Shown in pieces: positions 1 through 64,000 of a stretch of DNA of 64,000 nucleotides. The first letter of the stretch is position 1. Each line of letters starts with the position of its first letter. Made by a program: the position numbers and the translations under genes. This stretch comes from Endocalyx cinctus. Its lineage: Eukaryota; Ascomycota; Sordariomycetes; Amphisphaeriales; Apiosporaceae. The notes beneath the pieces were generated by a model. That model was not told the DNA's origin, did no database searches, and saw only the letters and a list, made by a program, of their open reading frames with translations. Location of the stretch: positions 254,144 through 318,143 of the forward strand of contig BCKC01000010.1 in assembly GCA_001600455.1 (NCBI GenBank), in the 5' to 3' direction.

Positions 1-3000
1 ATTCTCTCTCTGTCCTTCCTTCTACTAGACCCTTCTTAATAATTTGACGACTCTTACCATTTTCTTAAAATGATATTATATACCTTCGAGGGTATTCGGG
101 CGGCACTACAATGTCTACTTTCGTCTCATTAGTTATTACGACGGGACTAAAGAAAAAGTTTTTTGTTTTAAGGAAATGGGATAGAAGTAAAGGCTTTACG
201 GCATCACTCGCCAATTATTTCTAACAGTACTTCTTATCCTTTTATTGCTATTTCTTTCTTCCTTCTTTTTCTCTTGTACTATTTTCCCTATTACTTTTCT
301 CTTGTACTCTTTTTGATGTTACTTCACCTACACTCTGGTGTCTTGATGGTTTCAGGCAAATCATTCAAGTAATTACTGGCTAATACGATCTTGTTTATTG
401 GCGACGGGTCTTTTCATACTCTTCTTCAAGGTCTCTCCCCCACTATTTGCTTTACATACCTTGTAATAATACTGAAAGCCATAATATACCCTGTGCCTCA
501 CAATCCTCTCGTCGCATAACCAGACAATTGCAGCCCAAACTATAAAATAGGGGCGAAAAAAATAATAATATAGTTTTAAATATATGTAAATTTAATTCCG
601 ACTCGCTATGTTCACTCACGTCTGTCGGCATGACTACGTGGGCACGACTCGAGAAGCCTTCGTTTTCCCCAATCGAAAATAAGCCTCATAGGCATGACAA
701 GATGCAGGAGCACCAACAACAGCATCTCTTCTGTAGCCAAGCGTACGCAACAGAACGGGATGGTCGCATCACATCAGCCATTCCCGATTTTGAGTCTATG
801 TCCAGATGTAGTATATGTATACTATGTACATAGATTATGTATTTTATCTGACATCAGATAGAAACAGGCGAGTACACAAAGCCTTAGTTACCTTACATAT
901 CGTCTTAAAAGCCTCGAAAGCCCCGGAGATATACAATTGCGTACCCTTGTTAGAAGAAGAAGAAAAAGACGGTTATTGATCTTTACTATGTAAAGGAACC
1001 ATGGCTGCATGGTACGGTACCGTACTAAGGTTATTGCCAGGAAGCACCCTGTTCACCACGTGCCTCGTGACAAGGGGGGATCAAAAGGAGTGACAGAAAG
1101 CCGAAGAGGCCGGATTTATGTATACTTTTAATCGATGATGTGGTGTGGATATAACACGCTGTTATACATAGTTCGGAACTATTCGTTCATCCACTTTTCT
1201 GTCAAAGATAACTCTCGTCTTTTTGTCAGGGTTGACAGAAGAGAGAACTAGCGGATTCCGAAATATTTTGATGTCGTCATTATTCATCACACTGCCGATT
1301 TCGGCCCTTTCTTGAAATGCATACTAACTTGAGCCTCAAGACTCGTGTGGAAAGCGTTTTTTTTTTTTTTTTCATCATTTCTATATCTACTCCTTTTTTA
1401 CCTTTTTTTTCATAATAGCCTCCAGCGGTGGGAGAAAATAATAATAATAATAATAATGTCCCTATCAAAAACACGGCATAACCTGAAACTTTGACGCGTT
1501 GGAAAAGAAGGTGTTATCCTCGATACATTTATTAAAAAAAAAAAAAAAAAAAAAAAAACGATAATATATTCATATAAGATCATCCCGTACGACGCCAAGA
1601 ATCTTTTCAAGAGATTTGAAAATAGGGGGAAGGAGATTTTACCGTTTTGCGATACCGTATCCGGTAGCTACATCGGCGTCGTCGGTAGTGTCAGGTAAAT
1701 CGATAGCCATTTCTTTAGAGAGCGACGGTATCAACAGTGACGATAAAACTTTCTAGGTAGTAGTATATAGCGAATATATATTAACCACACTAACCAGTCA
1801 TCGTCACGAAATGGGTACTCGAGTAGCTCATTGGCTGCCGCTACGTATCAGGCCAGGCAGGTCAGCAAGCCATTTGGACCTGTCAGTGGTCAGCCGCCAT
1901 GTGGTGTCTAAGATCGTTTATGCAACGTGCTCCTAGTATATTCTTTATTTTGTACCACCGTCTCCGGCCGCCATTTTTTCGACTTCGGCTTTTGCCTACG
2001 ACGCTAAAGCCCCGGTAAGCAAGCCTTTTTTTTTTTTTAAACATGCTCGGTGGGTAACACTTTTAATATCCATGGTACTTTTGCTTTTTCCCGTGACATG
2101 CCGCGCACTCGGTTAGGATAGCGAGATCTTTCTTCTCCACGGGGATGATCTTGGTATTGTTATCACACACACGGGTACGAAAGTTAAAAGGACATACAAA
2201 GCAAAGCATACTTACTTGTACATTTCATGTAGATCACTTCCCAAAAAACATGTTCGGTATTAAACCGGTGAGACCCCGCATCGTATTCGGAGTAAACCAG
2301 TCTCAGGGGTACGGTGCGAGCACGTGGGAAGATCGTGCACTTCTCGCCATCACTTGTTTCGCGTTTTTTTTTTTTTTTTTTGTTTATCTCTCTTGTGTAA
2401 TCGTGTACAATACACTATCCCAGGCAACCCTCCGGTAAAGTATATTAGATATGTCAGGGTCAGGCAGGACTCTGATAGGATGGTAATAGAAGAAACAAAG
2501 TGCAAAAAGGACTCGGGATATGGCATGATACATGGTTACCAAGCATGCCTAGCTCGTAACTCGAACCCCTAATTTGCCCTTTTTATTTTATTTTATTTTT
2601 ATTTTATTTTGTTCTCTTTCGTCATTTTCCGAGCTCTATCTACACCATACTCCATAAACCAATGGAATAGACGCCCATATTCGCTATCACCGCCGTCAGC
2701 AGCCCAACCTCCTCTTTAACTTGAAATGGTTTCCTTCAATGCGGATATAGCTGTACTATTCCAGAAGGTGACACTTAACGAAAGGACCTGGCGGCTTGTC
2801 CTACGTATGGAAGAAATATGCCGCTCCTCCCCTTGATGGCCAATGAAATTCACCTTGGGACATTTTACATCTCCGACCATCGTTTGCTTCCTACCCTCGG
2901 CAGGTATGGACTGTATTCAAATGCCGGATTGTTCGTATTATACACCACAAGTACAATTATTCACTCACCTTACTCGTCATCTACAAGGCGTTGCTACGTC

Positions 3001-6000
3001 CGCGTCGCCGATTATCCTAAGACGTAACAAGCAGATTGGGGAACTCGCCGATGATAGGCTGTGCAAGGGCATACCGTACAGACCGTACACTTATGAACAT
3101 CGATATACTAATACATTAATCAGCGTAGCACCACGCGGAGCCCCAGAGGTGTTGCCTAGGGCGTGGGCGTTACGCCGTGCATCCGAATTCGAGACCGGCC
3201 GTAAGCCTGTGAACTACGTACTTTATTTATACTACCATAACGAGGCTTTTTATTTATTATTTTATTTTATTTTTATTTTTTATTTTTTTTTTTTTTTACC
3301 GCTCACGTATGGAAGCCTGGTTCGAATACATCGCTGCCTTCTCTCGCGTGCATTAGTCTTCTTTTTTATCTTCACCACAACGTCATATGGGTTGACATTG
3401 CAGAGCGCATGCTGTGCCGCAGGTACGAGATTTCGTATAAGACAAAAGGTTGTCAGACGTGCATGTTTCATCTGACACGTGAACTTTTCCCTTTTTCTCC
3501 CCTTGTCATGCAAGTAACGCATAACACGAGCGGCAATACTTCAACGACAGAGGTTCGAATGCGCGCGTTTCTTCTGGGCGAATGGTTCGAGAACGCCAAG
3601 CTGGTCTTGCGAGCGAATGAAATCTCGTAGATTTATAAGAATTATCCGGGTGACGACGTGATAGGTTCACCGTATACTTTACCGGTTGCCACGGTAAATC
3701 AGAATCAGGTCATTATCCATTCTTCCTCAAGTCTCTCTACCTGCACACCGGTATACCAATTACCTACCTAGGTAGTAGAGTAGGAAAAGGAAACATTTGA
3801 GTGGATCTGAGACGACGTTATGTATACTACAGTATCTGGAAATGACAAGCGTTTCCTACGTAACAGTCACAGTCGGAGTATTTGAATTTGAGTCGTTGAC
3901 GATATTGCTTGGCAGTCTGGTCGGCTCTTTTACGCGTGGAGTGTGGTGGAGCTGATACTAAGTATAAGTATACACTAGCATAGCTGGTGGATCCGATGGA
4001 ATGGATCTAGATAAGATGCTAGCTGCCGTGTTCATAAATACTGCAATAATATTGGAGTATACCTATCTGTCCCGGTCAGTCCATCCTACACTTAAGCCAA
4101 GAACGAGAAAAATGAAGCTTCTTGCTGGATTTACCGGGTAACAGGCAGACAAGTGAGTATACTATACTCAATTAAGCCGACGATATCTCGAGTGATTAGT
4201 AATTACGAGACGCAGCAAACTATACCTAGGCTGCTAGATAGTCGGATAGTTTCCCCGGATAATGCATTCCCCTCCCCCTTTTATTATTTTCTGTTCACTT
4301 TTTCCACTCGCGATGAACTAAACTATCTACCTACTTAAGTAGGTAGCTTCACGGAACCGAGTCCGTGCGTGTCCAACCTATAATAAGAAGTATATATAAC
4401 TGCATTATTCCACAGTTACATTTGGCGAACGCCTCTCAAAAGCTTCGAAACCAACCAAAATACAGAGTACCGTCCAATGAGCCAATCACTTTCAGCTGCT
4501 GCCTTATTCATCTTAGTGTCCGTACTCGACGTTCAAAGGATTTCACTCATCGTACGCATGGTCTTTTCTCGAAAAATGACGTAAAATCTCTGAATAGAAA
4601 GAAGGGAGGCAAAGAAAATAAGAATAATAAGAATAATAGAATCGATAATTCCTGTCTTTAGTAATACACTAACGTTTCGTATGGAAGGGGTCTACCAAGA
4701 AAAAAGAGAAGAATAAGCACAGCTCGGATATTTTTCTCCATACAAGCTTTTTTAAGCTACACAACCTGGTACGATATACCTGTATACTATATAAGTACTC
4801 TAGGTTTATACCTACGTAAACTGATTTGATCCTCCCGCGAACCAGCATTCGATGCCTGCCGCCGTGGCATTCAATAACAGATGGTGTGTATAGTATATGT
4901 AAGGTACGTTAAAAAGAATACCCCCCCCCCCCCCCCAAAAAAAAAAAAAAAGGGTAAGGGACAACTAAAATGTCGGTGCGTGTTCGATGATTCCGAATCA
5001 TTTACGGAGTAGTAATTTTTGCATAAGCAAGTATCCATCATTCTTGTTTCGCTAGACCCCTTTTACGTAGGTCGGGTTTGTTTGTTTAGTCAAGATTTGG
5101 CAGTATTTCAGTTAAACAAGGATAGGTAAAAATAGTGAAGATAAAGATATAATAATCATCATTATTTTTTTAATCATGTCCTTCGTTGAATGGGAAGAGT
5201 AAAGTGCTGATTGTATTACTACGACATGGGATAAACAATACGCATGTCTTAAACAGTACGTCGTACACATTTACATAACATAGCTTCTCGAACGTCGGAT
5301 TGGCTGATTAGGATGACGAGAAGGATTCTTCTTCTTTTTTTACCTTAATAAATAGGATAGGATGAAGAGTGTCAGCCACCACGCGTAGTATGGATACACT
5401 ACAGGCATAGAAACGGCCTCCATTTCGGTTGCACAGCATCTCGGTCTTAGTAAAAGAAGCAAAAGATCTACACCATTCACAAGAGGAGTTCGGAATTTCC
5501 ACGTTGGGGATTGACGATTACCTCGTCGTCTCGTAGTATACATCGTAGCCCGAGAGGTATCACCGTGGATTTTACGTTCCAAGGTTTAATTTCCCTCTCC
5601 GCTTATTAATATCTCAGGTGGTTGGAGAGAGAGAGAGAGAGAATGTTTTAAGTAAGGGTGTTTGGAGTTGTCCAAGAAAACGTCCACGACTGCGAGGGTA
5701 CGGAGAAAACAAGCTCAGCTCGGTTTAACAATATAGATTAATTACGGAGTACAACGTCGCTATTGTTCTAGACGAGCCTCTTGTACCTCGGACTAAACCA
5801 GGTTTGCGAGTTGCCTTTTACGGAGAGATCCATGGACGTATTGGAAGTAATTATGTACTATGTAGGTATAAATACTCCATAAGGTGAAGGTAGTATGTAA
5901 GGTCGCATGAGACTTGGATCTTTTATTAGTGTGGCGTTGTGATATTTATAGTAACCGACCTACTTTAGATACGCTACACTACACTACTTCGGTACTAAGC

Positions 6001-7091
6001 CAGGTACCTAAACTGCTAAAGTTATAGGGCTACAGCTGTAAATATACATACTATAAATGTCCACTAAACTAGTGTACGATCACCTTTTTTTATCCGAGCT
6101 GATATCGATCCGTACGAGATCCACGACTGGGGGCCCGGTAAAGAATAAAATAGAAAAACAATGATTTAAGCGTAGTCGAACAAGTGGCGACGACGGATAA
6201 TTCGGATTCAAAACTAGAGAAAGGAAAGGAAAGGCAAGGAAGAAGAGAAAGACAAGAAAATATGAGAAAAGGAATCCTTCCACCATCATCGTTGAATCAT
6301 ACCAATCTAAGGAAAAAAGATAACCAATCCTTCAGCCCTTCAGCCCTTACTTTAGTGTACCTATTAAAGCTATGATAAATTCAATGTACCTGATACAAAA
6401 CTTCAGATATATTTTAGAACGTACGGAATAGTAATCTCTAAGTTATATCGCCCTTGCTGCGCAAACCAATCCATCCCAATATCAACCTGCTAACTAAAAT
6501 ATTGTACTGAAACCCCCTCGGTTACCATCTACTGTGTACCTTTATCATATCATCAAACATTACCACAAACATATTAACAAAGTGGGTGAGGTAAGCTGTG
6601 CATATTAGAACAAGGTCGTCATTACCACCGTAGTAGGTAAGGCTTTTTCGCCGGGGATGGTTTAACCTGGTGGGCATCTACGGATTTGGAATTACTACGA
6701 AGCTGTCAGCAAGCCTCCGAACACCCTAACCCCCGTCGAGAAAAATTAAATATAGCTTCGGAAGCAAACATCAAGTAAGGTGGAAAAACGTGTAGGTATA
6801 TGAATAATGAAAATGGAGAAGAAGAAAAAAGTAGATAAAAGGGACTGAGATATCCCAACTATTTCATCATCAAAAAAAATTAATACTCCCAACTCAGTTC
6901 ACTCACTCACTCACTACTCAGCCTCTTCCTTCTCCTTTTTCGTCTTCTTCTTCTTCTCTAAGGGAAATAAGCTTCTTATTCCGCATTACTTGGCTTCTTA
7001 ATTCAGTAATAATCCATCTCTTCTTTTTTTTTTTCTCCCTCGTATCTCCATCCTTAAAACCGAAAAAAAAAAAAGTAAAATACAATAAAAA
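1..7091. other. Gene-poor AT-rich region
   Basis: I see no supportable gene here. Open frames are short, lack recognisable motifs and often run through homopolymer tracts; the longest (2843-3475, + strand) ends in a translated T-tract. The stretch holds A/T runs (about 1360, 1534, 2366, 3283), a C-run followed by an A-run at about 4921-4951, a perfect 20-bp palindrome at 4327-4346 and two copies of the 9-mer TACGGAGTA (5003, 5743). The last 200 bp are the promoter and leader of the HD-domain gene. Confidence 0.6.
6895..7091 (+). promoter_or_regulatory. Pyrimidine-rich leader/promoter of the HD-domain gene
   Basis: A CACTCACTCACT tract is followed by long CT-rich blocks (cttccttctcc, cttcttcttcttc) and then an A-rich stretch ending in aaaa before ATG at 7092. 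CT-rich tracts just upstream of transcription starts are common in filamentous ascomycetes. No exact transcription start can be placed. Confidence 0.4.
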
Positions 7092-8161
7092 ATGAAGTGC
7101 TCCGGTCTCCTCTCCGCCTTAGTGCTCTACTGCGGCGTCGCGACCGCCAACCCGATGGCCTCTTCTTCTTCTTCCGACGGCGCCGTCTCGTCCCACTCGG
7201 TGCAGAAGCGGGGTATCAACCACCCGTACAAGCGAGGATGCAACGGCACCTACCCGACCACCACCGTCGGCGGCATCGAGGTCATCGACACCCAGATCGT
7301 CCGGGACGCCCGCGCCATCATCGAGAAGTTCATCCCCCTCCAGCCTTACCTCTACGCCCACTCCATCCGCTGCTGGCTCTGGGGCGCCGCCGCCTTCAAC
7401 TACAACGAGACCCTCAAGAACGAGATCGACCTCGAGGTTCACGCCGTCGGTACCTTGTTGCACGATCTCGGCTGGGACAGTAAGTATTTACTACTATTCT
7501 TGACTCTTTTCGATTTTCTTTTAATTTAAAAAAGAAATTAATTTATACGCTTAAAAAAAAAAACATATACTGACTCGATATTTTCTTTTACTCGCAGTGA
7601 CCCCTAACTCCACCTGGGTTACCCAGGACCAGCCTTTCGCCGTCGACGGAGGTGCTGGCGCCATGCGGTTCATCAAGTCGCACCCCGATGCGGCGAACTG
7701 GGATGACGCCCGTATCGAGAAGGTCTTCGACGGTATCGCGTTCCAGGTACAATCTCAGGCCGTAAGCTACAAGGTCAGTTATATATAAACAAAATTATTT
7801 TTATCCGTGCTTTTTATTAACCCCCCATTTTTTTTAATAGAACCTCCAAACGCAATGGATCGTCGACAGCGTCGGGTTCGAGTTTCCGGGACCCCACTCC
7901 CCCCTGATCCCCGAGTCGGCCTACACCAGCATTCTGGCCGCGTACCCGAACGACTACCTCTTCCGGGGCACCAACGAGACCTTCACCTGGCTCGCCGCCC
8001 ACAAGCCCGCCGGAACCTACAACGACTTCACCTACGCCTTCGGCGAGGCCTTCGTGCCCGGTTACAACGCTACCGGGCACAGACTCTTCGATATCATCCA
8101 GGAAGGTGTCCAGTCCGAGCTGGCGACCGCTGCTGCTAATACTACTTCTAAGAAGGCTTAA
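7092..8161 (+). CDS. Secreted HD-domain protein (cyanamide hydratase-like fold)
   Basis: Three exons (7092-7479, 7598-7773, 7841-8161) encode 294 aa. Residues 1-19 form a signal peptide (MKCSGLLSALVLYCGVATA), and KR at 39-40 is a likely Kex2 site. The rest resembles fungal HD-domain proteins related to cyanamide hydratase: VIDTQIVRDARAI, then H90 (YAHSIRCWLWG), then LLHDLGWD with H124-D125. Relatives usually have a further histidine in a W-x-x-I-A-L-H-T-like segment; here it reads GIAFQVQSQ, so a metal ligand may be lost. Family enzymes are metal-dependent hydrolases/lyases, but the substrate of the secreted fungal members is unknown to me. Introns have GTAAGT/CAG and GTCAGT/TAG ends and join in phase. 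GC-rich codons make all frames open in exon 1. Family call fairly sure; activity unsure. Confidence 0.82.
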
Positions 8162-8621
8162 ATGGTGAGAGGCAGTGAGAGGGGAAAAAAAAAGAATTTG
8201 AGACTTTTTCGGGAGAATGAATTTTGAGTGAGTGAGCGAGTTATATATATATATATATATTTTTGTGGTGATATATAGTGAGATTTGGGATTCTCCTATT
8301 ACTACCACATCAATTCTTTTTTCTTCTTGTACATAACAATTGGGTCAGATCAGGCTTGGATCCTATATATAACGGACTTATACATATAGAGGCGTCTTGG
8401 GGGACAGGGAGCATGATATATATATATATATATATATTAATCCAAAATGTTAAGGATTATTATTTTACTATGCTATGCGCGCATGCGAGTGTTGCTAAGA
8501 GTCTTGAGTGAACCACTAATCATTCCTATTTCGGGGTTGAATATCTTCAAGAAAAATCTAGGTTCAAACAAAGTGTGGGAAATGTAACAAGAGATAAGCT
8601 CCCAAGAAACCCCTTTACACG
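8162..8621. other. Intergenic, convergent 3' ends
   Basis: Shared 3' flank of two converging genes. It holds TA microsatellites at about 8243-8260 and 8417-8436 and no coding signal. Confidence 0.5.
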
Positions 8622-9275
8622 CTAGATACCCACCGTCACCAGCCGGACCGGAACCGCGACGTAGTCGTGCAGACTATAAGCGGCCCACCCCGATGCGATG
8701 GTGACATTGTTCGTATCTATCTGCGTATGCCTGATATGGATGGTATCTACGATATCCCCCGTCCCGTTCCTAACGTTGAGGGCTTTCACCTCCACCTTCC
8801 GGTACGGGGTATCGATGCAGCTTGTGTAGTTTGCGTGTGATTCGCTGACAACTGAGATCTCATTACACTTTTTTTTTTTTTTTTTTTTGGTTAGTTGACG
8901 TTTTCGTTATTTCATGTATGAGATTAGGGTAAGCTGGCGGATAGGGAAATTTATATTTGTGAGGCTTCAAAAATAGCGAGGGGGGGGGGGGGGGGGGGGG
9001 AGCCATATGTAGGACAAATATGATAACACGTTTTCACTTACGTCAACCACGAGGTTATCAAGTCCTTCGACATAGTTATCCGGCGCGAAGACGGTGAACG
9101 ACACGTAGGGTCTGTTCAAGTAAGATCCGCGCCAGAGGACGTACCAGGGTCCGTTCACCTGCGGAGTGTCGACGGCTTCTGCTCTAGCGAAAGGTTTCAG
9201 TCCTTGCTTAGCAGAGGGCCACCCGGCGGCGGAGGCAGCGAGGGCGCTGATGGCAGTGAATATTGAGACACGCAT
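8622..9275 (-). CDS. Small secreted protein, no known domain
   Basis: Two exons (9042-9275 and 8622-8867, minus strand) encode about 159 aa. The N-terminus (MRVSIFTAISALAASAAG) is a clear signal peptide. The mature part contains NGPWYVLWRGSYLNRPYVSF and several N-glycosylation sequons (NYT, NGT, NVT), with two cysteines in the second exon. The intron starts GTAAGT, has a CTAAC branch site, contains a 22-nt C-run on the coding strand, and reaches its acceptor through a long A-tract. Joining at that first AG after the branch site keeps the frame to TAG at 8622. I do not recognise the family. Size, secretion and glycosylation fit a small secreted protein of effector or cell-surface type, but no function can be read from the sequence. 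It converges with the secreted HD-domain gene. Confidence 0.68.
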
Positions 9276-9945
9276 TTTTTTTTTCTTTGATTAGAGGTAT
9301 GAGTTGATGAGATAATAAGGGATACAAAGGGAAGATAGGTAAATAAGATGACCGTGAAGACATTGCGTCAGACTTATTGTCTTATTTATAGTTTTCTCCC
9401 TTTCTTACCTGTCTTATTTTTCATCCGAATTGAGACAGTTTCGTATCTCGTTATTTAACTTGAAAGTGTACAAAAAGGTATCATACTGACTATCACCAGC
9501 ATGAATTGGGGGCGAAATAAAATGGCGGCTCACGCCAAGGTAAGAGCTGAATATTTCTTATATGGTAATACGAAAAATCAGGAACGCCGGTATGACACCT
9601 CGTATAACGCTAAGCAGCTAGGGACAACGGTGATAATGACGGTTTCCCTAAAGAGGCGCTAAGTTTCTACACTGGTAAGGTAAAGGGCAAAAGAACGGCT
9701 GATTACGAGAGATACTACCGGATGAGATATCCGTAATGGTTCCTACAATAAGCATAGATGACTCTGATATAGACGAGGAGTCCAGAAACTTAATTAAACA
9801 TTATTATTATTATACCTATTCATTATGAATCATCTATTCCCCCCTCCCCCAGATATATCTTAGATCACCCCACAATAGGGAGACACGGTAATATATTCTT
9901 CCTCTGCAGTTTCTTTTTATAGTTTGATCTCACGCCCGCCTTCAC
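9276..9945. other. Intergenic, no gene seen
   Basis: Upstream region of the small secreted protein and 3' flank of the ceramide synthase gene. AT-rich, with an ATT microsatellite near 9801-9813. No coding signal seen. Confidence 0.5.
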
Positions 9946-11363
9946 CTATACCTTCACCACCCTAGCTTTCTCCTTTTCTAACAAACCTTCTTCACCTTCC
10001 TTCACCTTATTCTTTTGGACCTCTTTCTCCCCCTCTGCCTCTTCTGCCTCTTCTTCCTCCTCGCCTTCCGACCGGTCATCCTTCGCGATCCCCAGCACGG
10101 CCAGCCGGTAAGCGTTCCGCAGGAGGCACCAGAGCCAGTAGAGGTTGAGGACCTGCAGGGCCGCCAGCAGCCCGAAGGTGACGACGTTGGCGAGGGGCGA
10201 CTTGAACTGCTCGTTGGCCCAGTCGAGCTCGTAAGCGCCGCCCGCCGTCGCGAACTCGCCGCCCGGCAGCATCGACCGGAGGATGTCGAGGTTGAGGTAG
10301 TGTCGCAGGTACGTCCACGCGGCGATGCAGAGGGCGAAGTAAGGGCCTTGCACTTTCAGGGGCGCGTCGATGTAGTTGAGCGTTTTGGATGTCTGTGTGT
10401 TTTTTTTTTTTTAGAGAGTTAGAATGTTTCGTATTTTAAATTAGTAGTAAAAAGGAAAAAGGGGTTGGGAAGGTAGGGGAGAGAGAGATCACATACGGCC
10501 AGTACAAAATCGCTAATATCGTGCGTGACGTAAATCGCGATGCCCACATACGTGAAGTGAAACCTATAACTAAGCGCGATGAGCGAGACGGTGACGACGT
10601 GATGAGCGACGAGCTCCTTGAAATCCTTTCGCCTCTTCTCGAGTCCCAGGGCCATGACGAGGACCTGCTGGGCCCAGAAGGCGGCCTGGAACAGGTAGTA
10701 GAACTTGAGCACGGCGTCGTGCGTCCTGTGCGGATAGCCCTCGTACATGCCGCTCGTCCGGAAGTACCACACCGGCGTCCGGCTCATGGCGTACAACCCC
10801 AAAGGACCGAAAACGCCCGTGTACAGGGCCACGTACGTCTGCTCGAGGTACCGCGCCTGCTTCCCGCGCGACCGGATCCCGTGCACCCGGACGGCCAGGG
10901 GTCGGAACACCTCGCACATGAAGAACTCGCGCACGACCGTCAGCGCGACGGTGTAGAAGGCTACTAAGGCGACGTCGCGCGGCCCCTTGCCGTACTGCGT
11001 CGTCGGCTGCTGCTCGAATCCGGACGCTCGCGGATCCGGCTCGACCTTGTACGACAGGAATAGGAACGCGTGCGCCGGGTTCGACTCGGTCGGGTGGATC
11101 GCGTACGCCGAGACGAAGGCTAGGACGGCGGCTAGCGGGAGGGTCCACGATCGGTGCCGCGTCCAGGATTTCTTTTTCTTGTTCTTAGGCCTGGCCTTGC
11201 GCGAAGACCGGGTCCGTTGGCCGGCTTGGGTCGAGGAGGACGAGATGGGGGCGACCGCGGCCGAAGATGCTTTTTCCGATTTTACCTGCCGTCGGCTAGC
11301 CCGGCTCCTTGCTCTCTCTCGATGCATCATATCGATGGCGCGGGGGGTCTCGGTCGTACCCAT
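9946..11363 (-). CDS. Ceramide synthase (Lag1/Lac1 family, TLC domain)
   Basis: Two exons (10497-11363 and 9946-10392, minus strand; 104-bp intron) encode 437 aa. Ceramide synthases join a sphingoid base to a fatty acyl-CoA in the ER membrane. A basic, Ser/Arg-rich N-terminus of about 70 residues (KNKKKKSW) precedes the first membrane segment (LPLAAVLAFVSAYA). The Lag1 signature is intact: HH at 254-255, THDISD with D282 and D285, then, across the intron, SKTLNYI. Several more hydrophobic segments follow. The C-terminus is a highly acidic/basic charged tail (EGEEEEEAEEAEGEKE), as in yeast Lag1, where the tail is phosphorylated and carries ER information. Filamentous fungi usually have two or more paralogues (lagA and barA types); I cannot tell which this is. 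Codon use is strongly GC-rich at third positions. Start at 11363 is the first in-frame ATG. Confidence 0.92.
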
Positions 11364-12028
11364 GATTGCGGTATTCTTTATAGGAAAAAAAAAAGAGGTT
11401 TGTTGTCCACTGAAACGGATCCTAAAGGGGGTTGGCTCTGTTGTTTTACCCGCAATAAATGTTAGTATTTAAATATCTTATATTCACGATAACCGTGATA
11501 TCAGATGAATAAGAAGAGAGGTGTGATCTAAGCCGAATTTAAACCAATGTTCTCATTATTGTATGTAAACCCCCCTTTTTCGGCAACCCGCGGGAGCCGA
11601 AGCTTTGGTGAGCGGACTGGTAATGGAACCCTCGGGTCGCCGTTCACTAATTGGTTAGAATCCTACGACTCGGTGCAAAGTAACATTAGAGTAACCTAGT
11701 TAATTTTAGAAGTCTTGAATTAGTTCGCCATATATCATATAAAATTCATAATTATGCCGATTCTGTGTCTCTACTGTTGACTAAAACAAGTCATATATTC
11801 CCCTTACATTAAGTGACATGCATATCCACAAACTCCTATATATCGATCAGCCATGCAATGCAAAGCTGATTTGCATTCATGGTAACACCTATAAATCACC
11901 GGTAATTTGCCGTGTTAATCAAAATCGCTTATTAAGAACATGCCCATCAAAAGGGGGCAGCGTAAATAACATAATCCTATACATTGAGCCTATCGACCGA
12001 GGAAAGCGTCGTTATAATCATCTATCCA
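11364..12028. other. Intergenic, no gene seen
   Basis: Upstream of the ceramide synthase gene and downstream of the primase gene, both on the minus strand. AT-rich; short open frames only. Confidence 0.5.
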
Positions 12029-13839
12029 TCAAAACTCCATTCCTTCAGATTCCTCCCGTTCCCGCTTCACCTTAACGTCCCGCTCGTCCTTCATGAGCGC
12101 GAGCACGAAGCTGCGGAAGAGCTCGATGTAAGGCTTCAGGCTTGTCTTCTCCCAATCGTGAACGTTCTTGCCAGCGGCGGCGCCGTCTCCGGCTTCTTCG
12201 TCGCCTCCTTTCCAGCTGTCGATCTCGGCCAGCAATTCGTGCACGGTAGGCACCGTAAGCGGATCGAATTCTTCCAAATTTCTCGTGTCTATGGGTACGC
12301 AGACGCGTCCGGTACCTGGGTGGATGACGAAGGGCGATTTGAGCAAATGGTTGAGCCTCTTCGAGACCTCGATATCGAGGCGGGGGTACGTGTACTCCAG
12401 AAGTATGTCCTGCTTGGCTTCCTTTAAGATTTTTGCCTCGGCGTTCTTAATGGCACCGCGACTCGCTAACGCGTCAATGTCGGCCCATTTTGAGGCGCTC
12501 GCTCTACCGGGCGATGCATCCCATTTCTTTCGTAGGCTCTCATTTAGTGTCTTGATTGGCAGAAGAGAGAGAAGATGTTCAGCTCGAGAGCTGTCGCTCC
12601 ATGGGTCCTGAGCTTCAAGGATATCCGTCTGGAAGTGTGGTGCGAGAATCTCGAGACTCCGGCTTTCGAGATGTTAGTCATATCCGCTCAGGTTGAGATA
12701 AGTAAAGCAAGCAATGACATACCTGATATGCGGGTGAAGAGGCCTGCGCACATTGACCTTCTTTCCACCTTGAGAACCTCCGCGTAGAAGCTCTAGATAT
12801 CCCGCTATAGCCTTTCGTTTTTGATCATCCATATTACGAGCACGCTTGTCACATACCCAGGCGTGAGCACCACGACGACCTGAGTACACCCACATGATAT
12901 GCTTGAAGCCAAAATCTTCGCGGAGGGCGATATCCATGACCTTGATAGCCATAGTTATAAATTGCCAGCATTTGTTACAAATACTCTTGTCGTTGCAGCA
13001 TGTTCTTATGTCGTCGTAATCAGTAAGATCGATATCGAAGCATAGCTCTTTCGAAAGAGGCTTGAACGAGTTGGCATTTCTGAGAGTTTTCTTGTCGCGT
13101 GGGTTTGTATTATATACAGGGCCAATCTCAAAACGTAGGGGTATCTTCTGGACGATATCCTTGCGGATTCTATATTTTGATAACAAAGAATGATAGGGTC
13201 AGTTCTGACAGCTATACGTATAACAATGAGGAAAAGGAGACCGTACAGATCAGCATTGTGATACGCGTTGTAACGTATGTAGGTTTCACCTAGTGAGGTG
13301 TCTAACGTCATAGCAAATTCGCGATGGGCAAAGTCGTTGGTAGGAGTCGGACTATGGTTCAGCCATTGAAAAAGATATCGCCAGGGAAATAAGCGCTGGT
13401 AGAATATACGCAATATTTCGGGATCGGATGCCTTTAAGCCGGCTAATGCACTGTTGACATAAATCGTCAGATTAAATAATGACAATAGAGAGAGGTACAT
13501 ATAGCTGATATGTATAATTGAATCTCACCCTGGTGATGATGGGCCTTCTGGCGAGCTTGAGAATTTGTCTTGGGTCGGTTTGGAACCGGCAAACTCGTCG
13601 TCAGAGTCTATATCAGCAAAGAGATCTTCGAGTTTCACATCCTTCTTATCGTCGCTATCGGTTGTCGTCTCTGGGAGTGTTGTGGGTTCCGCCTTGATTT
13701 CTACATTTGGTGCTGTCTCTGGCTCGGCCTCGGCCATAGTAATATCATCTTGAACTTCGTTATCTGCCATGACGTCTTCTGCAGCAGCAGCAGCAGCAGG
13801 AGGAGGGCTGTGAGATTCAGGAGACACAGAATGCGGCAT
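12029..13839 (-). CDS. PRI1: DNA primase catalytic (small) subunit
   Basis: Four exons (13529-13839, 13247-13450, 12723-13169, 12029-12656; minus strand) encode 529 aa. This subunit of DNA polymerase alpha-primase makes RNA primers for replication in the nucleus. The first 100 residues are a low-complexity acidic, Ala/Pro-rich extension. The core starts with DPEILRIFYQRLFPWR. RFEIGPVYNTNPRDKKTL is a primase signature, and CFDIDLTDYDD carries the catalytic aspartates D217 and D219. C229, C230, C236 and C239 (CCNDKSICNKCW) fit the zinc motif, and SGRRGAHAWVCD is the conserved nucleotide-binding segment. The C-terminal exon matches the usual helical end. All three introns were placed by phase and by conserved sequence across each junction; the donor of the second (GTACGG) is weak. 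Identification is secure. Confidence 0.95.
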
Positions 13840-14430
13840 TGGATAATTGAAGTTGAGTTTTATATTGAGGTGGGGTTTAACTTTTTTTTTGTGCCTCTTT
13901 TTTCTCGTAATTGTTTACTTATCTCTATACTTGATTTCGGATGTTGGTGATACTGTCTGGAGGGGCTTGAAATAACTTATGGAAGAAACGCGTTTGAAGA
14001 CGCGATTTCGCGTAAATTACAAGAATACTTACATGGGTCGAACAGGGATTATAGTACTTATTTTCTTATCGATAGTGATGTTCCGGCATATTTCCGTAAT
14101 TGTTAAATCACCTAAATTTAGTACGTGCTAAGTGAAATATACTGGGTATCAAGGTCCCCTAAGAAGCTATAATTACTACCTAGGTACTACCTACCTACCT
14201 ACCTAAGTAGGTACCTAGGTACTTACTTAACTTAGCAAGTCCTTACTTAGTACACATCCACGGACATTTATTACATGCGACCACACGTATATAATATATA
14301 GAACGTATTAAGTACTTGGCATATATCAGTTGTACATAATGTATAATGATACCATGACTCAAGCTTTAAGCTGGTCCTCAATGAGAGGTAATATGAGAAA
14401 GTACTATTATTAGAGCGGGCGGCCGTAGGG
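13840..14430. other. Intergenic with dense GGTA/TACC palindromic motifs
   Basis: Upstream of the primase gene and downstream of the gasdermin-like gene. The stretch 14177-14230 is made of overlapping CTACCTAGGTA-type units on both strands and can fold back on itself. No coding signal. Confidence 0.55.
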
Positions 14431-15339
14431 TTATGTCACAACCCAATTAGAGGGAACGATCCCATCGATATCCTGTTTAATCTCGAACAAGTTTTCTGAC
14501 TCATCCTCATCAACCCCAAAGTCATCGACAAATTTCAATTTCTCGAAAGTGTCGGGTTTCTTGATCGGCTCGTCCTCGCTTAGAGTGCTTCCCGCCACTT
14601 CGTCTGATGTTTGAGGAACTCCGGATTCCCAGTAAATCTTCCGTACCCTGTAGCCCAGTACGATATTCGACGAGTATTGAACCTCGGCATTGGTGTTTTC
14701 TTCCTTTTTATATCCGCCGCCGCCGCCGATGCCTGATCCAATAACAGGATCAGCGGCTTTAACTTCTCCCCCGACTTGTGTCTTCTTGCCCTGGGCTTTC
14801 GACAGCGAGAATCCGACGGCAATCATTAATCCGGTGATCATATAAAGAGGCTGCTTTTCACCTCGACGGTCGGTTTTAGGCTTCACATTAGGGTTGCCGA
14901 GCACGTCCTCCATGTACTTATCTGTCGGGATGAAATATCTCGTCAGGATTCTGTCGATCTTGATAATGTCGCTGTTGGTGCGTTGGCAGAGCCAGCTCAA
15001 CATGCCGCTAACATCTGCCCCGGCCCTGCTCCAAAAGCTCCCTTCTAGGGAGCGCAGCTGACCTACGGTTCGTGTGACGCCACCTTTGACATCCCATAGG
15101 TCGTTGGCCAAGTTGTCGCCTTCGTCTTCCCGCAAGTTGTTATAGGCATCCTCCGTAAGACGAGGATATACGAGCTCGCGAGGCACCTTCACCCCAGGCT
15201 GGCCCCCGTTAAGAGGAAATGACACACCGTTTACGTCGAGGCTCCGTAGGATACTTCCTAGGTCCAAATGCCCTTTGGGTGGGGGTGCAATATGGAAAGT
15301 AGGACATAGGTGGTACGTAGGAACTGGGCTGATGGACAT
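14431..15339 (-). CDS. Fungal gasdermin-like pore-forming protein (HET-Q1/RCD-1 type)
   Basis: Single exon, 302 aa from ATG at 15339; an upstream in-frame start at 15390 would add a T-tract-encoded phenylalanine run and is rejected. The N-terminus (PTFHIAPPPKGHLDLGSIL, residues 13-31) with FPLN at 41-44 is the pattern I associate with fungal gasdermins. LYMITGLMIAVGFSLSK (165-181), a glycine-rich hinge (203-209) and NIVLGYRVRKIYW (225-237) follow the family's strand order. The last 65 residues are acidic and probably form the short inhibitory tail. In Podospora anserina HET-Q1 (about 278 aa) the partner protease HET-Q2 removes a roughly 5-kDa C-terminal piece and the remainder permeabilises membranes, killing the cell. 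The gene lies 397 bp downstream of a subtilase gene on the same strand, the classic arrangement. No membrane segment or signal peptide is seen. Family call from remembered pattern, not a search. Confidence 0.8.
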   Translation of the reverse strand: MSISPVPTYHLCPTFHIAPPPKGHLDLGSILRSLDVNGVSFPLNGGQPGVKVPRELVYPRLTEDAYNNLREDEGDNLANDLWDVKGGVTRTVGQLRSLEGSFWSRAGADVSGMLSWLCQRTNSDIIKIDRILTRYFIPTDKYMEDVLGNPNVKPKTDRRGEKQPLYMITGLMIAVGFSLSKAQGKKTQVGGEVKAADPVIGSGIGGGGGYKKEENTNAEVQYSSNIVLGYRVRKIYWESGVPQTSDEVAGSTLSEDEPIKKPDTFEKLKFVDDFGVDEDESENLFEIKQDIDGIVPSNWVVT

Positions 15340-15736
15340 GGCTGCTGGCTGTGACTTGGAGCAAAAAAAAAAAAAACATATTAAAGACAATTATTTAGAG
15401 TCAGTCAGCTTGCATTGAGAAGTGCGGGGGGCTTTTCTAGGTTGGCTGGCTCAGCAGCCTTATTGCCCTGCTATGCCTGCATGCTCTCTACATTACCACG
15501 TACATACATGCATATACAACATACCCCGCTTAGGCGGACGCTTGGGAGCTTCGTTTATCTACGGGCTCCTTGAGAATGGCACATGAATGCTGAGGCGCCA
15601 CATCTACTTATTAACTGAACAATATATTCCGTTACTACTCAAAAGGCAAGTCTACGTAGAATGAGAAGACGTGATCAAAGTATGGAGATCCTTCTTACGA
15701 TCAAGACAGATGAGTTTGGGAAGAGCTTATGAACTG
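15340..15736. other. Spacer between protease and gasdermin-like genes
   Basis: This 397-bp stretch separates the stop of the protease gene from the start of the gasdermin-like gene. It must carry the 3' end of one transcript and the promoter of the other. Apart from a T-rich tract just before the gasdermin start, no motif stands out. Confidence 0.5.
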
Positions 15737-18700
15737 TTAATATCGATGTGTGGCTGCGAGGATTGCGCCCTTAATGATCGCCATCTTACTCTCACTCTTA
15801 TGCCAGCCTGGGCTCCAAAACTTAGCCCAAGGCGCGATATATCTGTACCCTCCAGGACCTCCATCCGACATAATTCTAAACATCCCCTTCATCCCGCTTC
15901 CGGTTCGGAGCTTATCTCGAGTTTTCTGTTTGAAGCCCATGACGTTCGTGATATGCAGAATTCTTGCTGCGATGCCTGCCGCAATCGGCGCCGCCCAGGA
16001 CGTGCCCGATCTGTATACCTTTTCCCACCCAAACGATGATGAATCACTAGGCATGACGAACTCGATATTCATGCCTAAGGTCATGAAGTTGTCATCGCTG
16101 TTTTCGGCATAAGGGCTTATGCCTCCTTCGTTGCCGTTCCCGAAGCTCGCGTGTATGCAAATGACGTTGGGGCTTGTCATACAGCCCGGGAAAGACCTCG
16201 GTTCATTACGGCCCCGGTTCCCTGCAGCCGCGATGAATATTTTATCCGGCCTTGCCTCGATCTGTTTGGCAATCTCTGTGCGGATTCGAGACGTTTCGTC
16301 TTCGGAATCGTCTCCCGGGCTTGTATCAACGCCAAATGACATAACAACGATATCTGAGTTCCATTTGTCTTGATCGACAGCGTACGCGATAGCCTATAAG
16401 TCGATAAACGAAATTTTAGAATAGAAGAAAAAAATAAAAACAAAATCGATCTGAAAGACTTGGTTCTGAAATATAGGTCGGTAGATAGAGAGTGTATTTG
16501 GCGTAATTACATACCTCTGCAATGCATCCTGCTTCCTTAGTTGTGAAAGTACTGCTTTTGAATACCTTGGCTATACATAATTCAGCATCTGGGACTATTC
16601 TTGTCAGTAAGTCTACTACGTTAGTTCCGTGCCCATCGGTATCTTCTAGGTTAAACGGATCTTGAGTGACGTCTGGGTTACAGGTCCAATCACGGTATCG
16701 CTCTCGGCATAATTGACCTGAGCAAAACCCATCGCTCACACTCGAGTGACGCATGTTGATTCCCGTGTCTAAAACTGCTATGCGTATCTTTTGTTGAGGG
16801 TGAGTTGTCGAGTCTTGAGAAAGGCACAGTTGCTGGGCCTTGGCGCTCTGTGAATACTGCTCACATGAGAGTTTAAACCTTTCCATTTCTTGGAAAAACG
16901 TCTTTGACTTTTCTGCGTCCCTGTGAAAGTTGTAATAGCGAGCTTGTATTATAGTGTGGTGGAATCTGAAACTTACTCTTGGCTGCCATTTACGTCATGA
17001 AGAACTCCAATCACTGTATTGACATCTGAACAGCTTGGGCTTTTTTCGCTGAACCTTACTCTCTTATTTCGCGCTGAAATATTTTGCCTAGGAGGTGAAT
17101 CTTCCCCTAGGAATCCATTTGAAAACCCTAGCTGGTCATAACGGGAGGAAATCGAGGGCGTATAATATCCAGCCTCTTCATCAAAATTCGCAGCTCGCTT
17201 ACGAGTATGTAACCCGGTTTTTTCTGCGGTATCTTCCGGGCCACTCTCTTCTTGTTGTCGAATCAGCTGAATAATTTCATTGCACAAGTGCTTTCTAATA
17301 GTGGAAGTAAGGATGAGCTCTCCGGGATGCTGATGACGGAGTAACCGCTTGACTTCCACATAGCGTCGTCGAAAAGTTTGACAAATCTTAACTGCTTCCA
17401 GAAAGGGTCTGGCACTAAGATCATTCTCCATCTCTTCATTTATCACGTCTCCGAGGGTCGAGATACCAGGCTTATCATCCTCGACGTTGTTAAGTATGTC
17501 AGAACTCAACTTATACCCGAATTTGATCTCAAAAAGTAACCTTGCTAACTGAGGAAACACAACATCTCCGAGTAGCTTATCTGATGAACTGATATCATTT
17601 AGATCGTGCTGTTGTATTTCTGTGCTTCCTTGTAGAATAGATAATGCATAAGGGAGAGGTGTGTGGTCACTTTTGTGGTCACCCGCCTCGGTTAGCTGCG
17701 TGCGGAAGTAGACTCTATCTGGATCCCAGCATTTAAGTATCTGTCCTGAATCTAGTGATAGCACGAGGTAAGAAACCAGTTTAATGGCGAGAACATTTTT
17801 CTCGTGTTCGGTGAAACGAACGCCACGGAAGCCACGAACTCTAGTGGTCTTAGGAACAAAGGCATATGAGTCTAGCAACTGCTGCAGGGTCTGTGGGGGT
17901 TTCCCTTTCTGGCGAGATGACGGAAGCACTATATCTCGTGCATTATCGATGGCAAATACTTCTTTACCATAAGACGCAAGATGTAGAACTGAATCTATCG
18001 AATTTGCATCGTAAATTTCGTCGCAGAGGCTCTCGATTTGACTTAGATCCGAATCTCTGCTCTCATTATCAGCCATAAATGCCTTAGTTTATGCATTTCA
18101 GATTTACAATTTGGCGCGGACCTACGGGGAGGAAAGAGTATAAAAATAACATTCTTGCCAGCTCATCTTGTTCTGCTTTTGACATATAGAAAGGAGCAGC
18201 TCAAATGCCACATCTCGCGAGCTTAAGACGTCGTTTCCTGATTTGCTAGCATCAATGTCCGCTAGCTTCAGTAGGACTTCGTGTTCCCTTAGACATTTTG
18301 GGATGCTCTTGAGCTTATCAAGCAATGTAGTGAGCCCCCCTAAAGCTGTGGAGAGGTAATCTAGGTGTTGGCTACTGTCCATAGGCTTTGCTGGGTGACT
18401 TTCGCTTAATGGTCGGTATTCTTCTGCTATCGGACGAGTGAGTTTATTGACATACGCGTTCAAGTTGTCAATACTATCTCTTGCCAATCGCGCCACCTCT
18501 ACTGATTCGATCTGAAAGAGTTTAGGTGCAGCCCCCGTGACAATGTCAAATTTCCACTTAGAGCGATGTAGAGTAGTAATCAGACGGTCCAAATTCTGAA
18601 ATTTGGGCCTATGGGTGGCCGCAAGCTCCTCTCTCAACGGTGATTTGTCGAGGATTTGGATATTGACGATTGTCTCTAGATGTTGGCAAAGCTTGACAAG

Positions 18701-18997
18701 AAGTGACTGAACGTGAACCATTGCATTCTGATCGAGTGATCCTTCTAAGAAAATATCAAGATCATTTCTTAGTAGTAACTCGCGAAACCCTATTTCAAAT
18801 GTCTTCGACAAATTAGAAAGGTTCCCCGTGCCATTATGATTCGCTATACCGTATCCCGCTTCTTGAGTTACTTTTCCGGGGTCAAGAGGGCGATAACCAG
18901 ACAGTTTGATCAAGCGATCACGGTGGAGTCGAAGCGATTTCAACATGATCCATTCTGGGCTGATTTCTTCTGACTCGAGATGTGATAATAGAGTCAT
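15737..18997 (-). CDS. Subtilisin-like serine protease with long N-terminal regulatory region (HET-Q2-like)
   Basis: Proposed exons 18126-18997, 16977-18059, 16515-16920 and 15737-16393 encode about 1005 aa. Residues 1-650 are helical; the part around 380-560 (NVLAIKLVSYLVLSL, FPQLARLLFEIKFG, RPFLEAVKIC) resembles the fungal domain DUF7580 often found in NLR-like and HET-associated proteins. The S8 catalytic domain follows with all key residues: Asp in IAVLDTGIN (about 703), His in DTDGHGTNV (about 749), oxyanion Asn in IAAAGNRG (about 846) and Ser in YRSGTSWAAP (about 919). There is no signal peptide, so it is probably cytoplasmic. The last two introns have good ends (GTAAGT/CAG, GTATGT/TAG). 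The first (GTAGGT...GAG|C, 66 bp) is the weak point: if it is wrong, 18122-18997 and the rest are two genes only 45 bp apart. The gasdermin-like neighbour suggests this is its activating protease. Confidence 0.85.
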
Positions 18998-19374
18998 TTC
19001 GGAAAAAAAAAAAAAAAAGATATTGCTAGTTTCCTGGTATGGAGCTGTGTCTTTGGCGTCAGACGTAAATGTAATGCCCCATGAGCCTTATAAACAGGTG
19101 GGGTATGTCTTATGTAGATCTACCTTTTGCTTGACCCTGTAATAACTACAAACCGTAGTATAATCAAGCCGGGAATATTCATATTCCGGGACGCAACGGA
19201 CCCCAACCATCGACACCAGAAACCAACAGTAAGGGATTTGGATGTGAATGTGTTGCATTATACGAAAGCGGGGAACCCTGTTTCTTACCAGCCAGACAGG
19301 TCCTATCGCTGATACTTCACTCCTACCCAAAACGTCACCAGGTTAAGTGCTATGATAGATCCTATCTCCTCGAC
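18998..19374. promoter_or_regulatory. Divergent promoter between protease and FHA/pseudokinase genes
   Basis: A 377-bp bidirectional spacer separates the start codons of the protease (minus) and the FHA/pseudokinase protein (plus). It begins with a 16-nt A-tract next to the protease start. A shared short promoter makes co-expression possible; no factor site is recognised. Confidence 0.4.
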
Positions 19375-22300
19375 ATGGATGAGCCTCAAGTTCATAGTAT
19401 GGAGAAGGAGGATATGAATGATGGCCAAGCTGGCCAACCTATCCGCTCGATGGTACATGACTGCAAATTTTACTTCCAAGAGTCTCTAGTTCGCTTTGGT
19501 GCACCTGAGGACACTCGAGTGGAGGAAACACGGCTCTTTCTTGAGGAATATCACCATCGCTTCGATGCCTGGGTAGCTTACACTGGCGTTTTTGCCGACG
19601 AGTCCTCATCCCTTGATCATCGGCTGCGAAACCATTCAGGCTTACAAGACTTGATCATCAGGATTCTAGATTTGTTGCGACAGAACATATTTCTCGGTAA
19701 GCCGAAATCATTCAACTTTTTGAATACAGCGTAGAAGTTGTTAGCTGTGTTAGCTTGAGCTTACAATAGTATCAGTCAGCATCTCTAGTGTTCCTATGGT
19801 TAAGGAGGCTACTGAAACTGACAGTAGCCATCTGTGGAATCGAAGGCAACAATACGACTTACGAATATATTCCAACGTTAGCCGCACAATTTTCAGGAAT
19901 CAAAGACTCCATTACCCGCCTTAATAAACTGGGGATAGCAATTAGATTATCATCACGCTCGACTTTAATAGCTCGTGCTAGGAGGGTCATAGCTAGGCGG
20001 CCGGATATTGCTCGGTTGAGTGATTACGAAGAGATAGCTCATTCCGCCATTGACTACCTCTATCCGGGAGCACCCGAGGGCTTACGGGAGCAGCTCGCCA
20101 ATTCTATGATAGATCGATATGTAAAGTTGAAATATGAATCTTACCGCATGGGGAATCGCGGGAGCCAGCCAGATCCATCTGTGAGCGAGAATAAGGGAAC
20201 CGAAGCTCCACCGCTGGGTAACTCGAGTGGGAACCACAGAATTTCATATGATACTAAAGATTCAACCACAATTGATATGGCTGTATCATCTATAGACACA
20301 GCCCGGCTCCCTGAAATTTTCCACGCATCCAGAGTACGCTCTGTGTCGACAAAGCCTTCCGAGATCACCACAGTACGCCCAACATATGAACGGATGCCGC
20401 CTCTACCTAATTTCGAGCTCGGGAAGATGTATACTACCTGCCAGTTCTGCTTTCAAGTAGTTGGCCGCTCTCTTGTAAAGCAGAAAAAAGATGGAGGTAT
20501 AGAGTGGACGTCCGAGGGACGGTCAGTGCCTGAAAACCCCCCTTGCCTTGCTGTGGAGATACTTATCAAACCTGTCATATAGTCGTCATTACCAGAAAGA
20601 TCTCCAGCCATATGTTTGCCTCTCCGAGGCTTGCGCCAAGTCCCGACCAACGTACTCGTCATTCCATTCATGGTTTAGCCATATGTCAAATCATTCCTCA
20701 CATTGGACACAAGACATCCACGTTCAGGACACTGCCGCCAAGCGTGACGCTTCTGCCTGTCCACTTTGTTCGTTTTCTTATAAACATGCCTCGGAAAATG
20801 AAAGCGATATTGATGTTGATAATAGCTCTTCTCCGGGAAAGAGAAAACGGATAGACTCCTCAGAAATGCCAAGGAAAAAAGCAAACTTTTTGCCCAGCCA
20901 GAATGAAGCAGATGGATCAGAGGCTACACGGCAGATGGCATTGCACATCAGCACACACCTGCGTCATGTAATGATGATCTCATTGGCTTTGATGTCGAGC
21001 CTGGATGAGCCGTCTGATGGGCCATCTGATGGGCCGTCTGATGGGTCGTCTGATGGGAAACACGAAACAAAAAGTTTTGATTATTATATGCCATATTCCA
21101 TTTCAGAATTATCTAAGGATGCAAAAAACAGGAAAGAGAGGTTGGCCGAGCTATCAGACGAGTCTAGAGATTCTATGCCAGACCAAGATACGGATGGCGA
21201 ACAACCAATGCCGATCCAACTAAATCAAATCGACTCAGCTGAATTTAATCCTGCTCCACCACCCACAGACGACGAGGGGCACTGGGAGGGGTTATCCTAT
21301 GTCTCAGCTCGACAAGATATCGATCACTCCCAACATCTCAATAAGAAAAGGTTTTTCTTCTCAGAAGAGGATATGATCGACATCGTATGTTTATTGGTCC
21401 CCAGCTCAGACAATATAAAGGGTTTCATGAGAGAGATGAGGCCACATTCAGAGTATAGACACTATATGCAGTCTTTCCGCGAAACGGTCGCAAATGTAAG
21501 AGAGAGTGCTATTGTTGTAAGGTTGTCAACTAAGGTTAAAAATCCAAGCCTAGGCTTTACATTTGGGCGAAACCCACAACACTCTGATTTTTCCTACACC
21601 AACGATCCATTACGGCGCATAAGCAATGTTCACTTTTCTATACATGTGGACGAGCTTGGCGTTCCTATATTTCAAGATCACTCCACTAATGGCACTGTGG
21701 TGGGCGGTATGCTGCTGAGAGCAAAGCCGAGATCTGTATCCGAGACGAGGGTCCGTCTAACTAACGAAACAGAAATCTCTATTATCAAGGAAACAAGGTC
21801 AGAGGACTTGAACTTTAAAGTGGTAATTCCGGAACGTGATAGTGAGCAGGAAGAAGCCTATCGACAGAACGTAGTTAAGTGCGTTTGGTCAAAATTACCG
21901 GGTCGAATTCGTTTAGATGCGAGTGCTGTCCCAGCTCCTGGAGACCTAGTAAGTTCTCTTTTGTCAACACAAAAAGTGATATTACACTAATATGCGTAAT
22001 AGGACAACTCATCTCAGGAGGGAGCGCAAGGCAAAAACAGTTCGCCCTCCCTTCGTCAACTCTCTCCAGATGTAGACAGAGCGAAGGGGGCCACAAATAT
22101 GCATTGGACCCGGTCATCTGGGTATAAGGTGATCAGTGAAATTAGCAGAGCCGTCTCTGGACGTATGTACAAAGTTGAAAATATATACACAGGCTCTTCG
22201 TATGCCGCAAAGGAGATAAATGTGTCCAGCGCCCAAATCATCTTCGACCCAACGCTAGCGAAACCTAAGGTTGAGATGCTTAAGGATCTACAACACGTAA

Positions 22301-23073
22301 GTTCTCCATTTTCTATTTCTCATTCGTCACATCATTACTAATATTTTATATAGCCAAACATTGCGCGCTTTGTTGAACAAATATACTGGAATGATATCCC
22401 GATCACAATCATGGAATTTGTGCCGAGAGGAAACCTTTGGGAACTTGTTATGAATTGCGGTTACCTAGAGGAAGAAGAGGTCAAGGGTATAGCCACGCAA
22501 CTTCTGGGCGCTCTTGGCTATTTACAGGAAAAGAATATTACATATCGCGATCTGAGTCCAGGCAGCATCCTCGTGGCTTCTCGACAGCCACTTGTTACCA
22601 AGCTTTCTTGTTCCGACTTATTTATTCAGACAGCAACGACGACTAATAATGTACCCCGGACATTTTCCCTTGATGTCAATAGAGACGTCCTTTATAAGTC
22701 TCCCGAAATGTACCCATGGTATGCCGATTATAGGACAGATATCCTCGATGCGTATGAACTAGCCGCATTTGAAACGAGCAAGGCCACCTATATTTGGTCA
22801 TTGGGTTGCACCCTTTTTTATGCATTGACTGGAAAGCCTCCATTTCTAACGGAGTATATTTTTGAGCCTCAATCTAAATTATTGCAGAGGATTATGACAA
22901 CTCCTGTTAACAGAGGGTTTTTTGCAGAGGAAAATATATCTTCACCTTGCGTCGAATTCCTTACTCTAATGTTAGACAACAAGCCAGAGACTCGGGCAAC
23001 AGTTGACCAGCTTCAGCAACATATTTGGTTAAGAGATTCTGAAGACAATCGTCTCCAGGTCTCTGATGAGTGA
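19375..23073 (+). CDS. Helical/zinc-finger/FHA/pseudokinase composite protein
   Basis: Proposed exons 19375-19696, 19780-20521, 20583-21948, 22003-22296 and 22354-23073 encode about 1147 aa; the acceptor at 19779 could instead be 19788. The N-terminus looks like the helical module preceding fungal C2H2 regions (IKDSITRLNKLGIAIR; PEGLREQLANSMIDRY). A degenerate zinc-finger block follows: TCQFC, then DLQPYVCLSEAC, then ACPLC, then MALHISTHL. A PSDG tandem repeat lies at 21010-21057. An FHA domain (about 677-755) has GR, S-x-V-H-F and D-HSTNGT. A kinase fold (about 850-1140) keeps the lysine (YAAKEI), MEFVPRGNL and WSLGCTLFYALTGKPPF. However, the HRDLKxxN position reads YRDLSPGSI, DFG reads CSD and the glycine loop is gone, so it should be catalytically dead. 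It is divergent from the protease, suggesting a signalling role in the same locus. Function inferred only. Confidence 0.78.
21010..21057 (+). repeat. 12-bp coding tandem repeat (PSDG x4)
   Basis: Four near-identical 12-bp units (ccgtctgatggg and single-base variants, the last tcgtctgatggg) encode PSDG-PSDG-PSDG-SSDG in the linker between the zinc-finger and FHA regions of the pseudokinase gene. Such units can change copy number between strains. Confidence 0.85.
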
Positions 23074-23847
23074 AAACCAGATGATTCTGAATAAGCTGGG
23101 AAGGTTCAGCCATAAGTTGTTAATGGACAGTTACTTATAGAAAATCGTGAGGGTTACTAATTATCATATAAACTCAGATGCATGCCTACGGCTACCCTCC
23201 GGTTAGCCCCAGCAGAATATGTGTATATAAAGGGGAGGCTTTTACCTCGAAGATAGAATAGAAAGGTCAAGAATCAATATAACAGTTATTCGGCCCTTAA
23301 ACTACGCTCCTGTCCCACTGCTAAGCTCTGTCTACGTAACTGCGCTACCCTACACTCCAACGTACCCCCATTCCCTTACATATATATATATAAATAGCAG
23401 TTCAATATGCTGAAAGTTATATAAGGAGAAAGAGTTTATGCCAAGTTTTTATTTTCATAGTATACTCATAAGTAACACCCACTTAATACTACTTTTGAAG
23501 TACTATACGTGAAGCAAGAGCTGACTTCATAGCATTTGATGGAGAATAACAGCACCAGCCAATGACACAATAAACCAGCATATCATTTTCATCGGTTGAT
23601 ACATGGCTTCAAAGCATAATTCACTCGACGTTTAGTGTCATCTTACCAATTTATCCAGCGTGGATCGCATGCCTTCCCCTTTTTGTGTACTTCAGCTTAC
23701 CCTTATATATGATCATTCAGAATTTCAATCACAAGCCGCGAGAACAAAGATCATACTCGTATAATGACTTCTTAAAGCCCTATATCCTTTCTTTATTTTT
23801 TACTCTTTTTTTTATCCCCTTGACCCATTTATCCATCACGGAATTTT
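23074..23847. other. Intergenic, convergent 3' ends
   Basis: The 3' flanks of the pseudokinase gene (plus) and the eIF2B-epsilon gene (minus) meet here. AT-rich with a TA tract near 23381-23391. No coding signal beyond short frames. Confidence 0.5.
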
Positions 23848-26172
23848 CTAATCGTCATCCTCTTCCTCTTCGCTGTCCTCCTCGTCCGCGTTCTCCAACC
23901 ACTCGACAAGGGCGACGCACCTCTCCCTCACGGCCGCCATGGACTCGCCTTCCTTACCTCTAGCGTCCCCCCACCAGGCTAATATACCCTCTTCCTCGAG
24001 TATGTCCAGGTCGTACATCTGCTGCAGCATGGCCGCGAGGAGGTTTCCGGCCTTGGCCACCTCGATCGTCTTGGCCGCGCTACTAACGCAAGCCCTCTGC
24101 ACGGCCAGCGCGAATTCGACCTGCTCCGATACCGCGTCGCTGCCGACGCCGACGTCGGTTATAAATTCCACCGCGCCCTCTTTCGAGGTGAGCGTCTCCT
24201 TGGCGGCCTTCACCGGCTCTAGGCCGCCGTCCTCGCCGTTCATGAGATCGACGCCGTGACGAACGAATGCCGTCGCCACGGCTTTCCGCATGGCCACGTC
24301 GGAAGCGTTGTTAGCGAACCGTAATGACGCGAACTCGAGCTTCTCGGCGTCAAAGTTACCCGACACGCCGCGCAAGACATCTAAAAGACCGTGGACGGCT
24401 TCTGAATGGAATGACGATGAGTTGACACCCCCTGACTCGTCCGACGCAAAAGATGATAGCCGAGATCGGAAGCTGCGTTGACTAGGGGTATGTGTGAGTG
24501 CGTCAGATTCGTCATCTGACATATCGTCTTCGTCGGCAAAGGTTGAGACTGAGGAATTGCAGATATCTATGTGATCGAGAGAGTATATGAGAGACTTTTG
24601 TAACCGTGCTGGATCGTCTTCCTCTAATTCATCATCTTCCGGGTCGTGGTATACAGCTCCTTTCCCTTGGGGACCGACAACTTCGGGCCGAGAATCGATG
24701 GGTGATCCGTCGTACGCCAGGAGTGAAATAGCCGATGAGTCGCTGATCCGAATGCCGTCATCAATGCGGACACCGAAGGATAATAAAGACCCCGGACCAA
24801 TAAAGCTTTTTTTCCCAGCAAAAGTCATGTCTGCCAGTACCGCATGCTCGATAACCGCCCCATCATCTACCACAACATCATCCCAAAGAAAACTGTCGAC
24901 TATGCGCACATTGCTCCCAATCTTGCAGTTTCGACCAATCATGCTATTGCGTATCGTACTCTGAGGCCCTATATGCGTGTCCCGGCCAATGACAGAGTCG
25001 CTGACTTCACATTCGTCGAGCACAACATCGTCTTCTTGGAACACATTCTCGTCGCGAAGCTTATAAGACTGGCCATTCAGCAGGTTCATATCAGGCGTAA
25101 AGGGGTAAACCCAGCCACCTAATATATCACGACTTATGGCGTCGTACATCTGGAGATTGCTAACACGAGCGCAATAACCCTCGGTGACAATTTCCGTATG
25201 GATCATCTTACCGTTCAACTCCCAATCTTTCAGGACTCCGTGTAAGAAGTTGGCGCGGGGAAGAGCGTAGTCGAAACTGTCAGACCATAAAGCAAGCACG
25301 TCGGGAGTACATATGTCTATCTGAGCGTCTATCAAGTCGGTTCGAGCTTCGGCTTCGCTATTCTCGAGCACGGTGGGATCGAGATTGACGTATCGTTCGG
25401 TTTGTAGCGGGTGTATCTCCTCATAATGTAAACATCTGTTCTTTTGGGGGTCGATCACAAATGCCGGTGTTATTGCCTTTGCCTTCGTGTTGTGATCTTC
25501 CTCGCCAGCTTCTCGCAAGACCATGGTCATGCAAGAGTCGCGATTTGCTTCTCTCCGAGCTCTGTGGGCGGCCAAAGCGGCATCGAGAGGAATATTGGCG
25601 ACGAGATCGCCATGGACTAGGACAAAGTCTCCTCCAATAATATTGCGCTTGTCCAAATCGCGTAGGAAGTCGCCTATACTACCAGCATCGGCCACGCGTA
25701 TGAATTCGAGGGTAGAGAAGGGACATGACTTAGTTATGGGCGACCAGCGAGAATCGTGAATGTATCGCTCAATCTGTTCATGATGCGCGCCACAATATAT
25801 GAAGACCTCCTGAACGCCATTCATAGCCAGGAACTCTAAGGTGTATTCGATGAGTGGAGTATTCGCTAGGGGAAGCAGACACTGTTGGCGCATTAGGTCC
25901 GATCTTGATTATAACTTTACTTTTGTTCAACTTACTCTTGGTTTGTCGACAGCGAAGGGGGCGAATCTGTTCTGAAACGAGTCTGCTATAATCTTTGACG
26001 ATGTTTTCGAACGAGTCAGTTGGAAGGTCGTGGTAAAAGTAACGTTTATACGTAGTCGGGATATACATACAACAGCTTGTAGAACATCTTCCTGTTTCTC
26101 CTCGGATCCTACCTTGCCACCTTTTTTGCCTTTTGAGGCAGCGCCACCTTTGGCACTTTTACTATGTGACAT
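23848..26172 (-). CDS. GCD6: Translation initiation factor eIF2B, epsilon subunit
   Basis: Three exons (26067-26172, 25936-25985, 23848-25881; minus strand) encode 729 aa, close to yeast Gcd6 (712). It is the catalytic guanine-nucleotide exchange subunit for eIF2 in the cytosol. After a Lys/Gly-rich start comes EEKQEDVLQAVV and ADSFQNRFAPF, then CLLPLANTPLIEYTLEFL and VFIYCGAHHEQI of the nucleotidyltransferase-like domain. A left-handed beta-helix of hexapeptide repeats follows (VIGRDTHIGPQSTIRNSMIG, NVRIVDSFLWDDVVVDDG). An acidic linker (DPEDDELEEDDP) precedes the C-terminal W2/HEAT exchange domain, which ends in the acidic AA-box region LAWWGD and VEWLENADEEDSEEEEDDD. The middle exon is only 50 bp, and the first donor (GTATAT, after VV) was chosen because it keeps phase and yields the conserved VV-x-ADSF join. 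Identification secure. Confidence 0.95.
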
Positions 26173-26511
26173 TGAAATTGAATTTCAAGGGTTTCTGAAA
26201 TTATATATCTAATGGATTTTGAGAGTATATTGGGATGGTGTTTTGTGGAATAATAGACGTCACCGCGAAATATCCGATAGTTCGGAAGCTCTGTGATTCA
26301 AAAATGTGACTCAACAAAAGAATTCATTGGAGGGGCAGTTTATTAGGTCAGAAACACCCCACCACTAGTTACAGTATGGATACTTTACCTATACCGTGTT
26401 CCACTTATAATTCAGTGACTAACAACTCTAAGAAAACGCCGGAGAAAGCTTTTTACCGTATTTTACAAGGTAGGAGCTATCAGCGCCAGTGGGGCATAGC
26501 ATAGCGCAAGA

Positions 26512-26532
26512 ACGGAGTAATCATTACTCCGT
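26512..26532. repeat. Inverted repeat with TACTCCGTA arms
   Basis: ACGGAGTAAT and ATTACTCCGT are perfect 10-bp arms around one C. The right arm extends into the recurring 9-mer TACTCCGTA seen throughout the spacers of this window. Confidence 0.8.
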
Positions 26533-27450
26533 AAACGTTGAATGTTTTAAAGTTATATTTATTCAGCCTCATTGAATTGCTAGCTACGCCACAGGAACAC
26601 TCTTCATTATGGCGCAAAAGAAAACCTGCAAGGCGCAGTCTGACAGTGAAACTACCAAGACCATCTTAACACTCCTTGTTTAGCAACACGTATGCTCATT
26701 CTACCGTCAATTTGTGGATAAAAAGAATATTCCAAGAAGTTAAAGCTTTCAAGAACTTAAAGTAACAATATTCACTCTTTTTCTAAAATGAAAAGAAAAA
26801 TTTGTCTTTTAAGAGGAATGTCTTAAAAAGTCGTACGTATATTCATATTCATTGTATTATTATTGATGAATGGGATAGGTATTCGTATTTGTATTATTAT
26901 TATTATTTCTCTTTTCAGTCTTACTTGAAACCTATCCAAGATATTCCCAAGAAATATTGGGGGTCAAATATTTTGTCATACCGTAAATGAGAAGAAAAAA
27001 AAGGTCCTTGGAACGCAAAGCGAGTTGCCGAGCCAAGCATTATCTCTGGACCGGTCTAGGCCCGGCGGAGCAAGGTTGTGAACCGGGCAAAGCGGATCCC
27101 GTAAGTGATACGGACCGAAGCTGACGCGGTCTGGACTTATTTCAGCTAAACTTCTCGTCTCCATGTTCGGCCTTCCAAAACTGGCAGCCTAGACCCGCTG
27201 TTTGTACATTCAGAACCCCAAAACATCCCCCTTAAATGCATTTAACAGAGTATATATATTTCTTGAGGTTTATTATATAACGACAATACAATATTCAGTA
27301 CCGCAATTTTCGGTACTGTGTAGAATACCTAGATGGATATCAATCCTGAATTTGAGACTCAAGTAGCTTGTTATCAAATTACAGGATGTATAAGTATAAA
27401 AAGGTTTACTACAATACGATGTTTCCTCGTTTCTTTTTGCACTTTTTTTT

Positions 27451-28060
27451 TTATCCTTTTTCTTTCTTAAAGTTCTTTCTCATATAAGAAAAGAAGGCTT
27501 CTGGGTAATAAGTGTAAGGGCGCCGTGCTGGAAAGCAACGAGACAAGACGGCGGAGGCTGGAGGATTCTCTGAAGCGTATGGATACTTGCTTTCTGGGAT
27601 ACGTAGTTGCAGGACAACAGGGAAGATGGTAGATTGCCTAGGATAATTCACCTTTTCAATATCTTGGCGCGGAATATACTTGTACATAGTAAAGTTTACC
27701 AAGTCTTTAACTATAGGCTTGGAACAGACTGCTCGGAGTCGTCCCGTGAGAGATATTTGAGGATACAGAGTGTTTGTAAGTAGCGAGTCAATAACGAAGG
27801 CCTCAGTTATTTCCTACTATATACACAAATCCAAAATATATCTTACCCTAGGGTGCTATACCTTGACACGTCTGCAACTCGGCAGCCAAGTCAGCACTAT
27901 TGAAATCAACGCTTGGAAGAAAGCACTGATCCGACGGATTTCTACATGCTGCCGTACATATATGCTGCTTGCAAGGCCATCCCTTGACCTCTTCGGACTG
28001 AATTTTTCTTAGAGGCATTAAGCATAAAGGGTGGGACCTACAGCCACATCTCAGCCACAT
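27451..28060 (-). pseudogene. Possible gene or gene remnant of unknown family
   Basis: Two minus-strand open stretches look protein-like. One (27848-28060) contains VKGWPCKQHICTAACRNPSD and SADLAAELQTCQ, Cys-rich. The other runs from about 27800 to 27451 and contains SKPIVKDLVNFTMYKYIP and STIFPVVLQLRIPESKYPYA. A donor-like GTATAG ends the first and an acceptor-like GTAG precedes the second, but the phases do not match with the joins I tried, and the second stretch has no good start. It could be a decayed gene, a gene with an exon I have mis-set, or chance. I do not recognise the family. Confidence 0.25.
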
Positions 28061-29449
28061 CTCTAATTATCCTATCATTACCGGATGTACCAGTGTCCAC
28101 TACCAATATGTCAGGGTTGTCGTTAAGGTAGTGTTGGAATGCAGTCTTTTTTTTTTCTCGTAGATTAATGCTTATACATATGTAAGGAGGAAAGACCTCT
28201 CTTTTATGTACGGCCCTGAACTACTGTGTAGGCCTAACTTTAGGCCGGCGTCTAATATACTACAGCACACGCAGACACGGAAAAAAATACCATTGTTATA
28301 TGGATTGTTGCTTAGCGTAGCGCTAATAGCATATACCCTAGTAAGTGTATACCCGTACAGTACACTACCAGCCAATCCAAAAAAGGAGTGCTCGACAACA
28401 ACACAGAGTGGACATTTCAAGCCTGATCACTGGTTAGACAAGATCCTGTTCCACCCCAGTCGGATTACGATAGCCGTTAAATATCCTACCTCATAGTATG
28501 TATGTATTATACGTATACAAGTACATATATTGTATCCAAGCGTACTATGTATGGGAAAGGAGTACATAATAGTAAGATGTTTGAAGTTTACGTGCGTATC
28601 ATACATACATATTTACATGTATGTACACACGTACATAAGTAGTAAAACATACTCAAATAGTTCAGCTTTCTAAAGCCTCTTCTTTTTCTTAAGTGGAAAT
28701 TATCTGCTATGTACGGAGTATATGTATGTACCTGTAGTGTTTGTTGGTTTTGATGAAAAGAGAAGACAAGGGGGAAAAAAAAAAACCCTGTCCTGTCCAC
28801 CGAAACGATATCGGTGTGGGTAGCCTCCTCATCGCCACGTCTAGCCTCACTATCATCAAAGCCTAGACCGTGACAGAAGCCAATCACATTCCGGTTTTAC
28901 TTTATTAGTTCCTTTGCCTACCTGTCGCTTTCTTGATCTGATATTAAGTAAAATCACGATAAACCTTTTTCTTGTCCTGTACTGGGGTTTCTTTGATCCT
29001 TCGTCTGTCAACTCTTTTTCTTTCTCTCACTCTCTCTTCCTCTTCCTCTCGTATTATCGGCTAACCGGCGAGTTTCTCGTTTTTCTACGTTTTGCCTATC
29101 TAAAGTAGCTAAACCCAAATCATGTACCAAGCCTTGATCATTGGAATTTCTTTCGTCGTAATTTGCAGGTTTGCTCGTAATTATGCTTACAGGTGCCACA
29201 AACAAGGTAAAGACCTAAAATACGATACGATCAAAAAATTGGTTTTTTTTTTTTTTTTTATGAAATACCGAAATACTATGTTAGACTTGCAACCGCGCAC
29301 ACCCGCGTTGTACCCGTAAGCATTGCGTAGTAGCTAGTCTCATATTTTTCTTACCAAAGTGGCTTTTTTTTTGTCCCATCCTTCGTCCGTCTTCCGTATC
29401 GCCCTGCTTCTTTCTTTCTCTATCTGTATCATTCCGATACATGGACCAA

Positions 29450-29487
29450 GAAAAGAAAAAGAAAAAGAAAAAGAAAAAGAAAAAGAA
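29450..29487 (+). repeat. GAAAAA hexamer microsatellite
   Basis: About six consecutive GAAAAA units after ACCAAGAAAA. Simple repeat in a gene-poor spacer. Confidence 0.85.
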
Positions 29488-32226
29488 GACAGGAACTGGG
29501 GGTGAATACATATCAGCCAAGTACTGCTGCTGCGTGTGATTGCATGTGGTCCGTTACCCTAAACCACTCGGAGTTTGTGACAAGAAAAAAAAAAAAAGGA
29601 CCAAGTCATCAGACGGTAGGCCTAGGCTCTCTCGGCCAGCTAGAATTTCACTTTCAAGGTTATTCTTTTTTTTTTTTTTTTGTCCTTTATTAAATAAAAA
29701 TAAGAAAAAGGAATACGTTGTAATACCAAGCAGGACAATCAATCCTCTTGGGGTTTGACAGACCTAGACCCCCTCCAAGCAGAAAACCCAAAGGACTTCT
29801 GGACTTCTGGATGTTGGTCTTTCCCGTTTTTCTTTCTTTTCCTGTTAGAGCAGAGAGAGCGAGAGATCATCACTTTTTTATGTATCATTGTCATCATCAT
29901 TATCCGTCCATTATTCCGCCGTATCAACCAACCTTCGAGCCTCTTTAGAACATTATCGATATATGTCATCATGGGAAACCTTTATCGTTCTCTCTCTCTC
30001 TCTCTCGAATGGTAGATAACGTTGACATGGGGGCGCGGTACGTATGGGGGTTGGGATCTCGGTTGGGTGGGAGGATGATCCAGACTATCCGATGACAATA
30101 ATTACTTTCCCCCAAATCTTCTTCCTTCTTCTACTTCTCTTCTCGAACTATATCTCGCTCAATTTTTTCCCTTTCTTCCTTTTATTCTTCTCCCACCGCA
30201 GGTTGGAAATAAAAAAAAGAAGAAGAAAAGACTGAGAGGTAGAAAAGAATGATCAAATCTCAATCTCATTTCCTTCGTCCTATGACGACTTCGATCACAT
30301 CCTCATAAACCAAACCAAACCCCATATGGTGGTGTTCACCGATCCACAGTTTTTATCTGTTTGTCCTAATTCTCCTCCACTTCGCAGACCCTTAATTGTT
30401 TAAAAAAAAAAAAAAAAAAGAAAAGGATCGCACGAGGCACCGCTTGGTCATACATATTAACTACATCATGCATCAAGTAATCGAGACTGGACCTCATCTT
30501 GATATAATATTTTATCTAGCTTGGCTTATATTAAATGAAAACCCCCTCAGAAATAAAATAAGTTGGCGTATCAAAGTTGGCATTGCTCCATCCCATACAT
30601 AAACTCTCCCGGTCTGATGAACTATTCCTGCTTCGTCCCGTTTGATCCCACTGCGGACCCCGTTTCAGAATTTTTACTGCTGCCTTTTGCTTCCCCCCCT
30701 CGAGTCGTTTCATTTTCCCTTTTCTACAGTATCTTCCTTTGATGCCACGCAGCGGAAAGGCTTTGAAAGTGATATATAACTTGCCTACTATTATACTGGT
30801 TCTCCATATGGTCAAGGATTCTTTTCTTTTTTCTTCTTTTTCTTCTTCAAATTTCATGCGCCGAAGGAACTATATAACGGGTTATACCGTTGGCGGATAT
30901 AGTTTATCTCGGGACCCCTAAGTAGGACTTTCTCTGCCTGTCACTTTAACTTTCCCTCTCTTATCTAGTGGTCCACTTCCCCAGTCTCATCATAACCTTG
31001 GTTGGTTGTCCTGTTCCCTCTCTCACTTTTCTTCTCTTCTCCATTCTTTCTTTTGTGTCTTTTGTTGCGCGCCATCTACCCTGACAAGAAAGCCAACCTG
31101 AATTTCGGGACCCAAAAGCGACTTATTACAAATCCAAGTAAACCACGACTACCCGGAGATAACTAGAAAATCAAAATTTATATCGATATGGATGACTCAG
31201 AAAATAATGATTGATGATAGCAACATAAGCCGCCGCTAGGCTGGGTCGAATGTAGATGGATGAGGAGCGGGGCTAAAAAAAAACACTATGACGAACGAAC
31301 GCACTAACCAACGACCGAACGAATTTCCAGAGGATGAGAGGCCCGGATTACGGCGCCTATGGAGCAGACACGCCGGGATGCGACCTCTGCCGAGGGCGGT
31401 TTGAGATTGTAATGGCGATCCAATACAGGCCGAAAGCGCGAACCCTTCATAAGACCATATGCGCAGAACGACGCATAGGTATAACGAATGGAAGCTGGGC
31501 TTATCTAAGCCCCATCTTATTTCTTCATGGCACATAGAAAGTCTCATGCCTCTCACCTTTTGCGCCAAGTCATCGCAAAGCCGTCCATGCGCCTGTTTCG
31601 CAAAAAGCTCGTCGTGATTAGATACGCGAATGACCAATCTACTACGTACTAGTCGACGGCTCAATGCGCCGTCATTAATTCAAGCGCTGTTCGAGTATCA
31701 GCGGCACATGGTCGAGGTGGACGGGAAAACACGAGAATATATGATCCAAAGGAAGGGTATATTTTTTTTCTCTTCGCTTTTATCGAAATATCTAATCAGG
31801 GGCATTTTTACTCTATGCCCATCGTTTGCCTTGGTGATAGCGCGCCATCACCTACAAGAGCACCTGGATAGATATCGTACCGTACCTTAAAACCCCCCCA
31901 CAAAGAAACTCGATAGTTTCAATCGGATTCAGTTGCGTTTCAATCCTGCCACAAAATATCGATTCCAATCCCATCCAACTAGTACCATGATCCGACTTAA
32001 GTGCCGAACCCGCATTCAATCAAAATCCAGAACAACGTATCTCATACTCATCGTACCAACTAGTCTAGAAATGAGATTCATCGCAGTCGGAACGAGATGT
32101 TTTTCGAGACGTCCAGGGGATATATGCATATGTTGATAAAAGGCAAGAGAAGCAAGCATAAGGATCATTCGAAGGAAAAAAACAGAGAACACCGAGGATG
32201 GGCAATTTTAGTTTACGAGACACTCT

Positions 32227-34603
32227 TCAGTGACCGTAGCTATTACCCTGTGGTCCATACAATCGTTGACGTTTCTCCGGAGGGCCAGGGTCATGTCCAT
32301 GGCTCATGCGTTGCGATGGGTTGCTTAACTGTGGCATTACTCCTGTGTGTGGTATGTACTGTGGCTTCTGGGTCCCGCCGGGCGTGAGCACCATCCCCGA
32401 GCCGCTGCTTGCCGCGAGGTACCCTCCTTGATCTTGGGTAATGGTCGGCGAGGCGTGAGGTAGTTGACTAGGCGAATGCCACGAGCTACTAGTAGCAGGT
32501 GACTGTATTGGCGTCGTATCGAACTTATTACCAACAGGACCGGCACTCGACGTAGATAAAGTCGCGGAAAGAGGGGCCACCATACCCTGACCCGGATACG
32601 AACCTGGGGTGGGTGGTTGACCTGTTCCCCCGTTCTGGAACATTGGCTCCATCATGTTATCGAGCGGCGGATTTCGCAACATGTTTGCCAGATGCTTCCG
32701 CAACTTCCCAATCATTCCTTCCTTGGTGAATGGTTTTGCCAAAACGTCTCTCATACCTAATACGAGCCAAGTTAGTGATCAGTCAATCGCGGATATCCCA
32801 AGTATTTCGCGTCTACTTACCCCAGTGATAATACATCTCGAGATCCTGCTGGTTGATATTGGATGTCATGGCGATAATGGGAATGTTCGGTTGCACTTCT
32901 CGAATCATCGCTGTAGCCGATACACCATCAAGTTGGGGCATGATAATATCCATGAAAATCAAGTCGAAATGTTGCCTAGAGTTAATTTTGTTGACAGCTT
33001 CGAGGCCATCACGCTATATTCAAAGTCAGCCAGCCTATCCGTGGATGCTCGGCAGTCCTTTCGGGACGCAGCTGTTATCTTACCGCAACTTCAACACCGC
33101 ACTCGTATTGCGAGAGGAATTTAGAGCCTATCCGAGAACACGTCTTATCATCTTCGACCAAGAGGACAACCGGCTTCTTACCTCCCCAAGTTGAGCCTGA
33201 TTCTTGCATACCACCCCCGGGAGGAGTCTGTGATGGCATCGACGGACCACTAAAATCTGTGTTATGCCCCATCATGTTATCCTGGTTTGGACGATTATAC
33301 GGGATGTTGGTGATGTGCTCCGGCGAGAAAGGATCGATCCCGACGTTCTGGCCGACAGGGTACACCAGATGTCTCACGTCGAGAGGATCGTGCATGAACG
33401 AGGGAACTCCGGCAGAAGCAGAGGCGGCGGCAGCACCGGGCGGGCCCATCATCGAAGAGGACCCCGCGGATTCGGGAGAGCCCCCCGACTGGTGGAAAGC
33501 GACCGACATTCGATTGAGGTCTCGGTCTGATACGTGGTCTACGGACAGACTGTTCAATATATCACGAGCCCGCCGCAGGTCTGGAGGCGATTCTGTACCG
33601 TCGGAGAGGAGATTCGCGCTGCCGGAATTAAAAACAGGGGTTGAGTGGTTCGAATTCCGATCTCTCCTCTCGTTCTCGACCTTGTGTAGGTGATTTATCA
33701 AGTGGTTATGTACCTCGTTCTGTGCGCGGACCAGCTTCTGCAAGTGGAGTATCTCATCGACGAAGATTTTATTGGCGTTTACGATCTCGTTGTAATACTC
33801 TTGGAGCTGCTGGACCTGTTGCTGCGTCGCGGTCAAGGACTCGGTGAGCATGATGATATGCTGGTTCGTAACCCCATACTGATCGTCATTGTTCTGGGTC
33901 TTCCTAGGCGCCGGTGCTTTCCTCCTAATGTTGTCGAGGTTATCCTTCTTATCTACCCGAAATTCGGGGTGTTTGAATTCCCACGCCTATCAAAACCAGT
34001 CAGTACGAACGGCAGGGTTATCTAGGTAAGCAGACTTTACATTTAAACCATACGGAGACTGTCCATTTTCGTCGTTGTGTCGAACTTTATGAAAATCGTA
34101 TTTGTTCAATTGACGGACAAAGCTAGCAAAGTTGCTGTGTTTGAAGTGTTTCGGTAAGATGGTTTTCGTGAATTTCTCGTTCTACAAAATTCGATAGTGA
34201 TGATTAGTGAGTATTGTATTCCGTGGTTTGGGTTTTGAGACGAAAGTAGACGGGCAAAGGCAACGCAAGGTGACATACTTCCAAAACAACAAAGCTATCG
34301 CCTTCGTTTCCCCATCTTACCACCTCGCTGTACGCCGGATCTTCCAACATTCTATAATACGACGCATATTGTCAGTGGAAGCTATAACGCTGAGGACGAA
34401 GTATGAATTTACTTGTATAATTTGCGAACCTGATTGGTAGAGTGGTGTGGATATCCCATACGTTAGCTAATCCAGTTTGCGCCCATCCGCGACAATGCGA
34501 TAAAATAAATTAGAAAGCAGAACGAGTCGGCGGTGAAACTCACAAAGTCACTCGAGTTGTTGCTGGCGCTCTGGGCGGCGCCGCCCACGTCGCCTTCCGG
34601 CAT
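32227..34603 (-). CDS. SKN7: Skn7-type response regulator with HSF DNA-binding domain
   Basis: Seven exons (34544-34603, 34413-34429, 34279-34351, 34041-34181, 33084-33986, 32821-33013, 32227-32756; minus strand) encode 638 aa. Skn7 is a nuclear transcription factor and phosphorelay output for oxidative, osmotic and cell-wall stress. An HSF-type domain covers residues 20-120 ([48 protein letters not shown]). A coiled coil follows ([20 protein letters not shown]). The receiver domain, about 370-490, has the acidic pocket [10 protein letters not shown], the phospho-acceptor D420 in [14 protein letters not shown], and K470 in LAKPF. The C-terminal 160 residues are Pro/Ser/Gly/Gln-rich. All six introns join in phase; exon 2 is only 17 nt. 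Identification secure; exon 1 rests on a GTGAGT donor and a Gly/Ala-rich MPEGDVGG start. Confidence 0.95.
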
Positions 34604-35466
34604 TTTGAAAATCTTGGATCGAGACGTCTTGACGTATAATGAAAGGTATATAAATATAATAACTCATAAACGCCGAAGGAAATCGGGAGGGGGGGTATAT
34701 CCGACTACACACAAGGCGAGGTGCCTGCAAACTCGGGAAACCCGATACGTAACTCGACAGGAATAGGAATAAGTCGGATATCGTTTTACGACTGCGTTTC
34801 AAGAGACGGTCTTCTCCGATTCTATCGATCTTGTAGTATTCTTCTTCTCCTTATCTGCGAAGCTTTTGATATCATATAACCACCTAAAGATTTTCCTACT
34901 ATTTGTTTTTGTCACAAATTTCAATCGACCACCCTTTTCTTCTTCTTCTTCTTCTTCTTCAAACTATTGTACGTTGAACGAGCCAATGGACAAGGTTATA
35001 TTATATTATGCGATAATTTCGATGGTATATTTACGCCTTCTGAGTTTCGATGACAATGGATGGAAGAAGGGTTGAGCGAATACAGCTACCGGGTAAAGCG
35101 GGACGATTGTTTGGTGGTGATCGACGAATCGTTTTGGTGTCTAGGGGAAATTTAGAAAGGCAAGCCGTATTATGCTTTGTATTTACAATCGGATGTCACC
35201 CCAAACCAGAATGATGACGGAAAGAGCAATAAGGCGGGGGTTGATAGTAATCCTTTTTTTGGTTTTGGTTTGTTCGCTTCGACCTCTTTTACCCAGGTGC
35301 TTTTTTTTTTTTTCTTGTTCTTACATTAAAGTAAAGAAAGGGGAAGAGAAAGGTAGATAGATAGCGAGTCGTAGTGTCAAAGCTTCAAGGTCTTTGTGTG
35401 ACTGTATCTTGCTCAATTGATCGGGTCCGGTAGGTAAGTAAAGTTATGTAGCAAGCAAGTAAGGTA

Positions 35467-35503
<37 letters not shown>

Positions 35504-35508
35504 GTAGG

Positions 35509-35547
<39 letters not shown>

Positions 35548-35548
35548 G
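35467..35548 (+). repeat. Compound GGCT/GATA microsatellite
   Basis: About nine GGCT units (35467-35503) run through a GGTAG junction into about ten GATA units (35508-35548). Two unrelated tetranucleotide tracts sit end to end about 0.9 kb upstream of the SKN7 start. Confidence 0.9.
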
Positions 35549-36280
35549 ATAGGTAAATGGATAGATATGGATAGGTGGTAAATAGTGGTAAATAGGGTAG
35601 GTGCTTGAAGAGTCGGGGGATTATAAAAAATCCATGACGGGCCGACGAATAAAAAAGGGATGAATGGAGAGTATACGTAAGTGGATGATGGGAATAAAAA
35701 GTAGAAAAAAAAAAGTATACTAAATAACCCAACTTAATATGTTCTTCATCACCCTTTTACACTAATTAATTGAAGAGAGATAAGTGATCAAAAACCAAAA
35801 TAGATTGGATAGACATAAGATAGAATAAGACAGGAAAGGGAAAAAAAAAAGAGATGATGGTGTGCAATATTGTACGTAGAGCGAGTGAGTGGGTACTAAA
35901 CATCAAATCTCTCCCTCTCTCTTTTTCTCTTTTTTTTTTATTCTTCTTCTATTCCTTTCACTCTTTTAAAAATATTGTCTTTCTACTCTCCCTCTCTATA
36001 TACTCGTCATTTTTTTACCTATTATTATCTATCTATTTATTTATTTACTCATTTATATTGTTATTACTCTTATATTCTGTAGTTTATATACCCTCTGTAA
36101 TCACTATATACCTAATGCTTACCTCCTCTCTTTTTTTTTTTTTTACCGGGGAAAACCTTTTTGATAAACGCTACGCTAGTATGGGACTCTGGGGTGCCTA
36201 TCAACTAATTTCTATTCATGTATACTTATATATATACCTAGGTAGGTACCTACCTAGGTAAGTAGGTATGGATGTATACT

Positions 36281-36314
<34 letters not shown>
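36281..36314 (+). repeat. TATATG hexamer microsatellite
   Basis: About five and a half consecutive TATATG/TATGTA units, directly after a TACCTAGGTA palindrome block (36234-36270). Confidence 0.85.
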
Positions 36315-36315
<1 letters not shown>

Positions 36316-37147
36316 TATCAAGTATAAGTATGTATATATGTATATACATAGTACGTATATATTATACTACTTACTGCCCAATTACGGTACGAAATAGGTA
36401 AAAATACAAGATATGTTGATGAGTATGTTTTATCGAGTTTACTGGCCAATTTTGGTTCATTTCCGGGGAAATCTGACATGGGTCACTAACAAATTTATGC
36501 GCCTGTAATCTGTACTCCGTATCCTCTTATTGATTGACGTGGATTTGGGGAATGTCGGCGTTATCATAGTGGCGGCTTTTACGTAGTACAGTACTAAAAT
36601 ACTACCTACAGTACATACTTAAGTACCTAGGGTAGGTATGTCTAGGTACATATAGTGCCTATTAGTGCACATATAATTAGGTATCAGGTAGTGCACACTG
36701 ACCCTCTCTCGACACTGCTATGCTACATTATGCTAGGTTATCCTTGTCTCCCGGCCGGAATCCTGGAAAGACTACCCAGCCAGCCAGCACCCAGTAACCT
36801 TGAGAAAGTGAAGTGTACGGAGTACGTATTATTCCACTATCGTGAACGAGCAGAGCTGATGAGATGGACGAGGAAAGGGCGGAAATCGTAATCTCATCTG
36901 CCAATGGAAATAAAATAAATAAGCAAGTATTCATATACGGGCGGACGGGGTATCTGGTAGGCATCATTACTACTAGATCATGTCAATATGGAGAATATTG
37001 CATTTCAGCTTCACTTATATCTACCTTTTCAAACTTTTAATAGTGGCGTATTTTGCCAATGTTCATTTAAACCTCTCCATAATATTCTACCCTTTTTTTT
37101 TTCTCTCTCTCTCTCCTCGATATTTACTTGGTTCTTGATATCCTCGA

Positions 37148-37222
37148 TATACATACATACATACTTACACATACACATATACATACACATATACATACAC
37201 ATATACATATACGTATACATAC
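37148..37222 (+). repeat. ACAT/ATAC microsatellite
   Basis: Imperfect tract of ATACATAC, then three CACATATACATA units. Low-complexity spacer sequence. Confidence 0.8.
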
Positions 37223-37742
37223 AGCGCCGAACCCCCAAAATATAATGACATATATTATCAATCCTGTTGCCGATAACCGCCGAATTACACACTTATAGTA
37301 CCTACATTACTACTCCACTGCAGGGACGCAAGAGGGACTCTGTGTTACCTGATCCCGTAAATCATCAAATCTTTATTCCGTATGGGTGGGTGAATGATGC
37401 CCTGCGAGGACTGTACGATGCCTGCTGATGACACCACGAGCTTACCAAACCTGCATGCTGAGAATCCAATATATGTGTCCTAGGTACATGTATATTTATA
37501 TACATATATACATACGTATCTATATCTATATCCCGTCCTACACTATTGCTACTACATATATCGTATAGTACAACACCTCCTCCCCCTTCAGTTGCACTGG
37601 TAGCGGGGCAAATACTACTACTGCATTCGGCATAACTGTGTTTTTACGTACTTGTAGTCTAGGGGGTCACGGGTAGGGTCGATGGTGCGGAACGTCCCTC
37701 TCGAAGCTATTTACCGTGAGACAATAAATATTACCATTATTA

Positions 37743-37768
37743 TTGTTGTTGTTGTTGTTGTTGTTGTC
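37743..37768 (+). repeat. GTT microsatellite
   Basis: Eight consecutive TTG/GTT units in spacer DNA after ATTATTATTATTGTT. Confidence 0.85.
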
Positions 37769-38151
37769 TTTGACGGTTTAATAGATCGTGTTCTTACGAA
37801 TGCTTCTATTCGGTTCTCTTGACCGCACGTTCAGACAGATCTTTTACTTATGAAGCACGTAACCAGTCGTTTTCCCATCTTAAAAGTTTGTGCTTATGCT
37901 TAAATTTATAAAATTTAAACTACGTATCGAGAAAACTAAAAAATAAGGGAGATGTCACTAATATGCAGAAAAAAGGTAGAAATCAGAGCTGTCCGTCAGC
38001 GGCTGGGTGTTTACGAAGTGGAAGAATACTAGTCGACTGCCTACCTAGGTAGTTCATGAATCACCTGCGAGTTCATGTGAGCTCAGAAAGCACCTTTATG
38101 GTTATGACCCGAGCTGGTGAGAAAAGAAATCTTAATTGCTGGCTCAGCTCT

Positions 38152-38356
38152 CGTCATTTTGATCTTTTTGTTTTTCTCATTGTCTCTCTTGGGGAACTAC
38201 TGCAACTATATTTTGACGATAACGATCTTTTCTTTGGACCCGGAGATGTACATATAAGTATGGGTTTTACCGCTTACCAACTCTACTATACTAGGTATAC
38301 TACAGTTAGAATAATTACACTAGAACATCGTCTAGTGAAGATCTAATGAAGTAGTG

Positions 38357-38387
<31 letters not shown>
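38152..38387 (+). repeat. Poly(A)-tailed direct repeat, copy 1
   Basis: This 205-bp unit (38152-38356) is followed by at least 31 A residues running into the assembly gap. It matches copy 2 at 38488: the first 94 or so bases are identical, the rest strongly diverged but without length change. The 7-mer GCTCAGC occurs 4 bases upstream (38142-38148) and again right after the tail of copy 2 (38724-38730), like a target-site duplication. No protein coding or Pol III box was recognised. Confidence 0.75.
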
Positions 38388-38487
38388 NNNNNNNNNNNNN
38401 NNNNNNNNNNNNNNNNNNNNNNNNNNNNNNNNNNNNNNNNNNNNNNNNNNNNNNNNNNNNNNNNNNNNNNNNNNNNNNNNNNNNNNN
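38388..38487. other. Assembly gap (100 N)
   Basis: Exactly 100 N characters, a conventional gap size, placed between the poly(A) tail of copy 1 and the start of copy 2 of the duplicated unit. The true length is unknown and further copies may be hidden here. Confidence 0.95.
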
Positions 38488-38692
38488 CGTCATTTTGATC
38501 TTTTTGTTTTTCTCATTGTCTCTCTTGGGGAACTACTGCAACTATATTTTGACGATAACGATCTTTTCTTTGGACCCGGAGACGTATATATAATTATGTC
38601 TTTTATCGCGTAACAACTCAAATATACTACCTATACTACAGTTAGAACACTTACAATAGAACAACGCCATCTAGCCTTCTAATGAAGTAGTG

Positions 38693-38723
<31 letters not shown>
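38488..38723 (+). repeat. Poly(A)-tailed direct repeat, copy 2
   Basis: Second 205-bp unit (38488-38692) with a 31-nt A tail (38693-38723). It starts at the same base as copy 1 and ends with the same TAATGAAGTAGTG before the tail. Confidence 0.8.
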
Positions 38724-38726
<3 letters not shown>

Positions 38727-39175
38727 CAGCAGTTCAGCCACCGTCTAAGAGCGTAGGCGACGGCATATACGTTTTAGTATAATGCGTTGATGCGTAAACA
38801 TTGGAAGCGCCCAGTGGCTGGTTTTAGCAGCTCGGGCTAAGGGTTTCCGGCTGAGTGATATGTAAAAGGATCCCCCCCTTGTATTCGCAGGTTGGCTCGC
38901 TGGCTTTATATTACTACCTACTTAAGTATATACTGAAGTACTTAAAAAGTATTTAACCAATCGTGAGCCCAAACGTAACGAATGCTACAAGAGTACATAT
39001 AAGTTACTGCGTAAAGTAACTTGGTCATTCAGTTACCCTGAAAATATATACCTACTGTAGGTTAATCCATCGTTAATTCAACCTATTTGATTCCCGAAAT
39101 ACGACGGGGTGGATGATCTGGATATTGTATTCCAGCTCCATATCAATAGTATGTATGGCTTTTTATTCAGCCAGC

Positions 39176-39430
39176 CTACCAGCCTCCCAGCCTAAGTAAC
39201 CTGGAAAATTCACAGGTCAACGTGTTATAACATGACATCAAATCGTTGTCGTGTCTGGTATACGTATAATGATAGATCGATGTTATAATAAATATGTAGA
39301 TACAAGCTAGGGTTTGTACCAAAATAATCCAAGTCCTTGGCTCAGGAACATGCTCAGTAGTGTTTTCTAAAGCTGCAGTAAATTGATCCACAGTGTCGTG
39401 AAGCTCCTCGGTTGTGCATGTTCATCTTAT
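39176..39430 (-). pseudogene. Possible retroelement (LINE-type) fragment
   Basis: One minus-strand frame, open through the ATG-less codons before 39391, reads EELHDTVDQFTAALENTTEH followed by VPEPRTW. This resembles the short region between endonuclease and reverse transcriptase in fungal LINE polyproteins (helical stretch, then VP...W). It is about 45 codons long, then loses similarity, and no other element parts are seen nearby. Similarity is from memory only; it may be chance. Confidence 0.25.
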
Positions 39431-42114
39431 TCGTGCTTTTAGTCTTACCTATACGTACTTCACTGTGGAGTTCTTTCTTCGCTAAAAATCTCACGGATCT
39501 TGATCCGACGGAGACTAATAATAATAACATATCCTACCTTCGCCTAGGTCTATCTTCGCCAAGTTATTAACTTATCTGCGAGGCAATTCGTAGCATCGGA
39601 AATCGCTAACGGCTGATAGCCCTGACTTAGCAACGTCCATTCTTATGGTGGGGAAGAAATATTTTTCGTTTATTTTTTTCTCCCCCCTTTCCCAAGCTGA
39701 CACAAGGTGTCCTTTACAAAAATAAGCCAGTTGAATTATCACTCTCAAAAAAGCAAGAGAGAGATAAAGAAAGAGGGGAGAAGGAAATCTTGATTTCATC
39801 TGTTCTCCCCACCTAAACGCGCCGCCGCCCTGGCAGCTCTGGTAGGGTGTGGGTGAGCTGGCACCGAGAAATGACTGATAATTGGCGTCACTTAGCGTTT
39901 CCGCCTCTTAGTGAGATAGATCACCCTTGTAAAGAGAGAATGATCGACGCGCTATCCCGTGATAAGCGGCACCGACAGGTGGATATTTGCTTTTTTTTTT
40001 TTCCTGTCTCCCTCTCCCTCTCTCACTCTCTCCATCTTTAATTCGCGCAAGGGGATAAGATTCCTTTGCCGAGTAGTAAAACCAAAGAGGCTACGTAATA
40101 ATGGGGGGCTAATTAACCTGACTCCTATGAACCTTTTTTTTTATTTTGGCTTGGGTCCACCAAAAAAAAAAAAAAAAAAAAAAAAAAGACGTCAATGGTA
40201 GTCAGCCTTCCATCATCATCACATCTCTACACGTACGCCGCATCTGACCGCGAGCCCATTTTACAGTCTCTTTCCCGATCTATCGTTTCTAAGTAGCATA
40301 TTCGCAAAAAGAAGAGCCGCGTTCTGACTCTTACCCCCAACGAGTCATGGAACAAGCGTGATTCTAGAGGGGAAAAAAAAACATTAAATAAATAAGCCTG
40401 ACATCACTGGCCATTTCTGCTATACATATTATTGCTCTCCCTCCCCAGCTCCCGTAACTAATCTACACTAGAAAAAGACAAAGGAGGTAAGGAAAAATAT
40501 ATGTTCCGTAAATGTAGGTGATTCTCAGTCAGTTCGCGATTGGTATTCCCAGCAGCGGATTTCTGAATCTTGGGGAATATTCCTTAGTCAGGTATCTTTC
40601 ATCATTCAGCATCATCTTGTCTCTGGCAGGTGGTAAAATATGATAAAATTCAAAAAAAAAAAAAAAAAAAAAACAGACGCGAGTCCTCCCTGCCAAGGAA
40701 TCCTCCTGCTACCACAACGATGACTAACGGCAGAAATTTTCCATATTTTTTTTCTACGAGAAGACCCTATCTGCCTATCTGCTCCCCCTCCCCTTTCCCC
40801 CCTTGTCTGTACCCGCCAGCTTGTCCTGCCTGCCTATCTGGTATACTTACTCAGTACCGCTCATGTAGGTATCCGTTTCTTTTCCCTCCATCAGGGACGG
40901 CAAACACGCGCCGAGAACGGAGACGACGACGACGATGACGCGCCGTCGACGTATCTATCGGGGTATATGTAGATGTTTTTGACATTGCCGACAACAGTTG
41001 TATCCATATTACATAGTATACTTAGTAGGTAATATATTGAAAGTCGAGTTATTTTTAGAGTCTTTTTTTTTTTTTTGCACGTAGTCATAAAGTACATAGC
41101 ATATTGCTTCTTTTGGCGAGGGATAGTGATCGAAAAAAAGGGGGAGGGGTTCGTGATTCCCTATATTAGCCGCACCGGTACCACGAACCCAGCCGAGTAG
41201 GCAAATATTGACCATTACTACCTTAAGGGACACGTACATGATAACCCGGAGGAAAAGAAAAGAAAGAGAACTCCTGCGGGGCCATACGTCGCCTATACGT
41301 GGCTCCTAACTCAACTTTATGCAGCCAACATGTTTATATTCGATCATACTATGTACAGTACCTATGTTGTGGGAAGCCATTAATGCTAAAAATAAGATAT
41401 TAAGCGAGCAGCGCAATCAATCATGTGAGAGTTTTTCGGTACAAGTTGCCGCCGTTACATACAGATAACGTGTACGTGGATATAAGTTAGTTCAGTGGCC
41501 TTCGGAGGAGAGTTGGTACCAATTATACTCCCGTGCTATATATTTTCTTTCCCCTTTCGATGGGAACTCCCGCGTATACTAAAAGTTGTTGACTGATTTT
41601 CAGCTTGGGGTTGCCTATTTCTGCGAGAATTTGCTCAAAGGTCAAATCGACCCATTCCGCGAGGTTAGCTTAATATAAGCCGATAGATTGTGTGGTCATC
41701 TGCCTGTTCTTGTTTTGATACTGATGATGCTGAGAGCTTCGGTCATAGCGCTTTGCTCCAAGTGCTTATTATAGAAAGTGAAAAGAAAGAAAGAGAAAAA
41801 CTCGCATGTGAAAAGAGGGGAGGGAGTGAGAAGTAGTAAACGTCAAGATTGAACTCAACTAGCTAAATTAGTTTCCATGTCATATGTCTCAGGAAATTAT
41901 GATTACCACATATCCAGTGAATGATATCGACATACCGGCTCTATGTGATATCTCAGCATGCAATAAGTGCCAAATGGGGATGGTTTACTCGTATCAAGAT
42001 TCAACCTCTACGACGTAGAAAGCATAATATCGAGTCTCTTAATTTGTACTGCGATTCAAATTTTTAATACGCGACCTATCGACACTAATATCCCGACTCC
42101 GTTCTAGTGCTGCT

Positions 42115-43279
42115 TCAAGCCCCGTGAGTCTCGTAATATTCAACCCATTCCTTCCGGAGGCTTTCCAGCTCCCCCGGGTATTCCTCGAGATATTCATTGA
42201 TGTGCTCGGCCGCCAACCGGTCAACTTCCTCCTTATTCACCGCAGCCAGTCGGTATCGCGCCACTTGTTCCGGGTTCAGCCAATATCCCGGTCGCCATGT
42301 TTCGTTCGCTGGAAACTGCGCATGTTCGGTTAGCTGAAATATCCTAAGGAGGTAGATAGCAAGTAGAAGAAGAAGAAGATCCAATAAACTTTTGAATATG
42401 ACCCTCAAAAAAAAACTTACCGGGGTGATCTTAATCTTTCTCCGTCTCAAGCCTTTAGTTTTGTCGACCTCCGGTTTCGCCGTAGGCGCCCCGGTTATGC
42501 GATCCACTTCGTCCCACCACTCCTCCATGGTCATCTCGTGCCTCCACGTGAGGCCCGGCATGTCGCCCCAGTCCTCGCCCCAGATCTGTATCTTCTCCCA
42601 GGCCTCCTTGATGGTCTCATACGACCTTGAGTTGATGTCCGGGAAGGTGTCCCACTCGGCGTTGTCCCACTTGTTCATCTTCGCCTCGGTCTCCTTGGCG
42701 ATCTGGTAGAAGAACTGGAATATCGGTCGGGACGCGTTGTGCTCGCGCATCACCCGCTGTCGGATTTCCTTGTCCATCTCGTCGTTACCTGTGGAAGGTG
42801 GGAATCTGGATTCATCAGCCCCATTCAAAGCTTAAAGACAAAAAGACAAAGAAGGGGGGGGGGGCATGTCGAGCTTACTCAGGCGGTTCCTCATGCTTCC
42901 AAAGCCCATCGACATGAATCTCGGGCCTACCTTCATATTCATCCCAGCATTCTTTCCATATTCCCTGATCTATCCAATGCGCCCTGATCGTCGCAGCCGC
43001 GCGGTGGTACAGGGGACCGTCGCTCACTCCTTCGTGTATTCTTCTCCTCTTCGCCTTGGCCGATCGCTCCCTGACCGTAAGCGGGCTCTCGTCCCACAGG
43101 CGCCACATCTCGTTGAGGACCAGGCTCTCAAACACCGATCTTGGCAGCGTTCGCCTATGCTTGCCTCGAAGTATGGTGGCCTCGTCGATAGACGGCTCGT
43201 CCAGCTCCGTGTCCGACTCGGGCTCGGGGGTCGGTACACGAACCACCCTCTCCTTCATTATTTCCGAAAACGAACTCAT
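42115..43279 (-). CDS. Hypothetical protein with one hydrophobic segment-free charged body
   Basis: Three exons (42879-43279, 42421-42805, 42115-42333; minus strand) encode 334 aa. Introns use GTAAGC/CCAG and GTAAGT/TTCAG and join in phase (EEPPE-FPPSTG; KIKITP-LTEHAQ). The N-terminus is acidic (VPTPEPESDTELDEPSID), followed by a basic cluster (AKAKRRR). The protein is Trp-rich: MWRLWDESPL, HWIDQGIWKECWDEY, IWGEDWGDMPGLTW and ETWRPGYWLNPEQ recur. This spacing, with WNP/Y-E-E-Y elements, looks like a helical repeat-poor fungal family, but I do not recognise it. There is no signal peptide or convincing membrane segment. The C-terminus is acidic/helical (EHINEYLEEYPGELESLRKE). The start at 43279 is the first ATG after an upstream stop. 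Real gene likely; function unknown. Confidence 0.72.
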
Positions 43280-43946
43280 GAATACCGGCTTTACTGATGC
43301 TGAGGTAGATTAAATGATTTGGAAATGATTTCTATGCAGGACAAGTAAAGTGTTGTTAGGAGATGGATGAAATAGAGGAACCAAATTAAGTAGACCTAAA
43401 GTAGCCTTCGTTTAACTTGATTTAGTTTGAATAGCCCCAAAAGAAATTCGTGTCGAATGTAATAAAGGCCTACGTTTTCAATCACCGAAAAGGGATAAGA
43501 ATTCGTGCTTATAAGGTATTTTCTCAAATTCTTCTATCGGAAGCGGTAATCATCTACGAGGTTAAGGTGTTTTCGAATTCTGTTTCATGTCTTATTTCGT
43601 TTCCGGCATCAGCTAGTTCTGGGTTTGAAACAAGCTTTGAAAGAACATTTTGAGGCTACAACAAGTCTTATATATCTCCCTTCAATGCACAATACAATCG
43701 AATAGATCACCATGGTTATCGTACGAAAGGTTATATAAGCTTGAAGAATAAATTAATTCATCATGAAGTATAAAGGAGCCATTGTATTTTACATGCTGCC
43801 AATCTGCTCGGGTGCGCATAAAGCTATAGCAGATAAACGCAATAGACGGTGGAGAGTGAAACTCCCTAACTCATCAACTGGCATGTATTGAAAAATCCCA
43901 CCTCCTGGAGCTTACTTCTTCCAGTAATTTCCTCAACAATGCTAAC
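43280..43946. other. Divergent spacer, no gene seen
   Basis: Separates the unknown minus-strand gene from the FHA-kinase gene on the plus strand. AT-rich, short frames only; it must contain both promoters. Confidence 0.5.
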
Positions 43947-46051
43947 ATGAGAGTAGTATGTAAACCTCCCGCCCCATACATGGCTACTCGTGGCCATTTC
44001 GAGAGAGTATCGAGGATCAATGACTTGCTAATACCGAATATACCTATGCATTTCACAGAAGGCATTTGCAGTTGGACAAAAACTTTCGAAGAGTAATAAA
44101 GACTTCACACTTCTCACTTTGGGTAGTGGGGACGAGGTGGATATTGTTCTTCTCAACAGTCAACTAAAACGAAACCAGTGCAAGTTCCTATTCAACCCGG
44201 AAAGTGGTGCCGTACTCTTCTGCAATAATCACAAGGATGACAATATCAAGACAGACCATTTCCCGGACCGGAAGATCAAGAATGCTGACTTCCGCGCCCA
44301 CCGGTTGCCCGTGGTGGTGAGTGAGTAACAAGATTCGATCTTCTTCTTATCCGATATAAATTTGGCCCCGTCTCGGGATATTGATTTTTTTTTTGACCAA
44401 ACCCTGTCTGCTCAGTGCCGGGATTCAACCCGATAGTAACGATTGGTCGCGGTTCCAATTCGGCCTCGTTCGAGCTTATCTGGCCCGACAAACCCGACAC
44501 GAGCTTCGCAAAAGTGCTCAAAAATGCCGACGACGATCTCAAAGCGAGAAAATATAGCTCGACGCAGATAAGTGATTATTGGGACAAGGCCCATCAAGAT
44601 TTCCAAGGTTTTTACGAGAGAGAATTGGAAAGCGGTCGCGAGCTTATAGCCCGACCCTTGTATGAGCTCGGCCGCGGCGGGTTTGGCACCGTAGAGAAGA
44701 GTATCGATATATATTCAGGTCGACTAATGGCGGTCAAGAAACTTAAACCAGGTCGCGCTTCGGACACACAACTTCAAATGTTTCATAGAGAGGCAAGGGT
44801 CATGAAAAGGATTAGCCATGTAAGTTCAAATCTAAGGTTTGTACCGGTAGCTTCCAAGTGAGCTATAATACTGATATTTGACTGGGGCGCGGGGGGAGCG
44901 CCTTTGTAAAATGGAAAATGCGTAGCGGAATATAGTGAAGTTCATCAGCGCCTTGCAAACAGGCACCAGTCAGATACAGATATTCATGGAGCTGAGACGG
45001 GGAAATTTACGAGATTTAGCAAAGACCATAGACATTTCTGAAGAGAACTGCAGCCATCATATCCTCGGGGATATGCTCGAAGCGCTGCAATACCTTGCCT
45101 ATCGGAACATCGGCCATCGTGACGTGAAGCCTGAAAACATCTTATACGATGTTAGGCCAGACAAATACGCGGTTTTCCAACTGGGTGACTTTGGCTTGGC
45201 GAGAACGCTGGAGGGAGACAAGGCAACGCCCTGTGGAACTTTGTCATACACAGCACCTGAAGTGCTTTGGTAAGTATGGGAACATCCCGTAGTAGTATTT
45301 TTCCTCCTCCTCCTCCTCCTCCTCCCCCCCTCCTCCTATAAGCTTGAGCTAACGCTTGGACGGCAGTAAGTAATTTAAACCTCTTTACTCTAGAATATAC
45401 CGGGACATTCCACAAAGCGGGGGTGAAAAAAAAAATGAAAAAAAAAGGAAAAAGAGGAAAGTATGAAAGCTACTAACGTAAGATGTCTTTAACTACTATA
45501 GTCAACAGGGAACAAACACCTAAAGCCGAGTGAGTTTCCCTGCCTCTCTTTCACTCCCCGAGTAGTATAATACCGGGATGAACTGTGGGGGTACAAAAAG
45601 ACGAGAGGTGATTAACTTTTGTCTGCGGTAGCGTGTGGTCTTTGTTTGTCACCATGTTATGGGTCCACGACGTAGAAGACTTTCGCCAAGTGGAGGGTTC
45701 ATGGCCCTCGACGCCGGGACCGGGGCACTACTTCGCGATACAAGCAGCTTTGAAGTGCAAAGAAGTGGAGCATATCCGGGAGATGGGAATCTACGACGAT
45801 CAGCTGCGCGCATCGGCAACAGAAATGTTACAGAAGCTATTCTACCCGGCGCATACGCCTCTGGATCATAAGTGGACAGAGGTGAGTTGAACATGATATG
45901 ATCCTTTTGTCTGATTTGGCGTTGAAGATTTGCTGACTCCACGATTCTTCCGTTGTAGTGGGCTTATCAATGGTACAATGGAAAGTATAATTTCGGCTCA
46001 GAGCTAGAATTTGTTGTAGAGATGGGAAAGAAAATGAATATGGATATGTAG
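43947..46051 (+). CDS. FHA-domain serine/threonine protein kinase
   Basis: Proposed exons 43947-43955, 44059-44320, 44416-44819, 44926-45269, 45509-45529, 45632-45881 and 45959-46051 encode about 460 aa. An N-terminal FHA-like domain (LLTLGSGDEVDIVL, QCKFLFNPESGAV) precedes a complete kinase domain: glycine loop ELGRGGFGTVEK (about 174-185), lysine in MAVKKL, HRDVKPENIL, GDFGLA, GTLSYTAPEVL and KADVWSL. All catalytic residues are present. A 21-nt exon supplies WEQTPKA between the activation segment and DVWSL; it fits phase on both sides, whereas simply joining the longer exons loses the frame. The nine-base first exon (MRV) is inferred from a GTATGT donor and a GCTAAT branch site upstream of the AAGGCA exon; it is the least certain part. 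Rad53/Chk2-like order, but no DNA-damage role can be claimed; an independent fungal FHA-kinase family is equally likely. Confidence 0.82.
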
Positions 46052-48271
46052 CGATAGCCTTATGAAGAAGTTTATCGTCAGATATTAACCCATTTCTCTA
46101 AACTAAGTACTTGTCCACAGGTCTAAGTGGATATTAGTTAGCACGTGGGATATAGATATAGTGATTATCCATATCTATGGATGTATGAAGAAGTGTATCG
46201 TCAGATATTCATTCTTTTCTTTAAACTACTTACTGTGTTAAGTATCCATCAACGTAGTGTAGAACCTTGGAAGCTTCCTCTTGTTCTAGTGTAGTTGTAG
46301 CATAGTGTAGCGTAGCGTAGTGTACGATAGCGTTAGTGGGCTCTACAAGTATTTGAGTGATATTTCTTCCGCGAAGACAATACCGGATTAGGTAACGCTC
46401 TGTACATATAGGCCTGATAGGTACGTTCTAGGCCCTTAAAATGAAGAAATACACTACCTACTTAAGTGCTTAGGTACCTAGGCTGCTAGGCTGCTAGGGT
46501 AGACATACACTTTTGGGCGGCTCGAGTTCTAACCCGGCGTGCGGCTCTGACTCCTAATCTAACCAGATTCATGTAAAAAATATGATGTTTTGAGTTTNAA
46601 AAAAAAAAAAAAAAAAAAAAAAAAAGAAGCTTGTGTAAAATTTTGAAAATAAAGTGAGATGGGAAAAAGGCCTTTCTATAATAGTTTAGGTGTGGTTTTT
46701 ACGTAGTAGTGTACATACATGTATATAAGATAGGCACCAAGGGACACCACTGTCAGAGTGTCAGAAGTGTCCACCTACACCACTCAGACCACTGTTGATT
46801 CAATTAAATCCCACTATAAATATATTGTTTTAGGCCTAGCTTATATGCGGGAGGTTATATTTAGTGTACGTTGGTCTTAAAAATAGCGTATACTATGGAA
46901 ACAAGCTTAAACTAAGCATTCAGGATTACTAAAAAAGCTGGAGCAAGTAGGCTGACGTCGGATATCATGACCCTCACTGCCGTTTCGTTTCTGCGGCACA
47001 GCTATGCAATCCCAATCTATATGTACTATATCTAAGTAAAACTAACGTACTCACTTACCCAACCTCGTCCTATGACGGGAGAGGCGTTATTGCTACACCG
47101 GCATATCGTACTTGGCATATTCTTAGCACGCTACTTTCGTATGTAAGCCAGCAGTTTCATACTAGTATACTAAGTTTTCATATGTTGAAGATGCGAGTGA
47201 GACTCCTTTTATTACTGTACACATATCGAGAGCAAGCTTAACCGCGGGAAAAGGACGTATACTATGTATACACAATCCTTTAGCCTACAATCCTTTCTTA
47301 CCTAATCCCATTTCCATACGTCTACTTGTAAATGATATTCCCGCCATTCAATCTATCGTACAGTAGAATTTTATTTCAAGAGCGAGAGAAAAAAAAAAGG
47401 AAAAAAAAAAGGAAAAAAAAAAGAAGAAGGATCAGTTCCCTTGTCGCCTACTGCGTAAATGAGATCAGCGGCGCCAAGGCTCGCCTTCCCCTCTACACTA
47501 CGCTACTTGAGGTGTTGGTGGCTATGTTTTCGATTCTCCACAGTAAGCATTAAACATTTCGTCTTCCTATCTCGTCCTATTCTTCTCGTCTCATCAGCTT
47601 TATCATTATTTTTGTACCCTAACGTGATACTATGCAACCCAGCTTATTCCTCTTTAGTCCGACAGTCTGGTTAGATAATCCACTATAGGCGTAGTTTAAC
47701 CAAAGGTAATCCACCGAGACGGCAGGGGAGATCCTTCGACCGTACCCAAGTATACAAGAAGCAATCCGCAAAACAAAAAAAAAAAAAAAAACTGCCCTTC
47801 TCTGATTGGGTTCCTTTCTACCAGGAAGCGATGTCGTTCGTGATAATTACGGAGTACATGGCACGAATGGCCCTAAACTACTAAGCCTACCAACTTCTGA
47901 AACCCCTGCGAGAATAGAGCTTGGAGGTGAAAGATCGGCGGGAAGGATTTGTGGACCAAACTCCCCAAGGAGGAGAAATGAAGCAAACCAGCAAACGTGC
48001 TACGTACTACGTATATTTATTATGTATGTGCGTATAGAATACGCTAAATTCTTAGTTGTTTATATAAAGTCCAGAGTCCTAACTAGATGGACGGAATTAT
48101 TCCCTGATAGCTCGACCCTCGTTGCTTCCACATCTTTCTTCACCTCGATAATAATCTTCATCTCTTTTATTTATTTAGTTGGATCTTTTAAATTCTTCCT
48201 AGGCCTTGTCAATTTGAAACAAAGTCTGTTGTTGTTTTTCTTTCTGTTTAGCCTCTCTTCACATCGTCGAG
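46052..48271. other. Spacer with local duplication and homopolymers
   Basis: No supportable gene. Just after the kinase stop a direct repeat of about 50 bp is present (46061 and 46184). A GTAGT/GTAGC-rich tract lies near 46290-46325, one ambiguous base at 46598 precedes a 27-nt A run, and a TACGGAGTA motif sits at 47848. The last 200 bp are the TC-rich leader of the DUF300 gene. Confidence 0.5.
46061..46233 (+). repeat. Diverged direct repeat in kinase 3' flank
   Basis: TATGAAGAAG-T-TTATCGTCAG-ATATT at 46061 recurs as TATGAAGAAG-T-GTATCGTCAG-ATATT at 46184, with similarity continuing for about 50 bp (TTTCTCTAAACTAAGTACT versus TTTCTTTAAACTACTTACT). Confidence 0.7.
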
Positions 48272-49903
48272 ATGGATCAGTTGTTACTCGAAGTGAGGAG
48301 CAGCTTTAACGATAAGGGGAAAGAATGTTCAGCACCCCAAAATTTAGTTTACAGTAAGTAAAAAAGGGAAAAAAGAGCAAGAAACACTTCCTTTTATCTA
48401 TCTCTCGGCAGTTATATAGAGAGAGGGCAAAAAAAGTGCAAGTTATCTAATAGCAAATTGCAGCCCCTACCGAGCCCATTATTGGCAATTATGACTTCTA
48501 CCACTTCAACGTCGCCTTCACCGGCGCCGTGGCCGCCTTCACCACCATCGTCGTCGGCTTTCTAGCGTGGCGACACGCACGACAGATCTCGAACCTCCGG
48601 CAGCAGGTGCAGATCCTGCGTATCTGCCTCTTCCTACCGCTGTACGCCATCCTGTCGCTGATCCAGGTAGCCGTGCCGGCGACGTACGTTTACCTGCAGC
48701 CGTGGAGCAAGGTGCTCGAGTCGTGGTCCCTCTGCTGCTACGCCTTCCTCATGTTCGAGTTCCTGTCTCCGCCCGAGTCCGAGCGGCGCGAGGAGCGATG
48801 GCTCTCCCCGCTCCTGGCCCTCACCGAGAAGCTCGAGTGCGACTCCCCCATGGCCAAGCACAAGATCTGGAAGACGCCTCACAACCGCCTCTACCACGCC
48901 CGCTGGATCTGCCTGTTCCAGGGCCCTTACGTCCAGGTCTTCGTCGCCCTGCTCACCGCCGCCACCCAGGCCTCCGGCCACTTCTGCCTGACGAGCAACA
49001 GCGGCAGCTACTTTCACATCTACGCCATGATCCTCCAGACCACCAGTATCGCGGTCTCGGTTGCCGTCATAGTCATTATTATCAGGGGCCTCAATCCCGA
49101 ATTGAAACCTTACCATGCCGTCTCGAAGTTGTTGGCCTTGAAGTTAATTGTCGGAGTGCAGATCATGCAACAAGTGAGTGTTTCTCTACGATTATTTCAA
49201 AGGGGGAAAAAAGTGAACATGAGAAAAAACTAATACAAGAACCCCCAAAAATCAGATCATCTTCCGCATCCTCGAAAGCAAAGATCCTTCCCCCTTAGAC
49301 AACCTCCCGACCCTCAGCGAGTCCGACGTGCTGGTCGGTCTGCCTTTGATCATCGTGACGGGCCAGCTGAGCATCTTCGCGATATACTACCACTTCGCGT
49401 ACAGCCCGAAGGCGTACGCGATCCCGTCCTCGCCCGAGGAGGCGCCGGCGCTGGGCCAGGGCCGCAACGCGGTCCTGTACGGCGTGGGCCAGGGTCGTAA
49501 CGCGGTCATGTACGGGCCCGAGTACGTGCACCCGGGCGCGTGGAAGCTCCTCCGGGAGGTCCTAAGCTTCTCGGACTTCTGGGCCGCCACCAAGTTCGCC
49601 TTCTCGCTGCAGGACGAGCTGTACCTCCTGCTCGAGAAGAACAGGCAGAAGAGGGCGTCGCTGGCGTCGGCGCCCGGACCGAGGTCCGGGAACCGCGTCC
49701 ACCGTCACCGCCACGACGACGACGACGCGAGCAGCACCACCCAGGATTCCGCGAACGCCGGCGAGATGGATAGAAACGAGACGGAAGAAGTGGAAGGGGA
49801 GATGACCGAGACCAGGTATAAGCGAGTGGCTGGACTCATGGTAGAGGCTAGGCCCGTCGCTAGCTCCTCGACGTCCCGGGCACCCAGCGAATCTGAGCGG
49901 TGA
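48272..49903 (+). CDS. DUF300 / TMEM184-type seven-helix membrane protein
   Basis: Three exons (48272-48353, 48464-49173, 49256-49903) encode 479 aa. The family (organic solute transporter alpha/TMEM184) comprises membrane proteins of the endomembrane or vacuole. A short soluble N-terminus, ending at the first intron, precedes FNVAFTGAVAAFTTIVVGFLA (split: helix 1), the family motif QILRICLFLPLYAI, SWSLCCYAFLMFEFL, then a charged loop, CLFQGPYVQVFVALL and further helices. After the second intron comes LPLIIVTGQLSIFAIYYHFAY, and then a long polar C-terminal tail with RHRHDDDD. Joins are in phase (VY-T-PTEPIIGNYDF; IMQQ-IIFRILES). Third-position GC is very high, so all frames of exon 2 are open. 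Transport substrate unknown. Identification confident. Confidence 0.9.
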
Positions 49904-50794
49904 GCTAGCTCAATGATTCCCCCGTGAGAAGATGGACACTAGAAGGCTCTGATTACTTTGCGTATTTTACTGTTTTATTTATTTATTCTTTTTTTTTTGT
50001 TGTTTTATTTACACATCCATATACACATTCCCTTTATTAATGTGAGAAATCACAATTCGCAAATATCTAGTCGACTTGGTGGGAAAAAAAAAAGGGGGGG
50101 GGGGGGGNGGAGGACATGGGAGAGGTAGATACCCAAGTATATTACCATTATGACATGAAAAATTATGATACCCGCTACAACCATCTTTGTGTTCTAAAAT
50201 TCTTTGGGAAAAAACATGATAACGCCTGGCATCACTTCCCAGTAAATTATCATTGCCAGGGCATACTCGTGACTCCTTTTTCTTCTTCTCGATGCTGTTG
50301 ATTAAACAAACATATCTTCGCACTTCTTTCCGAGTGCGAGGCTTGGCAGTCGTCGTTATGTACGCGAAAGCGAGAACGAGAACGAGAACGGGAGTGTAGT
50401 CGAATACAACCACATACGTTCCTGTCACTATCCATGTGATACGACATAAAAAAATGTATTACATAGTGTACATGGGAGGACAAGGAACTACCTAATCTTT
50501 TGATTGTTTCCAAGGGCCGTGTAGCGTCTAAGCATGCACGTTGCCCGCAAACCACATATGCCGATCGCATGATAAATTAATTGTCATAAACCCACTGTTA
50601 CCTTGGGAGACCGGCAGAGATCCGCAGACGCACCCCAGAGACGCGCAACATTTGTAAAACTGTAATTCATAATAATCCTTGTAGAGTGGGTTGGGTTATT
50701 GGATGAGGCGGCAATGAGTTGCTTCAAGCTAAGCAATAGAATTTGTATTTTGAAGTATTGGGTATCAACGGTGCCAGTTCACTAATCTAACTGC
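49904..50794. other. Convergent 3' flanks
   Basis: Spacer between the DUF300 gene (plus) and TRM10 (minus). Contains an A-run followed by a G-run with an ambiguous base (50087-50110) and a GAGAAC repeat (50369-50392). No coding signal. Confidence 0.5.
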
Positions 50795-52288
50795 TTAGAC
50801 GTTAGTAGAATCGACGGCAACGCCGGTAGTGGCTTCAGCAATGGCGACGGTATCGTCAACCTTGTCGGGGCTCGGTGGGGGCGCAGACCACCTTTGTTGG
50901 TCCAGAGCGTTCTTCTCCAGAGCCTCGACTACGCCGTCGCCCTCGACTACGGTCTCTTGCCCGTTTTGATTTTGGTTCTCGGGCTGGGTTGCTGCGTCGT
51001 CATGACCGCGTACGCCATCATCTGGTGACGGCAGCTGATCTTCCGAGGTCTCTTTTATTTCGACCAAATTGTCCTTCTCTTCTTCTTCCTCTTCTCCTTT
51101 CAGCTTCCCTCCTTTTCGTGAAGGGATGACTTTCATAAAGGCCTCCCCCCAATCTCCCGACTCGATATATTTCAGCATAATCTCCATGACGTGATTCGTA
51201 GCGAGGATGTGGCGGCTCTGCATGACCATGAGTTCTCCGATGGGTAGCTTAGCGGTCCGCACGTTTCTCTCGCGTGCTATCTTGTAACAGAGGCCTTTCT
51301 CCCGGTTCTTGTCGATAATGCCCCCAATAACGTAGCAGGTATTAGGCTCGAGGCGATCGAGAGTATACGGTGAGTCGGCGGTCAGATAGACAACAGATTT
51401 GTCAACATCTTCGGCTTCCGTTTCCGGTTCTATGGTGGGTTTCTTCGCCTTCTTCTTAGTCTCTGGAGGGTTCGAGAAAGAGATACCGTCGCCATCCATG
51501 CTTGCGTTTTTCTCCAGTACTTCATTCTTTTGACCACCGTCCGGACCGTCCATGAGGGCCTTGGCCTCGGCAGCCGCTTCCATGAAGTCTCCTTTGAAGA
51601 AATTTATATTCTTCCACTTCTTATGCTGCGCGCCTAAGACGGTGTCGTACCTGTTCTTTATCGCGCCGTGGAATGAGCTGACGTAGATGTGCACGGGATA
51701 CTGAGCAACGCGGTTGTCGGAATAACAACGGGTGACCTGACTAGCCAGAGATTTTAATTCGCCCTCTAGCATGTATTTTTCGAACTGGCAATCGACGATA
51801 ATAGAGACGGGCACTAGATGACGATCTTTGGGGACTAATTTTCTCCTAGGAGCTCTCTCGTGAAGAACGGGAGCTCTACCCTCGGCGGCGGCGGTAGCTG
51901 CCTCTGCTTCATCCTCTCGATGTATCTGTTCTTTTTTTTCGCGACGTCTTTCTTTGCGCATCTTGCGCTTCTCTTTCTTCGTCTCTTCCCATATTTTTCT
52001 ACGTTTTAATTTTCGCAATTGGTTTTTGGATAAAGGCTTATCGGTAGGATCAGCGGAGTCAGTGGTAATTTGGACACTATTTCCATTCTCATCTTCGTCA
52101 TCTTCGTCATCGAAGTCGGGAGCAGGTCGCTTGGTTCCGTGTTGACTTTGGTCCTGTTGATCTTGGGGTTGACCTACTATTAATTGAGGTTCTAGTGTTT
52201 GATCTAACTCTACCGTAGCTTCAATTGGAGGGTTTTGAGATTTCTGACTAGCAGAATTATCAGTTAAAGTGGTATCCATTGTTTCCAT
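50795..52288 (-). CDS. TRM10: tRNA (guanine-N1-)-methyltransferase, position 9
   Basis: Single exon, 497 aa (ATG at 52288; the next Met three codons on is an alternative). Trm10 methylates N1 of G9 in tRNAs using S-adenosylmethionine and belongs to the SPOUT class. The N-terminal 160 residues are acidic and then very Lys/Arg-rich (KLKRRKIWEETKKEKRKMRK), as in yeast Trm10, and likely bind tRNA. The SPOUT core follows: VSIIVDCQFEKYM, SLASQVTRCYSDNR, VVYLTADSPYTLDRLEPN, then the knot motifs TCYVIGGIIDKNREKGLC, TAKLPIGELM and LATNHVMEIMLKY with GDWGEAFMKVIPSRKG. The conserved catalytic Asp is present in GGIIDKN. A 60-residue insertion rich in Lys/Glu lies between the two core halves, and the C-terminus has a 95-residue acidic, low-complexity tail. 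Identification secure. Confidence 0.95.
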   Translation of the reverse strand: METMDTTLTDNSASQKSQNPPIEATVELDQTLEPQLIVGQPQDQQDQSQHGTKRPAPDFDDEDDEDENGNSVQITTDSADPTDKPLSKNQLRKLKRRKIWEETKKEKRKMRKERRREKKEQIHREDEAEAATAAAEGRAPVLHERAPRRKLVPKDRHLVPVSIIVDCQFEKYMLEGELKSLASQVTRCYSDNRVAQYPVHIYVSSFHGAIKNRYDTVLGAQHKKWKNINFFKGDFMEAAAEAKALMDGPDGGQKNEVLEKNASMDGDGISFSNPPETKKKAKKPTIEPETEAEDVDKSVVYLTADSPYTLDRLEPNTCYVIGGIIDKNREKGLCYKIARERNVRTAKLPIGELMVMQSRHILATNHVMEIMLKYIESGDWGEAFMKVIPSRKGGKLKGEEEEEEKDNLVEIKETSEDQLPSPDDGVRGHDDAATQPENQNQNGQETVVEGDGVVEALEKNALDQQRWSAPPPSPDKVDDTVAIAEATTGVAVDSTNV

Positions 52289-52941
52289 TTTGCAGCAGTC
52301 GTAATTCTAGTTTTCTCTTTCTTTCGGTGGCTGTGAATTGAGGTGTTGTTGGTCAAATGGAAGAAGCTTAGGTGATTTTCTAGTGAAGAAAATTGTACTC
52401 CGTACCTGAGGGCAGTAAAATAAAAGTAAATAGCTTTTGGAGGGGCAGGCGGTGGCCAAAATAGGTCGCGCACTAGCCCAAATATCACCGGAATTTATAT
52501 ACTTGAACCCTTGTTTTCCAGTTAGAGGAAGAATGAAAATGCTTAAAGCAGGATATAACCATCTTCACCTGGCTTTCCTCTTTTTGATAATATAAAATTT
52601 GAACGTATAATTTGTTAAATTTGTACTAGAAATAAAGATTGAAGTAGATAAGTTAAAGGTAGCATTGGGCTAATGCGCGACCTATTTTGGCTCCGAGGGG
52701 TTGCATGTTGCATTACCACCCTTGCCTGCCTTTGTGTACAAGTACCTGTTCATGTATCGGCCTTCAATTATCTGTCAGATATGGCGTCGTTAAAGCACTT
52801 ACTTCTAGAATAAGTATCATTTTTAATCAACGCACCAATCAGAGCCCCTACCCCTATTATGAATATCCCATTATCATGATATTACTGTACTTGATCCTGT
52901 ACCTGACATAAAACATGCTTTCCTTCTGCTGGCCAGGACAT
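52289..52941. other. Spacer with TRM10 promoter
   Basis: Upstream of TRM10 (minus strand) and downstream of the small three-exon gene. Contains a TACTCCGTA motif at 52396. No coding signal. Confidence 0.5.
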
Positions 52942-53484
52942 TCAATCCGAGATGGGGTTAGATATACGTACCATCTGAGGCCTGCCGAATAGCTGTTCCA
53001 TTCGCTCGAACACGGTCCAGTTGTGATAATCCCTCTGGTTTACTACCGTTGGAAGTGACCCGAAGCAAGTATCTGGATGGAACCGTCCATCGTCCCTATA
53101 TGTTCTAATGAAGGCACTTACGGTGCTTTGAAGTAATATATCTTATGCTCATCTCGTTCTTTATCTCTGTCAGGCTTTGAGGCGCCACTGTACGATTGTC
53201 TTAAGTCTCGTCATCTTATTAAGAATGGCAATTCCGTCCTATAACACTTACTCTTTGCTCTTGTCTGTCGTCAAGAGTGATCCTCCAATACTTGATAGTT
53301 GAAAATATTGGCTATAGTGATACTGTACATAGTACACTGTACTGTAGCACGGACCATTACCCCATGGCACCTGGGCACCTAGAAATTCTGCGAGCTTGGC
53401 ATTACCAGTTCCCTGTAACCACTTAAACTTGACGCGTTCTCGTCGCGTCTTAATTTTGATTGATTTTCTTTCCAAAACTCCCAT
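52942..53484 (-). CDS. Small three-exon gene of unknown family
   Basis: Proposed exons 53252-53484, 53122-53166 and 52942-53095 (minus strand) encode 143 aa. No long open frame exists, but three protein-like stretches are joined by canonical introns in matching phase: GTAAGT...GACAG and GTAAGT...ATATAG. The sequence begins MGVLERKSIKIKTRRERVKF, has LAEFLGAQVPWGNGP, a middle exon DKERDEHKIYYFKAP, and a last exon with DDGRFHPDTCFGSLPTV and NWTVFERMEQLFGRPQM. A GTACGT after RPQM could be another donor, so the C-terminus may be longer. It sits 115 bp from the MSH2 start in the opposite direction, so the two may share a promoter. No signal peptide, no recognised domain. Confidence 0.5.
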
Positions 53485-53599
53485 ACTTAAAGCACTTTTA
53501 AGTACTCATAAACACCTTGTTGATTTGTCTGCTCTTATTTTCAAAGAATGTAAAGGATAAATAGTAAAACAGTAAAAAAGGAGCTAAATTATTCTCAAT

Positions 53600-56508
53600 A
53601 TGTCTTCCCGTCCAGAGTTGAAGGTATGTTTTTATTGGTTTATTTAATTTCTTATACTTAACTTCCATATTTTTCTTCACGGTTGTCAATTTTGGCGTGG
53701 GTGCATACACGAGCGTGGCTAACTGAAAACTTTGAATAGGTCGACGATGAACATGGCTTCATCCGATATTTCAAGTCCCTTCCATCAGATCACCCAGATA
53801 CCGTACGAATATTTGACCGAGGCGATTGGTATACCGCCCATGGCGAGGATGCCAACTTCATCGCCCGAACCGTCTACAAGACCACATCCGTTGTTCGGCA
53901 TCTCGGTCGAAGCGATGCGAGCGGCTTACCTTCCGTGACTATGACTGTCACCGTTTTCCGACAATTCCTAAGAGAAGCCCTCTTCAAATTGGGCAAGAGG
54001 GTCGAGATTCTCTCCAGTAGCAACGGTCGTATGAACTGGAAGGTTGTCAAGCAGGCTTCTCCTGGTAATCTTCAAGATGTTGAGGACGACCTCGGTGGCC
54101 AGCTTGACTCTGCCCCTATGATACTAGCGGTCAAGATAATAGCCAAAGCTTCGGAGGCCAGGAATGTCGGCGTATGCTTTGCCGACGCTAGCGTCCGTGA
54201 ACTTGGCGTCTCCGAGTTTCTAGATAACGACCTTTACTCTAATTTCGAGGCTCTCTTAATCCAGCTCGGCATCAAAGAATGTATCATACAACACGATAAA
54301 GCCGAAAAGGATAAAGATCCCGAATTGGTAAAACTACGTCAAATTATTGATAATTGTGGTATTGCTATATCGGAGAGGTCAGCGTCCGATTTTGGAACCA
54401 AGGATATAGAGCAGGATCTTGCCCGCCTCCTGAAAGATGAGAAGTCTACGTCCATGCTTCCCCAGACAGACTTGAAGCTCGCCATGGGATCTGCTGCGGC
54501 TTTAATCAGGTATCTAGGTGTACTCCAAGATCCTTCCAACTTCGGCCAGTACCAGCTATACCAGCACGACCTTTCTCACTTTATGAAATTGGATGCTGCC
54601 GCCTTAAAAGCTCTGAACCTCATGCCGGGTGCGAGGGATGGATCAAAGACCATGAGTCTGTACGGACTTCTCAATCACTGTCGAACACCGATCGGGAGCC
54701 GATTACTGGCGCAGTGGCTTAAGCAACCACTCATGAACAAGGAAGAGATCGAAAAACGACAGCAATTGGTCGAGGCCTTTGTAAACGACACTGAACTGCG
54801 TCAGACTATGCAGGAAGAACACCTCAAGTCCGTACCAGATCTTTACCGCTTAGCCAAGAAATTCCAAAAGAATAAGGCAAACTTAGAGGACGTCGTCAGA
54901 GCATACCAGGTGGTTATTCGCCTTCCTGGCTTTTTGGGCACTCTCGAAGGTGTAATGGATGAGACCTACAAAGACCCTCTCGACGAAGCCTATACGAATA
55001 AGTTACGTCAACTATCTGATAACCTCGGTAAGCTCGTCGAGATGGTTGAGACAACCGTGGATCTTGACGCGCTAGATAATCACGAGTTTATCATTAAACC
55101 CGAATTCGACGATGGATTGCGCATTGTTCGAAAGAAACTTGACAGGCTCAGACACTCCATGGACGTAGAGTTCCAAAATGCGGCAGACGACTTGAACCAA
55201 GAGAAGGGCAAGAAGATCTTCTTAGAGAACCATAAGGTTCATGGGTGGTGTATGAGATTGACGAGAACCGAAGCTGGCTGCATTCGCAATAAATCCGAGT
55301 ATCAAGAATGCTCAACCCAAAAGAACGGCGTCTATTTCACCACCAAGACATTACTTTCCTATCGTCGAGAATTTGACCAGCTGTCTCAGACTTACAACAG
55401 ATCTCAGAACAGTCTGGTGCAGGAGGTCGTTGCTGTCGCGGCCTCCTACTGTCCCGTTCTGGAGCAGATGGCGGGTGTACTAGCACACATGGACGTCATC
55501 ATTGCCTTCTCTCATTGTTCAGTTCACGCTCCGATCTCATACGTACGACCTACAATACATCCTCGAGGACAAGGCTCCACCATCTTGAAGGAAGCCCGCC
55601 ATCCGTGCCTGGAAATGCAAGATGACGTCCAATTCATTACCAACGATGTCGAAATGAAACGTGATGAGTCCTCGTTCCTCATCATAACTGGACCCAACAT
55701 GGGTGGCAAGTCGACCTATATCCGACAGATAGGGGTCATCGCCCTCATGGCGCAGGTCGGCTGCTTCGTTCCCTGCGCCGAGGCCGAGCTTACTATTTTC
55801 GACGCTATCCTCGCACGTGTGGGTGCCAGCGACTCCCAGCTCAAAGGCGTCTCTACCTTTATGGCCGAGATGCTCGAGACGGCCAACATTCTCAAATCGG
55901 CCACCGCGGAGTCGCTGATCATCATCGACGAATTAGGCCGCGGTACCTCGACGTACGACGGCTTCGGCCTAGCCTGGGCCATTTCCGAACACATCGTCCG
56001 GGAGATCGGATGCTGCGCCACTTTCGCGACCCATTTCCACGAGCTGACGGCCCTCGCCGACTCGTACCCCCAAGTCCGCAACCTGCACGTGACCGCGCAC
56101 ATTTCGGGCACGGACGGCAAAGCGGGCGAGGAGGAGGGCCAGAACCAAAAGCGCGAGGTCGTTCTTCTCTACAAGGTCGAGCCCGGCATCTGCGACCAGT
56201 CGTTCGGTATCCACGTGGCCGAGCTGGTCCGATTCCCCGATAAGGTGGTGCGGATGGCGAAGCGGAAGGCGGACGAGCTCGAGGACTTCACGGCCAAACA
56301 CGAAAACGACGGTCTGGGGCTCAAGTACAGCAAGGAGGACGTCGAGGAGGGAAGCGCTAGGCTGAAAGAGGTATTGGTCCGGTGGAAGGATCAGGTCAAG
56401 GAAGGAAGCATGACCAAAGAAGAGATGGTAGGCAAGATGAGGGAACTCGTCATGGCCGACGAGAAATTGCTAAGCAATCCTTTCTTTCAGGCCGTTAAGG
56501 CTCTGTAA
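53600..56508 (+). CDS. MSH2: DNA mismatch repair ATPase Msh2
   Basis: Two exons: 53600-53623, a 24-nt exon giving MSSRPELK, and 53740-56508; 930 aa, close to human MSH2 (934). Msh2 pairs with Msh6 or Msh3 to recognise mismatches and small loops in the nucleus. The mismatch-binding and connector domains (VDDEHGFIRYFKSLP, DRGDWYTAHGEDA) lead to the lever/clamp (LNLMPGARDGSKTMSLYGLL, CRTPIGSRLLAQWLKQPL). The ABC ATPase at the C-terminal third has Walker A ITGPNMGGKSTYIRQ (about 656-670), the signature region GVSTFMAEMLETA, Walker B SLIIIDELGRGTSTYDG and the H-loop CATFATHFHEL. A conserved C-terminal dimerisation helix region follows. The long ORF alone (from 53935) lacks the first 73 residues. 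Third-position GC rises sharply from about 55700 onward. Identification secure. Confidence 0.97.
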
Positions 56509-57245
56509 GCTAAAACGGAAATGAAATTGATCCGCAAACCGCCAAAAGGGGGTTTACAGAGGGAAATAACAAAGAAAAAACAAAGCAACATAATCAACGG
56601 TTACTGGTCTGGGAGTCTGTTACACTGTACAATATTTACAGATGCTTAGAAATAATGGTGGGTTGGACTTGGCCGGGCGTTGGTGGCGAAATGGTTAATT
56701 AGTCTGCAGAGTGCTGTAATTACTTGACGAACTACCACACATATTAGTGGGAAAAAAAAAAAAAAGAAAGTGATACGTTTACTAATTTAAATTCACGAAG
56801 ATTGAAAATTTCCGCGATTCTGTATTACCGAAGATGCATAATGCTTAGATTTTATAAAGAAGGCCGTGAGTAGAGGAGGGCAATAGGGGTAATAAGCGAG
56901 CTAAGTCAGCCACCCCTATTTCTTTCCGTTCTCTACTGATTGGTAAGTACCAAAATTGTCTAGAATATAAGATCGTGCCACTACTCGATGGAATCAGAAT
57001 TACGCACGGAAGCACATTAGGTAGCCGGGTAGGAACATGATACCCATATATTGGTAAGCACCAAAAAGCAGGTATATATATATACTATACTATATATCTA
57101 AGGGGGTATCTCATCTATCTCTTCTACATGAAAAGTGTTAAAATTCGCCTGCCGTTATCAACTACTTTCTTTATTTACTATTATTTATTTTTTCTATTGT
57201 TTTTGTATGTATTTACTTTCTTAGTGGACTTTATTTCCTTCACGG
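56509..57245. other. Convergent 3' flanks
   Basis: Spacer between MSH2 (plus) and the multi-pass membrane protein gene (minus), with a TA tract near 57070-57095. No coding signal. Confidence 0.5.
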
Positions 57246-59409
57246 TCACCGATATACTGCCCTCCTCTCCGACTCGCGACGATAGTCTTCAGGCAGCATC
57301 CTATACCCGATCCTGATCGTCTCCCTCGGCGACGCCCAGCCGTGACCGCTAATCGGGGAGGCCGAGACGCGAGACCATCTAGTCGTCGTCGTTGATCGTC
57401 GCGACGCCGACCGGGGGATAGGCGGCAGCGGCGGCTCGTTCGTCGTGATGGCCAACCCGGGCAGGTCGTCCCGGGCCGTGGGGGAGTCGGGAGACGATGA
57501 CGGTGATTCCCAGAGGAAGGTGCAATTAGGGGTCGGAGGGCGCGTCTTCGGGACGTATCTTCCTCGTTCTCGTTCTCGTTGTCGCTCTCGTTCTTCTTCC
57601 TCCTCTTCTTCTATAGGTGGTGGTGGAAGGTCTCTAGTCAGAATTCGCGGCGGCATATTCCTTCCTCCCACCGCCGTCATCATCGTCATGACGTTGGCGT
57701 TGTTAGCGTTAATGAAGTTGTTGTTGTTGTTATTATTATTATTATTCGTAGTATCGTAATTATTAATCGAAGGCGGCGAACGCGTGACGATGACCTGAGA
57801 GGTAACCGAGATGACGCCCGCGGCGACCGGTCCCGGTACCGGACCGGGCGGGCCGAAGAAGTCGTCGTCGTCCGATTCGGAATCCGAGTTGAGCCTTCTC
57901 CGCCTCCTCCGTCCCGCGGGGGTGATCCTCGAGGCGATATAGCTCCGAAACGTCGCCGTCGTCCCGAAGATGACGAACAGCGCTATGCCCGGCGTGTTCC
58001 CGGGCAAGGTGAAGTAAAGAGATCCCAGGGCCCGGCCGAGGCTCAGGTCGGGTCGGCGGCTCGCGATGTCCTTTCCGGCGTTGGATGTCGAAGTTTGTCG
58101 GAATAGGAGGGCGGTTACTTGGAAGATGCTAAGATGTATATAGTTAGAAATACTGCTCTCTTCTTCTCTCTTTAGGCTTTAAATGCACGTTTTGGTTTGG
58201 AAATAGCAAATATGAGTTTTGAAAAAATTTCGCAGTACTTACGATAGGAGCGTAAACGCGATGGTAAACCGCGTCATAAGCCATTTATCGTATATTTTGC
58301 TTCGTTGGCCCGACATTACTGACTGAATCGACGTCCTCGTCCATTTATTCTCGTGCGTCGGATTACCGCCCGTATAAGTGGCCTCGGGATCTTCCGTCGT
58401 CGACGTTGACACTGACGACGAGCGGTAGTCTGCGTTGACCGGATAGAATTGAACTAGCTTTCTCTGGCTCTGAATATATCGGAACAGAATTGCCAGCATA
58501 AATAAACTTCCGAACGCTAGGCTGGTGATGACTGATGTTTTTTGAATTTTCTTTTTGTTAGCCGACTTCATTATATATAAATAGGAAAAAACAGTAAAGC
58601 ACTTACGAGGAATACTCGCGAGTAGCACGAAGGCATTAACATCGCTTTGAATCGCGGGTGCCCTGAGTCCGAGCGTGGTTCCGAAGGGCAATCCCACGGC
58701 AACCAGCTTATCCCAGAAATTCAGCCTCTGGAGGAGTCTTCTCCTGGCACGGGCTTCCTTTAAACCATACACCGACTGTACTAATTCCAATGCCCTGAGT
58801 GAAGTTAGCGTAACTGGTATATCTGAGACCACCCTTCCTTTATTTTCGTGAACAGTGCCGTATAGAATATGGGGTATACTGGTATCCATAGGATACAAAC
58901 TAGCAATCGATCAAACAGCGAGAGTCGTACCAAAACATAACAAAAAAGGAGGCGACATTGTAGCAATAGTATTCTGATATCAAGTGTCAGCGAGGTGCGT
59001 AGAACACGACGGTAGGGGGTGGGATACTCACGGATATAAAACAGGACGAGGTCCATTCCAATCGAGCCGTTCGAGATGGTCAGATCCACGTTATGCGGAT
59101 TCGCCTTCTTGGCTTTAAATTGTGCGATCGTGATATCCCTCATGAAGGCGATAGTATGTATCAACTGAATGATGGATGCCGTCGTGCTCAGGATAGCAAA
59201 GTAGGAAAGGCAAGCGATATCTGATTATGGAATATTAGGGTGAGCAAAATAACATACGAGATAGTACCGACGGGAAACTTACACGAGAACCTCTCGCGGT
59301 GTGCCCAGGTTAGCCATATCATCACGGCCGAGCATAACCAACTGATGCCGCCGTACGTCAAGGCGAAGGCGGCGGCGCCTTCGGCGCCAGGGGGCAACTG
59401 ATGCACCAT
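57246..59409 (-). CDS. Fungal multi-pass membrane protein, unknown function
   Basis: Six exons (59283-59409, 59032-59220, 58931-58973, 58607-58794, 58243-58531, 57246-58128; minus strand) encode 572 aa. All five joins are phase-consistent; the 43-nt third exon (YYCYNVASFFVMF) restores continuity of a helix that plain ORFs miss. About seven hydrophobic helices are visible: YGGISWLCSAVMIWLTW, YIACLSYFAILSTTASIIQL, GSIGMDLVLFYIR, FFVMFWALELVQSVYGL, LVAVGLPFGTTLGL, SLAFGSLFMLAILF, FTIAFTLLS-IFQVTALLF and GIALFVIFGTTATF. The C-terminal 200 residues are cytosolic-type: basic (GRRRRRR), acidic Ser/Asp (SDSESDDDDFF), an Asn run and Pro/Glu/Arg-rich blocks. The layout is receptor-like (seven helices plus tail), but I do not recognise a GPCR class and make no such claim. 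The gene is real; the name is open. Confidence 0.82.
57716..57770 (-). repeat. Codon repeat: AAC/AAT (poly-Asn) tract in coding sequence
   Basis: A run of AAT/AAC triplets encodes about eleven consecutive Asn residues in the C-terminal tail of the membrane protein. Triplet tracts like this may vary between strains without breaking the frame. Confidence 0.8.
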
Positions 59410-61660
59410 GCCAAGCTACTACGGAGTCCCCCGGGCAGCAATTCTATCTAAGAAAGACCAAAAGAGAAAAGATTATCCATGGAGAACTAGAACGGACGGA
59501 AAATAAAAATAAGGTTGATGATGAACAATCGAAGATTGAAATAGAAAAAAGAAAAAAGCAATATACAAACAAGCATTAGACCCAATATAGAGTAAGGCAC
59601 CATACCGTTACCGTGGAGGAGACTCGATCGTCTCATGATCTGCCCCCCCGGTCCCCATGTGTGTTACCTGTTAACCGGGGATGGATTACTGACACAATCT
59701 TCCGAGCAGACCAAGGGATTCCTTCACGTGCGCGGAATGCATGAGAAACGTCTTCCGTTCTTTATTTTCCCGTCCCATCTATGTACCACGCACATACATA
59801 ATAGGAAAGCAGCGCTTGGCATTCGACGATACTCGGTCATACTCAATGAGGTTATCGCGGATCATCCAATCACCTTCCGACAAAAAGACCGTCCCTTACT
59901 GTATCAAATCTTCCTCTCTGTGCAGTGTAGGTGGAAATCAGTCGGTCACGAACAAAAAAAAAAAAAAAACACTCATATCAACAAGGGTTGGTTTGTGAGT
60001 CTGTAATAAGATCTACTTGAGGTTACGTACGCCACGTAGTTTGCTATCGAGCCGGCAGGTTTATCTGGCACGAACAGCCGTGAGCTCTTCTATACTAGTT
60101 CTACGTGTTTCAGAGTGGTTCATGCTTCAAAGGCGAGTAAGAAGTTTGGAGTGGGGTGGATCTTGGTGCTGATTGGGGGGAAGAGGGTAGTAAATTGAGT
60201 ATTATAGCATCTTTGTGGGGGGTTACTTGTCGGAGACTGAACCAACTTAGGTAATAAGAGGCTATACTATGATAATGATTCAAGGTATTACTGGTCTAAG
60301 TTTGATGTTCTTCGAAATTCGAGATTTATTCTGTACTTGAGGCAACTTGTTAGCTGCGCAACTTATGAATATAGAGTTAGGACGCTACTATAATATAATA
60401 TGATATCAAATATGATATAGAGACCATAGTGTATAGAACACGAGTTCGGATCCTTTTTTGTTGTTGGTTGAGAACCACTATTCCACGCAAGATTTGCAAG
60501 GTAATACACGTGTAGATACTCAATCTATACATCAGCGTACAGCCTATAAATTTGGCGAATAAGAAAAGTACGACACGGTTGAGATATGTCTCTAAATTTA
60601 TCGACGATATAAATATAGTGGTCATTCTATAAAACTGACGGGAGGTGGGGGAGCAATTATCGGTGTAGTATACGTATGTATAGCGTATAGACCTTCCACG
60701 AAGGTAGAAGAGGCCGTTGGCTCGGCGAACTGTCACCGTACATTAGCACATAGAGTATGGTAACCGTTAGCCGATAAGTTAAACGTATAGTGTAAGTCGA
60801 AGACCATCTTGTCCTTTTTTATCGAGGAAACCCCATCTTCTCTCAGCCTTACCCACTCACACGTTGGACTATTCGCCGGTAGAGGTGATATTGATAAGTG
60901 AATCAAGGATTTTTCACGTGCAAACTCCACAAAACAGGATATTTTGACACGCGTGAATGGAGACGACAGATGTCAAGGGTGTAAGATACGATAGTACGTG
61001 TATCGAGATGAAGGTGAGGGGACGGAATCTAAAATCCCTTGATATCTTTGGGGAAATATTCCAAGAGTTCTTTTGAAAAGAAATGGGTTGGATGACGAGT
61101 AAGATTCAATACATGTTTTACTAATAAATGTAACTTTGAAGATACAAGATTACCTAGTATCTACACGTGTACAAGTGAGTATTAAGATGAGAATGTTAAG
61201 AGTATAATATAACGAGGCTCTAATATATAAGTTCAATGATGATAATGATGAGTGTTATACACGTGTACGGAGTATACCGTAGTAAAAGAAAAGTTAATCT
61301 AAAGCATCAAATAATTGAAATCATTAAAACAAGAAAAATACAGTATTTATTATAAATATTCACTGTAAAATAGGTATTGGAAGGTTTCGCCTGTTCTTTT
61401 CAGGGGAAGAAGTTTCAAACGTCATAGTTGGCCAAAGCTCCTTTTTCTAGTTACAGTAAGCTACTTGTACTGTCAAAGCTCCTACGCTACGGGGCCACTC
61501 TACTAATGTATCACGTCTCAAGTTTCCATTTTCATATTCCCTCAAACTCGAAGAAAACTATCCGATCCGATTCATCTTCGCGAAAGAAAAATAGTTTACT
61601 TTCAACTTCAAAACATTGACAACTTAATTTCATCTAATAATAACTACACTAATAAAAAAA
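59410..61660. other. Spacer, no gene seen
   Basis: Upstream of both the membrane-protein gene (minus) and the peroxiredoxin gene (plus). AT-rich with short frames only, an A run near 59954-59969, and a TACGGAGTA motif at 61266. The last 250 bp are the likely peroxiredoxin promoter. Confidence 0.5.
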
Positions 61661-62600
61661 ATGTCATTCAGAACCGCCCTTCGTTACATCCCCCGAACCA
61701 CCACCACCGCCACTCCGGTGACGGCGGGTATGATGACGAGGATGACGTCCCGACGTCAATTCCACGCCACGTCGCGGGCCTTCGTCCAGGTAGGCGACGA
61801 TTTGCCCAGCCTAGAAGTTCTGCACGAGAACTCGCCCGCCAACAAGGTGAACCTGGCGGCCGAGTTCGAGAACAGCAAGACGGGCGTCATCGTGGGCGTC
61901 CCCGCCGCCTTCTCGCCCGGCTGCTCCCAGAAGCACGTACCCAGCTACATCCAATCCCCGCGCTTAGCCGACGCCGGTCAGGTCTTCGTCGTTAGCGTCA
62001 ACGACGCTTTCACGTGAGGATATTCTTCTTCGCTTCCACCTACCCTGGTTTTGATTCTATTTTATTTTAATCATTATGAGATGGGAATTATAATAATAAT
62101 ACACGTAACTAAATATCTATATTATCAACAGTATGAAAGCTTGGGCCGACCAATTAGACCCCACCCGGATGTCCGGCGTAAGTTTCAATTTCNCCCCCCC
62201 CCCCCCATCACAATCCTATCCCTAGTCTCTCTCTCCACACCTAAGATAAAGAAAGAGTGAAAAAAAAAAGAAGAACAATAACAAGAAAAAGGAAATACTA
62301 ACATGCCAAAAACCTTCAGATTCGCTTCCTTGCTGATCCTACAGGAGACTTTACCAAAGCTCTGGACCTAGGCTTCGAAGCTATCCCGGTTTTCGGTAAC
62401 ATGCGGTCTAAGCGGTACGCCCTCGTCATCGAGGACGGTAAGGTCAAATCGGTTCATGTCGAGCCTGATGCCACCGGGACCGATGGTATGTTTTTTTTCT
62501 CTCTAAAACTTTATCCATTTTATAGTATAAGGAAAATATCATTAACCAATATTACCAAATGCATATAGTTTCCATGGCTGATAAGGTTCTTGGTTCGTAA
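61661..62600 (+). CDS. Type-5 (AhpE/PMP20-like) peroxiredoxin, mitochondrial type
   Basis: Four exons (61661-62013, 62132-62177, 62320-62485, 62569-62600) encode 198 aa. It reduces hydrogen and alkyl peroxides through a peroxidatic cysteine. A 40-residue Arg/Ser/Thr-rich N-terminus (RTALRYIPRTTTT, MTSRRQFHATSRA) has the look of a mitochondrial presequence. The thioredoxin fold follows: VGDDLPSLEVLHENS, then GVPAAFSPGCSQKHVPSYI with the peroxidatic Cys (usual form PGAFTPTCS; here Ser replaces the motif Thr), VFVVSVNDAF, MKAWADQLDP, IRFLADPTGDFTKAL and RYALVIEDGKV. No other cysteine exists, so it is a one-Cys enzyme needing an external reductant such as glutathione or thioredoxin. All joins are in phase; the last exon is 32 nt. 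An ambiguous base and C-run lie in intron 2. Confidence 0.93.
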
Positions 62601-63552
62601 AGAAGAATCTGAGAAGCCGAAATCTAATACTATCCATGTGCATATATACAATAGGGAAGACTTGTGTATAACTAGGAAGTCGACCCTGATATATTGACTA
62701 AGGTGGAGTACGTGATAATTAGGAATAGGGGAATGAAAAAAGTTATCTTGCTATATATAGAGACAATTGAAGAAAAATAAATAAACAGCACTGGACTGGT
62801 CTGAGAATCCGTTACCAGTGATATAATAGTCCGGTAATATCTTTTGCAAACCGGTGACCAATGATAAATTGTGTGCAAACGTCGAGAAGAGATAATTGGC
62901 GGCTCTGATTCATGACCACCCAATTACAACAGTCATACCGGTTCGCCACATGACATCTACGCATAGTAAAATCCATACGACATAAAATATATTCGTTATT
63001 TCTCCTTACTATTCCCTATAACTTCCATCTTCCTCGCCATCCCACCTAAGATACATTCTCGTAGTAATTATCACAAATAGAAACATGTATGTATGTATAC
63101 ACACCCACACACATATATATATTTATTTATTTTTATATATGTTTATATGCTTAGAACTGCACAAATTGCCCGTCGAGCCCGAAACAACGCCATTCCATGA
63201 AGAAGTACCTCCTCCTGTGTGTGTTTGCGCGCTTCGCGCATATACTTTGTTCTTCGCACCCCATATATGTGCGCGTTCCCGTCTGTCTATCAAATGTTGA
63301 GTCGTGAAAATGAACAGTTTGCTCCGCGAAAAAAAAAGGAGAGAAGAGAAGAAATAAGAAAGGTCCAGTTTAGAATGAAAAAAACAAAAGCAAATGCTAC
63401 TTAGAAACACCCCCATTCAAATAAACTACATCCCACATCATCCCCGCTAGCCATATATATACATATATACATATATATATGTATACGTATATATATAAGA
63501 CATCCCCTAGGAAAAGCTGGAGACATCAGATATACGGAAAGAAAGCAATGTT
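62601..63552. other. Convergent 3' flanks
   Basis: Spacer between the peroxiredoxin gene (plus) and the Ariadne-type gene (minus). Contains short TA/TATG tracts near 63113-63140 and 63454-63496. No coding signal. Confidence 0.5.
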
Positions 63553-64000
63553 CTATCGCCGAGAGGTTCCATTCCCACCAGCCGAAGTACTTTTCAAATC
63601 TACATTAAAGGTCCATCGTTCTAAATGTGCCGAGACCGTTAGTACTACTTTTTCTTTTTTCCTTCTTGGTAATGACGCAGTAGGATAAACTTACCGTTAG
63701 CTAAGTTGTCAGCTGTGTCATCTAACAATATAATACGGCGTTTGTTACAATAAGCTGTCTTGTCCATTATGTCCACTTTCAATTTCGAATCGGATAACTC
63801 CGTGATCGGCTTCTCAAACATCTCGGACAAGGCCTCCACCGCCATCTCGAGATCCTTTTGGTTATTCTCGAAGATCTCCGTGAGGTTCGTCTTCCCCAGG
63901 TAAAATGCAAAGGCGTAGGTCCATTTGAGCGTCTGTCGACAAGTTTGCAACGCCTGAGATGCCATGTTTAGATATTGGACCTCGATCCACGACATGCCGG
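63553..64000 (-). CDS. Ariadne-type RBR E3 ubiquitin ligase, C-terminal part
   Basis: Only the 3' end is in the window: an exon running in from beyond 64000 to 63695 and a last exon 63553-63620 (TAG stop at 63553). The residues MSWIEVQYLNMASQAL, CRQTLKWTYAFAFYL, TEIFENNQKDLEMAVEALSE and DKTAYCNKRRIILLDD match the auto-inhibitory Ariadne domain at the C-terminus of ARIH1-like RBR ligases, which pass ubiquitin from an E2 through a RING2 cysteine. The intron starts GTAAGT and ends TTTAG; after it the short tail ERWTFNVDLKS is in phase. RING1, IBR and RING2 would lie to the right of the window. Confidence 0.9.

Follow-up and report, generated by a model that had tools for sequence, protein, structure and literature searches.

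Genes at the locus

We analysed a window of 64,000 nucleotides from Endocalyx cinctus (contig BCKC01000010.1; "the window" denotes this whole stretch), in which the following features lie next to one another.

14431..15339, minus strand: fungal gasdermin (fGSDM) gene, single exon, 302 aa; the core ends near residue 237 and is followed by an acidic tail (residues 238-302) at the C-terminus
15737..18997, minus strand: protease gene, whole, 1004 aa in four exons (18997-18126, 18056-16977, 16920-16515, 16393-15737); helical N-terminal region, DUF7580 and Peptidase_S8, in that order
15953..16793, minus strand: Peptidase_S8 match in the protease, two exon pieces
17252..18331, minus strand: DUF7580 match in the protease, two exon pieces (profile positions 12-68 and 72-315)
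18998..19374: intergenic stretch of 377 bases that separates the start codons of two divergently oriented genes, the protease and the third gene
19375..23073, plus strand: third gene, made up of several exons, with open frames (whose ends are not exon borders) at 19159-19731, 19770-20579, 20503-21987, 22003-22338 and 22354-23070; encodes a conserved helical N-terminus, a C2H2-like segment, an FHA domain and a RAD53/CHK2-like protein kinase, in that order

The 302-aa frame is uninterrupted and holds the three sequence segments and the acidic tail on which the initial annotation had based its gasdermin assignment. A profile built from this protein and ten relatives matched RCD-1-2 best among PDB entries (E = 8.8e-8), and also RCD-1-1 (3.7e-6), HET-Q1 (2.4e-4) and the bacterial gasdermin 7n50 (0.012); six of the seven matches at E ≤ 1 are gasdermins. 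The structure model is of moderate quality (mean pLDDT 59.6, pTM 0.60) and its 20 best Foldseek matches are all gasdermins (best E 2.3e-7). A Pfam scan of the 302-aa protein returned no matching model. By sequence profile and predicted fold the protein is a fungal gasdermin, in agreement with the earlier assignment. Its tail of 65 residues (7.2 kDa) contains 18 Asp/Glu versus 5 Lys/Arg, with D272-D273 invariant in 12 of 12 aligned sequences, and is a putative inhibitory tail.

The protease gene lies upstream of the gasdermin on the same strand, across a gap of 397 bases, and needs splicing. Introns 2 and 3 have the donors GTAAGT and GTATGT, and the boundary of intron 1 was chosen from 17 frame-preserving options. 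The four-exon model is supported because the spliced protein matches Nemania abortiva P0020 over its full length. The S8 and DUF7580 pieces score over the Pfam cut-offs, and the spliced protein has an intact subtilase triad, D702 (DTG), H748 (GHGT) and S918 (GTS), along with N845 (AAAGN). The upstream same-strand subtilase proposed from the sequence is thus confirmed, as a gene of four exons encoding 1004 aa.

The initial annotation had ended with these two genes. The pair stands as described; the extent omits the divergent third gene, whose type recurs at related loci in this genome. The kinase of the third gene has RAD53 as its best PDB match, with the FHA domain upstream; its best match elsewhere in the genome, on C3, is only 39% identical. 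The 377 bases between the two start codons would hold both promoters.

Gasdermin-protease pairing in Nemania and within the genome

The synteny of protease and gasdermin is kept in a relative, Nemania abortiva. P0001 (F5Y10DRAFT_249673) is 60% identical to the gasdermin over the full length and P0020 (F5Y10DRAFT_249672) is 45% identical to the protease over 100%; the two locus tags are consecutive, and each protein is listed on a 135,461-base contig.

Within the Endocalyx genome we found three gasdermin-like places (the window, C11 and C7), and the three DUF7580-subtilase genes that we found lie no more than 7 kb from them. Among 31 S8 loci, three are fused to DUF7580, and these are the same three that adjoin the gasdermin-like places. 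The chance of finding three of three gasdermin places near any of the 31 S8 loci is 9e-7, a rough figure that assumes random and independent placement. Protease and gasdermin lie less than 10 kb apart at the window, at C11 and at C7, where the gasdermin is an N-terminal remnant positioned beyond the partner gene, ∼6 kb from the S8 match. The pairing is therefore seen at two further clusters in the genome, with a gasdermin remnant only at C7.

Genome searches with the window, C11 and P0016 proteins identified no gasdermin outside these three places, and only the window-protein search recovered the C7 remnant. With the gasdermin profile, a scan of about 1.5 kb or more on either side of each of the 31 S8 loci gave no additional gasdermin; at 1.5 kb such a scan could miss distances like that at C7 (∼6 kb), and other gasdermin clades could escape these searches entirely. 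Seven S8 loci were viewed with wider flanks; by eye, six of the seven resemble secreted sedolisin-type peptidases and the remaining one resembles an intracellular S8 protein, without a gasdermin.

A divergent partner recurs at DUF7580 loci

We found eight DUF7580 loci in the genome, and seven of them, on six contigs, have a divergent partner of the third-gene type, as counted within this genome. Four of the seven paired loci (C2, C5, C9 and C10b) have no subtilase, and the stretch read at these four contains no S8 or gasdermin match. Pooled over three queries, the C2H2-like segment gave seven open matches. Every one of them is oriented divergently to a DUF7580 gene, the matched partner and DUF7580 parts lying 2.3-3.0 kb apart, and the partners are only about 32-43% alike within the matched segment. 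Some of these matches are weak, such as C9 with the window query (E = 0.064) and C10b with the C11 query (0.0089); the C10b query gave stronger matches, to C2 (3.9e-39), C5 (4.3e-21) and C9 (5.6e-6). One segment search returned 12 rows: the query itself, the partners at C2, C5, C9 and C7, six tail rows and C5:3405434. The six tail rows match only from query residue 148, in the zinc-finger tail, and were left out of the partner count. The match at C5:3405434 contains seven stops, and the 6 kb searched there contain no DUF7580, partner N-terminus or gasdermin, so that seven of eight matches to the segment are paired with DUF7580. A gasdermin-profile match at this place (E = 0.13 over 12 positions) was taken as chance.

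A profile of the partner N-terminus, run on the window and the fetched loci, indicates that this part is common to most partners; with each sequence left out in turn, it fails at C5 (E = 4.6) and is weak at C9 (0.071). A single ancestral pair may have given rise to all seven, which should accordingly not be counted as seven independent events. The C-termini of the partners differ between loci. Kinases are present in the window and C11 partners, the C7 partner frames encode ankyrin repeats and no kinase, and none was found in the scanned partner frames at C2, C5, C9 and C10b, where further exons are possible. In a Trichoderma protein, P0010, a C2H2-like stretch precedes the gasdermin (pairwise E 3e-5 and 0.009 over 31 residues), a hint of a possible fused gene model.

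An N-terminal motif suggests that the N-termini at C2, C5, C9 and C10b may be HeLo-like. Their 18 PDB matches at E ≤ 10 include no HeLo or MLKL entry, and Pfam gave no support for the label.

The DUF7580 profile matches PDB kinases with a best E of 7.7e-5, or 0.0011 when the C12 sequence is left out. Without C12 the profile has 58 PDB matches, of which the top 33 are protein kinases; with C12 included MLKL is among the matches. No HRD-type catalytic Asp was seen by eye in the DUF7580 alignment. The structure model of Nemania P0020 is poor outside S8 (mean pLDDT 41), so the assignment of DUF7580 as distantly kinase-like is drawn from the sequence profiles. At C12, the eighth of the DUF7580 loci, a kinase and DUF7580 are fused within one reading frame, linking these two kinds of part.

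A three-gene model and its alternatives

We propose that the locus is probably a three-gene death module in which a sensor acts on a pseudokinase-protease, which in turn acts on a gasdermin, the sensor and the output being exchangeable. Underlying this proposal are the family assignments, the gene order, the Nemania pair and the recurrence of DUF7580 with its partner at seven of eight loci; we infer the direction of signalling and every biochemical step, including cleavage, pores and partner contact. The gasdermin would be made as an inactive pore-former, restrained by its short acidic tail. The 1004-aa protein would be the relay, its helical and DUF7580 parts restraining the subtilase until a signal arrives. 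Such a kinase-like relay would connect gasdermin death in fungi with the logic that governs necroptosis. By analogy with HET-Q1/HET-Q2 and the Q2-like proteases, the freed subtilase would remove the tail, and the cut gasdermin would form plasma-membrane pores and kill the cell. The third gene would encode the sensor or a licensing subunit, whose helical N-terminus and C2H2-like segment may couple to DUF7580 and whose exchangeable C-terminus would detect attack or damage, through FHA and a RAD53/CHK2-like kinase here and through ankyrins or another kinase at the sister loci.

In a plainer two-gene fGSDM/Q2-like cluster, the protease alone would both sense and cut, and the third gene would be unrelated or merely share a promoter. 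The available portions of reviews do describe two-gene clusters and the long N-terminal part of the protease could serve for sensing; however, divergent partners at seven of eight DUF7580 loci, four of them without an S8 or gasdermin match in the stretch read, make this reading unlikely. A relay like that of RIPK3 and MLKL, with the kinase of the third gene phosphorylating the DUF7580 pseudokinase and so unlocking the subtilase, would suit the kinase and MLKL matches of the profile, the kinases of the window and C11 partners and the fusion at C12. It is quite improbable, since the partner frames without a kinase, as scanned, make phosphorylation unlikely as a common mechanism.

A special form of the three-gene module takes the FHA-kinase end as an integrated decoy, a checkpoint-kinase bait that the module guards. 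The RAD53 match with FHA upstream, the variation of partner C-termini by locus and the proposal of CHK-2-like decoy kinases on Sordariales NLRs (PMC12258605, in the portions available) are in its favour; against it, no effector is known, and at 39% identity to its nearest match in the genome any capture of the kinase would be old. We regard this form as doubtful, yet worth keeping in mind. That the locus is decayed or silent, without present function, as the truncated sister gasdermin at C7 could suggest, is very improbable: once ordinary introns are removed the gasdermin and protease reading frames run without a stop, no residue of the triad is lost, and each protein has a full-length match in Nemania.

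The three-gene module can be generalised, tentatively and with a little less than even confidence, to DUF7580 and the divergent helical/C2H2 partner as an exchangeable control pair of fungal immunity. The output side would be a gasdermin-cutting subtilase, a HeLo-like membrane domain or, in Trichoderma, a nucleoside phosphorylase domain, and the sensor side a RAD53/CHK2-like FHA-kinase, another kinase or ankyrins. One modular receptor pair would then switch both pyroptosis-like and necroptosis-like death.

Comparison with known systems

Gasdermin-protease pairs have already been published, and the pair reported here thus adds a member. What goes beyond them is the divergent third gene recurring at related loci; outside the Clave 2022 catalogue, neither this partner nor its recurrence at gasdermin-less DUF7580 loci was found in the portions of the literature searched. 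Which stimuli act on the putative sensors of these fungal death pathways is named as a major open question in the available part of a 2025 review (PMC12881547), and the recurrent partner gene is a concrete candidate for such a switch.

With HET-Q1/HET-Q2 of Podospora anserina the locus shares an S8 protease and a fungal gasdermin whose C-terminal tail is short. As far as the available text describes them, het-Q1 and het-Q2 are idiomorphs, and the HET-Q2 protease is 388 aa long (PMC12881547, PMC10989679), whereas in this one genome both genes lie side by side, the protease has 1004 aa with DUF7580, and a third gene is present. The suggested het-Q1/het-Q2-type module accordingly holds as a gasdermin/protease cluster and not as het-locus idiomorphs, and the right comparison is with the fGSDM/Q2-like (Q2L) clusters, in which a gasdermin likewise lies less than 10 kb from a multidomain S8 protease. 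About 80% of fGSDM genes adjoin a protease gene according to the part available of PMC10197012, and reviews, in the portions available, describe fusions to WD40, TPR, ANK and kinase-like parts as well as clusters of two or three genes of this type.

RCD-1 of Neurospora crassa shares the gasdermin fold and is the best fold and profile match. It acts through two alleles without cleavage (PMC12881547, in the part available), and the tail and protease neighbour found here, which set this locus apart, speak for proteolysis. Bacterial gasdermin-protease clusters resemble the locus in the neighbouring protease, the short tail and the sequence match to 7n50; these are prokaryotic, and we know of no DUF7580 or comparable third gene in them. 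In RIPK3-MLKL necroptosis a kinase-like relay domain likewise has a kinase as its partner, whereas the output here would be a protease and a gasdermin, and the PDB matches did not confirm four-helix N-termini at the sister loci. Nine Sordariales NLRs have C-terminal CHK-2-like kinases that are proposed to be decoys (PMC12258605, in the portions available), and these resemble the RAD53/CHK2-like end of the third gene.

A gasdermin gene and its protease neighbor

The initial annotation proposed a gasdermin-like 302-aa protein with an acidic C-terminal tail and, directly upstream on the same strand, a protease with an intact subtilase triad. Both genes were confirmed, and a third gene lies divergent from the protease, with start codons 377 bases apart:

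15339-14431, minus strand: gasdermin, 302-aa open frame
18997-18126, 18056-16977, 16920-16515 and 16393-15737, minus strand: protease exons, 1004 aa when spliced
19375-23073, plus strand: third gene, described as open frames with approximate exon borders; helical N-terminus, C2H2-like segment, FHA (E = 1.4e-5) and protein kinase (9.1e-24)

The gasdermin tail (residues 238-302) contains 18 acidic and 5 basic residues. A Pfam scan of the gasdermin gave no match. Searched alone against the PDB, its top two matches among 177,635 sequences were RCD-1-2 (E = 0.018) and HET-Q1 (0.08). We found 11 homologs (35-60% identity), including proteins of Nemania abortiva, Thozetella, Trichoderma and Gaeumannomyces. 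We then built a profile from the window protein plus 10 of the 11, omitting P0010 for its long extension; it matched RCD-1-2 (8.8e-8), RCD-1-1 (3.7e-6), HET-Q1 (2.4e-4) and the bacterial gasdermin 7n50 (0.012), and six of its seven PDB matches at E<=1 were gasdermins. The AlphaFold model (301 residues, first Met omitted; 20 aligned sequences) was moderate (mean pLDDT 59.6, pTM 0.60, tail below 50), and its best 20 Foldseek matches were all gasdermins (top 8jyy_H, E = 2.3e-7, TM 0.57 by target). Profile and fold therefore both point to a gasdermin core.

The protease contains DUF7580 in two exon pieces (profile positions 12-68 and 72-315 of 319) and Peptidase_S8 (S8) in two pieces, all exceeding the Pfam curated cut-offs. 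D702, H748 and S918 of the triad are in place in the spliced protein, as is N845. By eye, the cluster seems to lie between housekeeping genes: the flanking gene at 12029-13914 resembles that of the DNA primase small subunit and the one at 23848-25908 that of eIF2B epsilon (both minus strand). The window has a further protein kinase match at 44923-45267, plus strand (C10:299066-299410, E = 1.2e-21), with one internal stop.

Gasdermins coincide with DUF7580-subtilase loci

Synteny appears to extend to a relative. In Nemania abortiva, the homologous protease (P0020, F5Y10DRAFT_249672, 45% identity over 100%) and gasdermin (P0001, F5Y10DRAFT_249673, 60% identity) appear to be adjacent, as read from consecutive locus tags and the matching contig size (135,461 bases) of both proteins. 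Searching the Endocalyx genome (G000; 44.76 Mb, 15 contigs) with the gasdermin gave three places at E<=0.001: the window on contig C10, C11:537201 and C7:2513349. S8 matches formed 31 loci (50 rows merged) and DUF7580 matches eight; the two occur together at three loci, exactly those with a gasdermin. Were three gasdermins placed at random, all would fall within 7 kb of an S8 locus with a probability of ~9e-7. The other two loci, in coordinates of the fetched stretches, are:

C11 (L035): DUF7580-S8 gene on the plus strand; gasdermin 6038-5175 on the minus strand, tail to tail
C7 (L034): DUF7580-S8 gene 3705-695, minus strand, complete by eye; gasdermin N-terminal remnant 7577-7191, minus strand, beyond the partner gene

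The C7 remnant covers only profile positions 4-84 of 289; the executioner seems to have been lost there and the protease kept. In another fetched stretch (L003 842-1102, plus strand), a short frame shares bases with the end of the C11 subtilase frame and has a GLDVGSIL stretch resembling a gasdermin N-terminus; the gasdermin profile gave no match there.

A partner gene diverges from DUF7580 genes

The closest PDB relative of the third gene is RAD53 (2.1e-15), with CHK2 among the matches, and its best other match within the genome is at C3:1653048 (39%). Pooled searches with the C2H2-like segments of the window, C11 and C10b (a second C10 locus) genes found open matches at seven places (C10, C11, C7, C2, C5, C10b and C9; 32-43% identity), some strong (C10b to C2, 3.9e-39; C10b to C5, 4.3e-21) and some weak (C10b, 0.0089; C9, 0.064). 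Seven of the eight DUF7580 genes thus each have one of these matches in divergent orientation, with the matched parts 2.3-3.0 kb apart. The eighth, on C12, showed no partner match in the 7 kb examined there. An eighth segment match (C5:3405434) has seven stops, and DUF7580 is absent nearby.

Profiles of the partner N-termini were searched in the window and the eight fetched loci. Most of the N-termini are alike: against a profile of the other five, those of the window (4.4e-11), C11 (1.4e-9), C2 (2.3e-8) and C7 (3.0e-8) were recovered, but C9 scored weakly (0.071) and C5 failed (4.6); the profile of all six found C10b, absent from its making, at 8e-19. The C-termini vary: FHA-kinase in the window, kinase at C11, ankyrin repeats at C7 and zinc fingers at C10b. 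Within this one genome, the seven pairs may stem from old duplications. P0010, from Trichoderma cf. simile, is a gasdermin with a ~166-residue N-terminal extension containing a C2H2-like stretch, perhaps a partner gene and a gasdermin merged into a single gene model.

DUF7580 is a likely pseudokinase

A DUF7580 profile from the eight genomic segments gave 83 PDB matches at E<=10, and every one of the best 60 is a protein kinase or the pseudokinase MLKL (top IRAK4, 7.7e-5; MLKL, 0.024). When the C12 sequence was left out, IRAK4 was again best (0.0011) and rows 1-33 of 58 were kinases, with a few later rows otherwise. No HRD-type Asp is seen by eye in the aligned segments, and DUF7580 is therefore likely, from its sequence, to be a pseudokinase. 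The AlphaFold model of P0020 is poor across this part. One C12 reading frame fuses kinds of part that sit in divergent genes at other loci:

C12 (L043), 1341-3599: true protein kinase, then DUF7580

The DUF7580 genes at C2, C5, C9 and C10b have no S8 match and, in alignment, a hydrophobic helical N-terminus reminiscent of HeLo-like domains; Pfam and PDB searches gave no confirmation of that label. P0024 of Trichoderma compactum, a relative of the window protease, combines DUF7580 with PF01048, a nucleoside phosphorylase domain that also occurs on fungal NLRs. DUF7580 is therefore joined to at least two outputs, one of unproven kind.

Proposed working of the cluster

We infer each function named here for the three genes. 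By analogy with HET-Q1/HET-Q2, the protease of the window would cut off the gasdermin's 65-residue tail and so release the pore-former. In Podospora, HET-Q2 is proposed to cleave HET-Q1 after F238, taking off 40 residues (~5 kDa; PMC10989679; PMC12881547). For the switch, we favor the view that the partner would act as a sensor contacting DUF7580, and the differing partner C-termini suggest that different things are sensed. The RAD53/CHK2-like end of the third gene may itself be another integrated decoy, in parallel with the CHK-2-like kinases that nine Sordariales NLRs bear and that are proposed to be such decoys (PMC12258605). A relay from kinase to pseudokinase could operate at C10 and C11, but the C7 partner has no kinase in the frames scanned.

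Comparison with known systems

Literature searches found nothing under the name DUF7580 or for gasdermin, C2H2, fungi, gene cluster and kinase combined. The partner gene is not described in the passages retrieved on fungal gasdermin and death systems; the Clave 2022 catalogue may list such neighbors. According to published work, ~80% of fungal gasdermin genes adjoin a protease gene and ~63% an S8 gene (PMC10197012), and kinase-like domains fused to proteases and clusters of two or three genes have been noted (PMC12881547). The gasdermin-protease pair described here is therefore a further member of an already known type.
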